Both the position numbers and the translations under genes were made by a program. Below are positions 1-64,000 of a DNA stretch of 64,000 bases, piece by piece; position 1 is the stretch's first letter, and the number at the start of each line of letters is the position of its first letter. This DNA comes from Saccharomonospora cyanea NA-134 (GTDB taxonomy: Bacteria; Actinomycetota; Actinomycetes; Mycobacteriales; Pseudonocardiaceae), in the NCBI RefSeq assembly GCF_000244975.1, contig NZ_CM001440.1, forward strand, positions 4,076,325-4,140,324. Direction: 5' to 3'. The notes below the pieces were generated by a model. The model was not told the origin of the DNA. It searched no databases and saw only the letters and a list, made by a program, of their open reading frames with translations.

Positions 1-761
1 TTCACCTTCAGCTCGCCGTGGGGGCAGTTGATGGCGAGCTTGTCGGCTCCCTCTGGGATCTGGAAGCTCTGGGCGTGCGTGCCCACGTTCAACTTCACAG
101 GCATGGTGTCCTCCTGTTGCGGAATCGACGGGGCTCCGCCCGACGAGCGGAACAGGGCGCGCAGTTGCGCCAGCGTGCCCCGGTATGCGTTGCCGTCGAT
201 GGGCGAACGTCCGGCCACCCTGGCCGAACTGGTGAACTGGAGCACGGCGACCCGGAGACCGCCGTACCCGTTCCAGTAGTGAGCGGGCACGTCGGCGTAC
301 TCGTCGCGAATGTCCCCGACGTTGTTGTCCGGATAGCGCGACGACCACAACGGCGGCAAACCGGCCAGGGAAGGCGATCCGATCTGCTGCCAGTACCACC
401 TCGGTAGGTACAGCAGCGGCACCGAGTACCCCGCCGCGCGCAACCGCGCCACGAGGTCGCGGGTGAGCGGCACGCCGCCGCTGTTCGCCTCGACGTCGGG
501 GATGACGGGAACGGTGCGCGGCACCACCTTGCGGATGTGCGCGACCTGAGCCGCCGCGCTCACTCCCGCGCGCTGGTAGTGGTAGGCCGCGAAGGGTTTG
601 CCCGTCCTCCGTGCCTTCGCGGTGTTCTCCCCGAAACGGGAGTCGGTGAAGTTGCTGCCCTCGGTGGCTTTGAAGATGAAGAAGTCGATGCCCTCACGAG
701 CCGCGCGCTCCACATCGAAGCTGCCTTGGTGATGTGAGATGTCGATCCCGAAAATGGGCAC
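1..761 (-). CDS. GH25 family lysozyme-like hydrolase (3' end beyond window)
   Basis: This is probably a peptidoglycan-cleaving muramidase of glycoside hydrolase family 25. The first 253 residues are visible and the gene runs off the left edge. The N terminus carries GIDISHHQG (residues 5-13), and the family's acidic motif DVE lies near residues 89-91, followed by strand-like segments such as WSSRYPDNN. The GTG start is chosen because the catalytic domain begins immediately after it; no signal peptide is visible, which is odd for a wall hydrolase. The last visible part (KLNVGTHAQSF onward) appears to be an extra C-terminal domain. The upstream gap holds a candidate promoter with a palindrome. 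The family call is firm by eye; the natural target is inferred. Confidence 0.85.
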   Translation of the reverse strand, partial: MPIFGIDISHHQGSFDVERAAREGIDFFIFKATEGSNFTDSRFGENTAKARRTGKPFAAYHYQRAGVSAAAQVAHIRKVVPRTVPVIPDVEANSGGVPLTRDLVARLRAAGYSVPLLYLPRWYWQQIGSPSLAGLPPLWSSRYPDNNVGDIRDEYADVPAHYWNGYGGLRVAVLQFTSSARVAGRSPIDGNAYRGTLAQLRALFRSSGGAPSIPQQEDTMPVKLNVGTHAQSFQIPEGADKLAINCPHGELKV

Positions 762-845
762 TGGTCACTCCCCACGTCCTTGGACCCGTCCTGCTGTGCT
801 GTGCACCTCCCTCTCACTTCTCGACGATTTCGTGTCCACTCTGTG

Positions 846-875
846 ATGTAACTCGTACGGAGAGTACGACCGCAA
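846..875 (-). promoter_or_regulatory. Candidate promoter with internal palindrome upstream of the GH25 gene
   Basis: Read on the minus strand, TTGCGG (870-875) and TTACAT (846-851) form a -35/-10 pair with an 18-bp spacer. The spacer contains a perfect inverted repeat, TCGTAC-N5-GTACGA (853-869), placed where a repressor or a MerR-like activator could act. This is a sequence reading only; no regulator gene adjoins it. Confidence 0.4.
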
Positions 876-962
876 GACTGTGTCCGGGTGAAAGCAGGAA
901 GGGACACACGAGAGGTGAACGACTTTCGATTCCGCGCGGTGATCATCCAGCGGTGTCGTCGT

Positions 963-2186
963 TCAGCAGTCGCAGTCGCAGCCGCCACAGTCGCAGCAGT
1001 CGCAGACGACGTCGTACAGGGCCTTACGGGGACGGCCGCTCCACGGGCCCGGCCACGGGTTCCGGCAGCAGAACTGATAGGTGCAGCACATGTAGGGCGC
1101 GATCAGGCAGCCCACGACTACGTTGCGCTTCTTCGGCGGGACCCGGAACCTCGGCACCCAGCAGCCTCCGCCGTCGCCGTCCGAGACGCCGCCGTTGTCC
1201 GGCGGCGGGGCCGAACCAGGTGGCTCGTCGTTGTCCGGCGGTGTCGGACCGGTCGGCCCGTCCTGAGCCGGTGGCGGGGTGGTCCGGTGCGTCTCCTCCG
1301 GGGTACCGCTCTCGTGTGTGCTCGGGGGCTGACCCGCATGTCCGAACGTCCGTCGCACGGCGTGGTCGAGTTCGTGCACCAGCAACGCGTGCACCAGCGC
1401 CGGGCGCGTGAACTCCGCCTCGCGCAGAGCCAACCGCACACCGCGCACGGCGTCCTCACACAGGCGCCGCGCGTCCGCCGCCGACGTTTCGGTGGCGGTG
1501 AGCGGGTTCCAGGCTCCCGTAGCGCGATCGTCGTCGATGTCCTCCACCGCGTCGATCAGGTGTGCCACACGACCGAAGAAGCGGCCCACCTCGCTCAGCG
1601 GCTCCGCGTTGTCCGGGCGTCCCGCGAGCACGGCGGTGTGGGCGAAGGCGGCTGCCGTCGCGATCTCAGTGGGTTCGGTGGCCGCCAGCACGGAACTTCC
1701 CGGCCCCAGCGCACGCTCCACTGTGGACTGACTCTCCACCGCGGCCGTCAGGACGGACGTGTCGAACTCCACGAGCGTGGCCGTCGCGCCGCCACGTTCC
1801 GCCCACCGGCCTGCCGCCGAACGAGCGAGGGAAGCGAGCACGGAGTGGCGTAACGCGCCATCCCCGTCGTCGGCGTGGTCACGCAGCTTCGCCGAGGCCA
1901 GCACGAGCGACACCGAGGCGGCGAGCCTGCTGCCGGGGCCGTGGGCCACGGACGCGCGCCGCATGCCGCGCAGCGGGCACGGCCCCGCCGAGCGGCGTGC
2001 GCCGTCGTGCTCCGACTGGGCCTCCACGAGTGCCGACACGACGATGCCGTCGTAGTTCGTGGCCGCGCGGGCGAGCTGCCCGTGCTGGTCGCGCAGCGTC
2101 AGGCACAGGCCGCAGAGATGGGCGACCCAGTCGGCGTGCAGAGTCGCGGACAGCCGGTGCCGACACGGGCGGATGATGCCGAACAC
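963..2186 (-). CDS. DUF5685 family protein with cysteine-rich tail
   Basis: This 407-residue protein of unknown function matches the DUF5685 pattern. The N terminus reads FGIIRPCRHRL, followed by a conserved HLCGLCLTLRD segment and a central CPLRG motif, all suggestive of metal or redox chemistry. A helical middle is followed by a Pro/Thr/Gly linker (about residues 300-345) and a C-terminal region with 12 cysteines, ending CDCCDCGGCDCDC. The GTG at 2186 is preferred over the TTG at 2201 because homologues start at this Phe-Gly-Ile segment and a G-rich stretch lies 8 nt upstream. It stands alone between the GH25 and stress-protein genes. Metal binding is inferred from the cysteines. Confidence 0.8.
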   Translation of the reverse strand: MFGIIRPCRHRLSATLHADWVAHLCGLCLTLRDQHGQLARAATNYDGIVVSALVEAQSEHDGARRSAGPCPLRGMRRASVAHGPGSRLAASVSLVLASAKLRDHADDGDGALRHSVLASLARSAAGRWAERGGATATLVEFDTSVLTAAVESQSTVERALGPGSSVLAATEPTEIATAAAFAHTAVLAGRPDNAEPLSEVGRFFGRVAHLIDAVEDIDDDRATGAWNPLTATETSAADARRLCEDAVRGVRLALREAEFTRPALVHALLVHELDHAVRRTFGHAGQPPSTHESGTPEETHRTTPPPAQDGPTGPTPPDNDEPPGSAPPPDNGGVSDGDGGGCWVPRFRVPPKKRNVVVGCLIAPYMCCTYQFCCRNPWPGPWSGRPRKALYDVVCDCCDCGGCDCDC

Positions 2187-2248
2187 GAGAGAAACCCCCA
2201 AAGTCGATCTTGCTGCCAGCGCAGCCTACAACCGGCCGGGAGCCTGGC

Positions 2249-3079
2249 TCAGCGTGTGCCACCACGCACGACCAGCACGTCGGAGGGTGCGTACCGGAGC
2301 ACGCTCTGCGCGACACTACCCAGCAGCGCGCGCTCGAACCGCGTACTCGATCCGCTGCCGATCACCACGAGATCGGCAGCGTAGTGCGACACCAGTTCCG
2401 GCAGAGCCCGCTGCGGCGTCCCGGACCCGATGACGACGGCGTGGGGCCGCGGGTCGAGTCGCGCGGCCAGCTCCTCGATCCTGGGGCGGATCTCAGCGGT
2501 GCTCGCCTCACGCAGTCGTTCGATGTCGGTCTCGTCGAGTCCGCGCAGGCGCAACAACTGTTCACCGATCACCACGCTCACGTGCGCGAGCACGTGGACG
2601 GCCGACGGCGTCAGCGCGACTCCGAACTGCGCGGCCCGATGTGCGGGCTCAGTGTCGTCGACGGCCAGCAGCACGGTCTCGTAGTCGGTGGCCGGGGTCC
2701 GTACCACCAGCACGGGACAGACACTCGCGTGTGTGATGTTCTCCGTCGTGGGGCCGGTGCGGGAACCCGCGAGCCCCCTCGAACCGTGTGCTCCGAGGAC
2801 GAGCAGGTCGGCCGGAAGGTCGGCGGCCTCTGCGAGGATCGTGTCGGACACCGGTCCGGTTCGCAGCACGACGTCGGCCGGGATTCCGGCGTGGGCGGCG
2901 ACGTGGTCGTCGAGCGCGCCCGCCACGAAGTCGGAGTGCTCCTCCGCCAGCGACGGCGGTATGACGGACAACACCGTCAGACGGGCATCGTGAACGGCGG
3001 CGAGTCGGGCCGCCCTCCGCACGGCCAACCCGGCCCCGGTGGACAGGTCCGTGGCCGCCAGTACTCGACGCACACGCAC
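2249..3079 (-). CDS. Universal stress protein, tandem UspA domains
   Basis: A cytoplasmic nucleotide-binding-type stress protein of 276 residues made of two UspA domains. The first spans roughly residues 3-135 and starts RRVLAATDLS; the second starts at about 145 with VLLAVDDTEPA. Both carry the ATP-loop pattern G-x2-G-x9-G-(S/T): GAHGSRGLAGSRTGPTTENI in the first and GSGSSTRFERALLGSVAQSV in the second. The GTG at 3079 is chosen because GGAAGAGG lies 7 nt upstream and the domain begins at once; a GTG at 3103 would add eight residues. Such proteins usually respond to hypoxia, redox or nutrient stress in actinobacteria, but nothing in the sequence indicates the trigger here. Confidence 0.88.
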   Translation of the reverse strand: MRVRRVLAATDLSTGAGLAVRRAARLAAVHDARLTVLSVIPPSLAEEHSDFVAGALDDHVAAHAGIPADVVLRTGPVSDTILAEAADLPADLLVLGAHGSRGLAGSRTGPTTENITHASVCPVLVVRTPATDYETVLLAVDDTEPAHRAAQFGVALTPSAVHVLAHVSVVIGEQLLRLRGLDETDIERLREASTAEIRPRIEELAARLDPRPHAVVIGSGTPQRALPELVSHYAADLVVIGSGSSTRFERALLGSVAQSVLRYAPSDVLVVRGGTR

Positions 3080-3174
3080 ACGGACACCTCTTCCGACTCG
3101 CACGACTCCCTGAGGAAGCCAGGCTAGCCGGGAAACCGGGGGCCTTGACGCGGTGCGTCACCCGACCCGGGAGG

Positions 3175-3465
3175 TCAGTGACGAGACCTGGAACGGCGGG
3201 AACGCGACGAGCGGCGCCGGGTGTTCTTCCGGTTGTCCGGGCCCGGCGAGGAAGAGGGCCTGGAACCCGGGGTCGGCGCCGAGGGGGCGGGGGAGACCGC
3301 GGAGGCGGGCGGGGCCTGGAAGAGAGCGGGGCCCCCGATACCGGTCTCCTGCGGAGCTTCGAGCTCCCGGTAGTCGACCGGTTCCTCGTGAGTGATGTGG
3401 CTGAAAGGCACCACGCCCGCGTCGACCTGAGCGCCGTGGGGCGTGGAATCGGATGATGAGTGCAA
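3175..3465 (-). CDS. Small hypothetical protein, Pro-rich with basic C terminus
   Basis: I do not recognise a family. The roughly 96-residue product has an ordered-looking first half (DAGVVPFSHITHEEPVDYRE), then a Pro/Ala/Ser linker, and ends in a strongly basic Arg/Ser tail (NRKNTRRRSSRSRRSRSRH), which suggests nucleic-acid or membrane contact. The TTG at 3465 is favoured because GAGGGAG sits 6 nt upstream; a GTG at 3486 would give 103 residues but has poor spacing. It lies downstream of the cspA terminator and so is probably transcribed separately or by read-through. Codon bias fits a real gene, but it could be a chance frame. Confidence 0.45.
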   Translation of the reverse strand: MHSSSDSTPHGAQVDAGVVPFSHITHEEPVDYRELEAPQETGIGGPALFQAPPASAVSPAPSAPTPGSRPSSSPGPDNRKNTRRRSSRSRRSRSRH

Positions 3466-3504
3466 GTACTTCTCCCTCTGCGACACTCCTGAAGTGGTCG
3501 CGAG

Positions 3505-3543
3505 CACGGGACGCCGCGAAGTGGTGCTCCGCGGCGTCCCGTG
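3505..3543 (-). terminator. Hairpin terminator downstream of cspA
   Basis: A perfect 14-bp stem (CACGGGACGCCGCG at 3505-3518 and its exact complement at 3530-3543) with an 11-nt loop begins seven bases after the cspA stop. No T-tract follows on the minus strand, as is common for G+C-rich actinobacterial terminators. Confidence 0.75.
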
Positions 3544-3550
3544 GGTGCAC

Positions 3551-3754
3551 TCAGAGCGCGCGCACTCCCGTGGCCTGCGGGCCCTTGTTGCCCTGGCCGA
3601 CGGTGAAGGACACCCGCTGGCCGTCCTCCAGGCTGCGGAATCCGCGGCCGTCGATCTCGCTGTAGTGCACGAAGACGTCGGCGCTCCCGTCATCGGGGGC
3701 GATGAAGCCGAAGCCCTTCTCGCTGTTGAACCACTTCACGGTTCCTTCGGTCAT
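3551..3754 (-). CDS. cspA: Cold-shock domain protein (CspA family)
   Basis: A single-domain RNA chaperone of 67 residues, the usual CspA length. It shows the RNP1-type [11 protein letters not shown] and RNP2-type DVFVHYSEI motifs and begins [10 protein letters not shown], the typical N terminus. GAAGGAG lies 6 nt upstream of the ATG. It binds single-stranded RNA and prevents secondary structure during cold or growth transitions. The gene has a long upstream spacer and its own hairpin terminator, so it is a monocistronic unit; long leaders are typical of cold-shock mRNAs. Confidence 0.95.
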
Positions 3755-4044
3755 GTCGTCTCCTTCGTGAGAGGGTGTCGGCGGCCACACCGTGTGACCA
3801 CCGCAGCCGCGGGGTCGAGCCGGCCAGCGTTCCCACTTGTCGCGAGGAGACGTGACACGCCCGCACCGATCTTTCGCGGACGTGCAAAACACGAACACGC
3901 AAAACCTGCGACTGCTCAGGACAACGTCCTGGCATGCTGGTTCATTCCCAGCACACGATCACCCTACCCGACCGGCCCGCCGACGGTGGTCAGCGGTCGC
4001 CAAGGCACCCAGGGACCGGCCGGTGGCCCTCCCGGCCGATGCGT
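3755..4044 (-). other. 290-bp spacer upstream of cspA (leader and promoter region)
   Basis: No gene is recognised here. It separates cspA from the solute-binding protein gene, both on the minus strand, and must hold the cspA promoter and leader as well as the end of the upstream gene. An A-rich stretch around 3885-3910 stands out from the G+C-rich surroundings. I could not assign a clear -35/-10 pair. Confidence 0.4.
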
Positions 4045-5298
4045 TCAGTTCGCCACCGTGACCTCTTCGGTTCGAACGGTCCGGAGCGTGCCCGACCCGT
4101 CGTAGGTGTAGACGTCGAAGGTCGCTTTGCCGGGCTCACCCTGCTCCACGAAGTCGAGTGGGCCGCTGGCGCCGTCGTAGTCGATGTCGGTGCCCTGGTC
4201 GAGCAGGCCCTTGCAGTCGGCGAACGACGTGCACCTCTCGCCGTTCGCGGTGACGTCGCGGATCTCGGTGGCGAACACGGTCGGGTCGTCGGACTGCGCG
4301 GCCTCGACAGCCAACGCGATGATCGTCACACAGTCGAACACCTGCGGCGCGAACTGCAGCTCCTTCAGGCCGGGCGCGGAAGCCCTGAGCCGCTCGCCGT
4401 ACTCGTCGTTCCCGACGGTCGGGGCCGTGCCCTTCATGCCTGCGAGCACGCCGGGATCGTTCGGCGCCACCGATGACGCCAACTCGGCGCGGCGCAGTCC
4501 GTCCGCGCCGTAGACGTCGATGTCCCGCGGACCGACGCCGGCCTCGATCATCGACCGGAGCACCTGGACGCCCTCCTCGAAGGCCACGACCACAGCGGCG
4601 TCCGGGTTCGCCGCCCTGATCCGCCGAGCGATCCGGTCGAAGTCCTTCGTCTCGGGGTCGTAGGTCTCCCCCAGCACCACGGTGGCTCCCGCGGCCTCGA
4701 GCGCCTTCGTGGTCGAGGCGAGCAGCCCGCGGCCGTAGTCGTCCGCGCGTGCGGCGATGGCGACGCGCTTGTTTCCGTCCCCGGTGATCACCCTGTTGAG
4801 CACGGTCGCCTGCAGATCGTCGCTGGGCGCGGTGCGGAAGTAGAGACCGTTGTCGGGGTAGTCGGTGAACTCCGCCGCGGTGTTGGAGCCCGAACACTGC
4901 ACGACCCCCGAACCCGTCACGTTGTCGACGACGGCCAGTGACATGCTCGACGCCGCCGCGCCGATGACCGCGTCGGCGCCCGCCGACAGCACCCGGTTCG
5001 CCGACTGCACGGCGGTCCTGGCCTGCCCGGCCTCGTCGGCCGCCACCACCTCGGGGATCGGCTGCCCGAGCACGCCCCCCGCGCCGTTGATCTCCTTGAC
5101 CGCGAACTTCACCGACTCGATCTGCGGCGGCCCGAGGTACGCCAGCTGTCCCGTCTCCGGCAGGACGTAACCGAGGTCGAGCACACCGTCGCCGCCGTCG
5201 TCCCCGCCTCCCTGCCTCTCGGCTCCACCGCACGCGGCGACGACCAGGGCGGTCGCGCTCGCCAAGACCGCCGTCCGCCACGCTGCTGACGCTCGCAT
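4045..5298 (-). CDS. ABC transporter substrate-binding lipoprotein (branched-chain amino-acid/amide type)
   Basis: A periplasmic-binding-fold lipoprotein of 417 residues similar to the LivJ/LivK group. The signal peptide ends in the lipobox VVAAC, so the mature protein would be anchored to the outer face of the membrane. The domain starts DLGYVLPETGQLAYLGPP and contains the ligand-site region IGAAASSMSLAVVD and a pattern of alternating strand and helix through to the C terminus. The ATG at 5298 is chosen because it starts a clean signal peptide with GAAGGAG 8 nt upstream. No permease or ATPase genes are next to it, so it is an orphan receptor that must share a transporter or serve as a sensor. 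The ligand is not determined. Confidence 0.85.
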   Translation of the reverse strand: MRASAAWRTAVLASATALVVAACGGAERQGGGDDGGDGVLDLGYVLPETGQLAYLGPPQIESVKFAVKEINGAGGVLGQPIPEVVAADEAGQARTAVQSANRVLSAGADAVIGAAASSMSLAVVDNVTGSGVVQCSGSNTAAEFTDYPDNGLYFRTAPSDDLQATVLNRVITGDGNKRVAIAARADDYGRGLLASTTKALEAAGATVVLGETYDPETKDFDRIARRIRAANPDAAVVVAFEEGVQVLRSMIEAGVGPRDIDVYGADGLRRAELASSVAPNDPGVLAGMKGTAPTVGNDEYGERLRASAPGLKELQFAPQVFDCVTIIALAVEAAQSDDPTVFATEIRDVTANGERCTSFADCKGLLDQGTDIDYDGASGPLDFVEQGEPGKATFDVYTYDGSGTLRTVRTEEVTVAN

Positions 5299-5533
5299 CC
5301 TGGAGGCTCCTTCGTCTGGGTCGGCTCTTCCGGCTCGGCGACGCCGATACCGGTGTGGTCGTCTGGGCGACCGTATGACCGGCATCACGGTAGATCGTGC
5401 GCCGAGTGCGGCGAAGACCGCCAGTTCACTCGACCCGGCGTCCTGAGCGGCCACCGCGCCGGGCGGCTTGCCTTCGACGTCGCCGACTTGAAATATGTGA
5501 GGACGACATGCTGCGTGGCAGAAGAGGTGACGC

Positions 5534-5716
5534 ATGGTCGGACGGCGCCTACTGCGCTGGCCGGACGAATGGGCCGACTGGTTCGAGAAACGTGGCGTCT
5601 ACGTACCCGGTGAGGACAACCGCGTCGTCGACCCGTGGCGGGACTGGGGCTGGCTGATCGTCCTGTGGCTCGCCGGGCTCGCCGTCTTCATTCTCGTCTT
5701 CGCCATCGCCGTGTGA
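5534..5716 (+). CDS. Small single-span membrane protein
   Basis: This 60-residue protein belongs to no family I recognise. Residues 1-38 are hydrophilic and Trp-rich (RWPDEWADWFEKRG), and residues 39-60 form one hydrophobic transmembrane segment that ends the protein. GAGGTGA precedes the ATG at good spacing, and the frame ends soon after the membrane helix, which supports a real gene. It is transcribed divergently from the binding-protein gene and is upstream of a lipoprotein gene on the same strand. Confidence 0.6.
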   Translation: MVGRRLLRWPDEWADWFEKRGVYVPGEDNRVVDPWRDWGWLIVLWLAGLAVFILVFAIAV

Positions 5717-5910
5717 GCCACCGTCCGTAACTGCCATCACTCCTTCGGTGCGGGCGCATCACGGTGAGGACACGGGCGGGCTCCGACTCCGCCTCAACCG
5801 TTCGATCCGGCTGGCCTGCTCGGGTCCACGTCGCCAGAGTGGACGAGGGCGACGGTTGCGCCCCCGGACGGAGTAACTTCCGCCCTGCGATCGGACCAAG
5901 GAGCCAGGCT

Positions 5911-6450
5911 TTGTCTACGGCGAGGACAGTCGCTGCGGTGTGCGCGGCGTTCGCACTGGCCGCGTGCGGCACGTCGTCGGCGGGTGACGGCCCCGAAGCG
6001 GTTCCGTCGTCGGAGGCCTCCGCCGAACAGTCGTCGCCCGCGGCCACCTCGTCGGGCAGACTGCTGCGGTTCGGCTCCGAGCACCGCTTTCCTTCCGGTC
6101 TGGTGGTGACCGTCTCGTCGCCGAACGTCTTCGTGCCCAGCGAGAGTGCCTACCCGCGATCCGCGCGTGCCGCGGCCTTCGGCATCGAGCTCTACAACGA
6201 GGGGCAGGATCCGTACCGCATCTCCGACCTCTCGGCGCAAGCCATGATCGACGGTAAGGAGATCAAGCAGGTCCAGGACATCACGCGCGGCTACAACGGC
6301 ATCGTCAACGCCGACAGCGACCTCGCGGCGGGCGATTCGACGAAGGTGACGCTCGCGTTCGCGCTCCCCGCCGAACCCGCGACGGTCGAACTCACGCTCC
6401 GCCCGGATTCCACCAAGCCCACCAAGGTGGTGTTCGTCGGGTCGGTCTGA
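5911..6450 (+). CDS. Secreted lipoprotein with DUF4352-like domain
   Basis: A 179-residue lipoprotein. The signal peptide (residues 1-18) ends in the lipobox LAAC, followed by a Ser/Ala/Glu-rich linker and an immunoglobulin-like beta domain (VTVSSPNVFVPS to the end) resembling DUF4352 proteins. The TTG at 5911 is chosen because AAGGAG lies 7 nt upstream and the signal peptide begins there; upstream in-frame starts would bury the signal. The bcp gene follows 22 bp later but seems to have its own promoter. The role at the cell surface is unknown. Confidence 0.75.
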   Translation: MSTARTVAAVCAAFALAACGTSSAGDGPEAVPSSEASAEQSSPAATSSGRLLRFGSEHRFPSGLVVTVSSPNVFVPSESAYPRSARAAAFGIELYNEGQDPYRISDLSAQAMIDGKEIKQVQDITRGYNGIVNADSDLAAGDSTKVTLAFALPAEPATVELTLRPDSTKPTKVVFVGSV

Positions 6451-6460
6451 CCCCGCGCGT

Positions 6461-6466
6461 TACGCT
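6461..6466 (+). promoter_or_regulatory. Putative -10 box of a leaderless bcp transcript
   Basis: TACGCT lies six bases before the bcp ATG and there is no Shine-Dalgarno sequence, so transcription probably starts at the start codon. Confidence 0.4.
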
Positions 6467-6472
6467 TCGGCC

Positions 6473-6952
6473 ATGACCGACCGCAACCGTCTCTCCCCCG
6501 GCGACCCGGCCCCCGACTTCACGTTGCCCGACAGCGAGGGCAACACCGTGTCGCTGTCCGACTTCCGCGGCCAGTCCGTGGTGGTGTACTTCTACCCGGC
6601 CGCGGGCACGCCCGGCTGCACCAAGCAGGCGTGCGACTTCCGCGACAACCTCGCCCAGCTGAACGACGCCGGATACCAGGTGTTGGGCATCTCCCCGGAC
6701 AAGCCGGAGAAGCTGGCGAAGTTCACGGAGAACGAGAAGCTGACTTTCCCGCTCCTCTCCGATCCGGACAAGACCGTCCTCACCGAGTGGGGCGCGTTCG
6801 GTGAGAAGAAGAACTACGGGCGCGTCGTGCAGGGCGTGATCCGGTCGACCTTCGTCGTGGACCCGGAGGGCACGATCGCGGTGGCGCAGTACAACGTCCG
6901 CGCCACGGGCCACGTCGCCAAGCTGCTGCGGGATCTGAAGCTGGCGGCCTAG
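6473..6952 (+). CDS. bcp: Thioredoxin-dependent thiol peroxidase (BCP/PrxQ-type peroxiredoxin)
   Basis: Reduces hydrogen peroxide and organic hydroperoxides in the cytoplasm using thioredoxin. At 159 residues it is a normal PrxQ. The peroxidatic Cys49 lies in YPAAGTPGCTKQACDF and the resolving Cys54 is five residues on, the 2-Cys BCP arrangement. The start has no ribosome-binding site but has a -10-like TACGCT at leaderless spacing. It converges with rdgB, whose stop is 26 bp away. Confidence 0.95.
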   Translation: MTDRNRLSPGDPAPDFTLPDSEGNTVSLSDFRGQSVVVYFYPAAGTPGCTKQACDFRDNLAQLNDAGYQVLGISPDKPEKLAKFTENEKLTFPLLSDPDKTVLTEWGAFGEKKNYGRVVQGVIRSTFVVDPEGTIAVAQYNVRATGHVAKLLRDLKLAA

Positions 6953-6978
6953 GAGGCGACGACCGGCGTGAAGGTCCG

Positions 6979-7590
6979 CTACTTCTGACCCAGTTCCCGC
7001 AGGTGCGGCACCAGGGCGCGCAGCGCCTGACCTCGGTGGGAGACGGCGTCCTTCTCCTCCGGCGCCAACTCCGCCGAGGTCCGCGCCTCGCCGTCGGGCA
7101 CGAAGATCGGGTCGTAGCCGAAGCCGTTGTCGCCCCGGGGTTCGCGCACGAGCACGCCGCGCCACTCCCGGCGCAGCACCACGGGCTCGGCGCCCGGCAC
7201 GACGAGCGCGGCCGCGCACACGAACGCCGCGCCCCGGCGCTCGTCCGGCACGTCGGCGAGTTGTCCCAGCACCAGCTTCAGGTTCGCCTCGTCGTCGCCG
7301 TGGGCACCCGCCCAGCGCGCCGACAGCACGCCCGGCATCCCGTTCAGTGCGTCCACGGTCAACCCGGAGTCGTCGGCCACCGCCGCGAGACCGGTGGCGC
7401 CTGCGGCGTCGCGTGCCTTGGCGAGGGCGTTCTCCTCGAACGTCGCGCCCGTCTCGGGGGCCTCGTCGAACGGCTCGACGTCGGCCATGCCGACGATCTC
7501 GACGCCCTCCACTCCCGCGTCGGCGAGGATGCGACGCAGTTCGTCGAGTTTCTTCGCGTTGCGTGTCGCCAGCAGCACCTGCGTGGTCAC
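6979..7590 (-). CDS. rdgB: Non-canonical purine NTP pyrophosphatase (RdgB/HAM1)
   Basis: Hydrolyses dITP, ITP and XTP to monophosphates, cleaning the nucleotide pool. The 203-residue protein starts with [14 protein letters not shown], the substrate-binding N-terminal motif, and contains the ADDSGL metal-binding motif, the FGYDPIFVP segment and SHRGQAL near the end, all hallmarks of the family. Its GTG start overlaps the stop of rph (GTGA), so the two are translationally coupled. The same pair occurs as Rv1340-Rv1341. Confidence 0.96.
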
Positions 7591-8363
7591 TTGGAGCCCT
7601 TCTTCTTCGCGGGCGGCGGTTCCGGCAGCTCACCGGGATACGGGGCCGCGAGCGCCTCGGCCTGGATACGCGCCAGCTCCGCGCAGCCCGCCTGCGCGAG
7701 GTCGAGCATCTTGTCCAGAGTGGACCGGGTGAACGTGGCGCCCTCGCCGGTGCCCTGCACCTCGATGAGCGTGCCCGTGTCGGTGGCGACGACGTTCATG
7801 TCCACCTCGGCGCGCGAGTCCTCCTCGTACGGCAGGTCGAGCCGCACCCGGCCGTCCACGACACCCACGCTGACCGCCGACACTGCGGCCGACAGCGGCT
7901 GCGGATCGGCGAGCCGCCCCGCCGCGCCGAGCCACGTGATGGCGTCGGCCAGCGCCACGTAGCCACCCGTGATCGCGGCCGTGCGCGTGCCGCCGTCGGC
8001 CTGGATCACGTCGCAGTCGATGACGATGGTGTTCTCGCCCAGCGCGGCGAGGTCGATGCACGACCGCAGCGAGCGGCCGATCAGCCTGCTGATCTCGTGG
8101 GTCCGGCCCCCGACCCGGCCCTTGATCGACTCGCGGTCGCCGCGCGTGTGCGTGGCCGACGGCAGCATCGCGTACTCGGCGGTCACCCAGCCCAGGCCCG
8201 AACCGGCCCGCCACCGGGGCACTCCCTCGGTGACGCTCGCGGCACACAGCACCCTCGTGTTGCCGAACTCGACGAGCACCGAGCCCGCCGGCCACTGCTG
8301 GAAACCGCGGGTGATCCGTACCTCGCGGAGCTGGTCGTCGTTCCTGCCGTCTTCTCGCACCAC
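7587..8363 (-). CDS. rph: Ribonuclease PH
   Basis: A phosphorolytic 3'-5' exoribonuclease that trims tRNA 3' ends. The 258-residue protein begins [16 protein letters not shown], the conserved RNase PH N terminus, and carries RVLCAASV, the segment [20 protein letters not shown] and the phosphate-site segment [19 protein letters not shown]. The C-terminal Lys-rich tail is variable in the family. Translation may start at the GTG at 8363 or the adjacent GTG at 8360. Downstream rdgB overlaps by 4 bp. Upstream lies the divergent flavin monooxygenase, which is not part of the conserved order. Confidence 0.96.
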
Positions 8364-8472
8364 GCCTGGCAGCCTAGTGAAGCCACCCGGACGCCGGGTG
8401 AGAAGGGCGTGACCCCGGCGTGAACGGCCCGCGATCAGGGGCCCGGCCGTTCCCGGTCGCCGAGTATCCTAT

Positions 8473-8502
8473 TTTCTATACGCATCCGTATACGTATAGA
8501 AA
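8473..8502 (+). promoter_or_regulatory. Nested palindromic operator/promoter before the monooxygenase-tetR operon
   Basis: A perfect 10-bp inverted repeat (TTTCTATACG at 8473-8482 and its complement at 8493-8502, separated by 10 bp) encloses an 8-bp palindrome CGTATACG (8487-8494). The tract is strikingly AT-rich for this genome and lies 13-43 bases upstream of the monooxygenase ATG. It is the obvious binding site for the TetR protein encoded two genes on; binding is inferred. Confidence 0.7.
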
Positions 8503-8515
8503 TTGGAGGGTGGCC

Positions 8516-10033
8516 ATGGAGCGACACCCGGAGGTCCTGGTCGTCGGCGCGGGCCCCACCGGTCTGGCGCTGGCGTGCGGACTGGCGGCGCAGGGGGTGG
8601 CCGTACGCGTGGTCGACCGCGCGAGCGGACCGGCCTCGACGTCGCGGGCGAACATCCTGCACGCACGCGGCGTGGAGGTGCTCCGACGGCTCGGCGCCCT
8701 CGGCGACCTGCGCGAACGGTCGCTCGCTCCGATGGGGATGCGCATGCACGCGGGCTCGCGACCGATCTCCACCATGCGTTTCACGCCGGACGACAGCGAG
8801 GACGTCCAGGCGTTGTTCGTGTCACAGGCCCTGGTCGAGCGGCAGCTCCGCGCCCGGCTCGACGAGCTGGGCGGGGCCGTGGAGTGGGGTACGACGTGCA
8901 CTGGAGTGGTGCGGGACGCCGAGGGCGTGAGCGTCGAGTTCGCCGACGGAACGCGGGCACAGGCGCGCTGGCTGGTCGGTTGCGACGGCGCGCACAGCAC
9001 GGTCCGCGAGGCCGCCGGCATCGGCTTTCCCGGAGTGCCCGTCGTCGAGCAGTTCCTGCTGGCCGACGTCCACGCGGACTGGAAGCGGGACCGGAGCACC
9101 TCCGCGGGCTTCTTCCACCCGGACGGCCTGTTGCTGGCCATGCCCATGCGCGATCATGACAGCGGCACGGACAACGGCGACCTCTGGCGCCTGATGGCCG
9201 ACGTCTCCGCGCTGGACCGCCGGCTCGACGCAGAGGAGATCATCGCGCGCTTCGCCGAGCTCGTCGCCGTGCGCACGGGCGACCGGGGCATGCGCATCCG
9301 CGACGCGGTGTGGACGTCGGTGTTCCGCATCCACCGCAGGCTCGCGGACACCTACCGCAGCGGCCGTGTGCTCCTCGCCGGGGACGCCGCCCACGTGCAC
9401 AGCCCGATCGGTGGCCAGGGCATGAACACCGGCATCGGCGACGCCGAGAACCTGGCATGGAAGTTGGCGCTCGTCGTCCGTGGCAGAGCGGCGGAGAACC
9501 TGCTGGACACCTACCCGGCCGAGCGGCGCCCGCTGGCCGCCGAGGTCCTGCGCACCACCACGAACAACACCCGGCTGCTGGTCGCCGACGGCGCCGTGGG
9601 CAGGTTCGTCCGCGACCGGCTCGTCGTCCCCCTCCTGGACTCGCCCCGGGTACAACGTGTCGCGACCCGCAGGGCGTCCCAGTTGTGGGTCACCTACCGG
9701 CGAGGGCCGCTCGGTGGGCGCGGACGGACGCCGCGTCCCGGAGACCGGATCGCCGACCTCGCCTGCACCCGCTCCGACGGCAGCCCGGTACGCCTGCATT
9801 CGGAGCTGCACCCGGCCTGGGTGGTCCTCACCCCGCCCGGAGCCGAAGCCGACGCGCTCGCCCGCACCGCGCGTGCCCACCTGGGTGGCGAGGTGACCGC
9901 CCTGACCGACCCGGCGGCGACCGGGCCCGCTCTCCTGATCCGGCCCGACGGGCACCTCGCGTGGCGGGGTGACGATCCCGACGGGCTACGCCGGTGGTTC
10001 ACCGAGGTCCTGCACGCCAGGATCGACGCATGA
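8516..10033 (+). CDS. FAD-dependent aromatic monooxygenase (PHBH-fold)
   Basis: A class A flavoprotein hydroxylase of 505 residues. It has the FAD dinucleotide motif VVGAGPTGLALACGL near the N terminus, the DG motif LVGCDGAHSTVRE in the first third, and the GD motif LLAGDAAHVHSPIGGQG followed by MNTGIGDAENLAWKLA. The C-terminal thioredoxin-like part is found in polyketide and antibiotic hydroxylases. GGAGG precedes the ATG. The stop overlaps the TetR start (ATGA), so the pair form an operon, and a palindrome covers the promoter. Substrate could be an aromatic polyketide, a drug or an environmental aromatic; the sequence does not tell. Confidence 0.9.
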   Translation: MERHPEVLVVGAGPTGLALACGLAAQGVAVRVVDRASGPASTSRANILHARGVEVLRRLGALGDLRERSLAPMGMRMHAGSRPISTMRFTPDDSEDVQALFVSQALVERQLRARLDELGGAVEWGTTCTGVVRDAEGVSVEFADGTRAQARWLVGCDGAHSTVREAAGIGFPGVPVVEQFLLADVHADWKRDRSTSAGFFHPDGLLLAMPMRDHDSGTDNGDLWRLMADVSALDRRLDAEEIIARFAELVAVRTGDRGMRIRDAVWTSVFRIHRRLADTYRSGRVLLAGDAAHVHSPIGGQGMNTGIGDAENLAWKLALVVRGRAAENLLDTYPAERRPLAAEVLRTTTNNTRLLVADGAVGRFVRDRLVVPLLDSPRVQRVATRRASQLWVTYRRGPLGGRGRTPRPGDRIADLACTRSDGSPVRLHSELHPAWVVLTPPGAEADALARTARAHLGGEVTALTDPAATGPALLIRPDGHLAWRGDDPDGLRRWFTEVLHARIDA

Positions 10034-10671
10034 ACGTCAGGACGACCCGACATGCCGGGCCGGGACGGCCCCGCGACCCCCGCGCCGACACGGCGATCTT
10101 GACCGCGGCCGTGGACCTGCTCGTCGAACGCGGCATAGCGGGGACCAGCATCGAGGCCATCGCCCGGCGCGCGGGTGTGGCGAAGGCGACCGTCTACAAG
10201 CGCTGGTCCTCGAAGGAGGACCTGCTCGCCGAGGCGATCGAGTCCGCACGCGAGGACATCCCGGCCCTGGACGAGCAGGACTGGGACGTCCCCCTGCCCG
10301 AGCTGATCGAGAGACTGCTACCGCTGTGGGGCCAGGCGCTCGCGGACCCTCGCTACCGGGCGCTGACCGCCCGGCTGGTCGGCGCGGGTGCCGACCATCC
10401 CGCCCTGCTGTCCGCGTACTGGCACCACCACGTCGTCCCACGCCGCGAGAGGGCGCGGGCCGTGCTCCGCCACGCGCAGGCAAACGGCGCACTCGCCGCG
10501 GACGCCGACCTCGACCTCCTGATCGACATGTTGCTGGGTGCCGTGATCCATCGCCTGGCACTGGAGCCGGAAAGCGCACGAGCCTCGGGCCACACCGCGT
10601 ACCTGCGGCGGCTGCTGCGGCAGGCCGGCCTGCCCGTCCTCACCGAAGGAGAACCCGGTCAGAGGTCGTAG
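10030..10671 (+). CDS. TetR family transcriptional regulator
   Basis: A 213-residue repressor-type protein. The N-terminal HTH domain runs DTAILTAAVDLLVERG, then TSIEAIARRAGVAKATVYKR, with KEDLLAEAI following; the rest is an all-helical ligand-binding domain of the C-terminal TetR type. The ATG overlaps the upstream monooxygenase stop by 4 bp, so it is made with the enzyme it probably controls through the palindrome at 8473-8502. The 3' end overlaps the end of the convergent metallo-hydrolase gene by 13 bp. The inducer is unknown but is likely the enzyme's substrate. Confidence 0.92.
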   Translation: MNVRTTRHAGPGRPRDPRADTAILTAAVDLLVERGIAGTSIEAIARRAGVAKATVYKRWSSKEDLLAEAIESAREDIPALDEQDWDVPLPELIERLLPLWGQALADPRYRALTARLVGAGADHPALLSAYWHHHVVPRRERARAVLRHAQANGALAADADLDLLIDMLLGAVIHRLALEPESARASGHTAYLRRLLRQAGLPVLTEGEPGQRS

Positions 10672-11441
10672 ACCGCGCCCTGCCGCACACGCTCCGTGGG
10701 GCCGTGGAACGCCGCCCCGGCCTCGGCGAGGATCGCCTCGCCGTCCGACCACGGCGGTACGTGGGTGAGCAGCAGCCTGCCCACGTTCGCCCGCTCCGCG
10801 AGTTCGCCCGCCTGCGTGCCCGACAGGTGCAGGTCGGCGGGGCGGTCGGGCGCGTCGGTCCAGCTCGCCTCGCACAGCAGCACGTCCGCACCGTCGGCCA
10901 GCTCGTCGAGCGCGGCACACGGTCCGGTGTCACCGGTGTAGGCGAGCGTGGTGTCGCCGTGTGTGATGCGCACGCCGAACGACTCGGTCGGGTGCACCAC
11001 GGGCACCGGCGTCACCGTGAACGGGCCGACGGTCCTCGCCTCACGGCTCAGCGCGTGGAACTCGAACACGTCCGAGAGGTCCGTGTCGCGGCGCTCGGCC
11101 TCGTGCGGCGCGTAGGCGTTGGCGAGCCGGGCCGGGGCCTCCGACGGCGCGTGGACGGGCAGCCTGCGCCGCCTCGGGTCGTAGGGCGGGTCGGGATGGT
11201 AGCGGCGCAGCACCGTGAGGGCACTGAAGTCCGCGCAGTGGTCGGGATGCAGGTGCGACAACACGAGCGCGTCCAATTCGAAGGGGTCGCACACCGTCTG
11301 GAGACGCGCCAGGATGCCGTTGCCGAAGTCCAGCCCCAGCCGGAACCCCTCGGCCTCCACGAGGTAGCCGGAAGCTGCCGCGTCAGGACCGGGAATGCTG
11401 CCGCAACAGCCGAGGATCGTCAGTCGCACGATCAACACCAT
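10659..11441 (-). CDS. MBL-fold metallo-hydrolase, Rv1339-type (atypical cyclic-nucleotide phosphodiesterase family)
   Basis: A 260-residue cytoplasmic metallo-beta-lactamase-fold enzyme. It begins VRLTILGCCGSIPGPDAAAS, has the metal motif SHLHPDHCADF near residue 80, the later ligand in YTGDTGP, and a terminal LLTHVPPW that carries the last His. The order murI-this gene-rph-rdgB matches Rv1338-Rv1341, and the Rv1339 family is known for cyclic AMP hydrolysis. Here the TetR/monooxygenase pair separates it from rph. Start uncertain: ATG 11441 or the GTG four codons on. The stop lies inside the 3' end of the convergent tetR gene. Confidence 0.85.
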   Translation of the reverse strand: MVLIVRLTILGCCGSIPGPDAAASGYLVEAEGFRLGLDFGNGILARLQTVCDPFELDALVLSHLHPDHCADFSALTVLRRYHPDPPYDPRRRRLPVHAPSEAPARLANAYAPHEAERRDTDLSDVFEFHALSREARTVGPFTVTPVPVVHPTESFGVRITHGDTTLAYTGDTGPCAALDELADGADVLLCEASWTDAPDRPADLHLSGTQAGELAERANVGRLLLTHVPPWSDGEAILAEAGAAFHGPTERVRQGAVYDL

Positions 11442-11468
11442 GCCACGGCAGAGGGCGCCGCGCCCTCC

Positions 11469-12266
11469 TCACGTGGTGGCGAGCACTGTGCCGAAGCCCA
11501 TGAAACGCCGGGCCAGTCTGGCGAACTGCTCGGCCGAGCCGGTGGCGACGAACTCGTGCTCCGGCGGTTCCGGCCGCTCAGCCAGCAGGTCGAGTTCGGT
11601 GAGGACGTTCACCACGTCCTTGGCCGTCTCCTCGGCACTCGACACGAGAGTGACGTCGGGACCCATGACGGCCTGGAGGACGCCCGTCAGCAGCGGGTAG
11701 TGCGTGCAGCCGAGGATCAGGGTGTCGACGCCGTGGCGCACGAGCGGGTCGAGGTAGCCCTGTGCGAGCCCGAGCACCTGCCTGCCGGAGGTGATTCCGC
11801 GTTCGACGAACTCGACGAACCGGGGACACGCCACGCTGCTGAGCTCGACGTCCGTGGCCGCCAGCGCGTCGTCGTAGGCCCGCGACCGCACTGTGCCCTC
11901 GGTGCCGATGAGCCCGACCCGGCCGTTACGGGTCGTCGCCGCCGCTCGGCGGGCGGCGGGCAGCACCACCTCGAAGACCGGGATGTCGTAGCGCTCCCTC
12001 GCGTCGCGCAGGCAGGCGGCGGACGCGGTGTTGCACGCGATCACGAGGGCTTTCACCCCGTCGGCGACGAGTCCGTCGAGCGCTGTCAGAGCCAGCTCGC
12101 GCACCCGGGCGATGGGCAGCGGACCGTACGGGGCGTGGGCGGTGTCACCGACGTAGCGGAGGCGTTCGGCTGGCAGTTGGTCGGCCACGGCACGCGCGAC
12201 CGTCAACCCGCCGACTCCGGAGTCGAAGATCCCGATCGGGGCGGAGGCGGAGCGGGTCGTGGTCAC
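11469..12266 (-). CDS. murI: Glutamate racemase
   Basis: Makes D-glutamate for peptidoglycan. The 265-residue protein shows [15 protein letters not shown] at the N terminus and the two catalytic cysteines, Cys78 in VIACNTASA and Cys187 in LGCTHYPLL. The GTG start overlaps the stop of the rhomboid gene (GTGA), so the two are coupled, and the metallo-hydrolase follows 27 bp later. Size and motifs are normal. Confidence 0.97.
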
Positions 12267-12931
12267 GCGCCGAGACTACCTGGCAGCTCCGGCCGCGCCG
12301 TCGACCTCTTCCTCCGGTCCGCTCTCGCCACCAGCCACGCCGCGAGCACACCACCCACCGCGCCGAACAGGTGCCCCTGCCAGGACACCCCCGGTGTGCC
12401 AGGGAACACGCCCCACAGCATTCCGCCCCACAGCGCGAACAGCACCACGGCCACCGCGAGCTGCGCGAGGCTTCGGGAGAACACCCCCCGCAGGAGCAGG
12501 AAGGCGAGCCAGCCGAACGCCAGTCCGGAGGCGCCGACCGTCACGGTGTGGTCGGGCGAGACCAGCCACACGCCGAGACCACCGACGACCCAGATCACGG
12601 CCGTCACCATCACCCACTGCCCGAGGCCACCCGCCATCGCGAGGAAGGCGAACACGGCCACCGGCCAGGTGTTGGCGAACAGATGCGACCAGCCGTCGTG
12701 CAGCAGCGGCGCCCACACCACACCGTCGAGCCCGTCGAGTGAGCGCGACACGATGCCGTTCCGGTCGAGCTCCAGGGGCAGGACGACGTCGACGAGCTCC
12801 ACGAGGTAGAGCAGAGCGACGAAGGCCGCCGACACGGCTGCCGCGGCGAGAGGCCTGCGCGGGATGACCCGCTTGGCCCCGTTGCGCTGCGGAGTCGGCG
12901 GCGTCGGTGAGGAGGCGCTGGGAATGTCCAC
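12263..12931 (-). CDS. Rhomboid family intramembrane serine protease
   Basis: An integral membrane protease of 222 residues, with about six transmembrane helices after a short cytoplasmic N terminus. The catalytic Ser135 sits in [10 protein letters not shown] and His187 in [11 protein letters not shown]; the upstream segment [13 protein letters not shown] supplies the oxyanion-side residues. Rv1337 is its positional counterpart. The GTG start lacks a good Shine-Dalgarno sequence. A hairpin lies between cysM and this gene, so it may have its own transcript. Substrates are unknown. Confidence 0.92.
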
Positions 12932-12952
12932 GTCGTGCAGGCTAACCCCGCA

Positions 12953-12971
12953 CCGAGGCCCCCCGCCTCGG
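12953..12971 (-). terminator. Possible terminator hairpin after cysM
   Basis: CCGAGGC (12953-12959) and GCCTCGG (12965-12971) form a 7-bp stem with a five-base loop in the 115-bp gap between cysM and the rhomboid gene. No T-tract follows. It may separate the sulfur genes from the rhomboid-murI unit. Confidence 0.45.
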
Positions 12972-13046
12972 GTGAAAACCCTGAGAGCCCGCTGGTGAAC
13001 CCCGGTTACCCGCTGCGCGGTGGGTTCGAGAACAGGCTCCGAGAGC

Positions 13047-14283
<1,237 letters not shown>

Positions 14284-14352
14284 GGGTTACCTCCACTCGG
14301 GGTTGACGACAGAACAGACGTTCCGGAGCGCGGGGCTATTCCCGCGAGTGAC

Positions 14353-14838
14353 TCAGAGCGCCTCGGAGGATTCGGAGGATTCGGAGGAGTCGTGGCCGCC
14401 GGTGCCGGCCGCCGGGTACGCGTCGACGATCTCCACTTCCTCCTCGGTGACCTCGCCGTCGACGATGCGGTACGACCGGAACTCGTACGTGTCCGGCTGC
14501 CGGGTCGACACCAGCACGTAGTGCGCGAAGGGTTCCTGCGCGAGCTTGATGTCCGTGCGCGAGGGATACGCCTCGGTCGCGGTGTGCGAGTGGTAGATCA
14601 CCACGGGCTTCTCGTCGCGGGCGTCCATCTCCCGGTACAGCCTGAGCAGGTCGCCCGAGTCGAACTCGTAGAAGGTCGGCGAGCGCGCCGCGTTCACCAT
14701 GGGAATGAACCGCTCGGGGCGGTCCGTGCCGTCGTCAGGACCCGCGATCACCCCACACGCCTCGTCCGGGTGGTCCCGGCGGGCATGCTCGACGATCGCG
14801 TCCACGAGGTCACGGCGAATCTGGAGCACGAGGCTCAT
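14353..14838 (-). CDS. mec: Mec: JAMM metallopeptidase releasing cysteine from CysO
   Basis: A Zn-dependent Mov34/MPN-type peptidase of 161 residues that cleaves cysteine from the CysO-cysteine adduct. The JAMM residues are visible: Glu26 in HPDEACGVI, His83 and His85 in IYHSHTATEAYPSRTD, Ser93 and Asp96. The ATG at 14838 starts the domain; more upstream frame is not needed. The last ten residues are a Ser/Ser/Glu repeat from an in-frame 9-bp DNA repeat and look disordered. It lies 69 bp upstream of cysO in the same transcript direction. Confidence 0.95.
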   Translation of the reverse strand: MSLVLQIRRDLVDAIVEHARRDHPDEACGVIAGPDDGTDRPERFIPMVNAARSPTFYEFDSGDLLRLYREMDARDEKPVVIYHSHTATEAYPSRTDIKLAQEPFAHYVLVSTRQPDTYEFRSYRIVDGEVTEEEVEIVDAYPAAGTGGHDSSESSESSEAL

Positions 14839-14888
14839 TCTACGGTTCCGCAACAGGGCGTTCACAACGTGAGAAACCGCAGGTCGAG

Positions 14889-15428
14889 CTACTGTTCGGA
14901 GTCCTCGCCGAGGTTGGCGGAGGCCGCAAGCGCCGCCTCCGCCAGCGCGGTCTGACACGTGACCAGCCACGTCAGCTCCCTCCCGCCCTTGCGGAGTGTG
15001 ACCGTGGGCCAGTCCACGAGCGCGTTCCACCTCGGCCGCGACACGAACAGTGACTGCGCATGACCCAATGCGCAGAAGACGTCCGGCACGGCGACCTCGG
15101 GCACCGTCACCACGGCCGGATCCTCCCCGGAGTCGTGAGCGTGCGCGAAGAGCACGCTGGTGCGGCGCACCGCGTCGAACACCTGGCGCCGCATCGCCTC
15201 CCCGTGCCGGGCCCGGAAGTCCGCGCTCGCCTCACGGTCGAAGTAGGCGTCGGGGAACAGCCGCCGGTCGGGCAGGGAAGGCGGCCTGCGCCCGAACCGC
15301 CTGCGCTGCCCCGTGAACGCGCACTCCAGGTCGTCGAAAACCCCGAGCAGGCCCTCCGCCACCAGCCGGGACACCGCAAGGCACACGCCCTGTCCGGCGC
15401 GCCACGCCCGGACGAACTCCCCCGTCAC
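14889..15428 (-). CDS. Diverged DUF2017-like protein, second copy
   Basis: This 179-residue protein of unknown function seems to be a distant paralogue of the DUF2017 protein encoded 1.3 kb upstream. The best shared block is the LFPDAYFDREASADFRARH segment, matching the LLPDF(x)RDDPE-type helix, followed by a helix pair and VPEVAVPDVFCALGHAQSLFVS in the position of the family's [13 protein letters not shown] segment. It directly follows a ClpS-like gene, just as DUF2017 follows clpS. The GTG start has AGGAG at 4 nt. The C-terminal 40 residues (RKGGRELTWLVTCQTALAE) have no obvious counterpart in the first copy. The kinship is judged by eye. Confidence 0.6.
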   Translation of the reverse strand: MTGEFVRAWRAGQGVCLAVSRLVAEGLLGVFDDLECAFTGQRRRFGRRPPSLPDRRLFPDAYFDREASADFRARHGEAMRRQVFDAVRRTSVLFAHAHDSGEDPAVVTVPEVAVPDVFCALGHAQSLFVSRPRWNALVDWPTVTLRKGGRELTWLVTCQTALAEAALAASANLGEDSEQ

Positions 15429-15464
15429 TCGTCTCCTCGTCTGGTCACACTGTCTGGTCGTACG

Positions 15465-15731
15465 TCACGGAGCCATCGCGCCGGGCTCGGCACTGTCGCT
15501 CACGGTGGCCCGCACGCCGAGCACCTGGATCTCGGCCACCACGCGCTCGGCCTCCTCCCGGGTGCCGAAGGACAGCACGCGCGCGATCCCGTGCCGCTGC
15601 GCCTCGTCGGCCAACGCCACGCCGGTCTGCTTGTCCACGCCGCACACGTGCCACAACACGAAAGCCACACCTGGGAACCGGTTCACGTCGTCGTGGTGCA
15701 GATCGACGTGCCACCGCGCACGCTCAGCCAT
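15465..15731 (-). CDS. ClpS-like adaptor, second copy with altered degron pocket
   Basis: An 88-residue ClpS-fold protein. It aligns to the canonical ClpS of this locus almost without gaps, sharing the Trp at the start of the fold, Asp-x-Val-Asn in HHDDVNRF, the helix ending GVDKQTG and the AxRV strand. Relative to true ClpS the N-degron pocket changes: the His of LMLDVHHKG is replaced by Gln (ADEAQRHG), the preceding Val by Ala and the Met/Leu positions by Ala/Asp. The ATG overlaps the end of the P1 peptidase gene by 8 bp. It probably still docks on a Clp ATPase or another partner, but with different cargo; this is inference. Confidence 0.75.
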   Translation of the reverse strand: MAERARWHVDLHHDDVNRFPGVAFVLWHVCGVDKQTGVALADEAQRHGIARVLSFGTREEAERVVAEIQVLGVRATVSDSAEPGAMAP

Positions 15732-16758
15732 CGGCGAACACTTCCGGCCACACCTCGGCGTAGGCGGGCAGCCCCGGCACCCCCTTCGCGGACAGCAGAC
15801 CGTGCACCATCGCGCGGGCGAACACCCGCGCCGCCGCGGTGCACAGGCGGTCGAGCGCCGCCGCGCTACCCGCGTCCCCGATCGGCCCTTCCGCCCTCTG
15901 CAGGTCCTTCTCCCCCGTGGCCAACGCGAACACGGTGTCACCGTCGAACATCGTGTGCGCCGGGCGCACGGCCCAGGCGATGCCGTCCTGCGCGGCGACG
16001 GCCAACCGGCGGCACTGCGCCTTCGACAACGTCGCGTCGACGGCCACCACACCGATCGTCGTGTTCAGCCGGGTCCCGGACGGTGCGGTGAAGTTCCCCG
16101 CACGCTCCGGCCAGCGGGACACACCGAACTCGTTCTCGTCGGCGTACTCGGCGGCGTACGGCAACCCGGTGTCCAGGCGCACGGCCTCACCGGCGGCGTT
16201 CACCACGGCCAGCGCGCCGACCACGATGCCGTCGACATCCTCACTGGCCGTGCCGACACCGCCCTTCAGCGAGCCGACCTGCGCACCCGCGCCCGCTCCC
16301 ACCGAGCCCTGCGCGACGGGCCCTCCGGTCGCCGCCTCGCAGGCGGCGTGGCCGAACGTCGCATCGGGGCGGTTGCCCCACGTGCTGCGGGGCAGATCGA
16401 AGATCACCGCCGAGGGGACGATCGGCACGACGTGAGCCGGCTCCGGACCCACCGGGAAGCCGCGCTGCCGCTCGTCCAGCCACCTCATCACCCCGTCGGC
16501 CGCGGCGAGGCCGAACGCACTGCCGCCCGACAGGCACACGGCATCGACCGTGCGCACGAGGTTCTCGGGTGCGAGCAGGTCCGTCTCCCGCGTGCCCGGC
16601 GCGCCACCGCGCTGGTCCACCGCCCCGACGGTGCCCTCCGGCGGCAACACGACCGTGGTGCCGCACAGCCACCCGTCGCCGGTGCGGTCGTGGTGGCCGA
16701 CCCGGATCCCCCGCACGTCCGTGATCGCGTTGTGGCGTCCCGGGTTGGTCGTCGTCAC
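15724..16758 (-). CDS. P1 (DmpA-type) family peptidase
   Basis: A 344-residue self-processing N-terminal-nucleophile hydrolase, homologue of Rv1333. The chain likely cleaves itself between Asn232 and Thr233 in TRLNTTIGVVAVDA, exposing Thr233 as nucleophile; CLSGGSAFGLAAADGV and the GSVGAGAGAQVGSLKGG loop are family marks. DmpA relatives remove N-terminal residues from small peptides. It sits 10 bp after DUF2017 and its 3' end overlaps the ClpS-like start, so it is embedded between two ClpS-DUF2017 modules, which hints at a shared role in peptide disposal. Confidence 0.9.
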   Translation of the reverse strand: MTTTNPGRHNAITDVRGIRVGHHDRTGDGWLCGTTVVLPPEGTVGAVDQRGGAPGTRETDLLAPENLVRTVDAVCLSGGSAFGLAAADGVMRWLDERQRGFPVGPEPAHVVPIVPSAVIFDLPRSTWGNRPDATFGHAACEAATGGPVAQGSVGAGAGAQVGSLKGGVGTASEDVDGIVVGALAVVNAAGEAVRLDTGLPYAAEYADENEFGVSRWPERAGNFTAPSGTRLNTTIGVVAVDATLSKAQCRRLAVAAQDGIAWAVRPAHTMFDGDTVFALATGEKDLQRAEGPIGDAGSAAALDRLCTAAARVFARAMVHGLLSAKGVPGLPAYAEVWPEVFADG

Positions 16759-16768
16759 CCGTTCCGCC

Positions 16769-17326
16769 TCACTCGGTGAGCGCCTGCACGAGCGTGTCCT
16801 GCACCCACGTCAACCAGTGGTAGACGCCGAGGTGCGGGGCACGCGGGTCGTCCTCGGGCAACTGGTCGGGCATGTCCTCGGTGACGTCGAGCGCGGTGCC
16901 CAGCGCGAGCCGCACGTCGTTGAGCGCCGACAGCCACGCGTCGGCCTGCTCGAACGTCAGGCGCACCTCGCCACCGCCGGGCGGCAGCGTCCGCAACACC
17001 ACCTCGGCCACGCCGAGCTTCGCGTCCAGCAGCGCGGGCTCGTGCAGCGACCGCAACGCCGCCGCCGAGTCCAGCGACTCCTTCGACGGGCTGTCGGGGT
17101 CGAGCCTGTGGAAGTCGGGCAGCAACCGTCCCAGGACGGGGTCCTCCGGCCCCTCCGACGGGCCGGTGCGGATGCCGGTCAGCTCAGCGAGTTCGTCCCG
17201 CGGAGCCTCGTCCGCGCGCGTCTTCAGCATGTCCTCGATCTGGCCGACCAGCCCGCGCACCACGGCCGCTTCCTGCTGCTCGAAACCGCCGACCACCTTG
17301 CCGCCCCTGCGGCGCCATTCCCTCAC
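16769..17326 (-). CDS. DUF2017 family protein (clpS-linked)
   Basis: A 185-residue all-helical protein of unknown function that follows clpS across actinobacteria (Rv1332 position). Family features include [14 protein letters not shown] in the middle and [19 protein letters not shown] toward the C terminus, ending [15 protein letters not shown]. The GTG at 17326 overlaps the clpS stop (GTGA), so it is translationally coupled with ClpS and probably works with it or with the Clp protease. Longer in-frame starts would run into clpS. Confidence 0.9.
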
Positions 17327-17607
17327 GGCTGTTCCATCGTCGCCCACAGGCCCGCCGCGTGAAGTTTCGCGACGTCGCCCTCCACCTTCTCCTTCGTTCC
17401 CGACGACACGACGGCTCTGCCCTTGTGGTGTACGTCGAGCATGAGTTTCGTGGCGTGGTCCTTGCTGTACCCGAAGATCCGCTGGAACACGTAGGTCACG
17501 TAGGACATGAGGTTGACCGGGTCGTTCCACACGATCGTCTGCCACGGTCGGTCTTCGGCGCCGAGATCCGCACCGAGTGTTTCTTCGGCCTCGACGGGCG
17601 TGGTCAT
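17323..17607 (-). CDS. clpS: ATP-dependent Clp protease adaptor ClpS
   Basis: A 94-residue adaptor that delivers N-degron substrates to the ClpC/ClpA-type unfoldase. The [16 protein letters not shown] segment and [14 protein letters not shown] helix contain the residues that bind the substrate's amino group and first side chain, including the conserved His. The ATG at 17607 begins a 25-residue acidic extension typical of ClpS; an ATG four codons upstream is possible. It is the first gene of the minus-strand operon and is divergent from pncB, as in Rv1330c-Rv1331. Confidence 0.95.
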
Positions 17608-17728
17608 GCCCCCCATGGTGTCACGGGGCACAGCACCGGCGTGCCAGAGGTAGGCCACGCGGGTGAGAGTGCACCCTTTCCGCACCCACCCGGCGGCCCA
17701 CCCTGGCCGCGCGGTTCTGAGTGACGAA

Positions 17729-17734
17729 TAATCT
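17729..17734 (+). promoter_or_regulatory. Putative -10 box of leaderless pncB
   Basis: TAATCT six bases before the pncB ATG, in a locally AT-rich patch (GAATAATC), with no ribosome-binding site. The clpS operon promoter must share this 133-bp divergent gap. Confidence 0.45.
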
Positions 17735-17740
17735 TGCGGC

Positions 17741-19036
17741 ATGTCCTCCCCGGCGAGCGGAAGCAGCACCGCGCTGTTCACCGACCACTACGAGCTGACA
17801 ATGCTGGCGAGCGCGTTGCGTGACGGGACCGGCGAACGAGACTGCGTGTTCGAGGTGTTCGCCCGCAGGCTTCCCGCCGGACGCCGCTACGGCGTCGTCG
17901 CCGGGACACAGCGGGTTCTCGACGCGATCGCCGATTTCCGGTTCACCGAAGCCGAACTCGCCCAGCTGGAGCGGACCGCCGTGGTCGACTCGGCCACGCT
18001 CGACTGGCTCGCGAACTACCGGTTCACCGGCGACATCGACGGCTACCCCGAGGGGGAGCTGTACTTCCCGGGCTCACCGGTCCTCACCGTGCGCGGCACG
18101 TTCGCCGAGAGCGTCCTGCTCGAGACCGTGGTGCTCTCGATCCTCAACCACGACAGCGCGGTCGCCTCCGCCGCCGCTCGGATGTCGGCCGCCGCCAACG
18201 GGCGCCCCATCATCGAGATGGGCGGTCGGCGCACGCACGAGCACGCCGCCGTGGCCGCCGCCCGTGCCGCCTACCTCGCCGGCTTCGCCACCACCTCGAA
18301 CCTCGAAGCGGGCCGCAGCTACGGCATTCCCACCCGAGGCACCGTCGCACACGCGTTCATGCTCCTGCACGACACCGAGGAGGCCGCGTTCCGCGCCCAG
18401 ATCGAGAAGATGGGCACCGACACCACCCTGCTGGTGGACACCTACGACATCACCAAGGGAATCGACACCGCCGTTCGCGTGGCGGGTCCCGAACTCGGTG
18501 CCATCCGCATCGACTCCGGCGACGTCGGCGTGCTCGCGCGGCAGGCCCGCGAACAGCTCGACGCGTTGGGAGCCAAGGACACCCGCATCGTCGTCTCCGG
18601 TGACCTCGACGAGCACGCCATCGCCGCCCTGCGCGCCGAACCCGTGGACGCCTACGGCGTGGGCACGTCCGTCGTCACCGGCTCCGGCGCACCCACCGCC
18701 GGGATGGTGTACAAACTGGTCGAGGTGGACGGTCGGCCCGTGGCGAAACGCAGTGAGCACAAGGCATCCCGGGGAGGCCGCAAGGCCGCGCTGCGCCGCC
18801 ACAAGCCCACGGGCACCGCGCTGGAGGAGGTCGTCTACCCGACCGGCAACCCGCCCGAGCCCGCCGAGCACGACAAGGAACTGCACATTCCCCTGCTGCG
18901 TGCTGGACAACCGGCGGAGGACCTGCCCACCCTTGAAGACGCCAGGCAGCGCCTGCGCCGCGCGCTGGTGAGCCTGCCGTGGGAAGGGCTGAAGTTGTCC
19001 AGCGGCGACCCCGCCATTCCCACGACCTTCCTTTAG
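17741..19036 (+). CDS. pncB: Nicotinate phosphoribosyltransferase
   Basis: Converts nicotinic acid and PRPP to nicotinate mononucleotide in NAD salvage. The 431-residue protein begins with [17 protein letters not shown], the conserved N terminus, and has the motif [20 protein letters not shown], the [12 protein letters not shown] segment with the regulatory His, and [14 protein letters not shown] for phosphate binding. Length is normal. pncA follows 34 bp later, giving a two-step route from nicotinamide. Confidence 0.96.
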
Positions 19037-19070
19037 CCGGCACGTGGTCGCGTCGATCCCGGAGGTGAAC

Positions 19071-19649
19071 ATGGCTACCGCACTGATCGTGGTGGACGTG
19101 CAGAACGACTTCTGCGAGGGAGGTTCGCTCGCGGTCGCCGGAGGAGCCGCGGTGGCCGACGCCATCTCGGCGTACGTGCGCGGTGACCGCTCCGCGTACG
19201 ACCACGTGGTGGCCACCCGCGACTACCACATCGATCCCGGTGAGCACTTCAGCGACGATCCCGACTTCGTGCGTTCGTGGCCCCGGCACTGCGTGGCTGA
19301 CACGGCGGGCGCGAGCTTCCACCCCCGCCTGGACGTCACACCGATCACAGCGGTGTTCTCGAAGGGCCAGTACAGCGACGGCTACTCGGGTTTCGAGGGC
19401 GAGACGGACGCGGGCGAGCTCCTCGTCGACTGGCTACGGGTGCGCGAGGTGACGGCGGTCGACGTCGTCGGGATCGCCACCGACCACTGCGTGCGCGCCA
19501 CCGCGCTCGACGCCGCCCGGCACGGCTTCGACGTCCGCGTTCTCGCCGGCCTCACCGCGGGCGTCTCGGCGTCCACGGTGGACGCGGCGCTGGCGGAACT
19601 GCGTGAGGCCGAGGTGGCCGTCGTCGGAGAACCGAAGGTCGCTTCGTGA
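19071..19649 (+). CDS. pncA: Nicotinamidase (PncA; isochorismatase fold)
   Basis: Hydrolyses nicotinamide to nicotinic acid, the substrate of the upstream PncB; also the activator of pyrazinamide in mycobacteria. The 192-residue protein has the Asp9-Lys98-Cys140 triad (VVDVQNDF, VFSKGQYSD, ATDHCVRATA) and the metal ligands Asp51, His53 and His59 in RDYHIDPGEHF. GGAGGTGAAC precedes the ATG at 19071, which is preferred to an earlier GTG. The stop overlaps the start of the kinase gene. Confidence 0.96.
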   Translation: MATALIVVDVQNDFCEGGSLAVAGGAAVADAISAYVRGDRSAYDHVVATRDYHIDPGEHFSDDPDFVRSWPRHCVADTAGASFHPRLDVTPITAVFSKGQYSDGYSGFEGETDAGELLVDWLRVREVTAVDVVGIATDHCVRATALDAARHGFDVRVLAGLTAGVSASTVDAALAELREAEVAVVGEPKVAS

Positions 19650-20581
19650 CGGGTACGGGGCTGTTGACCTTCGGCGAGGCGCTCACGGTTTTCAGCACGC
19701 AGTCGGGCAAACTACGGCACGCCACCTCGGTGGACGTCGGTATCGCCGGGTCCGAGGCCATGGTCGCCATCGGTGTGGCCAGGCTGGGTGTCCCCGCCGC
19801 GTGGGCGGGGAGGCTCGGCGCCGACGAACCCGGCGCACTCGTCCTGGCACGGCTGCGGGAGGAGGGGGTGGACACCTCCGCCGTGCGCACCGACCGCCAG
19901 GCACCCACCGGGTTGATGATCAAGGACTTCCGCAACGCGGACGCCACTCGCTCCGCGTACTACCGCAACGGCAGCGCCGGAACCCGGCTGTGCCCGGAGG
20001 ACATCCCGGAAGACCACATCCGCGCGGCGGGCGTGCTGCACCTCAGTGGCCTCACCCCCGGGCTCTCGGACTCGGCCGCCAAGGCGGTGTTCGCCGCGGC
20101 CGAGGCCGCCCGCGGCGAAGGCGTTCCCGTGTCACTCGACATCGACTACGGCCACGCTCTCTGGTACCCCGAGGACGCGGCCGACATCCTGTACGACCTC
20201 GTGTCGTTGTGCGACATCGTGTTCGCCGGGGACGACGCCGCCCGGCTGCTCGGTCTGGACGGCGATCCGCAGGAGCTGGCGGCCGGACTGGCGGAACTCG
20301 GACCGGAACAGGTGATCATCGAGCTCGGGCCGCGCGGGGCCGTGGCGGAGCTGCACGGGTCCCGGTACGACGTGCCGAGCTACCCGGTGCGGTCGGTGGA
20401 CACCGAGGGCGCCGACGACGCGTTCGTCGCGGGCTACCTGGCGGAGTTCCTGACAGGTGCGTCGCCGGATCGGCGACTGCGCACGGCCGCCGCGTGCCGG
20501 GCCTTCTCCCTCACCGTCCCCGGCGAGACGACGGGCCTTCCGGACCGGGAGGAACTCAAACTGCTCACCCGCCCCCGCTGA
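19646..20581 (+). CDS. PfkB family carbohydrate kinase (KDG kinase-like) with altered anion-hole motif
   Basis: A ribokinase-fold sugar kinase of 311 residues, closest in pattern to 2-keto-3-deoxygluconate or fructose kinases. The N-terminal signature LLTFGEAL and the ligand loop AGSEAMVAIGVARLG are present, as is the ATP-side IIELGPRGAVAEL. The catalytic motif normally reading GAGD is GADD here (residues 255-258), so the base Asp258 is kept but the anion-hole Gly is Asp. The GTG overlaps the pncA stop (GTGA), so it is coupled to NAD salvage for no known reason. Substrate unknown. Confidence 0.85.
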   Translation: MTGTGLLTFGEALTVFSTQSGKLRHATSVDVGIAGSEAMVAIGVARLGVPAAWAGRLGADEPGALVLARLREEGVDTSAVRTDRQAPTGLMIKDFRNADATRSAYYRNGSAGTRLCPEDIPEDHIRAAGVLHLSGLTPGLSDSAAKAVFAAAEAARGEGVPVSLDIDYGHALWYPEDAADILYDLVSLCDIVFAGDDAARLLGLDGDPQELAAGLAELGPEQVIIELGPRGAVAELHGSRYDVPSYPVRSVDTEGADDAFVAGYLAEFLTGASPDRRLRTAAACRAFSLTVPGETTGLPDREELKLLTRPR

Positions 20582-20585
20582 CGCC

Positions 20586-20674
20586 GTGTCCGCAAGTTGT
20601 GCACGTGTGTCCGCGCCGGAGGCTGCGGACACACGTACAGGAACTGCGGACACCCGCACGAGAACCGCGGACAC
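20586..20674. repeat. 21-bp phased intergenic repeat, locus A
   Basis: Two copies of GTGTCCGC start at 20586 and 20607 and three copies of its complement GCGGACAC start at 20625, 20646 and 20667. Spacing within each set is exactly 21 bp, with partly conserved flanks of the form N-CGT(A/G)C. The two sets face each other, so a hairpin is possible. It lies between pfkB and dinG, both on the plus strand. Loci at 36.8 and 43.95 kb carry the same unit. Confidence 0.85.
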
Positions 20675-20743
20675 GATGTCGGGGCGGGCGGCACACGCGG
20701 TGGGCGACGAGAACGACAGGCCCTGGCGGTAACGTTTCGGGAC

Positions 20744-22798
20744 GTGACCGGTGCCCGTTCGGACCTGCCCAGCGTCCGCGAACTCCTCAGCCACGCCGTC
20801 GACGCGGTGGGTGGTGCCGAGCGCGAGGGCCAGGTTCGCATGGCCGAGGCCGTGGACCGCGCCATCCGCACCGGCGAGCACCTCGCCGTGCAGGCGGGGA
20901 CGGGCACCGGCAAGTCGCTCGCCTACCTCGTCCCCGCCATCCGCCACGCCGTCGAGTCCGACACCACCGTGGTGGTGTCCACGGCGACGATCGCGCTGCA
21001 GCGCCAACTCGTCGACCGCGACCTGCCGCGCCTGGCCAGGGCGCTGAAGAAACCCCTCGGCGTGGAACCGACGTTCGCGATCCTCAAGGGCCGACGCAAC
21101 TACCTGTGCCTGCACCGCGTGCACACCGGCGTGGAGGACGAGCCGGAGGACACCGCCCTGTTCGACCAGTTCGCCATCTCCCGGATCGGCCGCGAGGTGA
21201 AACGACTCCACGAGTGGTCGTCCGACACCGAGACCGGCGACCGCGACGAGCTGGTTCCCGGCGTGTCCGAGCAGGCGTGGCGCCAGGTGTCGGTGACGGC
21301 GAAGGAGTGTCTCGGCGCGGGCCGCTGCCCGGTCGGTGACGACTGCTTCGCCGAGCTGGCGCGGGCCGAGGCGGGCAGGGCGAACGTCGTGGTCACCAAC
21401 CACGCGCTGCTGGCCATCGACGCCTTGCAGGAATACCAGGTCCTGCCCGACCACGACGTCACGATCATCGACGAGGCCCACGAGCTGGTCGACCGCGTGA
21501 CGTCGGCGGCCACCGCGGACCTGTCACCCGCCATGGTGACGGCGGCGACCCGGCGCTGCGGCAGGCTCATCGACGCCGACATCGCGGACCGCCTGCTGGA
21601 GACGGGTGAGGGCCTGTCGCTCATGCTGGAGGACGTACCGCCGGGCAGGCTGGACGTGCTCCCCGACGCTCTGGGTGGCGCGCTCGCCGCCGTGCGCGAC
21701 GCCGCGCACGCCTGCCTCACCGCGCTGGGTTCCGAGCGCCGCGAGGACCCCGATGAGGCCACCAAACGCAAGCTCGCGCGTTCCTCGCTGGACGACGTGC
21801 ACGACACGGCCGTCCGGCTGCTCGACGCGTTCGACGACGACCCCGCCGACCGCAAGGACGTGGTGTGGGCCACAGGCGACAGGCAGTCCGCGAGTCCGAG
21901 GCCCCCCGCACTGCACGCCGCACCACTGGGTGTCGGCGGCCTGCTGCGCGAGCGGGTGTTCGGCACGAGCACCACGGTGCTCACGTCGGCGACCCTGGCC
22001 CTGGGCGGCACGTTCGACACCCTCGCCCGTCAGTGGGGTCTGCCCCCGGCACCGCAGCCCACCGAGAAGGCGAGCGGCACGGCGACGGAGAAACCCCCGC
22101 CGTCGGACACCGACAGCGGCCCCCGGTGGAGCGGGCTCGACGTCGGTTCCCCCTTCGACTACCGCCGCAACGGCATCCTCTACGTCGCCAAGCACCTGCC
22201 TCCGCCAGGTCGAGACGGCCTCGGCACGGCCACACTCGACGAGATCGCCGAACTGATCGACGCGGCGGGCGGTCGCACGCTCGGGTTGTTCTCCTCCATG
22301 CGAGCCGCGAAGCAGGCCACCGAGGAACTCCGCGACCGCATCGCGCACCCCATCCTGTGCCAGGGTGACGACTCCACGTCACTGCTGGTCAACAAGTTCG
22401 CCGAGGACGCCCGCACGTGCCTGTTCGGCACGCTGTCGCTGTGGCAGGGCGTGGATGTGCCCGGCCCGTCGCTGTCGCTCGTCATCGTGGACCGGCTGCC
22501 GTTTCCCCGGCCCGACGATCCGGTGGCGTCGGCCCGGCAGCGCGCGGTGGAGGCTCGAGGCGGGAACGGCTTCCTCACCGTGGCCGCCACGCACGCGGCT
22601 CTGCTGCTCGCCCAGGGCGTCGGCAGGCTGCACCGCTCGGTGAGCGACCGCGGCGTGGTCGCGGTGCTGGACTCCAGGCTGGCCACCGCTCGGTACGGCG
22701 GCTTCCTGCGTGCCTCCCTGCCGCCGCTGTGGCCGACCCAGCGACCCGACGTCGTCCGCGACGCCCTGCGGCGACTCGACGCCGCCGCCCCCGCCTGA
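20744..22798 (+). CDS. dinG: DinG-type ATP-dependent DNA helicase
   Basis: A superfamily 2 Fe-S helicase of 684 residues (Rv1329c counterpart), likely unwinding D-loops, R-loops and forked DNA in repair. Walker A is AGTGTGKSLAYLVPA; the DEAH box is IIDEAHELVD. Four cysteines for the 4Fe-4S cluster are seen in NYLCLHRVH and in CLGAGRCPVGDDC. Motif VI lies in GVGRLHRS. The GTG at 20744 is chosen by homology at GARSDLPSVRELL; a TAACGT eight bases before suggests a leaderless start. Opposite orientation to pncB in M. tuberculosis is not seen here; the two run the same way. Confidence 0.93.
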   Translation: MTGARSDLPSVRELLSHAVDAVGGAEREGQVRMAEAVDRAIRTGEHLAVQAGTGTGKSLAYLVPAIRHAVESDTTVVVSTATIALQRQLVDRDLPRLARALKKPLGVEPTFAILKGRRNYLCLHRVHTGVEDEPEDTALFDQFAISRIGREVKRLHEWSSDTETGDRDELVPGVSEQAWRQVSVTAKECLGAGRCPVGDDCFAELARAEAGRANVVVTNHALLAIDALQEYQVLPDHDVTIIDEAHELVDRVTSAATADLSPAMVTAATRRCGRLIDADIADRLLETGEGLSLMLEDVPPGRLDVLPDALGGALAAVRDAAHACLTALGSERREDPDEATKRKLARSSLDDVHDTAVRLLDAFDDDPADRKDVVWATGDRQSASPRPPALHAAPLGVGGLLRERVFGTSTTVLTSATLALGGTFDTLARQWGLPPAPQPTEKASGTATEKPPPSDTDSGPRWSGLDVGSPFDYRRNGILYVAKHLPPPGRDGLGTATLDEIAELIDAAGGRTLGLFSSMRAAKQATEELRDRIAHPILCQGDDSTSLLVNKFAEDARTCLFGTLSLWQGVDVPGPSLSLVIVDRLPFPRPDDPVASARQRAVEARGGNGFLTVAATHAALLLAQGVGRLHRSVSDRGVVAVLDSRLATARYGGFLRASLPPLWPTQRPDVVRDALRRLDAAAPA

Positions 22799-22821
22799 GT
22801 CGGCCACGGCGAGGGACTACG

Positions 22822-23190
22822 GTGGACGCCAACCCGACACCGAGGGAGATGTCGTTGCCGCCCGATTCGTCCAGCGCCCGTTCCCGTTCCATCAGCGTCG
22901 ACGACACCGGTGTCCGTCGCCTGTTGGCCGACGGAACCGAGGAGTCGATCACGTGGACCGACCTGGCCGCCGTCGTCGTGAGGGTGATTCCCGAGGGTCC
23001 GTGGAAGGAGGACGTCTTCCTCATGTTGGCGGCCTCCGACGGCACGGGCACGGCGGTTCCCAGCGGTGATCCGGCCGCCGACGCGCTGATCGAACGGCTG
23101 CAGACGCTTCCCGGCTTCGACCACGACACGTTCGTCGAGGCGATGACCACCGACGCCGACAAGGCGTACGTCGTGTGGAAGGCGAACTAG
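22822..23190 (+). CDS. Hypothetical protein
   Basis: A 122-residue cytoplasmic protein of a small conserved actinobacterial family with no assigned function. After a disordered 30-residue start the core reads SVDDTGVRRLLADGTEESITW, a beta hairpin, then an acidic loop and a helix pair ending in KAYVVWKAN. GAGGGA lies 5 nt before the GTG; an ATG at 22849 is an alternative that loses nine residues. It follows dinG by 23 bp on the same strand. Confidence 0.7.
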   Translation: MDANPTPREMSLPPDSSSARSRSISVDDTGVRRLLADGTEESITWTDLAAVVVRVIPEGPWKEDVFLMLAASDGTGTAVPSGDPAADALIERLQTLPGFDHDTFVEAMTTDADKAYVVWKAN

Positions 23191-23312
23191 GCCGTGTTTC
23201 ACGCTTCCCGCGTACCGGCTGCACGGGGAGGACTCATGAAACCCGACCCAGGCCGTCAAGGTTGACGGAGTGGGCGGATGGCCGCCACATGGACGTCGCG
23301 GCGGTGAGGGCG

Positions 23313-23612
23313 TCAGAAGTCGCGCGTCGTCTCGGCAGCGGCACCGGCGACGCGGCGCAGGTGAACCCGGCGGAACAGGCGGATACCGGGCCGCGCGGCG
23401 AGCTGGAGGCTCCCCACCAGGAAGAACCACGTGCCGACGGTGGCGGTGGACTCCCAGAAGAACAGCACACTGCCCGCCACGAACCACAACGCGATGAGCA
23501 GGTCGTTGCCGATGCTGAGGATCTCGTAACGTCGGCGTAGGACCAGCTCCTCGTGCCCGAACGTCACCGTCAGTGTGCCGCGTCCGTCGTCGGGTTCGTT
23601 GATGTTCGGCAT
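23313..23612 (-). CDS. YrhK domain membrane protein
   Basis: A 99-residue membrane protein with the YrhK-like domain. A beta segment (TLTVTFGHEELVLRRRYE) is followed by two transmembrane helices, about residues 36-56 (LLIALWFVAGSVLFFW) and 62-80, and a basic cytoplasmic end (RLFRRVHLRRV). The ATG at 23612 has GTGGGG just upstream. No function is established for the family. It stands alone between the dinG unit and the PTH2-like gene. Confidence 0.75.
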   Translation of the reverse strand: MPNINEPDDGRGTLTVTFGHEELVLRRRYEILSIGNDLLIALWFVAGSVLFFWESTATVGTWFFLVGSLQLAARPGIRLFRRVHLRRVAGAAAETTRDF

Positions 23613-23757
23613 CACCCCACGGTGCCAGCCGTGGCTCGCTGTCGCAGAGCTGCGCGGGCGAGAGCGACCCGAGGGTGGCGGGCGGCCGTCATGCGAGGCT
23701 TCGGAGTCCGCCCGAAAGGCGGCCACCCACCCGCAGCGACAACGGCTTCAGCCGCCC

Positions 23758-27588
<3,831 letters not shown>

Positions 27589-27842
27589 TGAAGCCTCCTG
27601 CACTCGAAACCCCGCGAACCTTGCTCGCCACGGGCGGGGACCCACGTTGGCTACGGGGGATCGTATCCCTCCGCCCATCCGGGCTCGCGCACCGGGAGCA
27701 CAGATCACTTTCCCGGACCTCCCGACCACCCCCCTCGCGACCCACCGCACCGCCGCGATCACCCGAAAACCGCAGGTGAAGGTGCGTGTTGTGGCTCACG
27801 GGGGCGCGTTCCACGAGCCCTGTTGGCTACGTCACTACCGCC
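27589..27842 (-). other. 254-bp spacer upstream of ctaD
   Basis: Lies between ctaD and the end of the alpha/beta hydrolase gene, both minus strand. It must contain the ctaD promoter. AGGAGG for ctaD is at its left end. I see no gene and no convincing hairpin. Confidence 0.4.
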
Positions 27843-28598
27843 TCAGCCGAGTACGCGCGAGACGGCGTCGACCACGGCTTCCGGGGCCTCCATCGGGGTC
27901 AGGTGACCGGCCTCCGGCAGCACCACGAGTTCGGCGTGCGGCACCGTGTCGGCGAGGTCACGCGCGGTCTGCGGAGGGTTCACGGTGTCCTCCTCACCCG
28001 CGACCACCACGGTGGGCACGTCCACCGAGCGGAGCAGCTCGGTGGAGTCACCACGCGCGGCCATGGCACGTTGCGCCCACGCGACCCCCGACGGCGGCTG
28101 CTGCTCGACGAGTTCGCGCACCCGCTCGGTCACCTCGGGACGGCGGTGTCGCGTGGTCTCGCCCAGCAGCTTCGGCAGCATCTGCTCGGCGAGCCAACCC
28201 GCCGTGCCCTCGGCCTCGGCCCGCCGTGCCACCTCCAGGCGGTTCGCCCTGGCCTCGTCGGTGTCGGCCGTCGCCTTGGCACCGAGCAACGCGACCCCAC
28301 CGACGCGTTCGGGAGCGAGCCTCAGGAGCGCGAGCGTGACGTAGCCTCCCATCGAGCAGCCGCCGAGCACGACCTTGTCGAGTTCGAGTCGGTCGAGCAG
28401 GGCCAGCACGTCACGAGCCGCGTGGTCGAGACTCGGCTCGGCGTCCGTGTCGCCGCTGTCGGGCAGCGGGGAACGACCGAGCCCGCGCTGGTCGGGCGTG
28501 ATCAGCCGCGTACGTTCGGCGAGCGGTGCGCGCACGGGGTCCCACATGCGCGCGTCGAGCGGATAGGCGTGCAGCAGCACCAGCGGCAGAGACGACAT
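27843..28598 (-). CDS. Alpha/beta hydrolase
   Basis: A 251-residue alpha/beta-fold hydrolase similar to 3-oxoadipate enol-lactonase-like enzymes. The N terminus reads PLVLLHAYPLDARMWDP (oxyanion region), the nucleophile elbow is GGCSMGGYV with Ser as nucleophile, the acid is expected in AGEEDTVNPP and the His in EAGHLTPMEAP. The ATG at 28598 is preferred; an ATG three codons upstream exists but neither has ideal spacing. Divergent from the acetyltransferase gene. Substrate unknown. Confidence 0.85.
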   Translation of the reverse strand: MSSLPLVLLHAYPLDARMWDPVRAPLAERTRLITPDQRGLGRSPLPDSGDTDAEPSLDHAARDVLALLDRLELDKVVLGGCSMGGYVTLALLRLAPERVGGVALLGAKATADTDEARANRLEVARRAEAEGTAGWLAEQMLPKLLGETTRHRRPEVTERVRELVEQQPPSGVAWAQRAMAARGDSTELLRSVDVPTVVVAGEEDTVNPPQTARDLADTVPHAELVVLPEAGHLTPMEAPEAVVDAVSRVLG

Positions 28599-28623
28599 GC
28601 CTCCCATTGTCGGGGGAAGGCAC

Positions 28624-28629
28624 TAGATT
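28624..28629 (+). promoter_or_regulatory. Putative -10 box of leaderless GNAT gene
   Basis: TAGATT seven bases before the ATG at 28637, with no Shine-Dalgarno sequence. Confidence 0.4.
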
Positions 28630-28636
28630 CGCGGAC

Positions 28637-29158
28637 ATGACACGGCTGGGGTCCCTGCGCACGCCACGGCTGCTGCTGCGACCGTTCGTCGACGACGACC
28701 TGCCGATCGTGGTCGGGCTCCAGGCCGCGCGGGAAACCCATCCGCACGAGGGCGCGCCCCCGACCCCGGACGAGGCACGGGTCCAGTTCGACTCCTGGCG
28801 GCGGCACTGGGCCGACCACGGCTTCGGGTACGTCGCGGTGGAGCTCGCCGAGGTCCGGGACGTGATCGGCGTCGGCGGCCTCCAGACCACCGATCTCGAC
28901 GGGGAGTCGGTGCTCAACCTGTACTACCGCTTCCGCCCGGACGCCTGGGGGCACGGCTACGCCCCCGAGATGGGGGCGGCACTGATCGACTGGGCCGAGC
29001 GGGAGTTCCCCGAGAAACCGGTGGTGATCGTCACGAACGTCCGCAACACCGCGGCGCGACGGGTGGCGGAGAAGCTGGCGTTCTCGGAATACCGGCGAGA
29101 CCTCTACCGCGGCGCTCCCGCGGTGTACTACCGCAGAGAGCCCCGGCACACCGGCTGA
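28637..29158 (+). CDS. GNAT family N-acetyltransferase (RimJ-like)
   Basis: A 173-residue acetyltransferase. It begins LRTPRLLLRPFVDDDLP, the RimJ/RimL-type opening, and has the acetyl-CoA-binding motif A region in YYRFRPDAWGHGYAPEMGAA and a terminal NVRNTAARRVAEKLAF segment. These enzymes acetylate protein N termini, amino acids or small amines; the target is not evident. The start appears leaderless. It converges with the small zinc-ribbon gene 6 bp downstream. Confidence 0.88.
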   Translation: MTRLGSLRTPRLLLRPFVDDDLPIVVGLQAARETHPHEGAPPTPDEARVQFDSWRRHWADHGFGYVAVELAEVRDVIGVGGLQTTDLDGESVLNLYYRFRPDAWGHGYAPEMGAALIDWAEREFPEKPVVIVTNVRNTAARRVAEKLAFSEYRRDLYRGAPAVYYRREPRHTG

Positions 29159-29164
29159 CCGGTC

Positions 29165-29455
29165 TCACCAGCGGCGACGGGTCGGTCCCCTGCGGGTTCG
29201 CGCCCGCCAGCAGCCCTGGTGCCAGTGCCGCCGGTCGGTGGCGGAGCCGTACTCACCGGCGGGCCAGGCCACGACGTGCGCCACCCCGGGCCGGATCTCG
29301 TGGTCGCAGCCGGGACAGCGGTAGGTCTTGGTGGCCTGCGCACCCGGCACCGAACGCACCACCCAGTCACCGTCGGGCCCCGATTCGGCACGTGCCCAAC
29401 CCGCGGACGAACCTGTTCGGGGTTCGACACGGCGTGCACGGTTACGTCGGGGCAT
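29165..29455 (-). CDS. Small zinc-ribbon-like protein
   Basis: A 96-residue basic protein of unknown function. A CPGCDHEIRPGVAHVVAW core, then DRRHWHQGCW, gives a C-x2-C plus H-x-H/C arrangement that could bind one zinc. Both ends are rich in Arg. It is positioned just downstream of the phosphodiesterase-like gene on the same strand (55 bp), a pairing I recall from other actinobacteria but cannot verify here. Possibly a nucleic-acid-binding protein. Confidence 0.65.
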   Translation of the reverse strand: MPRRNRARRVEPRTGSSAGWARAESGPDGDWVVRSVPGAQATKTYRCPGCDHEIRPGVAHVVAWPAGEYGSATDRRHWHQGCWRARTRRGPTRRRW

Positions 29456-29510
29456 GGCTCCACGGTAACCGTCACACCACAGCGTCCCTCACACTGCCGC
29501 CGACCACACG

Positions 29511-30647
29511 TCAGCCGGCTTCCGCCAGAACGAACGGTACGAGCTGCTCCGCCGGGGACAGCGAGCCGTGCTGCCCGACGAGCGCCGACTCCTTGGGCTC
29601 GCAGGTCTTCCGCAGCATCCCCGCACGGCCACGGGCGGCCGCCACGACGTCACCGATGCGTGGCAGCACATGAGGGGCCACCACCGGTCCGAACCAGCCC
29701 GCTTCCACGGCGTCGTCCCTGTGCAGCACCCATGCGCGGTCGCCGAGCACCTCCCGCCACGTGGTCAACACGTCGTCGACCGCTCCGCTCTCGGCGTAGA
29801 CGTGCCGGGCCCTGACCTCGCCCGCCAACGCCCGCACGCCGGCCGTCAGCGCGGGTTCGGCGTCCACGTCGACGGCGCTGCCGTCGAGGGTGACCATGCC
29901 GTGGTCGGCAACCACGGCCAGGACCGCACCCGGCGGCAGGTTCTCGACCACGGACTCGACCAGCCGGTCCACCTGCCGTAACTGCATCCGCCACGGCAAC
30001 GAGCCGGGACCGTGGAGATGCCCCATGAAGTCCAGATCACCGTGGTAGGCGTAACAGAAGCTGCCCGGCGAGCTCAGCGCCGAGGACATGGCCGCCGCGA
30101 GGTCGCCGAGCGCGTGCACCCCCACGTACGACCCTCCCGACAGCACGGCCCGGGTCAACGGCCTGTCGGCGAACGACGCGGAGGACACCACGGTGGTGGT
30201 CAGGCCGGCTTCGGCGGCGCGGGCGAAGGTCGTCGGCAGTCGCTGCACCTCGGCCGGGCGCACGCGGTCGTGCAGGTCCTCACCGTCCGGGTGCCTGCGC
30301 CAGCGCAGCGCGTTCAACACCCCCACGCCCGGCAGGTCGAACGAGTAGCCCACCAGGCCGTGTTCACCTGAGGCGACGCCCGTGCCGATCGCGGCGAGCC
30401 CGGCAGCGGTGGTGGCCGGGTAGCCCACGCGCAGCGGCCGGCGCGGCAGCCCGGACAGCACCGGGGCGTCGGCGGCGTGGTCGGCCAGCAGGTCCCAGCC
30501 GAGGCCGTCGACCAGCAGCACTCCCACGCGAACCCGGGAACCGAAACCGAGCGTGTCGGCGAAACCGGCGACCCCGAGCGCACCGAGCGCCGATGGGGTC
30601 ACCTCGGCCAACAGGGGTGTCCCGGCGTCGAGCATGGGCTTGTCCAT
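29511..30647 (-). CDS. Alkaline phosphatase family / nucleotide pyrophosphatase-phosphodiesterase
   Basis: A 378-residue metal-dependent phosphohydrolase of the alkaline phosphatase superfamily. Two-metal-site residues are seen in VGVLLVDGLGWDLL (Asp), the nucleophile Thr in GYPATTAAGLAAIGTG, YHGDLDFMGHLHGPGS (Asp and His), VVADHGMV (Asp-His) and a late His near LVGQHGSLSP. No signal peptide is visible, so it acts inside the cell. The ATG at 30647 is chosen where homology begins. Divergent from the FmdB-type gene. Could hydrolyse nucleotide sugars or phosphodiesters. Confidence 0.87.
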   Translation of the reverse strand: MDKPMLDAGTPLLAEVTPSALGALGVAGFADTLGFGSRVRVGVLLVDGLGWDLLADHAADAPVLSGLPRRPLRVGYPATTAAGLAAIGTGVASGEHGLVGYSFDLPGVGVLNALRWRRHPDGEDLHDRVRPAEVQRLPTTFARAAEAGLTTTVVSSASFADRPLTRAVLSGGSYVGVHALGDLAAAMSSALSSPGSFCYAYHGDLDFMGHLHGPGSLPWRMQLRQVDRLVESVVENLPPGAVLAVVADHGMVTLDGSAVDVDAEPALTAGVRALAGEVRARHVYAESGAVDDVLTTWREVLGDRAWVLHRDDAVEAGWFGPVVAPHVLPRIGDVVAAARGRAGMLRKTCEPKESALVGQHGSLSPAEQLVPFVLAEAG

Positions 30648-30680
30648 CCCGTCAGCCTCCCATGACGACGGGGAACGGGC

Positions 30681-30686
30681 GATAAT
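30681..30686 (+). promoter_or_regulatory. Putative -10 box of leaderless FmdB-type gene
   Basis: GATAAT six bases before the ATG at 30693, with no ribosome-binding site. Confidence 0.45.
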
Positions 30687-30692
30687 CGGTTC

Positions 30693-30899
30693 ATGCCGAC
30701 CTACGCCTATCGCTGCCGCGTGTGCGCGGAGTCCTTCGAGCTCAACCGTCCGATGAGCGAGTCCGCTGCGCCCGCATCCTGCCCCGAGGGGCACGACGAC
30801 ACGGTGAAGCTGTTGACCACGGTGGCGCTGACTGGTTCGGCGCAGACACCTGCCCCGACAGGCGGCGGCTGCTGCGGTGGCGCCTGCGGCTGTGGCTGA
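30693..30899 (+). CDS. FmdB family zinc-ribbon protein
   Basis: A 68-residue protein starting MPTYAYRCRVCAESFEL, the FmdB zinc-ribbon opening, with the second Cys in SCPEG; here the ribbon's fourth ligand would be a His in EGHDD. The C terminus is Gly/Cys-rich (GGGCCGGACGCG), as in many FmdB proteins. Family function is unclear, with links to transcription or metal handling. It is expressed from a likely leaderless promoter. Confidence 0.88.
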   Translation: MPTYAYRCRVCAESFELNRPMSESAAPASCPEGHDDTVKLLTTVALTGSAQTPAPTGGGCCGGACGCG

Positions 30900-30910
30900 C
30901 GGCCACCTGC

Positions 30911-31864
30911 TCAGTCTTCGTACTCGGGCAGCCGGGGCCAGACCAGCTCGGCCAGCTCCGTTGCCGCGGCGCAGGGGTCGCCCTCCTCGTCGTAGACGTA
31001 GACATTGACCACCTCCCACTCGGTGGACACCTCCGCGGGTACGGGCATGTGCGGGGTCTCCAGCACACACCGGCCCTCGCTGAGGAAGGTGGCGCTGGGT
31101 CTTCCACCGATGTTCTCCTCGTAGTACTCGGAGACATCGGTGCCCAGGTCGGTCACGGCGAACTCGACGTCCGTCCCCACGTACGGCTCGCCGTACCACC
31201 AGAACGAGCACCCACCACCGCCGAGGGCCTCCTCGTACAGCACGCTTTCCACGTCGAGGACATCGGCGGCCTCGTCGGCGGTGAGCAGGGCACACGGCTC
31301 CAGCTCGGCCAACGACCCCTCGGCGAAGGTCATCGTCTCGCCGGTACCGAAGTACGCGGCCTGCTGCACGCCGTCGGTGACGAGATCGGCCACGATGCAC
31401 ATCTCGGCATCCCCCGGCCTGCCCTCGATGTCGCCGTACGCCTCGTACACGGTGACGTCGAGAGCGACCCCATCCGCGAACACGAGTTCCCGCCAGCAGG
31501 CCCACTCCTCCTCGAAGTGGCGGCGGTGCACCGACCGCGCGAGTTCCCGGGACTCGTCGGACTGGAGGAACGGTGTGGCCTCGTACAGGTCTCCGATCGT
31601 CACGGACAGCCCGACCGTCCCCAGCTCGACCTCCGCGTAGCACCGGAGGAACCCCGACGTCGCCAGCTCCACCGACACGTCGGCTTCTCGCAGCTTCCGC
31701 TCGTCGAGCAGGCTGCAGAAGTCGACCGTGGTGGGCTCACCCAGCGCTTCCTCGCTCGTCAGGGGCGGCACGTGAACGGCGTCGGCCGTACCGTCCACGG
31801 TCGGTGTGCACGACGCCAGCAAACCGACCAGGGCGAACAGAATTCCGAGACGTCTCGACAACAC
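30911..31864 (-). CDS. DUF3558-like lipoprotein
   Basis: A 317-residue secreted lipoprotein: the signal peptide ends in the lipobox LLASC. The mature part has two repeats of a Cys-containing domain (VDFCSLLDERKL near residue 48 and ELEPCALLTADEAADVL near 190), the layout of DUF3558 proteins. A second lipoprotein of the same kind is encoded at 34359-35348, on the other side of the dha genes. Function unknown; it is most likely held on the outer face of the membrane. Confidence 0.75.
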   Translation of the reverse strand: MLSRRLGILFALVGLLASCTPTVDGTADAVHVPPLTSEEALGEPTTVDFCSLLDERKLREADVSVELATSGFLRCYAEVELGTVGLSVTIGDLYEATPFLQSDESRELARSVHRRHFEEEWACWRELVFADGVALDVTVYEAYGDIEGRPGDAEMCIVADLVTDGVQQAAYFGTGETMTFAEGSLAELEPCALLTADEAADVLDVESVLYEEALGGGGCSFWWYGEPYVGTDVEFAVTDLGTDVSEYYEENIGGRPSATFLSEGRCVLETPHMPVPAEVSTEWEVVNVYVYDEEGDPCAAATELAELVWPRLPEYED

Positions 31865-31988
31865 AGGTGCTACATCGTCACCCGATCAGCCGATGTCACC
31901 CGTTTAGCCGACTCGTGACCAGGACGAGAGCGGACCGTGGCCGGGCCCTGTCCGGCGCGAGCGACGTCGCGGCGATCCCGGAGTCTGC

Positions 31989-32678
31989 TCAGTCCTCGTC
32001 GAAACGTCGTTGCACCAGCGCCTCGACCCGGGTGATCGCCTCCTGCGCCTGCGGGCCGGTGGCCTCCACACTGACGCGATCGCCCTTGCGAGCACCCAGC
32101 GACATGATCGCCAGCACGCTGTGCCCGTCGGCCTCGCCCGCACCGAACCGGATCCGGACGTCGGCGTCCACTCCGGCGATGGCCCTCACCAGCAACGCGG
32201 CGGGCCGTGCGTGCAGGCCCGCTTCGTTCTCCAGCGTGAACTCCGTCCCCACGGCCTCCGCCTCGGCGGCGGGAGCGGCTGCGGAAGCGGGAGCAGCCTC
32301 GCCTGCGCCGGCGGCCTCGCTCGCGGCCTGCGCGACACCCGCGCGGTCGGCACCGCCCTGCGCGGCCACGGCCGCCGCCACCGTACCCTCCACCAGCGGC
32401 GCGTCCACGACCACCGCCGCGCCCGGGTCGTCGAGTGCCTCCACGACCATCTCGGCCGTCATCTGCGCGCTTCCCAGGTCGTACAACACCACGGCTCCCG
32501 AACCGGTGTTCGCCCGCTCGACCGCGTTGGACACCGCGTCGTAGTCGGTGCCGATCCCACCGTCCGGCGACCCTCCCGCGGGCACCACCGTGACGTCGGG
32601 CGCCATCTGCCCGGCGACCTCGGCGATGCCCTCGGCGAGCTTGGCGCTGTGTGACACCACCACGAGACCGACCCTCAT
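31989..32678 (-). CDS. dhaM: Dihydroxyacetone kinase phosphotransfer subunit DhaM (EIIA-HPr fusion)
   Basis: Carries phosphate from the PTS to DhaL. The 229 residues comprise an EIIA-Man-type domain (1-105, with His10 in VVVSHSAKL), an Ala-rich linker (105-143) and an HPr domain (144-229, His156 in NEAGLHARPAALL). Enterobacterial DhaM has an additional EI-like domain that is absent here, so a separate enzyme I is needed. The start overlaps the dhaL stop by 4 bp. Confidence 0.94.
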   Translation of the reverse strand: MRVGLVVVSHSAKLAEGIAEVAGQMAPDVTVVPAGGSPDGGIGTDYDAVSNAVERANTGSGAVVLYDLGSAQMTAEMVVEALDDPGAAVVVDAPLVEGTVAAAVAAQGGADRAGVAQAASEAAGAGEAAPASAAAPAAEAEAVGTEFTLENEAGLHARPAALLVRAIAGVDADVRIRFGAGEADGHSVLAIMSLGARKGDRVSVEATGPQAQEAITRVEALVQRRFDED

Positions 32679-33298
32679 CGCGCCACCTCCGCGAACGCCC
32701 GCAACAGCAGGGCCGTGGACCAGGCTCCCGGATCGAGGTGCCCGATGCTGCGTTCACCGAGGTAGGACGCTCGGCCCTTCCTGGCCACGAGCGGCTTCGT
32801 GGAGTTCGCCCCCTCCTCGGCCGCGTCCGCCGCGGCGGACAGCACCGCCGCCACGCCGTCGCCCTCGGCCCGTTCGGCGGCGTCGACGGCGGGCTTCAAC
32901 GCGTCCACCATCGTGGCGTCACCGACCTCGGCCTTGCCCCTGGCCACCACGCCCGCGAGCCCGGCACGCAGCGCGGCCACGACCGCTGCCGCATCCAGCT
33001 CGCCCGCCTGACCCACAGCCGTGGCCGCACGCAGGAACGCCGTGCCGTACAGGGGGCCCGCCGCCCCACCGACCTTCGAGATGAGCGTGGTGGCCGCCAG
33101 TTTGAGCACAGCACCGGGTGTCTCCGGGACGGCCCCTTCGAGACCGGCCGTCAACGCGGTGAACCCGCGGTGCATGTTCTCGCCGTGGTCGGCGTCGCCG
33201 ATCGGCCGGTCGAGGTCGGTGAGTTCCACCCGATGCTCGGCGACGGTTTCGGCCGCGGCGCGCAGAGCGGCCGCGACGTCGTTCGCGGTGCAGGCCAT
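32675..33298 (-). CDS. dhaL: Dihydroxyacetone kinase ADP-binding subunit DhaL
   Basis: Holds ADP as a coenzyme and phosphorylates dihydroxyacetone bound to DhaK. The 207-residue helical protein has the Mg-binding aspartates in DLDRPIGDADHGENMHRGF and the nucleotide-site segments GAAGPLYGTAFLRA and GDATMVDAL. ATG 33298 shares one base with the dhaK stop, so translation is coupled; dhaM overlaps at the other end. Confidence 0.95.
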   Translation of the reverse strand: MACTANDVAAALRAAAETVAEHRVELTDLDRPIGDADHGENMHRGFTALTAGLEGAVPETPGAVLKLAATTLISKVGGAAGPLYGTAFLRAATAVGQAGELDAAAVVAALRAGLAGVVARGKAEVGDATMVDALKPAVDAAERAEGDGVAAVLSAAADAAEEGANSTKPLVARKGRASYLGERSIGHLDPGAWSTALLLRAFAEVAR

Positions 33299-34296
33299 CA
33301 CATCCCCCAACGCAGAGCGGGAGTCTTCACGGGCGCGTCCCACAACTCGGTCAACCGCTCGTCCAACCGCAGGATCGTGAGACTGATGCCCTGCATCTCC
33401 AGGCTCGTGATGTACGGGCCGACGAGTCTGCGTACGACGTTGACACCCCGGTCGGCGAGCAGCCGCTCCGCGATGCCGTGCGCGAGGTACACCTCCAGCA
33501 GCGGCGAGCCACCCATCGAGTTGGTGAAGAGCAGGACGTCGTCGCCACGCTCCAGCGGGAAGTCGTCCGCCACCGCCGCCACCATGCGCTCCACGAGCGC
33601 GGAGGCGGGCTCCACCTCGATGCGTTCACGGCCCGGTTCCCCGTGGATGCCGATGCCGAACTCCACCTCGCCCGCACCGAGTTCGAAGCTGGGCTCGCCG
33701 ACGTGGGGCACGGTCGGCGCCGTCAGCGCCACCCCGATCGAGCGCACGCGCTCCACCACGCTGCGGGCCACCGCCTCCACGGTGTCGAGGTCGTCGCCCC
33801 GTTCCGCCGCCGCCCCGGCGATCTTCTCCAGCAGCACCGTGCCGCCCACGCCACGACGTCCGGCGGTGAACGTGGAGTCGGCCACGGCCACGTCGTCGTC
33901 GATCACCACGGTGCGCACGTCGAGCCCCTCCGCCGACGCCAGCTCGGCCGCGGTCTCGAAGTTCAGCACGTCCCCGGTGTAGTTCTTCACCACCAGCAGC
34001 GCGCCCGCCTCGCCCGTGGTGGCCGAGATCGCCGCCTGGACCGCGTCCGGGGTCGGCGAGGTGAACACCGCGCCCGGAACGGCTCCGTGCAGCATCCCCG
34101 GCCCCACGAACCCCACGTGCAACGGTTCGTGACCCGAGCCGCCACCGGAGATGACCGACACCCCGCGCGCGGGCGAGTCGGCGCGCACGACGATGTTCGG
34201 CTCGTACTCCACTCGCACGAGGTCGGCGTGCGCGGCGGCGAGACCCGCCAGCGAGTCGGCGACCACCGTCGCCGGATCGTCGATGATCTTCTTCAC
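33298..34296 (-). CDS. dhaK: Dihydroxyacetone kinase substrate-binding subunit DhaK
   Basis: Binds dihydroxyacetone covalently through His218 in GIGIHGEPGRE. The 332-residue protein shows GGGSGHEPLHVGFVG and VVKNYTGDVLNFE, both substrate/phosphate-site segments. GGAGGT precedes the GTG. The dhaKLM operon allows growth on or detoxification of dihydroxyacetone with phosphoenolpyruvate as donor. No dhaR-type regulator is adjacent. Confidence 0.95.
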   Translation of the reverse strand: MKKIIDDPATVVADSLAGLAAAHADLVRVEYEPNIVVRADSPARGVSVISGGGSGHEPLHVGFVGPGMLHGAVPGAVFTSPTPDAVQAAISATTGEAGALLVVKNYTGDVLNFETAAELASAEGLDVRTVVIDDDVAVADSTFTAGRRGVGGTVLLEKIAGAAAERGDDLDTVEAVARSVVERVRSIGVALTAPTVPHVGEPSFELGAGEVEFGIGIHGEPGRERIEVEPASALVERMVAAVADDFPLERGDDVLLFTNSMGGSPLLEVYLAHGIAERLLADRGVNVVRRLVGPYITSLEMQGISLTILRLDERLTELWDAPVKTPALRWGM

Positions 34297-34358
34297 TGCT
34301 ACCTCCGAGCGCGGGAATGCGTGGCGGGTTCGGTTCTCAACCTAACCAAATTCCGCTG

Positions 34359-35348
34359 CTACGGCAGGGTCTTCACCATCGCCTTCGCGAGTTCGGTCGC
34401 CCGTTCGCACGCGGCGTCGACGTCGCCTTCCCCCGCGTAGTCGTAGTAGCTCAAACTGATGAGCTCGGCCTCGTCCTCTCCCAGTTCGAGGTGGTTCCAC
34501 GACACGTCGCACTCGGCCATGTCCGTCGTACCCGGCTCCTGCACCGCGGGAAGGCCTTCCGCCAGCTCGATCTCCTTCGTTCCCTCGGTCGGCGACACGG
34601 GGAAACCGACGCGCGCGTGGGCGTACACGACGAAGTCGTCCTGCGAGAGCTGACAGAAGTGCAGGCCGCTGGGCATCACACGGGCCTCCTCGTCCGTGTC
34701 CAGCACGGCGGCGAGCTCCTCGGAAGCGAGGGACTCACAGAGATCCACCGTCAGCAGCGACCCCTCCTGGGGAGTCAGCATCGGCGGGTTCGCCCGCAAC
34801 TGCCCGATGACGCTCTCGAGCACCACGTAGCCGCTCTGGCACGGATCACCGCCCTGCTCGTGTGTGGCCATCACACTGATACCGAGGCCCGGATCGCGCT
34901 GCGTCACCGCGGTGGAGACGCACGACGTCTCGTCGACGCTCGTCTGCACCAGCGGCAGCCCCGCGATGTTGCTCGTGGCCTGGTCGGGGAACACGCTGCC
35001 CTCACCCACTTCGAGCAACACGCGGATGGGCTTGCCTCCCGGGTCCACGAACGAGCGCGAGCACATGCCCCATCCGCTGCCGGTCGGGTCGTCCTGCGGA
35101 GTGAAGTTGCCGACGACGTCGTCACCCAGCAGTCCGCAGGCGTCCACCGTCCGCAGGGCCGTCAGCTCGACGGCGGGATCGTCGATCGGCCCGGAAGGCA
35201 CCTGCCCCTGACCGGTGCCCGGCTCGGCCTTCACCGTGGTGCGCTCGAAGTTCTTCTTCGCCAGGTCCTCACCGGCACAACCGGCGAGCAGACCCAACGC
35301 AGCGACCCAGCAGACGATCATCCGACGCGATACAGCACGACTCAGCAC
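34359..35348 (-). CDS. DUF3558-like lipoprotein
   Basis: A 329-residue lipoprotein; the signal peptide ends in the lipobox LLAGC. Two Cys-containing repeats resemble DUF3558: VDACGLLGDDVV near residue 70 and VDLCESLASEELAAVL near 200. It is a distant relative of the lipoprotein at 30911-31864 and lies just upstream of dhaK in the same direction (62 bp). Whether it takes part in dihydroxyacetone or glycerol metabolism is not known. Start may be the GTG at 35348 or an ATG nine codons later. Confidence 0.75.
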   Translation of the reverse strand: MLSRAVSRRMIVCWVAALGLLAGCAGEDLAKKNFERTTVKAEPGTGQGQVPSGPIDDPAVELTALRTVDACGLLGDDVVGNFTPQDDPTGSGWGMCSRSFVDPGGKPIRVLLEVGEGSVFPDQATSNIAGLPLVQTSVDETSCVSTAVTQRDPGLGISVMATHEQGGDPCQSGYVVLESVIGQLRANPPMLTPQEGSLLTVDLCESLASEELAAVLDTDEEARVMPSGLHFCQLSQDDFVVYAHARVGFPVSPTEGTKEIELAEGLPAVQEPGTTDMAECDVSWNHLELGEDEAELISLSYYDYAGEGDVDAACERATELAKAMVKTLP

Positions 35349-35403
35349 GTGTGCACGTTAGCCGCCGCACCTCCACGGCCGTGCGGGGTTCCCGGGATCG
35401 TGA

Positions 35404-35425
35404 CCTTGCCGTCGGGCGGGCAAGG
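35404..35425 (-). terminator. Terminator hairpin after nucS
   Basis: CCTTGCC (35404-35410) and GGCAAGG (35419-35425) form a 7-bp stem with an 8-base loop, starting two bases after the nucS stop on the minus strand. Confidence 0.6.
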
Positions 35426-35427
35426 AC

Positions 35428-36087
35428 TCAGAACAGAGTGAGGTCGTTGCTCGCGATCCCGCGCAGCTTGTCGTAGTCCAAGGTCACGCACCGGATTCCG
35501 CGATCCTCGGCGAGCGTGCGCGCCTGCGGCTTGATCTGCTGCGCCGCGAAGACACCCTGCACGGGTGCCAGCAACGGGTCACGATTCAGCAACTCCAGGT
35601 ACCGCGTGAGCTGCTCGACACCGTCGATCTCGCCGCGCCGCTTGATCTCCACGGCCACGGTGCCACCGTCGGCGTCGCGCGCGAGGATGTCCACCGGGCC
35701 GATGGCGGTCATGTACTCGCGGCGCACGAGCGTGTAGCCCTCGCCGAGCGTGGTGATGTGCTCGGCGAGAAGCTCCTGCAGATGCGCCTCGACCCCGTCC
35801 TTCACCAACCCCGGTTCGGCCCCGAGATCGTGCTTCATCTCGTCGATGACCTGCTCGATCGTGATGACGAGTTTCTCGCCCGCCTTGTTCTCGACGATCC
35901 ACAGATCGCCGTCCTCGATCAGCCAGCACGGCGGGCTCATCCAGTTCAGCGGCTTGTAGGCACGGTCGTCGGAATGCACCGACACCGACCCGTCGGCCTT
36001 GACGAGCAGCAGACGTGTGGCCATCGGCAGATGGGCGGTCAGGCGGCCCGCATAGTCCACCTGACACCGGGCGATCACTAAGCGCAC
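35428..36087 (-). CDS. nucS: Mismatch-specific endonuclease NucS (EndoMS)
   Basis: The central nuclease of the non-canonical mismatch repair of actinobacteria, which lack MutS/MutL. The 219-residue protein has the PD-(D/E)xK residues Asp133 (GPVDILARD), Glu147 and Lys149 ([10 protein letters not shown]), an N-terminal DNA-binding domain ([14 protein letters not shown]) and a C-terminal DLTLF, a typical beta-clamp binding motif. It has its own terminator and is divergent from the NUDIX gene. Confidence 0.96.
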
Positions 36088-36190
36088 GACGAGAGGGTAG
36101 GCGACTCCAGTGGGCGAGTACTCGCCACCCGCGACGATCCCCCGTTCGAGTCACGCGGGACCTCGGGCCCGATCGGGTGGCTCGGGAAGA

Positions 36191-36739
36191 ATGCGGGGAA
36201 TGGAGACACTCAGCTCACGCCAGGTGTACGCCAACAGGTGGATGACGCTCCGGGAGGACCGGATCCGGAGGACGGACGGTTCGGACGGCGTCTACGGTGT
36301 CGTCGACAAGCCCGACTACGCGCTCGTCATCCCGCTCGACGGGGACAAGCTCCAGCTTGTCGAGCAGTTTCGTTACCCACTCGGGATCCGCCGGTGGGAG
36401 TTCCCGCAGGGCACCGCGCCCGACCGCGCTGAGTTGCCTCCCGCCGAACTCGCGGCGCGGGAGCTGCGTGAGGAGACCGGACTGTCCGCGGGATCCCTGG
36501 TGGAGCTCGGGCTGCTCGACGTCGCACCGGGGCTGGCGAGTCAGCGTGGGCGGGTGTTCCTCGCCACGGACCTCACCGACGGCGAGCCGGAACCGGAACC
36601 CGAGGAACAGGACATGCGAACGGCCTGGTTCGACCGCGCGCAGGTCGAGCGAATGATCGCCGACGGCGAGATCACCGACGCCCAGTCCGTCGCCGCCTAC
36701 ACCCTCCTGCTCCTGTGGGAACGCCGCAACACCCCCTGA
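36191..36739 (+). CDS. NUDIX hydrolase (ADP-ribose pyrophosphatase-like)
   Basis: A 182-residue nucleotide-diphosphate hydrolase. The Nudix box is visible from GTAPDRAELPPAELAARELR to EETGL, with the REL-x-EE core, preceded by QLVEQFRYPLG and WEFPQG as in ADP-ribose/sugar pyrophosphatases. The ATG at 36191 has GGGAAG close by; the ATG at 36200 is an alternative. The gene ends five bases before the locus B repeats. Substrate is inferred from similarity only. Confidence 0.88.
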   Translation: MRGMETLSSRQVYANRWMTLREDRIRRTDGSDGVYGVVDKPDYALVIPLDGDKLQLVEQFRYPLGIRRWEFPQGTAPDRAELPPAELAARELREETGLSAGSLVELGLLDVAPGLASQRGRVFLATDLTDGEPEPEPEEQDMRTAWFDRAQVERMIADGEITDAQSVAAYTLLLLWERRNTP

Positions 36740-36748
36740 CCCGCACGC

Positions 36749-36849
36749 GTGTCCGCACTTCCCGCACGTACCAGGACTGCCAACACCCGTACGCAACCTG
36801 CGGACACGGTGACACCAGGTGCGGACACGCGTGCACAACCTGCGGACAC
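36749..36849. repeat. 21-bp phased intergenic repeat, locus B
   Basis: One inverted core GTGTCCGC (36749) is followed by cores starting at 36779 (degenerate GCCAACAC), 36800, 36821 and 36842 (all GCGGACAC), each exactly 21 bp apart, with flanks of the form CGTGCACAACCT. It fills the gap between the convergent NUDIX and enoyl-CoA hydratase genes. Same unit as loci A and C. Confidence 0.85.
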
Positions 36850-36860
36850 CGTGTCAGGCG

Positions 36861-37634
36861 TCAGTCGGGCCATTCGGGGTTGCGCTTCTCCAAAAACGCC
36901 GCCATGCCCTCACGGGCGCCGGGCAGTTGCGAAGCCGACGCCATGACCTCCAGTGCGAGCGCGTAGGCGTCCTGCTCCGGGCGGTCGAGCTGCGCGTACA
37001 ACGTCCGCTTGCCCAACGCCTTGGACGCGCGGCTGCCCCGGGTCGCCCTGGCCAGCAGCTCGGCGACAGCCTCGTCGAGGTCGGCGTCCGGCACCACCCG
37101 GTTGACGAGTCCCCAGTCGAGCGCCGTCGCGGCGTCGATGGCGTCCCCCGTCAACGCCAGCTCCATCAGCCTCTTCCGACCGACCGCGCGTGCCACCGGA
37201 ACGGCGGGGGTGTGGCAGAACCATCCGCCCTTCCCGCCCGGCAGGGCGAACGCCGCCGAGGCCGCGGCCACGGCCAGGTCGCACGATGCCACGAGCTGGC
37301 AGCCCGCTGCCGTCGCGAGCCCGTGAACGCGGGCGAGGACCACCTGCGGCACGGACTGGACGGCACCCATCACGTCGGTGCACAACCGCAGCAGCGCCCG
37401 CACCGCGCTCAGGTCGCGCGCCGCGACGTCGGCGAAGTCGTGGCCGGCGGAGAACACGGGTCCCGCACCGGCCAGCACGATCCCGGTCGCGTCCGACTCG
37501 CCCGCCTCGGTGAAGGCGGCGAGCAGTTCCCGCAGATGCGGCTCGGACAGCGAGTTGCGCCGCGCGGGCCGGTTCATGGTGATCGTGACGGTGTCGTCCT
37601 CCCGTTTGACGAGGACGTGTTCGTAGTCACCCAT
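36861..37634 (-). CDS. Enoyl-CoA hydratase/isomerase family protein
   Basis: A 257-residue crotonase-fold protein. The oxyanion-hole segments are GPVFSAGHDFADVAA and VHGLATAAGCQLVASCDLAVA; the catalytic-region FALPGGKGGWFCHTPAVP has Phe/Cys/His in place of the usual Glu-rich pattern, similar to the ECHDC3 subgroup whose reaction is uncertain. The 3' end lies 12 bp from the locus B repeats. No fatty-acid genes adjoin it. Confidence 0.86.
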   Translation of the reverse strand: MGDYEHVLVKREDDTVTITMNRPARRNSLSEPHLRELLAAFTEAGESDATGIVLAGAGPVFSAGHDFADVAARDLSAVRALLRLCTDVMGAVQSVPQVVLARVHGLATAAGCQLVASCDLAVAAASAAFALPGGKGGWFCHTPAVPVARAVGRKRLMELALTGDAIDAATALDWGLVNRVVPDADLDEAVAELLARATRGSRASKALGKRTLYAQLDRPEQDAYALALEVMASASQLPGAREGMAAFLEKRNPEWPD

Positions 37635-37719
37635 GCTGCGACCGTAGCCCGCCTCGACCAGCACACCAACCCCGAAGACGCCACCGCCCGCAGCGGGACG
37701 GCGGCCCTTCCGGCAAAGC

Positions 37720-38529
37720 CTAAGCCCGGTCGAGCACGGCGTGCAGGAACTCCCTGGTCCGCTCGTGGTCCGGGTCGGTGAACAGCTTGTCCGGCTTGGC
37801 GTCCTCGATGACCTGGCCCTTGTCGAACATCATGACGCGGTCCGAAACGTCCCGCGCGAACTGCATCTCGTGCGTCACGCACAGGAACGTGATCTCGGTG
37901 GTCTCGGCGATCTCCCTCAGCACCCCGAGCACGCCCGCCACGAGTTCGGGGTCCAGCGCGGAGGTCACCTCGTCGAGCAGCAGGACGTCGGGTTCCATGG
38001 CCAACGCACGAGCGATGGCCACACGCTGTTGCTGCCCGCCCGAGAGCTGCGACGGGTGAGCGTCGATCTTGTCGGTCAAGCCCACCATGTCCAGCAGCGA
38101 CTCCGCCTTGCTCTCGGCCTCGTCACGGGACTTGCCGAGCACCCGGATCGGCGCCTCGGTGATGTTCTGCAGCACCTTCATGTTCGGGAACAGGTTGAAC
38201 TGCTGGAACACCATTCCGATGCGCTTGCGCACCTGCCGGAGGTGCTTCTCGTCGGCGGGAACGAGCTTGCCGTTCTTCTCCACGTGGCTGAGGTACTCGT
38301 CACCCACCTGGATGGTGCCGCCGTTGACGCGTTCCAACGTCATCAGCAAACGCAGGATGGTGGTTTTTCCCGAACCACTCGGCCCGATGAGGGTGACGAA
38401 CTCGCCGGGCTCGACCTCGAAGCTCAGATCACGGAGCACGACGTTGTCGCCGAACTTCTTCAACACCCGGTCGAAACGAATCATCACGTCGGACACCGGG
38501 CGGGTCGACGGATTACTTTGCGATTCCAA
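37720..38529 (-). CDS. ehuA: Ectoine/hydroxyectoine ABC transporter ATPase EhuA
   Basis: ATP-binding subunit of a polar amino-acid-type importer. Walker A is IGPSGSGKTTILR, the Q-loop FQQFNLFPNMKV, the signature LSGGQQQRVAIARAL and Walker B VLLLDEVTSALDP. With the preceding genes it forms ehuB-C-D-A. The TTG at 38529 is preferred because GGAG lies 7 nt away within the ehuD end (17-bp overlap); an ATG at 38484 starts nearer the fold but has no ribosome-binding site. Confidence 0.88.
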   Translation of the reverse strand: MESQSNPSTRPVSDVMIRFDRVLKKFGDNVVLRDLSFEVEPGEFVTLIGPSGSGKTTILRLLMTLERVNGGTIQVGDEYLSHVEKNGKLVPADEKHLRQVRKRIGMVFQQFNLFPNMKVLQNITEAPIRVLGKSRDEAESKAESLLDMVGLTDKIDAHPSQLSGGQQQRVAIARALAMEPDVLLLDEVTSALDPELVAGVLGVLREIAETTEITFLCVTHEMQFARDVSDRVMMFDKGQVIEDAKPDKLFTDPDHERTREFLHAVLDRA

Positions 38530-39175
38530 AACGACGCTCCATGTATCGAACGAGCAGTGAGGCGGGGTAGCTCAGCAGGAGGAACAGGACACCGGCGATC
38601 GTGATCGGCTCGACGTACCGGAAAGCCAGCGACGCCTCCTCCTCGGCCGCGCCCACGATGTCGAGCACACCGATCGCGAGCAGCAACGGCGTTTCCTTGA
38701 ACATCGAGATGGTGTAGTTGCCGAGCGCGGGCAGCACCCTCGGAATGGCCTGCGGCAGGATCACCCCGGTCCAGATCCGGTGGGTGAGCAGGCTCAACGC
38801 GGTGGCGGCCTCCCACTGACCCCGTGGCACGGCCTCGATCCCCGCACGGTAGACCTCGGCGGTGTAGGTGGCGTAGTGCAGGCCGAGTCCGAGCACACCG
38901 GTCACCATCGGCGAGAGCGTGACGCCCACCAGAGGAAGCACGTAGAACAGGAAGAACAACTGCACCAGCAGCGGCGTGCTCCGCACGAACTCCATGATCA
39001 GCCACACGACCGTGCTGACCGCCCGGATACGGGATCGGCGCAGCAGCGCGAACACCAGCCCCAGCACGTAGGCGAGCAACGAGCCGAGGACGGTGGCCTG
39101 GAGGGTGATCAGCAGCCCTTCGAGGATCGCGGGCAGCACCTCGAGAGCGAAATTCCAGTCCCAGACCGAGTTCAC
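38513..39175 (-). CDS. ehuD: Ectoine/hydroxyectoine ABC transporter permease EhuD
   Basis: Membrane subunit of 220 residues with about five transmembrane helices and the EAA-type cytoplasmic loop EAATALSLLTHRIWTGVILPQ that contacts the ATPase. Typical His/Glu/Gln-type permease. The GTG overlaps the ehuC stop by 4 bp, and ehuA overlaps its 3' end. Confidence 0.88.
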   Translation of the reverse strand: MNSVWDWNFALEVLPAILEGLLITLQATVLGSLLAYVLGLVFALLRRSRIRAVSTVVWLIMEFVRSTPLLVQLFFLFYVLPLVGVTLSPMVTGVLGLGLHYATYTAEVYRAGIEAVPRGQWEAATALSLLTHRIWTGVILPQAIPRVLPALGNYTISMFKETPLLLAIGVLDIVGAAEEEASLAFRYVEPITIAGVLFLLLSYPASLLVRYMERRFGIAK

Positions 39176-39882
39176 GCGACACCACCGCCCTTCGCGATCG
39201 CGGCCTCACGCTTCGGCGGTGTCCTACCGACCTTCCTCGCGGCCCAGCGCTCCAGCAGCCGCATCAGGAAAGTGATCACAATGGACAGTACGAGGTAGAA
39301 CAGCAGCAGGATCGTGAAGATCAGTGCGACCTGGCCCGTGAACGAGGGAACGAGGACGACCGTGGCCTGGTGCGTCATCTCGGGCACCGTGATGAACGTC
39401 AGCAGCGCCGTGCCCTTGAGCAACTGGATGAACAGGTTGTTGAACGGGGGCACCATCTCCACCAGCGCCTGCGGGAGGATGACCCGTTGCATCCGCTGGG
39501 CCGGGCTGAAGTTGAGCGCCACACAGCCCTCGTGCTGTTCCTTGGGCACCGACTGCACAGCACCCCTGACGATCTCGGCACCGTACGCGCCGAAGTTCAG
39601 ACCGAGCACCACGATCCCGGCCCACAGCGGCAGGAGCTGGAACCCGGTCAGCACGGGCAGTACGAAGTAGAGCCAGAAGAGCTGGACCACCTCGGACGTG
39701 CCACGCCAGATCTCGACGTACACCCGGGTGACCGCTCTCACGGCGGTGTGGCGCGAGAGCATAGCCAGACCGGCCACAAAGGACAAAAAAGTGGCCAGGA
39801 TGATGCCGCCGACAGTCGCCTGGACCGTCACCAGCAGTCCGTCGGCTATGACGGAGGCGAAGTGGGAAGCGTTGTCGAACAT
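39172..39882 (-). CDS. ehuC: Ectoine/hydroxyectoine ABC transporter permease EhuC
   Basis: Membrane subunit of 236 residues with about five transmembrane helices, pairing with EhuD. The coupling loop is EGCVALNFSPAQRMQRVILPQ. A short cytoplasmic tail rich in Lys/Arg follows the last helix. It begins 23 bp after the ehuB stop and overlaps ehuD by 4 bp. Confidence 0.88.
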   Translation of the reverse strand: MFDNASHFASVIADGLLVTVQATVGGIILATFLSFVAGLAMLSRHTAVRAVTRVYVEIWRGTSEVVQLFWLYFVLPVLTGFQLLPLWAGIVVLGLNFGAYGAEIVRGAVQSVPKEQHEGCVALNFSPAQRMQRVILPQALVEMVPPFNNLFIQLLKGTALLTFITVPEMTHQATVVLVPSFTGQVALIFTILLLFYLVLSIVITFLMRLLERWAARKVGRTPPKREAAIAKGGGVA

Positions 39883-39905
39883 GCTCGGTTACCGAATCCC
39901 GGGCA

Positions 39906-40811
39906 TCACTCACCCGAGCACAGCTGTTCGGTGGTGACGTCCGACGGCGGCAGGTTGTCCTCCGTGAACCCGAACGGCCGCACGATCTCCAGCCACTGGC
40001 CGTTCTCGTGGATCTTCCGCAGTTCCTGGTTGAAGGCGTTCACCAGCTCCGTGTCGCCCTTGCGGAACACGAAACCACCCGCCTGGATCTGTTCCCTGCC
40101 GTCCACGACCGGCACGAAGCCCTCGGTGACCTCGAGTTGCGCGTCGGGGTTCTGCTCCAGCAGCGCGCGCAGCGAGATGTCGGTGAGCGCACCCGCGTAG
40201 GCGCGACCGGCCTGCAGAGCCTGCAGCATGTCGGCCTGGGCCCCGTAGGTCTGCAGGTTGGTGACGCCCAGCGCTTCGGCGACCTGCTGTTCGATCGTCC
40301 CGGAGAGCACGGCGAGGGTCACGCCCTTCGCCTTGACGTCGTCGAAGTTGTTGACGCCCTCGGGGTTTCCTTGCGGCACCAGGAAAGCCGTGTTGGTGAC
40401 GTAGTCGACGGCCGAGAACTGCGCCTGCCCGCACCGCTGCGGGATGATGGCCATGCCCGCGGCGACCATGTCGTACCGGCCCGCGTTCAGCCCGGGGATC
40501 AGCTGGCCGAACTCCACCTGGGTCGCCTCGACGTTGGGCACTCCGATGGCCTTGAACACCGCCTTGGCGACCTCGGGCGACTCACCGGTCACCTCGCCGT
40601 CACGCGTGAAGCCGTACGGAATCTCGCCGGCGATACCCACCCTCACAGTGCCGGCGTCGCGCAGTCGCTGCAGCGTGTTCCCGCCGCCCTGGCCACCCGT
40701 TTGTGGCGCTTCCGTGCACGCCGCGAGCGTCGCGGTGACACCGACCGCCAGCGCGCCCTTCATGGCAGATCGTCGGGACAGAACCCGTCGTGCCCACTCA
40801 CCCTGAGCCAT
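39906..40811 (-). CDS. ehuB: Ectoine/hydroxyectoine-binding lipoprotein EhuB
   Basis: Receptor of the importer, 301 residues. The N terminus has a twin-arginine-like SRRSAMKG and a lipobox LAAC, so it is probably a Tat-exported lipoprotein. The binding domain has GEIPYGFTRDGEVTGESPEV and MVAAGMAIIPQRC, segments that in EhuB proteins supply the Phe, Glu and Arg contacts to ectoine, plus VTNTAFLVPQGNP. AAGGGG precedes the ATG. Ectoine specificity is inferred from these motifs and gene order; a polar amino-acid ligand is the alternative. Confidence 0.86.
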   Translation of the reverse strand: MAQGEWARRVLSRRSAMKGALAVGVTATLAACTEAPQTGGQGGGNTLQRLRDAGTVRVGIAGEIPYGFTRDGEVTGESPEVAKAVFKAIGVPNVEATQVEFGQLIPGLNAGRYDMVAAGMAIIPQRCGQAQFSAVDYVTNTAFLVPQGNPEGVNNFDDVKAKGVTLAVLSGTIEQQVAEALGVTNLQTYGAQADMLQALQAGRAYAGALTDISLRALLEQNPDAQLEVTEGFVPVVDGREQIQAGGFVFRKGDTELVNAFNQELRKIHENGQWLEIVRPFGFTEDNLPPSDVTTEQLCSGE

Positions 40812-41202
40812 GATCGCACCCCTTATCGATTGGGCCTGTTCGCCGACTCAGACGAACGATCTTCTCCTACATGGTCACCGAACGTAGGTGTTCAACACGA
40901 TCGGGTCAAAACCGAAGTGACCCTCCGTTATCAGAACGAGATCAACACCCTGAGGTCTCGAAACGGCGGGACCGGCCCCTTGACCGCCTACTTCACGAAC
41001 ATCGGGCAACCATTTCGACTCAGCTTCCGACAGCGCATATTCCTTATACCGACCGTATGTCCGTACCCGCGATTTCGCAGCTCAACGGCACGCACAAGCG
41101 AATTCCACCCACTTCGGCAGCCGACGTGGCCCGGAGCGAGGCGGCGTGACCACACTGCGCACGACGACGAGCACACTGCGCTTCCGGTTACGCTGGGGCA
41201 GC
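40812..41202. other. 391-bp divergent intergenic region between ehuB and the LysE-type gene
   Basis: Contains the ehu promoter region. A short inverted repeat GTTCG-N10-CGAAC (40838-40857) lies 27 bp upstream of ehuB and could be an operator. An AT-rich patch around 41036-41060 is unusual for the genome. A 30-codon frame from 41057 looks accidental. A TACGCT eight bases before the LysE GTG may be its -10 box. No gene is recognised. Confidence 0.45.
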
Positions 41203-41826
41203 GTGACCTGGAGTACGTACGGCAGTTACCTCGTGCTGGTGGTCCTCGTGGTGCTCGCCCCGGGACCGGACACCGTCGTCACACTCAAGAACTCGTTCGC
41301 GGGAGGCTTCCGCGGCGGCTTGGTGGCCACGGCGGGGATCGCGACGGGAAACGTCGTCCAGGGCACAGCGGTGGCGTTCGGGCTCGGCACCCTCATCGTG
41401 GGGTCCCAGCCGGTGTTCCACACCCTCCGTTGGCTCGGCGTGGCCTATCTCTGTTACCTGGGAGTGCAGGCCCTGCGATCGGCCCGCAGAGGCGACTACG
41501 CGTCTCTCGACGCGACAGGAGCCCAGTCCGGCGCGCTCCGCCGGTTCCGAGAGGGGTTCCTCTCCAACGTCACCAATCCGAAGGTGCTGGCCCTCTACCT
41601 CTCGGTGCTACCGCAGTTCATCGATCCCACACACAACTCGGTCGGCGACACTCTGCTGCTCGCCTACACGGTGGCGGTGCTGGGCGCGGTGTGGCTGCTC
41701 CTGCTGGTGGCCTTCGTGCACACGGTGCGGGTCTGGCTTCAGCGCAGGAGTGTGCGCCGGGGCCTCGACGTGGCCACCGGCACGACACTCATCGGCTTCG
41801 GCGCCGCCCTCGCCGTCGAGGGCTGA
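41203..41826 (+). CDS. LysE/RhtB family translocator
   Basis: A 207-residue membrane exporter with about six transmembrane helices. The family signature is LVVLAPGPDTVVTLKNSFAGG near the N terminus, with GLATGNVVQGT-like and FLSNVTNPKVLALYLSVLPQF segments after it. It exports an amino acid or a similar metabolite. The GTG at 41203 begins the first helix. It is convergent with murA, 6 bp apart. Confidence 0.9.
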   Translation: MTWSTYGSYLVLVVLVVLAPGPDTVVTLKNSFAGGFRGGLVATAGIATGNVVQGTAVAFGLGTLIVGSQPVFHTLRWLGVAYLCYLGVQALRSARRGDYASLDATGAQSGALRRFREGFLSNVTNPKVLALYLSVLPQFIDPTHNSVGDTLLLAYTVAVLGAVWLLLLVAFVHTVRVWLQRRSVRRGLDVATGTTLIGFGAALAVEG

Positions 41827-41832
41827 GCGCGT

Positions 41833-43116
41833 CTACTCCCCTGCGGCGTGTCCCGGCTCGGAAGCCACTCGCTCGACCCGCGCACCGAGCCGATTGAGGT
41901 TCTCGATGAAGGCCGGATAACCGCGATCGATGTGGAACACGTCCCACACCTGCGTGACCCCCTCCGCGCACAGACCGGCGAGCACGAGCCCCGCCCCGGC
42001 CCGGATGTCGGAGGCCCACACCGGGGCGCTCGACAACCGCTCCACGCCGCGAACGACGGCGTGATGCCCGTCGGTCCGCGCGTCAGCTCCGAGACGCACC
42101 ATCTCCTCGATGAACCGGAACCGTGCCTCGTAGACGTTCTCCGTGATCATCGAAGTGCCCTCGGACACCGACGACAGGGCGACCGCGAAGGGCTGGAGAT
42201 CGGTGGCGAAGCCCGGATACGGCAGCGTCACGAAGTCCACGGCCTTCGGCCGGTCGGCCTGCACGACGCGGAAGCCCTTCCCGTCGAACGCGGTGACGTC
42301 GGCGCCAGCCAGCCTCAGCTTGTCCAGCACCAGGTCGAGGTGGTGCGGGTCGACGCCCGTCACCGTCACGTCTCCCTGGGTCATGGCGGCGGCGAACGCC
42401 CACGTCGCGCCGACGATGCGGTCACCGATGACGCGGTGTTCCGTGGGTCGCAGCGCGTCGACGCCCTCGACGGTCAACGTCGACGTACCCGCCCCCTCGA
42501 TGCGGGCGCCCATCTCGGTGAGCATCGTGCACAGGTCGATGATCTCGGGCTCGCGGGCGGCGTTGTCGATCACTGTGGTGCCCTCGGCCAGCACCGCCGC
42601 CATCAGGATGTTCTCCGTGGCCCCCACGCTGGGAAAGTCCAGCCAGATCTGCGCGCCGTGCAGCCCGTCCGCCTCGGCGACCACGCAGCCGTGCTCGATC
42701 GCGCTCGTCGCCCCCAGTTTGCGCAGACCGTTCTGGTGCATGTCCAGCGGCCGCGAACCGATGGCGTCCCCGCCGGGAAGCGCCACCACCGCCCGCTTCA
42801 GCCGCCCGACCAGCGGACCGAGCACGCACACGGACGCGCGCAGCTTGCCCATCGCGGGCGAGTCGGCGCGGTGCGAGAGTTCCGCGGGCGTGGTGATCCG
42901 TGTGACGTCGCCGTCCATCTCGACCTCGCAGCCCACGCTGCGCAGCACGTCGGCCATCAACGGGACGTCGAGAATCTGAGGGCAGTTGCGGATCGTGGTG
43001 GTCCCCTCGGCGAGCAGAGCGGCCGCCATCAACTTCAACACGCTGTTCTTGGCGCCGACAACCTCGACCTCGCCGACCAGACGCGCACCGCCGTACACAT
43101 CGAAGTGCTCGCTCAT
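41833..43116 (-). CDS. murA: UDP-N-acetylglucosamine 1-carboxyvinyltransferase MurA (Asp117 form)
   Basis: First committed step of peptidoglycan synthesis, 427 residues. It begins with [20 protein letters not shown], containing the catalytic Lys-Asn pair. The active-site loop reads [13 protein letters not shown]: Asp117 takes the place of the Cys found in most bacteria, as in M. tuberculosis, and predicts intrinsic fosfomycin resistance. It is divergent from the cobalamin adenosyltransferase gene, the Rv1314c-Rv1315 pairing. Confidence 0.97.
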
Positions 43117-43287
43117 AATCGCCCATCTTGCCCGGCTCGGTCTCGGGCTGTGCGCTGGGGCACGTTATCGATCAACAAGGACACAGGTTCGCTCATACTG
43201 AAACGTTCGGATACCACAGGACGATAAGCCCGCGCTGGCCATGGTCACACCTCGATGTGTCCGGTGCCTCCACGGCAGGCGTGGCCG

Positions 43288-43293
43288 TAGACT
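43288..43293 (+). promoter_or_regulatory. Putative -10 box of leaderless cobalamin adenosyltransferase gene
   Basis: TAGACT six bases before the ATG at 43300, with no Shine-Dalgarno sequence. Confidence 0.45.
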
Positions 43294-43299
43294 TCCGCC

Positions 43300-43872
43300 A
43301 TGCCCGTACGGATCAACCGCGTCTACACCCGAGTCGGCGACAACGGAACCACGGCACTCGGCGACGGTACCCGCGTCCCCAAGACCGACCCCCGGCTGGG
43401 CGCCTACGCCGACGTCGACGAGACCAACTCGGTGGTCGGCGTCGCGATCGCCCTCGGTGCGCTGCCCGACGAGATCACGCGGGTGCTCCGGACCGTGCAG
43501 AACGACCTGTTCGACGTGGGCGCCGACCTGAGCACTCCGGTGACCGACAACCCTCCACATCCGCCGTTGCGCGTCACCAAGGACTACGTCGAGCGTCTCG
43601 AAGACTGGTGCGACGAGTTCAACGAGCGGGTGGGCAAGCTGACGTCGTTCATCCTCCCCGGCGGCACACCCGGTGCGGCGCTGCTGCACCAGGCGCGGAC
43701 CGTGGCCCGGAGGGCGGAACGGTCGGCGTGGGCGCTGGTGGAAGCCGACCGGGAGGGCACGAACCCGCTCGCGGTGACCTACCTCAACCGGCTTTCGGAC
43801 CTGCTGTTCATCCTCGCCAGAGTCGCCAACCCCGACGGCGACGTGCTGTGGAAGCCCGGCGGCGACCGCTGA
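43300..43872 (+). CDS. ATP:cob(I)alamin adenosyltransferase (PduO type)
   Basis: Makes adenosylcobalamin. The 190-residue helical protein starts TRVGDNGTTALGDG, the ATP-binding N-terminal motif, and carries DVDETNSVVGVA, QNDLFDVGADLSTP, FILPGG and the RRAERSAWAL and LNRLSDLLFILAR helices of PduO-type enzymes. A leaderless start is likely. The gene ends 69 bp before the locus C repeats. Confidence 0.95.
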   Translation: MPVRINRVYTRVGDNGTTALGDGTRVPKTDPRLGAYADVDETNSVVGVAIALGALPDEITRVLRTVQNDLFDVGADLSTPVTDNPPHPPLRVTKDYVERLEDWCDEFNERVGKLTSFILPGGTPGAALLHQARTVARRAERSAWALVEADREGTNPLAVTYLNRLSDLLFILARVANPDGDVLWKPGGDR

Positions 43873-43940
43873 GGGCGACACCCACGGGCGGGATGGGGCG
43901 CCGAGAGGGCTCGCCACCGTCGATCCGCCGTACGGGAAGT

Positions 43941-43990
43941 ACGAACACGCGTACGCAGACTGCGGACACGAGTGCGGGAAGTGAGGACAC
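43941..43990. repeat. 21-bp phased intergenic repeat, locus C
   Basis: Cores start at 43941 (ACGAACAC), 43962 (GCGGACAC) and 43983 (GAGGACAC), exactly 21 bp apart, between convergent genes for the adenosyltransferase and DUF2550. Flanks (CGCGTACGCAGACT) match the units of loci A and B. This is the most degenerate of the three arrays. Confidence 0.75.
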
Positions 43991-43998
43991 GGCCGCGG

Positions 43999-44433
43999 TC
44001 AGCTCGCTCGGGGGAGCCTCCGGCCCGGAGGGGCTGACTCCAGCCACGACAGGAACCCCGTCAGCGCGCCGGGCCCCATGGCGATCTCGATGGGTTCCTC
44101 GTCGTCCGGCTGACAACGGAGCACCCGCGAACCCGTGGGCACGGCGTACGACTCGGTGCCCACCGGGTCACGACGCCCGACGATCTGCAGTGTGTCCCTG
44201 CGGAAGACACGACTCGGCCCAATGCGCAGGCTCCACACGCGGTACCAGACGAACTCCTCACCGCGATACCGGCCCACACCGAGGTGCCAGCCGGAGCGAT
44301 CGCTGTCCGGCCGCCACCGCAGAGCCACGCTGACGCCGCCACGGCGGCGCATGAACACCCATCGCAGCGCGTAGCACAGCGCCACGACGAGGAGCACGAG
44401 CAGGAGCGCCAGGACCAGCGTTGCGATGTCCAT
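43999..44433 (-). CDS. DUF2550 membrane protein (Rv1312-like)
   Basis: A 144-residue protein with one N-terminal transmembrane helix (residues 5-27) and a cytoplasmic beta-rich domain (GGVSVALRW, RYRGEEFVWYRVWSLRIGPS). Always found after the ATP synthase genes in this order of bacteria. Function unknown; it follows atpC by 24 bp and is likely co-transcribed. Confidence 0.88.
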   Translation of the reverse strand: MDIATLVLALLLVLLVVALCYALRWVFMRRRGGVSVALRWRPDSDRSGWHLGVGRYRGEEFVWYRVWSLRIGPSRVFRRDTLQIVGRRDPVGTESYAVPTGSRVLRCQPDDEEPIEIAMGPGALTGFLSWLESAPPGRRLPRAS

Positions 44434-44457
44434 GGTCGGCTCCCGCTCGTTACCCGG

Positions 44458-44823
44458 TCAGACCGTTTGACCAGCCGCTCGAAGCCTGGCCGCTGCCCTC
44501 GCGCGCTCGGTCGCGTCCTCCTCGGCAAGCGCGCGACGCGCCTGCTCGACGTCGACCTCCTCGCCCAGCTCGGCCGACTCCGCGAGCACGCTGACGGCGC
44601 CGGCCGTGACCGACAGGAAGCCGCCATGCACGGCCGCCGTCACGGTCTCGTCGTCCGTGGTCGTCACCTTGACGATTCCACCCTCGACGAGCTGACCCAG
44701 CACCGGCTCGTGGCCGGGCAGGATGCCGATCTCGCCCTCGGTGGTCTGCGCGGCGACGAACTTGGCCGTCCCCGACCACAGGCGGCGTTCGACGGCCACC
44801 AGCTCGACGGACATCTCAGCCAC
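44458..44823 (-). CDS. atpC: ATP synthase epsilon subunit
   Basis: Central-stalk regulator of F1, 121 residues: an N-terminal beta sandwich ([32 protein letters not shown]) and a short two-helix C terminus ([21 protein letters not shown]). The GTG at 44823 has AAGGAG 6 nt upstream; an ATG at 44838 would place that ribosome-binding site inside the coding region. Confidence 0.94.
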
Positions 44824-44953
44824 GTAGCTCTCCTTCATGCCTCACGCGCGTTCCGCCCAGTGTAGCCCGGGGCCGCCGGCGGGCGGTCGCACCGGTGATA
44901 CACGAACGACGGGGCCACATCCACAGTGGACGCCACCCCGTCGCTCACGGAAC

Positions 44954-46390
<1,437 letters not shown>

Positions 46391-47323
46391 TTACACATCA
46401 CTTCCTGTGGCGGCGAGCGCGTCCGCCCCACCGACGATTTCGCTGATCTCCTGGGTGATCTGGGCCTGGCGGGCCTGGTTCGCCAGTCGGGTGTACGTCT
46501 CGACCAGCTCCTGGGCGTTGTCCGACGCCGACTTCATGGCGTTGCGCTGAGCCGCCAGTTCGGATGCCGCCGACTCCAGCAACGCCGCGTAGATGCGCGT
46601 GTTGATGTACTTCGGCAGCAGCGCACCCAGCAACTGCTCGGCACTCGGCTCGAACTCGTACGCCGGCGGGATGCCTTCCGGCTCCTCGGTGTACTCGATC
46701 TCGAGCGGTGCGATACGACGCGCGACCGGGGTCTGGGTGAGCATCGAACGGAACTCGGTGTAGACGATGTGCAGCTCGTCCACGCCCAGAACACCGTCCG
46801 CGCCCGCGTCGGTGCCCGAATCGTCCGCCCCCGCGAGGAACGCCTTCACCAGCGTCTCGCCCACCTCGGCGGCATTCTCGTAGTGCGGCTGCTGCGAGAA
46901 CCCGGTCCAGCTGCCCGCGATCTCGCGGTTACGGAACCGGTAGAAGTTCACGCCCTTACCGCCGATCACGTAGAGCTGCGGGTTCTTGCCCTGTTCGCGG
47001 AGCAGGGCGAGCAGCTCCTCGGTCGCACGCAGCGCGTTGGCGTTGTAGCCACCGACCAGGCCCCGGTCACTGGTGACCACCAGCACCGCGACCCGGGAGG
47101 GGTTCGGGCGCTCGACCAGCAGCGGATGATCGAGACTGGTGCTGGCCCCCGCCAGGGCGGAGAGCACGTTGGTGATCTCCGTGGCGTAGGGCCGAGACGC
47201 CTCGACCCGTGCCTGCGCCTTGCTGATGCGGGACGTGGCGATGAGCTCCATCGCCTTGGTGATCTTCCCGATCGACTTGGTTGCCCGGACCTTCTGCCGG
47301 AGCTCACGAAGCTGAGCGGCCAT
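46391..47323 (-). CDS. atpG: ATP synthase gamma subunit
   Basis: Rotor shaft of F1, 310 residues. N-terminal helix [21 protein letters not shown] and C-terminal [19 protein letters not shown] form the coiled coil, and [14 protein letters not shown] is the conserved core. An acidic insertion ([13 protein letters not shown], about residues 190-203) is of the kind found in actinobacterial gamma subunits. Confidence 0.97.
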
Positions 47324-47333
47324 TGCTCGCGCC

Positions 47334-48980
<1,647 letters not shown>

Positions 48981-49043
48981 GTCGTTCCCGCTCTCACTTC
49001 GTTCTTGCCAGTGTGCAAAGTATGTGTCATGTCGCCGGCTCGT

Positions 49044-49865
49044 TCACCCGGCCAGTTGCCTGCGGAGGGCTTCCAGCCTGCCGGCGGCACTGCCGTCGAT
49101 CACCTCGTCGCCGACCCGGACCACCAGGCCGGAGCCCAGCGAACGATCGAGGGCCACGTGCAACGCGGTCGGTCGCCCGTAGAGCCGTTCCAGCTGACCC
49201 GAGAGGCGCTCCCGCTGCTCGGCCGTCAGCTCCGTCGCGCTGGTGACGTAGGCCACCACCCGGTCGTTACGACCGGCGGCCAGCTCCACCAGCTGGTCGA
49301 CACCGCGTGCGACGCTGCGACCGCGTGGACGGAGCACGACCTGCTCGACCAGCACCCTGGTGATCGGGTCGACCTTGTCCGCGATGAGCTGACGGACGAG
49401 GCTGCGCTTCGCCTCGGCGGGCGCCGTCCTTTCGGACAGCGCCCCCTCCAGCTCGGGCTTACCGTCCAGGATACGAGCGAACTGGAACAACTCGTCCTCG
49501 ACGGCGTCCAGTTTGCCTGCTTTTTCCGCACCGACGAGCAGGGCGGAGAAACCGAGGTGTTCGAGGCCGTCCACCAGCTCACGCGGGGTCGACCACCGTT
49601 GCCCCACCACGGCTTCCAGCACCGACAGCGCGGGAGCCGAAAGCTTGTCCCGCAGCAGGGTCGCGACCAGCTGCTTGCGGGCCTCGGGGTCCGACGAACC
49701 GTCCGACACGGCCCGCCGCAACCCGATCTCCTTGGTGAGCAGGTCCACCACGGAGAGCAGCTCTTCCCCGACGGCGGACGGATCGGCGCCCGCGTCGCCG
49801 AGTACTCCGTCGAGACGGGTCTCGGCGAAGCTCAGAGCCTCGCGGCTCGCAGCATGCAGCGTCAT
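49044..49865 (-). CDS. atpH: ATP synthase delta subunit
   Basis: Peripheral-stalk cap, 273 residues. It is longer than the enterobacterial protein (about 177) but not fused to a b subunit as in mycobacteria. The C-terminal part LYGRPTALHVALDRSLGSGLVVRVGDEVIDGS is the conserved delta signature; the N-terminal 100 residues form helices (TRLDGVLGDAGADPSAVGEEL). It starts 7 bp after atpF. Confidence 0.94.
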   Translation of the reverse strand: MTLHAASREALSFAETRLDGVLGDAGADPSAVGEELLSVVDLLTKEIGLRRAVSDGSSDPEARKQLVATLLRDKLSAPALSVLEAVVGQRWSTPRELVDGLEHLGFSALLVGAEKAGKLDAVEDELFQFARILDGKPELEGALSERTAPAEAKRSLVRQLIADKVDPITRVLVEQVVLRPRGRSVARGVDQLVELAAGRNDRVVAYVTSATELTAEQRERLSGQLERLYGRPTALHVALDRSLGSGLVVRVGDEVIDGSAAGRLEALRRQLAG

Positions 49866-49872
49866 CTAGGCC

Positions 49873-50409
49873 CTACTTCCTTGCTCCGGCCGCACCACTG
49901 ACTTCGAGCTCGTTCAGGAACCGGTCAACGGTGCCACGGCGCCGCGCCTCGTCCTCGAGCGATTCACCCACGATCCGCCCGGCGAGCAGGACGGCGTTGC
50001 GCCCGAGATCCTCTCGAAGCTCGGCCACCAGCTGAGCCCGCTGGGCCTGCAACTGCGCCTCGCCCTGCGCGACGATGCGTCGCGCCTCCTCCTCGGCCTG
50101 CGCCCGCAGCTCTTCCTTGATCTGCTCGGCCTCGGCCCGCGCGTCATCGCGGATCTTGGCCGCCTCGCTGCGAGCCTCGGCGAGCTGCGCCTTGTACTGC
50201 GCCAGCGCCTGCTCGGCCTCGGCCTGAGCCTTCTCGGCCTTCTCGATGCCGCCCTCGATCTTGGCTGCCCGCTCCTCGTACAGCTTCTCGAAGCGCGGTT
50301 TGACGAACTTCGTCATGACGAACAGCAGGAGGAGGAAAGCGATAAGACCGATGATGATCTCGGAGGTGTGCGGAAGAACAGGGTTGTACTCTTCCTGCGC
50401 CAGAATCAT
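49873..50409 (-). CDS. atpF: ATP synthase b subunit
   Basis: Peripheral stalk, 178 residues. An N-terminal transmembrane helix (EIIGLIAFLLLLFVMTKFV) is followed by a long charged helix (YEERAAKIEGGIEKAEKAQ and onward) that dimerises. The ATG at 50409 has GGAG 6 nt away; the GTG four codons earlier is less likely. Confidence 0.95.
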   Translation of the reverse strand: MILAQEEYNPVLPHTSEIIIGLIAFLLLLFVMTKFVKPRFEKLYEERAAKIEGGIEKAEKAQAEAEQALAQYKAQLAEARSEAAKIRDDARAEAEQIKEELRAQAEEEARRIVAQGEAQLQAQRAQLVAELREDLGRNAVLLAGRIVGESLEDEARRRGTVDRFLNELEVSGAAGARK

Positions 50410-50456
50410 CGCCGTCTCCACTTCGTCTGGTTACTCAAGCAGTCGGTGGAGGGACG

Positions 50457-50705
50457 TCAGCCCGCGAGGAAGAAGAGCACGAACCCGAGCAGCGCGAGCA
50501 CCTCGACCAGGGCGAACGTGGTGAAGCCGATGTTCATCAGCTTGCCCTGCGCCTCCGGCTGGCGGGCGGTGCCGCTGATGACCGACGAGAAGATCATGCC
50601 CACGCCGATACCACCACCGATGGCACCGAGGCCGTAGCCGATGACGGCGAGACCCGCGTTGATGTCGGTCTCGGCGGCCTGCTGGGCAAGAAGCATGGAG
50701 CTCAC
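50457..50705 (-). CDS. atpE: ATP synthase c subunit
   Basis: Proton-carrying ring subunit, 82 residues, two transmembrane helices. Gly-rich first helix ([17 protein letters not shown]), RQPEAQ loop and essential Glu in [18 protein letters not shown]. Start GTG at 50705 with AAGGGAAA upstream; this is the site attacked by diarylquinolines in mycobacteria. Confidence 0.97.
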
Positions 50706-50814
50706 GTGATTTCCCTTTCCAACTTCGTCCGTGTTCGGTTAACGGAGTCTTTGCCTTGGGGTCGAACGGACGTCACCTTCGCGTAGGCCGTCCGCCGGTC
50801 TTTTCTGGTTCGGC

Positions 50815-51597
50815 TCAGTGCTCTTCGGCCAGAGCCGCTCCGATGTAGTTGGCCGACAACAACGCGAAGATGAACGCCTGGATCACCATGATGAGTGCCT
50901 CGATGAAGGTCATCGCCAAGGCACCCGCGAACGAGAACGCGGAAACCGCCTTCACCAGACCCTCGCCGTGCAACAACAGGTACTCGGCCGAGATCCCGAA
51001 CAGCATGATCAGCAGGTGACCCGCGAACATGGCCGCGAAAACCCGGATCGCCAGCGTGATCGGGTTCATGAAGAACTTGGTGAAGAACTCGATCGGGCTG
51101 AGCAGGATGTACACGAGCTTCGGCGCTCCCGGAGGCGCGAGCTGCAGCCTGAGGTATTTGCCGAGGCCGTGCTTCCTGATGCCCGCGTAGTGGTACACCG
51201 GGTACACCACCAGCACCGACAGGGCCAGCGGGAACCCGATGTGCGACATCGTCGGGAACTGGAGGATCGGCACGATCCCGAAGAGGTTGTTCACCAGGAT
51301 GAAGGTGAACAGGCTCAGCACCAGCGGCACGAAACGGAGGAAGTCCGCCGCGCCGATCTGCTCACGGGCGATGTTGTTGCGCCCGAAGTCGTAGAGCGAT
51401 TCGACGAGGAACTGCCCCTTGCCCGGAACGACGCTCATCTTCCTGGTGGTCAGCAGGAAGAAAGCCACGATGATGACGACCGAGAGCACGGCAAGCAGCA
51501 TGGGTTTCGTGACCCAGCCGAAGATTGCCGGCAGATTGAAGGCTTCTGCCGTCGGCGGTGTGAATTCGTCACCTGCGGCTAGTACCAGCGCGCCCAA
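50815..51597 (-). CDS. atpB: ATP synthase a subunit
   Basis: Proton channel subunit, 260 residues, five to six transmembrane helices. The essential Arg is in LAIRVFAAMFAGHLLIMLF, and the last helices contain the proton-path residues around EALIMVIQAFIFALLSANYI. The TTG start has AAGGAG 5 nt away. It opens the atpB-E-F-H-A-G-D-C operon. A 201-bp gap lies upstream. Confidence 0.96.
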   Translation of the reverse strand: MGALVLAAGDEFTPPTAEAFNLPAIFGWVTKPMLLAVLSVVIIVAFFLLTTRKMSVVPGKGQFLVESLYDFGRNNIAREQIGAADFLRFVPLVLSLFTFILVNNLFGIVPILQFPTMSHIGFPLALSVLVVYPVYHYAGIRKHGLGKYLRLQLAPPGAPKLVYILLSPIEFFTKFFMNPITLAIRVFAAMFAGHLLIMLFGISAEYLLLHGEGLVKAVSAFSFAGALAMTFIEALIMVIQAFIFALLSANYIGAALAEEH

Positions 51598-51798
51598 CTG
51601 GGCTCCTTCCGGTTCTCCCGGCCGGCGTTCACTCCGCCGGGGGAATCGTCACAAACCTGGACTTAACGTACCGGATACAGTTCCGGCACCGTGCAGGGCA
51701 TCCCCGAACGGGGATGAGACCTCGTTGCGGACGATACCAGGAGCGGAACAGGCAATCCGTACGGGCGTACTTCAACGGACCTCGATCGGACGACCGGG

Positions 51799-52332
51799 CT
51801 ACTCGTCCGTAGTCCGCTCCACCGAACGGGGGACGACGAGCGTGGGGGTCCGGGTCGTCCGGAACGCCACCACCTCGGCCGCCGCCCACGCCACGACGGT
51901 CACCAGCATGCCGAACGCGAGTGCGGGCCTGCTGAACCCCTCGACGTCCCTCAGCAGGAGCATGACCAGCAACAACGCCGTCATCTTCACCGCGTAGCCA
52001 CCCAGCGCGAGGGTCATGAGCGTGCTCGGCGGGCGCGTGGCCGCGACCCGCATCATCGTGATCGTCACGAGGGACGAACCGAATCCCAGCACGACACCGA
52101 ACGCGGCACCCACCAGCCCGGGTCGCCCCGCCGAGAGCGTGGCCACGCCCACTGTGACGAGCACCGACGGCAGCGACAGGAGCATGCCCCACCGCAACAT
52201 CGCGTCGGCGAGCGCGTACACCGATCGCGCGTGCGCGGCACGGACCTCCGCCTCGGCGGAGTCACGGGCGGCGTCCTGCGCGGAGTCGTGGGCGGCCGTC
52301 CCGGCGTCCGCGCCACCGTCCACTGCGTTCAC
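51799..52332 (-). CDS. AtpI-like membrane protein upstream of the ATP synthase genes
   Basis: A 177-residue protein with a hydrophilic N terminus (30 residues, Asp/Ala-rich) and four transmembrane helices, the arrangement of AtpI/Rv1303 proteins that help assemble the c ring or admit Mg. GTG at 52332 is chosen because the next upstream frame is a 9-bp DNA repeat. Role inferred by position. Confidence 0.82.
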   Translation of the reverse strand: MNAVDGGADAGTAAHDSAQDAARDSAEAEVRAAHARSVYALADAMLRWGMLLSLPSVLVTVGVATLSAGRPGLVGAAFGVVLGFGSSLVTITMMRVAATRPPSTLMTLALGGYAVKMTALLLVMLLLRDVEGFSRPALAFGMLVTVVAWAAAEVVAFRTTRTPTLVVPRSVERTTDE

Positions 52333-52375
52333 TCGCCTCGCCCCTCCGATCACCTGCTGCCTCACCACACCGGCC

Positions 52376-52402
52376 GGCCTCGCCGGCCTCGCCGGCCTCG
52401 CC
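52376..52402. repeat. Three tandem 9-bp repeats between wecA-type and atpI-like genes
   Basis: GGCCTCGCC occurs three times head to tail in the 75-bp gap. Its open translation is a Pro-Ala-Arg repeat, which makes false upstream starts for the atpI-like gene. Confidence 0.7.
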
Positions 52403-52407
52403 ACAGC

Positions 52408-53571
52408 CTATGCGGTGTTCTTCTGGCCCTGACGTCGCAGGCGCGGCACGAACGAGACGAGCGCGGCGACCAACAGCCCCCCACACGTGCCCCAGAACAC
52501 GGCCGCCGTGTCGAACATCGCCACCGCGACCGCCCCGAACGCGAGCAGAGCGGCCCACAGATAGATGAGAAGCACGGCCCGACGCTGGGAGTGCCCGATC
52601 TCCAGCAACCGGTGGTGCAGGTGCATCTTGTCGGCCGCGAACGGGCTCTCCCCGCGCCGGGTGCGGCGGACGACCGCCAGCACCAGGTCGAGCAGCGGCA
52701 GGAACAGCACCGCCGCCACCACGAACAACGGCGAGAGCAGGGCCACGACGTCGGTGGCGTCGAACGACGTGTAGACGATCCGGCCCGACGCCGACGTGCT
52801 CGCCGCGGCCAGCATCAGCCCGATCAGCATCGAGCCCGAGTCGCCCATGAAGATCTTCGCGGGCTGGAAGTTGTGCGGAAGGAACCCGAGACAGGCGCCG
52901 GCGAGCGTCGCCGCGATGAGCGCGGGCGGATAGGTGCTCACCTCACCGCCGGAGGAGTCGAGCAGCCAGAGCGTGAACGTGCACGTCGCCGCCGCCGCGA
53001 TGAGCCCGAGCCCGCTCGCGAGCCCGTCGAGGCCGTCGACGAAGTTCATCGCGTTCACCATGACCACGACCAGCAGCACGACCAGCAACCCACCCTGGTT
53101 GCGGTCGAACATGAGCACGTTGCCGAGCGCGTCCGCGTCCCCGCCCCACGGCACCCACAACGAGACCCACTGCACGCCGAACAGCACGAGGATGCCCGCG
53201 CACAGGATCTGACCCGCGAGCTTGGTCCACGCGTCGATCTCGAACCGGTCGTCGAGCGCGCCGATGAGCACGATGACGCCACCACCGATGAGGACGGCGA
53301 CGGGATCGTAGGAGTACTCGAAGGCCCGTCTCAGCACCGGCAGCTGGTGGGCCAGCGCCATGCCGCCGACCACACCGAGGTACATCGCGAGCCCGCCCAT
53401 CCTCGGGATCGGGACGACGTGGACGTCGCGTTTGCGCGGGACGGCGACGGCCTTGACCTTGATGGCGAAACGGCGCACGAGAGCGGTGAGCAGGTAGGTC
53501 ACCGCGGCGGAGACGAGAGCGACGAGCAGGTACTCGCGGATGGGGAGACCGGTGGGGACAGCGGAGTTCAC
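52408..53571 (-). CDS. WecA/TagO-type UDP-GlcNAc:polyprenyl-phosphate GlcNAc-1-P transferase
   Basis: A 387-residue integral membrane enzyme with about eleven helices, MraY/WecA superfamily. Motifs: PRKRDVHVVPIPRMGGLAMY, NAMNFVDGLDGLASG (Asp-rich Mg and lipid site), FMGDSGSMLIG and MHLHHRLLEIGHS. Counterpart of Rv1302, which begins arabinogalactan linker synthesis by making decaprenyl-P-P-GlcNAc. Located between the threonylcarbamoyl-AMP synthase and ATP synthase genes, the conserved order. Confidence 0.93.
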   Translation of the reverse strand: MNSAVPTGLPIREYLLVALVSAAVTYLLTALVRRFAIKVKAVAVPRKRDVHVVPIPRMGGLAMYLGVVGGMALAHQLPVLRRAFEYSYDPVAVLIGGGVIVLIGALDDRFEIDAWTKLAGQILCAGILVLFGVQWVSLWVPWGGDADALGNVLMFDRNQGGLLVVLLVVVMVNAMNFVDGLDGLASGLGLIAAAATCTFTLWLLDSSGGEVSTYPPALIAATLAGACLGFLPHNFQPAKIFMGDSGSMLIGLMLAAASTSASGRIVYTSFDATDVVALLSPLFVVAAVLFLPLLDLVLAVVRRTRRGESPFAADKMHLHHRLLEIGHSQRRAVLLIYLWAALLAFGAVAVAMFDTAAVFWGTCGGLLVAALVSFVPRLRRQGQKNTA

Positions 53572-53641
53572 GACCGCGTCACCCTCCGAAACATACGAAC
53601 GGGTGGTTCACAGTGCGCAACGCTACCGCTACCGATCACGG

Positions 53642-54292
53642 TCACTCTTTCGGGCCGATCTCCATGCCCAGCGCCTCCGACACCGCCTCGGCACTCACCG
53701 CACCCTCGCGAAGCAGGGACGGGGTGTCGCCGGTGAGATCGACAATGGTCGACGGCACGGGTTCCCCGCTGGGGCCGCCGTCGAGATAGACCGCGACGGA
53801 CTCGCCGAGCTGGTCACGTGCCTGTTGCGCCGTGGACGCGGGCGGCTGCCCGGAGACGTTGGCGCTCGACACGGCCATGGGCCCGACCTCCCGCAGCAGT
53901 TCGAGCGCCACGGGGTGCAGCGGCATGCGCAGCATCACTGTGCCCCGGGTGCTGCCGAGATTCCACTGCAGGCTCGGCGCGTGCGGCACGACGATCGAGA
54001 GATCGCCGGGCCAGAACGCCTCGATGAGACTCCGGGCCTGCTGGGAGAGACCGAGCACCAGCCCATCCACTGTGGACCATGAACCGACGAGGACGCCGAC
54101 CGGCATGTCCGGCCCCCGGTTCTTGGCCCGCAGCAGGGCGCGCACGGCCTCCGCGTCGAAGGCGTCGGCACCGATTCCGTAGACGGTGTCGGTCGGCAGG
54201 ACCACGAGCCTGCCGGAACGCACCGCCGAGGCGGCAGCCTTCAGCCCGTCGGACCTCGTGTGCGGCTCACCGCAGTCGTACACCGCGCTCAT
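53642..54292 (-). CDS. L-threonylcarbamoyladenylate synthase (Sua5/YwlC/YrdC family)
   Basis: Makes threonylcarbamoyl-AMP for the universal t6A tRNA modification. The 216-residue protein has LPTDTVYGIGADAFD, KNRGPDMPVGVLV and MAVSSANVSGQPPAS, the substrate-binding signatures. It lacks the extra Sua5 C-terminal domain. The ATG at 54292 has TAAGCT eight bases upstream and no ribosome-binding site, suggesting a leaderless mRNA. Rv1301 counterpart. Confidence 0.94.
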   Translation of the reverse strand: MSAVYDCGEPHTRSDGLKAAASAVRSGRLVVLPTDTVYGIGADAFDAEAVRALLRAKNRGPDMPVGVLVGSWSTVDGLVLGLSQQARSLIEAFWPGDLSIVVPHAPSLQWNLGSTRGTVMLRMPLHPVALELLREVGPMAVSSANVSGQPPASTAQQARDQLGESVAVYLDGGPSGEPVPSTIVDLTGDTPSLLREGAVSAEAVSEALGMEIGPKE

Positions 54293-54340
54293 GCGCGCCA
54301 AGCTTAGCGATGCCGTTGCGCCGGGCCACGGCCCCGGCGG

Positions 54341-55204
54341 TCACACCCTGCGGGCCGTGACGAAGCGTGGCCGCCCCGCCAGGTCGGGGTGGTCGACCAC
54401 GTCGGTGAGCACGCGCCGGGCCTCCAGGAGGGGCGGCACCGCGTGCGCGTGGGTGTCGTCGTGCTCGACGGCGACGCCGCCCCCCGGTCTCAGCAGGCGA
54501 GCCGCCATCGTGACGACGTGTCTGATCACGTCGAGCCCGCCCTGCGTCGCGAACACCGCCTGCGGCGGGTCGTAGTCGGCGACCTCCGGCGGCACGGGTG
54601 TGCCCTGCGGCACGTACGGCGGGTTGCACAGCACGAGGTCGACGAGTCCGTCCAGCTCGGCGAACACCGTGTCGTCCGTCACATCGCCGGAGTACAGGCG
54701 GATGGGCGTGTCACCGGCCTCGGCGCGCAGGTCGGCGTTGTGCCGGGCCCAGGCGAGCGCGTCGGGGTCGTTGTCCACCGCGTAGACGACCGCGTCCGGC
54801 CTGGCGTGCGCCACGGCGAGGGCGAGGGCACCCGACCCGGTGCACAGGTCCACCACCACCGGGTACTCGCGGCCCTTGAGCAGCTTGAGCCCCCACTCCA
54901 GCAACAGTTCGGTCTCGGGCCGGGGAACGAACACTCCCGGACCGACCCGGACACCGATGCCGCCCATCACGGCCTCCCCGAGGAGGTACTGGAGCGGCAC
55001 GCGGGTGGCGCGTTCGGCGACGATGCGACGGATGGCCTCCACGACGGGTGGATCGACGAGGGGAACGAGCGGCAGCCGTCCCCGGTCGACACCCAGCACG
55101 TGGGCGGCGATGAGTTCGGCCTCGGTGCGCGGTGACGCGACGCCGGCCTCGTCCAGGATTCGAGCAGCCTCCATCAGCGCCAGTCGCAGGGGCAGTCTCT
55201 TCAC
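54341..55204 (-). CDS. prmC: Release factor glutamine methyltransferase
   Basis: Methylates the GGQ glutamine of release factors. The 287-residue protein has an N-terminal helical domain, the AdoMet motif VVDLCTGSGALALAVA and the catalytic LVLCNPPYVPQG (NPPY). It precedes the threonylcarbamoyl-AMP synthase gene as in Rv1300-Rv1301. prfA, usually just upstream, is not here; a MerR gene lies there instead, so the conserved block is broken at this point. Confidence 0.96.
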   Translation of the reverse strand: MKRLPLRLALMEAARILDEAGVASPRTEAELIAAHVLGVDRGRLPLVPLVDPPVVEAIRRIVAERATRVPLQYLLGEAVMGGIGVRVGPGVFVPRPETELLLEWGLKLLKGREYPVVVDLCTGSGALALAVAHARPDAVVYAVDNDPDALAWARHNADLRAEAGDTPIRLYSGDVTDDTVFAELDGLVDLVLCNPPYVPQGTPVPPEVADYDPPQAVFATQGGLDVIRHVVTMAARLLRPGGGVAVEHDDTHAHAVPPLLEARRVLTDVVDHPDLAGRPRFVTARRV

Positions 55205-55239
55205 GGCGTCAAGACTTGCACATGCCCCGGACAGCGTGG

Positions 55240-55590
55240 TCAGACCGGGACCCGACCGGCCAGGCCCGCCAGCGCCGTCCGGTTGCGTCGCAACCTCTCG
55301 ATGTGGTCGTCGACGGCGCGGAGCTGCCCTTCCAGTAGTTCGCGCAGCTGGGGACACATGTCGAGGTCCGGCTTCTCCCCTCGCGCGCACGGGAGCACGT
55401 GCCGGATCTGCTCGGTGGAGAGGCCCGCGCCGAGCAACGCCTTGATCTGCCGCACCCGGATGATCGCGTCCTCGTCGTAGACGCGGTACCCGTTGGTGTC
55501 ACGCCGCACCTGGAGCAACCCCTGGGACTCGTAGTACCGCAGCAGCCGGGCACTCACTCCCGTACGGGCGGACAACTCACCGATCAGCAC
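55240..55590 (-). CDS. MerR family transcriptional regulator
   Basis: A 116-residue DNA-binding protein: IGELSARTGVSARLLRYYES is the HTH, GLLQVRRDTNGYRVYDE the wing, then a dimer helix and a segment with two Cys (VLPCARGEKPDLDMC) that could respond to a metal or oxidant. GTG 55590 has GGAGGG 4 nt upstream. It is divergent from an alpha/beta hydrolase whose promoter holds a MerR-type operator. Confidence 0.92.
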   Translation of the reverse strand: MLIGELSARTGVSARLLRYYESQGLLQVRRDTNGYRVYDEDAIIRVRQIKALLGAGLSTEQIRHVLPCARGEKPDLDMCPQLRELLEGQLRAVDDHIERLRRNRTALAGLAGRVPV

Positions 55591-55604
55591 GTCACCCTCC
55601 AGTC

Positions 55605-55636
55605 TTGACCTTGTCACCGGTGTCAGGCTCTAACGT
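55605..55636 (+). promoter_or_regulatory. MerR-type promoter of the hydrolase, with imperfect dyad
   Basis: TTGACC (55605-55610) and TAACGT (55631-55636) are separated by 20 bp, the over-long spacer MerR activators correct by twisting DNA. The spacer carries the imperfect dyad CCTTGTCACC / GGTGTCAGG. The hydrolase ATG is six bases after the -10 box, so the mRNA is probably leaderless. Confidence 0.6.
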
Positions 55637-55642
55637 CGCGGC

Positions 55643-56425
55643 ATGATCGATAATTTCGCGACGTCGACGAGGGGTTCGGGGCCCGGGCTGCTGCTGGCCC
55701 ACGGTGCGGGCGGCGGCGTGGAAGCGAACTTCGCACCGTTGATCGACGAACTGGCCCGTACCCACACCGTGATCGGCTCCGACTACCCGGGCAGCGGCGC
55801 CACGCCGCGCAGCACCACCCCGCTGAGTCTCGACGGGCTGGCCGACTCGCTCGTGGCCGCGGCCGTGCGAGCGGGAGTGCCACGGTTCACCGTCCTGGGC
55901 TACTCGCTGGGCACGGCGGTCGCGGTGAGGGCGGCCACCCGGCACCCGGAACGGGTGACAGGACTGATCCTCACCGCCGGGTTCTCCCGACTCGACAACC
56001 GCATGCGCCTCGGCATCGAGATCTGGCGTCGTCTGCTCGACGGCGACCGCCGGACTCTCGCGGAGTTCCTCACCTACGCGGCCACGGACCCGGTTCGGCT
56101 GGCCGAACTCACCCCCGAGGCACTCGGGAGGGCCGTCGAGAACCTCGCCGCGACGATCCCGCCCGGCAGTCCGGAGCACGTCGACCTGGTCGCCTCCGTG
56201 GACACGCGGGCCGAACTGCCGCGCATCAGCGTGCCGACGCTCGTCGTGGCCACGACCCGCGACCAGCTCGTGAGTGCCGACCTCGGGCGTGAACTCGCGC
56301 ACGGCATCCCCGGAGCGCGGCTCGTGGAGATCGACTGCGGGCACGCCATCGGCGCGGAGGCTCCGGCCGAGTGGCTGAAGGTCGTGACGGACTTCCTGCG
56401 CCGACCACAGGCGGCCGACGCTTGA
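55643..56425 (+). CDS. Alpha/beta hydrolase, MerR-linked
   Basis: A 260-residue hydrolase: oxyanion segment LLLAHGAGGGVEANF, nucleophile elbow VLGYSLGTAVAV (Ser), acid in ATTRDQLVSADL and His in DCGHAIGAEAP. It is probably controlled by the divergent MerR protein. The small protein that follows (33 bp) is likely co-expressed. The substrate is unknown, perhaps a lactone or ester related to the MerR inducer. Confidence 0.85.
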   Translation: MIDNFATSTRGSGPGLLLAHGAGGGVEANFAPLIDELARTHTVIGSDYPGSGATPRSTTPLSLDGLADSLVAAAVRAGVPRFTVLGYSLGTAVAVRAATRHPERVTGLILTAGFSRLDNRMRLGIEIWRRLLDGDRRTLAEFLTYAATDPVRLAELTPEALGRAVENLAATIPPGSPEHVDLVASVDTRAELPRISVPTLVVATTRDQLVSADLGRELAHGIPGARLVEIDCGHAIGAEAPAEWLKVVTDFLRRPQAADA

Positions 56426-56458
56426 TCTCCAGTTTGGTCGAGGTACGAGAGTGGGTGC

Positions 56459-56866
56459 ATGACGGCACACAGCGACACGAACACGATCCTTCTCTTCCAC
56501 AACACCATGCGGATCACCGACGGCCATCTGGAGAGCTTCCGTGACGCCGTCGTCCGAGCCGTGGAGTTCGTCCGGCAACACGGACCGCAGTTGCTGGTGG
56601 AGACCTTCGTGGACACCGAGCGGATGCTCGCGCACAGCTTCCAGCTCTACCGCGACTCCGACGCGGTCCGGACGCACTGGAAGCTCGCGGACCCCTACAT
56701 CCGGGAGGTGATGGAGCACTGCCGGGTGGAGCGCTTCGACGTTTTCGGTGAGCCGGACGCCGAGGTGGCGGAGAGCCTGCGCTCCGGCATCGGCCGGGAA
56801 TGCCCGGTCACGTTCCACCCCCGCGTCACCGGTTTCGTCCGCTTCGCCACGGAGTCCCGGGCGTGA
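56459..56866 (+). CDS. Antibiotic biosynthesis monooxygenase-like small protein
   Basis: A 135-residue protein that seems to have a dimeric alpha/beta-barrel (ABM-like) fold: TILLFHNTMRITDGHLESFR is the first strand-helix, then QLLVETFVDTERMLAHSFQLY and HWKLADPYIREVMEHCRVERF as second repeat. No cofactor residues are clear. It follows the MerR-linked hydrolase gene, so the two may degrade one compound. The fold assignment is by pattern only. Confidence 0.6.
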   Translation: MTAHSDTNTILLFHNTMRITDGHLESFRDAVVRAVEFVRQHGPQLLVETFVDTERMLAHSFQLYRDSDAVRTHWKLADPYIREVMEHCRVERFDVFGEPDAEVAESLRSGIGRECPVTFHPRVTGFVRFATESRA

Positions 56867-56890
56867 CCGTGTCCTGAGGGGCGGGCCGCC

Positions 56891-58048
56891 TCAGGTGACG
56901 ACCACGGCCCGCCTGCGGAAGACCACGAGGGCCGCACCGAGCACGACCACCGCCATACCCGCGATGACGGCCACCTCCGGCCACACGTCGGCCAGCCCCG
57001 CGCCCGGTTCGGTGAGTGCCAGGAGTGCGTCCATGCCCCACGCGTGCGGGAAGAGGTAACCGAGCGTGCTCAGCGGTTCCCCGGCCACCTCGCGTGGCCA
57101 CAGGCAGCCGCCGAGCATGCCGAGCACGATGCCCAGCGGCGGACCGATCGCGGGGGCCTGTTGCGGCGAGGAGACGTAGGCGCCGACGAGCATCGCCGCA
57201 CCCGTGGCCACCAGGCAGAAGACGCCCACCACCACGGCGACGCCGAGCGGATCGCCCCATTCGACGTCGAACAGCAGCGCGCTCACCGTGATGATGAGCA
57301 GCGACTGTGCCAGTGCCACGGCGAACCGGCTCACCGCCTCGCCCACCAGGATGCGCTCCTGACTCACCGGCGCCGCCACGGAACGCCGGATCATGCCGAG
57401 CCGCTTGCTCTCCACGAGGGCGGCGGCGACGGCCATGGAGTTGATGAACGTGAACAGCAACAGGTTGGCGGGGGCGGTGTAGGCGAACCCGCTGGGCGTG
57501 CCACCGTCGTCGGCTCCCTCGCTGGTGCGGACGCCGACGGTGGCAGGCGCGGCCTCGGCCTGCGCCTGGCTCACGTACCGGGCCGCTTCCTCGGGCGTGG
57601 CGCCCGCCTTCTCGGCGGCCCGCCGGGCTTCCAGTACGGCGGCCACCTTGCCGACGGCGACGTCGATCTCGGCGCGCGCCGCCAGCGTCGTCCCGTTGGT
57701 CTGCGCCATCACGATGTCGAGCTCCGGCTCGCCCGGTTCGATCACGAGCCCGGCCGCCACGGTGCCCTTGCTCACCTCGTCTCGCAGCTCCTCCACGGAG
57801 TCAGCGGGCTCGACGACGACGTGGTCGCCTCGCTCCAGCTCGGACAACACCGCGGCGGCCACCGGGTCGGTCTCGTGTGCGTACACGGCGATCGGCAGTT
57901 CGTCGTCGGCGGAGGTGCCGCCCATGGCCAGCCCCACGAACAGGATCGTCACGAACGGCATGACGACCATGAAGAACAGACCCACGCGGTCGCGCACCTG
58001 CCGCAGCAGGTTCGCCGCGACCAGCGCGGCAATCGGACGTGGTCTCAT
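56891..58048 (-). CDS. ABC-2 type transporter permease
   Basis: A 385-residue export permease with one N-terminal transmembrane helix, a large external domain (residues 40-170, ending with Ala/Glu-rich helices) and five C-terminal membrane helices (ANLLLFTFINSMAVAAALVE and on). GTSAD/LPIAVYAH marks the external beta strand common in this family. It overlaps the second permease gene by 4 bp, so the two probably form a heterodimer with the ATPase encoded at 59250. Confidence 0.88.
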   Translation of the reverse strand: MRPRPIAALVAANLLRQVRDRVGLFFMVVMPFVTILFVGLAMGGTSADDELPIAVYAHETDPVAAAVLSELERGDHVVVEPADSVEELRDEVSKGTVAAGLVIEPGEPELDIVMAQTNGTTLAARAEIDVAVGKVAAVLEARRAAEKAGATPEEAARYVSQAQAEAAPATVGVRTSEGADDGGTPSGFAYTAPANLLLFTFINSMAVAAALVESKRLGMIRRSVAAPVSQERILVGEAVSRFAVALAQSLLIITVSALLFDVEWGDPLGVAVVVGVFCLVATGAAMLVGAYVSSPQQAPAIGPPLGIVLGMLGGCLWPREVAGEPLSTLGYLFPHAWGMDALLALTEPGAGLADVWPEVAVIAGMAVVVLGAALVVFRRRAVVVT

Positions 58049-59241
58049 GCGAACCGTCCCTTCGCGAACCGCAGGAATGCCGGTACCCCCGCCGCGACGC
58101 CGATGCCCAGCAGCACCGCCACCGGCGTGGCCACGGCGGACACCCCAGCACCGGCCTCGGCGAGCTCACCGAGGCCGGTCGACACCCAGCCGTTGGGAGT
58201 GATCAGCGTGGCCGTCTGGAGGAGGTCAGGCAGGTTGTAGACGGGGACGATGCTGCCGCCCAGCAGCGCGAACACGAACGAGACGGCCATGACGAAGCCG
58301 TCCACCTGCGCGTCGGTTCTGGCGCGACTCGCCACGAGCAGCACGAGCATCGTCGCGGCGAAGGTGTGCCCGAACAGCAGCAGGAACACCGCCGTCGGGT
58401 CGCCCCAGTCTGTGCCGAAGATCACCACCGAGGACACCCAGGTGACGCACATGCTCACGAGCGCGAGCAGAAAGCCCACCGCGGCCTTGCCCGCCAGCGT
58501 CGTCCACAGCGGGATCGGCGCCGCTCTCATGCGGTCGAGCGTCCCGAGCTGCCGTTCGGTGAGCAGGCTGCGCGCCGACGTCCCCGCCACGAAGAACGCG
58601 AACATCACGGCCATCCCGGCGCCGTAGTGCACCGTCATGTCGACCTCGGCCGCGGCCACCGTGTCACCGGAGATCCTCAGCGCCGGGCCGTCGGCGCCGT
58701 TGGCCTCCACGAACAGTTTGACCTCGTCGGCCGGGACCCCCGCGTCCAGCGAGGCCTTGACCGCGAGTGTCCGCGCCTCGACCAGCGCCGAGATCTGGTT
58801 CACCAGGCTCCTGGCGATGGCTCCGGCGTACGGAGCCTCCACCGACTCCAGGACCGACACCTCGCCGCCCTCTCCCGCGCTGACGCTGTCGCTGAACCCG
58901 GTGGGGAACACGATGGCCGCACCGATCTCACCCGCGTCCAGTGCGCCCCGCGCGCCGGGTTCGTCGGGGAACTGCCGGAACTCCAGCAACTCCCGCAGCT
59001 CCTCGGTCTCCATCGCCTCCCGCTGCACGCTCGCCGGGAACTCGCCGCCGTCGTCGTCGACGACACCGATCACCGTGCGCAGCGGGCCCTCGTCGTCGCC
59101 GCCGAGCGCGACACCGAACAGCGTCGCCAGCACGACCGGCGCGACGAAGGCGATCAACAACGCGGTTCCGTCCCGCAGGCGGGACCTCAGTTCATGACCG
59201 ACGATCACGGCCAGAGGGCCGAGCTTGCTCGCCACGCTCAC
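58045..59241 (-). CDS. ABC-2 type transporter permease
   Basis: A 398-residue paralogue of the next permease with the same plan: N-terminal helix (LLIAFVAPVVLATLFGVALG), external domain (45-205) and C-terminal helices (MAVMFAFFVAGTSARSLLTE and on). Starts at a GTG 8 bp after the ATPase stop. Two unlike permeases plus one ATPase are typical of exporters for polyketides, lipids or peptides. Confidence 0.88.
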   Translation of the reverse strand: MSVASKLGPLAVIVGHELRSRLRDGTALLIAFVAPVVLATLFGVALGGDDEGPLRTVIGVVDDDGGEFPASVQREAMETEELRELLEFRQFPDEPGARGALDAGEIGAAIVFPTGFSDSVSAGEGGEVSVLESVEAPYAGAIARSLVNQISALVEARTLAVKASLDAGVPADEVKLFVEANGADGPALRISGDTVAAAEVDMTVHYGAGMAVMFAFFVAGTSARSLLTERQLGTLDRMRAAPIPLWTTLAGKAAVGFLLALVSMCVTWVSSVVIFGTDWGDPTAVFLLLFGHTFAATMLVLLVASRARTDAQVDGFVMAVSFVFALLGGSIVPVYNLPDLLQTATLITPNGWVSTGLGELAEAGAGVSAVATPVAVLLGIGVAAGVPAFLRFAKGRFA

Positions 59242-59249
59242 TCCTGTGG

Positions 59250-60188
59250 TCAGTCGCGCAGTGTGCTGCCGGTCAGGTGGAGAAACGCCGCTTCGAGGTC
59301 CGGCTCGATCACCTCGACACCCGTCACCTGCGCCACGCCGGTCACGGCGGCGAGCAGGCCGGGAAGCAGGTGCCGCCCCCCGACGGCCAGCAGTCGCACC
59401 GAGTTCTGCCCGGTGACCGCGGCCTCGGTGACGCCCTCCACGACCCGTAGCTTCTCGGCCGCGGCTTCGACGTCACCGTCGAGAACGAGTTCGACCGTGT
59501 CGGTGCCGCCGAGTTCGGACACCAGCTCCCGCCTCGTACCGTCGGCCACGACCCTGCCCTTGTCGATGATGCCGACCCGCGTGCAGACGCGTTCGACCTC
59601 TTCCATGTAGTGCGAGGTGTAGAGCAGGCTCATGCCGTCGCCGACGAGCCGCTCGACGTTGTCGAGGATCGCCACCCGGCTCTGCGGGTCGACGCCCACC
59701 GTGGGTTCGTCGAGGATCAGCAGCCTCGGCTCGTGCAGCAGTGCCACACCGATGTTGGTGCGGCGCTTCATGCCACCGGAGTAGGTCTGCACCTTGTCGT
59801 CACCGCGTTCGGTGAGCCCGACCGCCGCCAACACCTCGTCGATGCGCTGGGCGAGTCGCTTCCGCGGTAGGCCGTAGAGCCGCCCGAAGTACCGCAGGTT
59901 CTCCCGCGCGGTCAGCTCGGGGTAGAGGGCGATCTCCTGTGGCACGTAACCGATGAGCCGCTTGGCGGCCACCGGGTCGTCCCCCACGTCGATGCCGTGG
60001 ACCCGCACCGACCCCTCGTCGGGTCTCAGCAGTCCCACGAGCATCGAGATGGTCGTGGTCTTCCCCGCGCCGTTCGGGCCGAGCAGGCCGTACGCCTCAC
60101 CGGGCTCGATGTGGAAGCCGACCTGGTCGACCACCGTCTTGTCGCCGTACCGCTTGACCAGGTTCTCGCAGCTGAGAGCAGCGGTCAT
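59250..60188 (-). CDS. ABC transporter ATP-binding protein (DrrA-like)
   Basis: A 312-residue exporter ATPase. Walker A LLGPNGAGKTTTISML, signature YSGGMKRRTNIGVALLHEP, Walker B LLILDEPTVGVDP, and a C-terminal regulatory part as in daunorubicin-resistance DrrA proteins. It overlaps the beta-helix gene by 4 bp and is followed by both permease genes, so it probably exports the product of the cluster to the right. Confidence 0.92.
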   Translation of the reverse strand: MTAALSCENLVKRYGDKTVVDQVGFHIEPGEAYGLLGPNGAGKTTTISMLVGLLRPDEGSVRVHGIDVGDDPVAAKRLIGYVPQEIALYPELTARENLRYFGRLYGLPRKRLAQRIDEVLAAVGLTERGDDKVQTYSGGMKRRTNIGVALLHEPRLLILDEPTVGVDPQSRVAILDNVERLVGDGMSLLYTSHYMEEVERVCTRVGIIDKGRVVADGTRRELVSELGGTDTVELVLDGDVEAAAEKLRVVEGVTEAAVTGQNSVRLLAVGGRHLLPGLLAAVTGVAQVTGVEVIEPDLEAAFLHLTGSTLRD

Positions 60189-61231
60189 ACCGTCCCCTGT
60201 GGTCCGTTTCCACCGAATGGTCCTTCGGGCTGTGAGGAGCCGACCACATTGTTGCGGAACCGCTGCGCGGACGGGTCGGTTCCGACCAAAGCGTCGAACG
60301 GTTCGTTATCGGTGACGACGTTCCACTCGAAGGAGTTGTCCACCGCGTCGGAGCCGCCCCAGTCGGCCGAGCTGGCCAGTACCAGCGCACCAGGCATGAC
60401 CGAGGGCCCGGACGGGCGGTTGTCGTGCACGCGGTTGCCGACGACCGCGACCCGCTCGACCCCGATCGCGGCGATGCCCACACCGGAGATCGGCGGGCCC
60501 GCCGCGCCCAGGGCATCCGGTTCTTCGCCGCCCGCGGCGAGCGTGTTGCCGACCGTCTCGTTGCCCGCCACCAGGCAGTCCCGCACCCCGCCCGGCAGTT
60601 CACCCTCGTAGGTCTGGTGCAGCAGGAGAATGCCCGCGGCGTTGCCGTGGCAGCGGTTGCCCAACACCCTCACACGGCTGGAGTTGTCGACGAACACCCC
60701 GAACGCGCTGCCGGTGCAGTCGCTGTCGGACACGACCGCCTCCGCCTCGGGACAGAACGCGAACGCGACCCCGGCGTACTGACTCGCGCTCGCCCGGCAC
60801 CGCTCCACCGCCAGGTCGCTCGACTCGCGCAGGTACAGTCCCCACACCCGGTTGTCGTCGGCCTCGACGTCTCGCAGTCGCACGCCCGAGCAGCTGTGGA
60901 CGTACACGCCCGCACCGCTGAAGCCACGGACGGTCAGGCCCTCGATCTCCACGTCCGAGACCGCGTGGACCGCGATGCCGCTGACCACGCCGTCCGGTGC
61001 GTCGTGCAGCGGCGGGATCGTCGTCGGAGCCACCGCGCCGGGCACGATCACCGTGCGCCCCGAACCCGCGCCCACCAGCCTCACGCCGGGTTCGGTGAGG
61101 GCGAGGCTGCCCTCGTAGGTCCCTTCGGCGAGCCGCACCACCGTTCCCGGCCCGGCGGCGTCGAGTGCGGCCTGCACCGACTCACCCGGAGCCACGGAAA
61201 CCTCGGTGCGGGCATCGGTCGCGGAACTCAT
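60185..61231 (-). CDS. Right-handed parallel beta-helix protein
   Basis: A 348-residue beta-helix (pectin-lyase/NosD-like) built of coils of about 22 residues: VEIEGLTVRGFSGAGVYVHS, LRDVEADDNRVWGLYLRES and VRVLGNRCHGNAAGILLLHQ are typical rungs. N terminus VAPGESVQAALDAAGPGTVV matches the NosD/PbH1 opening. No signal peptide is seen, unlike most NosD proteins. Overlaps neighbours on both sides by 4 bp. It could be a lyase, epimerase or isomerase acting on the cluster product, or a scaffold; catalytic residues are not identified. Confidence 0.85.
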   Translation of the reverse strand: MSSATDARTEVSVAPGESVQAALDAAGPGTVVRLAEGTYEGSLALTEPGVRLVGAGSGRTVIVPGAVAPTTIPPLHDAPDGVVSGIAVHAVSDVEIEGLTVRGFSGAGVYVHSCSGVRLRDVEADDNRVWGLYLRESSDLAVERCRASASQYAGVAFAFCPEAEAVVSDSDCTGSAFGVFVDNSSRVRVLGNRCHGNAAGILLLHQTYEGELPGGVRDCLVAGNETVGNTLAAGGEEPDALGAAGPPISGVGIAAIGVERVAVVGNRVHDNRPSGPSVMPGALVLASSADWGGSDAVDNSFEWNVVTDNEPFDALVGTDPSAQRFRNNVVGSSQPEGPFGGNGPQGTV

Positions 61232-61719
61232 GAGGACTCCTTCGCAGAGGTGACGAGTACGGCAAGGGCGACGATCACCTCGTGGTGTCGTCCCCAGCGG
61301 GCGGCGCCGACCACGGACGTCCCGTCGTGGCCCGTCGCCCCCAGTCGGGCCAGCGCCGCGTCCCGGCTGGCCCCGCGCACCACGTAGGTGCGCCTTTCGG
61401 TCAACGTGATGTCGGTGGCCGCGGTGATGGACGGCAGCGCGTCTGTCAGCAACCGTTCGGCCGGGCCGGGGACTTCGGTGTCCTCGCACGCGGCGAAGTC
61501 GTGCCAGGAGAACCCCGGAGGCCGTCCGCCCACTGCCTTGACGAAGCTCTCCTTCACCGCGACGCCGACCGCGGTGGCCAGCGCACGGTCCTCGGTGAGG
61601 TCCCGCTCGTCCGCCGCGATGACGTGCCTGGCGTACACGGCACCGTTGCGGTCGAGGGCTTCGGCCACCCTCCGCGCGTCCAGGACGTCGACGCCGAACA
61701 GCACAGCGGGCACCCTCAT
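61228..61719 (-). CDS. AcpS-type 4'-phosphopantetheinyl transferase, motif-complete
   Basis: A 163-residue protein that transfers phosphopantetheine from CoA to a carrier protein. FGVDVLDARRVAEAL carries the metal-binding Asp near the N terminus and VGVAVKESFVKAVGG the Lys-Glu-Ser with the metal-binding Glu. The C-terminal strand holds a His pair (WGRHHEVIVALAVL). It probably activates the acyl-carrier domains of the cluster. Overlaps the hydrolase gene and the beta-helix gene by 4 bp each. Confidence 0.85.
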   Translation of the reverse strand: MRVPAVLFGVDVLDARRVAEALDRNGAVYARHVIAADERDLTEDRALATAVGVAVKESFVKAVGGRPPGFSWHDFAACEDTEVPGPAERLLTDALPSITAATDITLTERRTYVVRGASRDAALARLGATGHDGTSVVGAARWGRHHEVIVALAVLVTSAKESS

Positions 61720-62489
61720 CCGGTGATCCGGTCGAGGAAGGACAGCAGCCGCCGCGTGTAGTCGTCCGCGCGCTCCACCATCGGGATGTGGCCGCAGTCG
61801 TCCACCGTGACGAACTCCGTGTCCGGGTGGCGCGGCACCAGTTCCCGCCACGGCTCCACCGGCGTCATCCGGTCGTGGCGGCCCCACACGTACAACGAGG
61901 GACAGCGGACCTTGTCCAGTCCGGACGGCACCCGGTAGGTACGTGTGGCACGCAGGCTGCGGGCCATCGCGACCATGGCCGGGCCGGTGGAGAGCAGCTC
62001 ACCGGTGTCGCGGATCTGCTCCTCGGTGAACAGCGGCTCGCCGTGGAACAACGCGCTCAGCATGCGTTCCCGGAACTGGTCGGTGGCGAGCTTGACGCTG
62101 CCCCGCCGGTCCATGCTCAGGCCCACGTCCGGCTCGGTACTCAACCCGGGCGCGCCGCTGACGACGATGCCGCGGACCCGATCGGGGAACCGGCCCGCCA
62201 GGTCGATGGCCACCAGCCCGCCCAGCGAGTTGGCGCAGACGACGACCTCGCTGGCTCCCACGTCGTCGCACGACTCCAGGAACGCGTCACCGAGCCGTTC
62301 GATGGAGCCCGCCACTCTCGCGTCGACCGCGCAGATCGCCTCGTTCGTGCGCAGCACCGGCCAACCCGCCCGCGACAGGGCGTCGAACGGGTGGTCCCAG
62401 ATCCACTTGCCCGCGAACAACGCGGACATGAAGGCGACGAGGGGCCGGTCCGCGGGGGTGTTGTAGTGCTCGGCGGTGAAGGTGGGCAA
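61716..62489 (-). CDS. Alpha/beta hydrolase of the biosynthetic operon
   Basis: A 257-residue hydrolase. PLVAFMSALFAGKWIWDHPF is the N-terminal region, VVCANSLGGLVAIDLAG the nucleophile elbow, WGRHDRMTPVEPW holds the acid and DDCGHIPMVERAD the His. The TTG start has GAGG 4 nt before it and lies 7 bp after the SnoaL-fusion stop. It may act as a thioesterase-like releasing enzyme or a hydrolase of the product. Confidence 0.83.
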   Translation of the reverse strand: MPTFTAEHYNTPADRPLVAFMSALFAGKWIWDHPFDALSRAGWPVLRTNEAICAVDARVAGSIERLGDAFLESCDDVGASEVVVCANSLGGLVAIDLAGRFPDRVRGIVVSGAPGLSTEPDVGLSMDRRGSVKLATDQFRERMLSALFHGEPLFTEEQIRDTGELLSTGPAMVAMARSLRATRTYRVPSGLDKVRCPSLYVWGRHDRMTPVEPWRELVPRHPDTEFVTVDDCGHIPMVERADDYTRRLLSFLDRITG

Positions 62490-62495
62490 CGGACC

Positions 62496-63386
62496 TCACT
62501 CCTCGCTTCGGGGGAACAGGGGGCTGGGCGGAGGCGTCCACCCGCAGTCGCACGACGCGCCGTCGGCCCCAGCGGCATCGGGGGGCGCGGAGACCATCGT
62601 GTCGCAGGAGGGACACCGCACGTAGAGGCTGTCGCGTTCGAGTTGCCACACACTGGTGTAGGCGCCGGTGCACAGACCGCCCCGGAAGAACCTGCGCATG
62701 GCACGCTGGTGCGGCCTCGCGTGCACGGCACGGACGGCGGCGAGCGAGTCGAACGCGCTGAGGGTGTACTTCCGGTCGCCGATCTCGAAGATCGCCGCGC
62801 CGAGGAAGCCCTTGGTGGTGCTCAGTGATCTGACCACTTCGGTGCTGAGCAGCGTGACGTCGGCGCCCTCCTCCTCGTCCCGGACGTCGAGCCAGGTCAG
62901 GGTGAACGCGGCGGGCCGGGTGGCGCGGTCGGTGCCGGAGCGGAAACTCGTGCCGTACTGCAACTCCCGGGTGGGTGGGGGCAGGAACCGGGCGCTGTGG
63001 CCGAGCGAGTCGGCGACGTCAAGACGGTCGTAGTAGCGCCGCGCGTGGACCTGCCCCGCCACGAGGGTGAGCACGTCACAACCCCGCACGCCGGTCACCG
63101 CGGCATCGCCCCCGGTGACCGGGATGCCGAGGTAGGACGCGCGCTGCGGGGCGGAGAGCGTCCACGTGATCACGGCGGTGGACCCGGCGTCGGCGACGGA
63201 CTCCACCTCCAGCGTCCACTTCGGAAACCGCAGGAACACCGTGTCGAGGTGGTGCCTCAACGCCTCGCCCGTCACCGGCTCGGGAGTGTCGGGATCGGCG
63301 AAGGACGTGACCACGGCGGCCACCTCCTCGGCACTACCGTCCCGCCACGCCGACACCCAGCTTCGCGCGGTCTCCGTGAGGTTCAT
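62496..63386 (-). CDS. SnoaL-like / ABM-like / zinc-ribbon three-domain fusion protein
   Basis: A 296-residue protein with three parts. Residues 1-130 resemble the SnoaL polyketide-cyclase fold (SWVSAWRDGSAEEVAAVV, TAVITWTLSAPQRASYLG). Residues about 150-250 resemble an antibiotic-biosynthesis monooxygenase barrel (TTKGFLGAAIFEIGDRKYTL, SAFDSLAAVRAVHARPHQ, FFRGGLCTGAYTSVWQLE). Residues 255-285 have a CPSC...CDCG zinc ribbon. I know no characterised protein with this layout. It starts with an ATG that overlaps the upstream gene by 4 bp. It probably shapes or cyclises a polyketide-like chain. Confidence 0.72.
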   Translation of the reverse strand: MNLTETARSWVSAWRDGSAEEVAAVVTSFADPDTPEPVTGEALRHHLDTVFLRFPKWTLEVESVADAGSTAVITWTLSAPQRASYLGIPVTGGDAAVTGVRGCDVLTLVAGQVHARRYYDRLDVADSLGHSARFLPPPTRELQYGTSFRSGTDRATRPAAFTLTWLDVRDEEEGADVTLLSTEVVRSLSTTKGFLGAAIFEIGDRKYTLSAFDSLAAVRAVHARPHQRAMRRFFRGGLCTGAYTSVWQLERDSLYVRCPSCDTMVSAPPDAAGADGASCDCGWTPPPSPLFPRSEE

Positions 63387-63841
63387 CCGTTCCCGTCCTC
63401 GTCATTCTCGGGGCCGTCCTCGGGCAGTGGCGCGGACGCCAGCGCCACGGCGAGCGCCAACCCCGCCGCATGGCTGATCGACACCCCGACGCGCGTGCCC
63501 GGCTCCACCCGGCCACGCAGCGCCCCTCGAAGTCGCACGCCGGGCGGGTGTCCGTGCAGGCACGCCGCCGTGCGGCCGCAGAGCGGTGACGGGCGGGGAA
63601 GGATCTCCACCTCGCCGAGCCGTCCGGCGGCCGGGTCCCCGTCCACCCCCAGCAACCGCAGTACGGCGTACTTGGCGGCGAGCCGTCCCGCCCAGTGCTG
63701 GACGGTCCGGCCCCTGCTCGAACGCACGCGCTCGGCGTGGGTGAAGACCGCCTCCAGCGGCAGCGGGTCCACCAGCGCGTCCGGCGTGCTGATCCCGCCG
63801 AACGGCACGGCCGCGCTTCCCCACGGCGTCCCGTACGTCAT
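63383..63841 (-). CDS. AcpS-like protein lacking the metal-binding residues
   Basis: A 152-residue AcpS-fold protein by pattern: QHWAGRLAAKYAVLRLLG matches the AAKEA helix, EVEILPRPSPLCGRTAACLHG the middle strands and RVGVSISHAAGLALAVALA the C-terminal SLSH strand. But the N-terminal GVD motif is GGIS and AAKEA is AAKYA, so both Mg ligands (Asp and Glu) are missing. It is therefore probably not an active transferase by itself. It overlaps the acyltransferase gene by 4 bp; a second AcpS-type protein 1.7 kb downstream is complete. Confidence 0.72.
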   Translation of the reverse strand: MTYGTPWGSAAVPFGGISTPDALVDPLPLEAVFTHAERVRSSRGRTVQHWAGRLAAKYAVLRLLGVDGDPAAGRLGEVEILPRPSPLCGRTAACLHGHPPGVRLRGALRGRVEPGTRVGVSISHAAGLALAVALASAPLPEDGPENDEDGNG

Positions 63842-64000
63842 GTCGCGGTCCTCCCCGCCAACGCGCGCAGCGCGGTGGGTGCCGACATGCTGACGCAGCG
63901 GACACCCTCGGTGCGCAGCATTCCCGTCAGCGCCTTACTGTCGCCCACCTCGACACACTGGTCCACGCCGGACAGTGCGCGCATGGTCGACGTCCACCGG
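63838..64000 (-). CDS. Acyltransferase (malonyl-CoA:ACP transacylase-like), C-terminal 53 residues
   Basis: Only the end is visible: a PVRW-like Arg-Trp start, MRALSGVDQCVEVGDSKAL and a last strand CVSMSAPTALRALAG, which fit the C-terminal helix and strand of FabD/PKS acyltransferases (the GVD...VEVG(P/D) motif). The gene begins beyond the right edge. Its stop overlaps the AcpS-like start (ATGA), so it is part of the same operon. It is the main reason for calling the region polyketide- or PUFA-type. Confidence 0.7.
   Translation of the reverse strand, partial: RWTSTMRALSGVDQCVEVGDSKALTGMLRTEGVRCVSMSAPTALRALAGRTAT

Follow-up and report, generated by a model that had tools for sequence, protein, structure and literature searches.

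ClpS N-recognins carry an N-terminal extension of ∼25 residues before the core, and this extension is required for delivery in the case of E. coli ClpS. The free amino group is bound by residues N34, D35 and H66. In Actinobacteria, the canonical operon reads clpS-DUF2017 (AosR)-S58 peptidase-mec-cysO-cysM, and the same order, strand, fold families and surrounding operon are found in the window, i.e. the whole stretch of 64,000 nucleotides of Saccharomonospora cyanea NA-134 that was analysed. At Rv1331 of M. tuberculosis, the remaining gene order is presumably that of the window's canonical operon as well. Rv1331 itself is presented as the ClpS of M. tuberculosis in the available part of PMC6274998. 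In S. cyanea, the operon holds in addition a second, diverged ClpS-DUF2017 pair, and literature searches turned up no earlier description of such a module.

The two ClpS-DUF2017 pairs of the window

All genes of this operon are located on the minus strand. The canonical clpS (clpS1; 17323..17607; 94 residues) matches PF02617 with 86.3 bits and the NCBIfam ClpS model NF000668 with 151 bits (cut-off 86), and its stop codon is overlapped by the GTG start of the canonical DUF2017 gene (16769..17326; PF09438, 185.8 bits). Between the two pairs lies a P1/DmpA-type peptidase gene of family S58 (15724..16758; PF03576, 224 bits), whose end is overlapped by 8 bases by the ATG of ClpS2 (15465..15731; 88 residues). 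The GTG start of DUF2017-2 (14889..15428; 179 residues) is found 36 bases past ClpS2 and is preceded by a purine-rich ribosome-binding site. Positions, order and strand of these five genes were all verified as initially reported. Past DUF2017-2, the operon continues with a mec-like JAMM metalloprotease gene (14353..14838; PF14464, 108 bits), a cysO-like sulfur-carrier gene (14005..14283; PF02597, 67.6 bits) and, from its open reading frame and translation, a putative cysM-like cysteine synthase gene (13047..13997). Iterated profiles seeded with the latter gene match in 41 other fetched clusters (24 plus 17).

The reading of the two small downstream genes as a second ClpS and a second DUF2017 is borne out by profile searches, in which ClpS2 reaches 29.2 bits against PF02617 (gathering cut-off 23) and DUF2017-2 reaches 31 bits against PF09438 (gathering cut-off 25) over profile positions 10–127 of 179. 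With single sequences, BLASTP gives no alignment between ClpS1 and ClpS2 and only an E value of 2.3 between both DUF2017 proteins; with family profiles, hhalign joins the ClpS families at 98.9% (E 2.2e-17) and the DUF2017 families at 96.6% (E 6.5e-10). The ClpS2 family profile also matches solved ClpS chains in the PDB (9ayn, E 6.6e-16). For DUF2017, the PDB returned no relative with the canonical profile and three insignificant ones with the paralog profile. Judging from the NCBIfam model of the oxidative-stress regulator AosR (NF051854), which it matches with 236 bits and so below the cut-off of 260, the canonical DUF2017 probably belongs to the AosR-type family, annotated as transcription regulator; the second DUF2017 gives no match to this model at E 1. 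The canonical protein of the window has no cysteine and DUF2017-2 has four. Two cysteines are common to all seven Saccharomonospora DUF2017-2 proteins.

The duplicated and diverged module of the initial annotation is supported and is conserved in relatives: ClpS2 is kept in the other six of six sampled genomes of the genus (74–86% identity), its identity to paralogs from other genera being 27–39%. Across the seven Saccharomonospora genomes, the median dN/dS is 0.20 for ClpS2 as well as for DUF2017-2, which denotes purifying selection on both genes.

Extra pairs in Pseudonocardiaceae and beyond

Among 150 genomes of the family Pseudonocardiaceae, 47 hold a total of 53 extra ClpS genes and 103 are without an extra pair. 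Each of the 53 genes is directly followed, on the same strand, by a DUF2017-like gene, the DUF2017 part being broken in three cases (L080, L081 and L152) and at noise level (8 bits) in L143. In the reverse check, a position comparison, all 48 paralogous DUF2017 matches of at least 104 bits adjoin an extra ClpS. One of the broken copies, L080, belongs to a third pair located elsewhere in the S. cyanea NA-134 genome. Outside the family, exactly one ClpS match was obtained in each of 38 genomes of the order, which fits the single set that the initial annotation gave for mycobacteria, and two of 391 non-family genomes of the class displayed a second match. The first (L144) is noise (21 bits, then 17), and the other belongs to a genome of 68% completeness in which the canonical pair is present twice (L120, L138). 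A scan of named genomes gave five loci, with the cluster only in L127 and L128.

In 34 cases, the extra pair lies in the P1-peptidase cluster. The 19 others are dispersed elsewhere, and no P1 peptidase was found in their fetched flanks (mostly ∼5 kb; 1.5 kb for L143). When the neighbours of 18 of these 19 loci were compared (L143 left out; open reading frames of at least 110 residues; BLASTP E value of 1e-12 or better), the only genes common to more than two genera (seven of ten) were those of the pair, and no other common neighbour extended beyond two genera. The initial annotation had put a self-processing peptidase at the centre of the module and had the module feed peptides to it. Neither claim is supported, in view of the dispersed pairs, of the six of six fetched clusters without an extra pair in which the peptidase stays (L154–L159), and of four other clusters (L096–L099) that lack the peptidase entirely. 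On the strength of the dispersed pairs and of the clusters missing one or the other, the peptidase was rejected as a member of the duplicated unit, and pairs without peptidase, together with the canonical adjacency described below, imply that this unit is the ClpS-DUF2017 pair rather than a peptidase-centred module.

Regarding the binding pocket, the window ClpS2 exhibits H34, D35, D36, F40 and Q66 and is devoid of the N34-D35-H66 triad. The triad [N/D]34-D35-H66 is retained in 20 of the 53 extra ClpS proteins and is not intact in the 33 others, including the window copy and two incomplete rows; N-D-H is present in 42 of 42 canonical copies. Individually, D35 and E82 are each found in 52 of the 53 extra proteins and H66 in 22, and position 84 is hydrophobic in 46; E82 and position 84 bear on a possible binding to the ClpC/ClpA N-domain. 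As for the N terminus, no more than 10 residues precede the core in 35 of 38 paralogs, that of the window included, and 26–29 residues in L080, L082 and L083, all according to the starts chosen. In 14 of the 53 extra ClpS genes, an in-frame stop at most 17 residues before the core leaves no room for an extension; the frame of the window ClpS2 is open for 116 residues upstream, so that its short start is a choice. The second N-degron branch of the initial annotation is doubtful, as no more than 20 of the 53 proteins keep the triad and the window copy reads H34-D35-Q66; those 20 could bind N-degrons, so that the idea may hold for some copies.

The pairing is not specific to the extra copies. The canonical genes for ClpS and DUF2017 lie side by side at all 48 class loci compared (29 of 29 plus 19 of 19) and in 89 of 90 phylum genomes outside the class, G188 being the exception; the latter figure derives from 92 genomes with both positions among the matches listed, most class genomes being counted separately. 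Across 396 genomes of the phylum, kinship ignored, 157 have both genes, three DUF2017 alone, 67 ClpS alone and 169 neither. ClpS consequently does not need DUF2017, as those 67 genomes have it without this partner; group f19 is of this kind, with one to five ClpS matches, mostly two or three. Co-loss is seen in the class, where 16 of 18 genomes without ClpS are also without a DUF2017 match (G846 has a DUF2017 match of 106 bits and no ClpS). In both trees the canonical proteins, ClpS (14 of 42 copies included) in one and DUF2017 in the other, come out as a single clade (100/100), and the paralogs form mostly the same partner groups on both sides. The two distance matrices correlate accordingly (Mantel test, kinship ignored; r 0.84, 49 pairs, 0 of 2000 permutations), L080, L081, L143 and L152 being left out of this test and of the DUF2017 tree. 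Finally, ClpS and DUF2017 are fused in one open frame in three of 24 genomes of one genus (L102, L168 and L169). With dN/dS values of 0.33–0.74 in the two domains and 0.56–1.59 in the linker, these fusions are under moderate constraint only and may stem from a single event.

A proposed matched pair and its alternatives

Because each extra copy that was examined comprises both genes, a matched two-part unit is the most likely explanation. We give about an even chance to the reading that the locus contains a second, fast-evolving clpS-DUF2017 unit in which the ClpS-fold protein and the regulator are a matched cognate pair. ClpS2 would then not scan the cell for N-degrons; it would bind DUF2017-2, an AosR relative, directly as its dedicated partner or control subunit, and may link it to the ClpC unfoldase by docking there, with a regulatory output. 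In Saccharomonospora, where the extra pair and mec-cysO-cysM apparently form a single operon, the pair may place the sulfur-carrier cysteine pathway under a second layer of control. Several observations count against a matched pair: ClpS without DUF2017 and, more rarely, DUF2017 without ClpS occur in the phylum, the 103 family genomes live without the extra pair, three dispersed DUF2017 copies are broken, one of them in S. cyanea NA-134 itself, the fusions are under moderate constraint only, and 20 extra ClpS proteins keep the N-degron triad. Moreover, shared inheritance in one operon would also produce adjacency and tree agreement. More tentatively, the main role of the ClpS fold in Actinobacteria might be that of a sensing or controlling subunit for DUF2017 (AosR-type) regulators; multiplication of the pair in Pseudonocardiaceae would then have given a set of paired regulators, of which some are fused and many have moved past N-degron recognition.

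The pairing and co-loss of both genes would also be expected if each ClpS brought the DUF2017 regulator encoded beside it to ClpC-ClpP to be degraded. This relation of adaptor to substrate is unlikely in our opinion, as the extension required for delivery in E. coli is missing from most copies by the starts chosen, and the persistence of a fused adaptor-substrate gene in three species is awkward if delivery means destruction. It has a precedent in the action of ClpS on the regulator PhoP, which MgtC shields by outcompeting ClpS, according to the available part of PMC7966870. Less plausible still is a role of DUF2017 as co-adaptor or anti-adaptor that tunes ClpS within a two-part adaptor for ClpC. 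The near confinement of DUF2017 to ClpS genomes (157 of 160) fits this proposal, a fusion would function as such an adaptor, and the two-part adaptor proposed for chloroplast ClpF-ClpS1 offers a parallel (PMC7966870); against it, such a role does not need the annotation of the DUF2017 family as transcription regulator. That the extra pair is a by-product of the operon, i.e. an old duplication retained through drift or for dosage whose two new proteins are not special partners, is improbable: very fast divergence, the many genomes without an extra pair and the broken copies speak in its favour, and the low dN/dS of both genes in Saccharomonospora and their staying together in 19 dispersed copies speak against it. 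A second N-degron branch supplying peptides to the P1 peptidase, as suggested by the gene order in the window and by the 34 pairs sharing a cluster with the peptidase gene, is highly improbable given the 19 pairs with no P1 peptidase in their fetched flanks, the six clusters where the peptidase persists without the pair and the 33 copies, the window's included, with no intact triad.

If the pairing of the matched unit is functional, actinobacterial ClpS would have a defined task and AosR-type regulators a protein with which they physically associate. One module would then combine an adaptor fold of proteolysis with a regulator of the cysteine/redox type, and a ClpS-DUF2017 complex would be predicted in most phylum genomes having both genes. 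The natural fusions and the 53 diverged pairs offer ready material on binding and specificity.

Comparison with described Clp systems

Compared with the canonical actinobacterial system, ClpS2-type copies are mostly without N-terminal extension (starts chosen) and differ in the pocket, and DUF2017-2 gives no match to the AosR model. An expansion of Clp components is likewise known from ClpI, which some Actinomycetota, Pseudonocardiales among them, possess as an additional Clp unfoldase (PMC10149685, available part). Unlike that expansion, the extra ClpS proteins are not tied to extra unfoldases, as tested by counts of ClpB_D2-small matches, which do not single out ClpI: the 47 carriers average 3.9 matches and the 103 non-carriers 4.3, a difference that runs opposite to an association (Mann-Whitney p 0.048), and 14 of the 47 carriers have only three matches. 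An extra unfoldase as partner was rejected in the absence of a positive association. In chloroplasts, ClpS1 is proposed to act with a fixed protein partner, ClpF, as we propose here (PMC7966870, available part); ClpF has UVR and YccV domains and DUF2017 is another family. More than one ClpS per genome is likewise described, in the parts of the sources available, for cyanobacterial ClpS1/ClpS2 (PMC7966870) and for Leptospira ClpS1/ClpS2 (PMC12493166). The PDB match 4yjm, 'ClpS 2', also comes from a multi-ClpS setting. To our knowledge, none of these paralogs has been reported as duplicated together with a partner gene. Unlike them, the duplication unit of S. cyanea is a pair, ClpS together with DUF2017.

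Gene order and homology of the two copies

Eight genes follow one another on the minus strand: clpS (ClpS1, 17323-17607), DUF2017 (DUF2017-1, 16769-17326), the P1/S58 peptidase gene (S58, 15724-16758), a second ClpS-like gene (ClpS2, 15465-15731), a second DUF2017-like gene (DUF2017-2, 14889-15428), a mec-like JAMM protease gene (14353-14838), a cysO-like gene for a ThiS-type sulfur carrier (14005-14283) and a cysteine synthase gene that we take to be cysM-like (13047-13997). The order and common direction claimed for the first five in the initial annotation are thus confirmed. Neighbours along this row are closely spaced or overlap: clpS shares GTGA with DUF2017, the first 8 bases of ClpS2 are also the last 8 of the peptidase gene, and DUF2017-2, preceded by a purine-rich site, begins 36 bases past ClpS2 (start codons were chosen from the sequence). 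Divergently from clpS, positions 17741-20581 carry nicotinate phosphoribosyltransferase-like, nicotinamidase-like and PfkB-type sugar kinase-like genes, named by reading their translations.

The proposed ClpS-like and DUF2017-like nature of the second pair holds in profile searches, both proteins exceeding their Pfam gathering cut-offs, though weakly. Direct BLASTP of copy versus copy gave nothing significant for either ClpS or DUF2017. When family alignments were compared, a clear relationship was indicated between ClpS2 and ClpS1 (30 paralogs, A1, versus 15 ClpS1, A2; E 2.2e-17) and between DUF2017-2 and DUF2017-1 (33 paralogs, A3, versus 16 canonical copies, A4; E 6.5e-10). The paralogous-ClpS profile also matches solved ClpS chains (top E 6.6e-16). 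Against the NCBIfam model of the AosR regulator family, canonical DUF2017 scores 236 bits for a cut-off of 260, and DUF2017-2 gives no match.

Distribution and ancestry of the extra pairs

Genomes were sampled as even draws from groups. A ClpS match is found in 376 of 394 genomes of the class, and a second one in only 2 of the 391 class genomes outside the Pseudonocardiaceae; both (G634 and G662) were rejected, one match being noise and the other a second canonical copy in a genome only 68% complete. Within the family, more than one ClpS match occurs in 47/150 genomes and 19/46 genera, giving 53 extra copies. Directly downstream of each of these, in the same orientation, lies a DUF2017-like gene (53/53). 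The weak cases are L143, whose DUF2017 scores 8 bits, and L080, L081 and L152, where this gene is broken. Conversely, all 48 paralogous DUF2017 matches of at least 104 bits adjoin an extra ClpS. What recurs is ClpS together with DUF2017; the peptidase, first read as the middle of a duplicated module, accompanies them in only some of the clusters.

Inside the canonical cluster, 34 of the 53 extra pairs are positioned after S58, with mec following in 33 (about 4 kb further along in L085 and L087); the contig of the remaining one (L084) stops before mec could appear. The other 19 are dispersed. Two loci, L075 (6633-8243) and L151 (6181-7593), carry two extra pairs in tandem within one cluster and therefore three pairs with the canonical one. 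The S. cyanea genome (5,408,301 bases, single contig) also holds a dispersed third pair (about 2,440.7-2,441.4 kb of the contig; L080:5567-6605 covers about 2,440.6-2,441.6 kb), which adjoins a short-chain dehydrogenase-like gene (read from its translation) and whose DUF2017 part is spread over two frames. At L154:6671-9777, in a genome of genus g262, where an extra pair is frequent, 3.1 kb of other content separates S58 from mec. In genus g278 (L096-L099), the clpS-DUF2017-mec-cysO-cysM cluster is found without P1 peptidase.

In trees of 67 ClpS and 63 DUF2017 rows, the canonical copies of each protein fall into a single clade (100/100), and paralogs stand apart, mostly in the same partner groups; the ClpS tree rests on few columns and leaves 18 forks open, and both trees contain long branches that join one another. 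Between partners, the distances among paralogs are correlated (49 pairs, r 0.84, 0/2000 permutations), for which shared inheritance alone could be sufficient. Both trees place L104, from a cluster, with L090, L091 and L093, dispersed loci of its own genus, so the two genes appear to travel together. Among seven Saccharomonospora genomes (21 comparisons per gene), median dN/dS is 0.20 for ClpS2, DUF2017-2 and S58, 0.13 for DUF2017-1 and 0.04 for ClpS1.

Residues of the paralogs

In E. coli numbering of ClpS, N34, D35, P36, M40 and H66 are present in 42/42 canonical copies. Among the 53 paralogs, D35 and E82 are each retained in 52, H66 in 22, and [N/D]34, D35 and H66 together in 20; ClpS2 of the window displays H34, D35, D36, F40 and Q66. 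Besides, cysteine replaces a canonical phenylalanine position in 30/53. E. coli ClpS uses its N-terminal extension for delivery. By the chosen starts, at most 10 residues precede the core in 35 of 38 paralogs, and 26-29 in L080, L082 and L083; such an extension is impossible in 14/53, because an in-frame stop lies at most 17 residues upstream. DUF2017-1 contains no cysteine and DUF2017-2 four, two of them common to all seven Saccharomonospora copies; a shift of a thiol-sensing role to DUF2017-2 is possible.

ClpS and DUF2017 as proposed partners

The canonical genes for ClpS and DUF2017 lie side by side in 29/29 loci fetched by DUF2017 (best-scoring matches, all of the same class; median inter-domain gap 43 bases) and in 19/19 fetched by ClpS (47 bases). 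Across the phylum outside the class, adjacency holds in 89/90 genomes among the matches listed for both. Among the matches listed, G188 (C10) is the sole genome of 92 compared with the two apart, at about 40 kb on opposite strands. Phylum genomes (n=396) have both genes in 157 cases, DUF2017 alone in 3, ClpS alone in 67 and neither in 169 (Fisher p 2.6e-51, uncorrected for relatedness). Among the 18 genomes of the class that lack ClpS (four less than 90% complete), 16 also have no DUF2017 match; G846 has one of 106 bits, and G773 one of 20 bits, which is under the cut-off. From these counts, DUF2017 is nearly confined to ClpS-bearing genomes, whereas the reverse is not so. In genus g313 (group f91), 0/12 genomes have a ClpS match and 0/12 a DUF2017 above cut-off. 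Phylum group f19 (e.g. G327, G053) has 1-5 ClpS matches per genome, mostly 2-3, and is absent from the 160 DUF2017-positive phylum genomes; this is an independent ClpS expansion.

In G535, the pair is a single open frame (L102:5988-6740). Its genus has a match in 13/24 genomes, with both domains in one stop-free frame in three (G535, G899 and G913; the other loci are L168:1495-2616 and L169:1486-2265). The G899 and G913 fusions are 70% and 67% identical to that of G535, and the two domains show moderate constraint, with dN/dS of 0.33-0.74 (dS 0.24-0.67). A single fusion event may have given rise to all three.

On sequence grounds, pairing, co-loss and fusion would be best accounted for by a dedicated partnership in which ClpS and DUF2017 act as a working pair. 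A fused gene is easier to reconcile with a standing complex, either sensor and output or a two-part adaptor, than with a ClpS adaptor destroying its own DUF2017 partner. A literature search on DUF2017, AosR, Rv1331/Rv1332 and ClpS paralogs or adaptors with ClpC, with most subscription journals outside the searched text, found no duplicated or fused ClpS-DUF2017 unit, in line with the initial annotation, which knew of no description of the second module. Precedents exist in ClpF-ClpS1, for a ClpS with a fixed partner, and in PhoP/MgtC, for ClpS acting on a regulator (PMC7966870), and a ClpC1-ClpS complex is reported for M. tuberculosis (PMC6274998).
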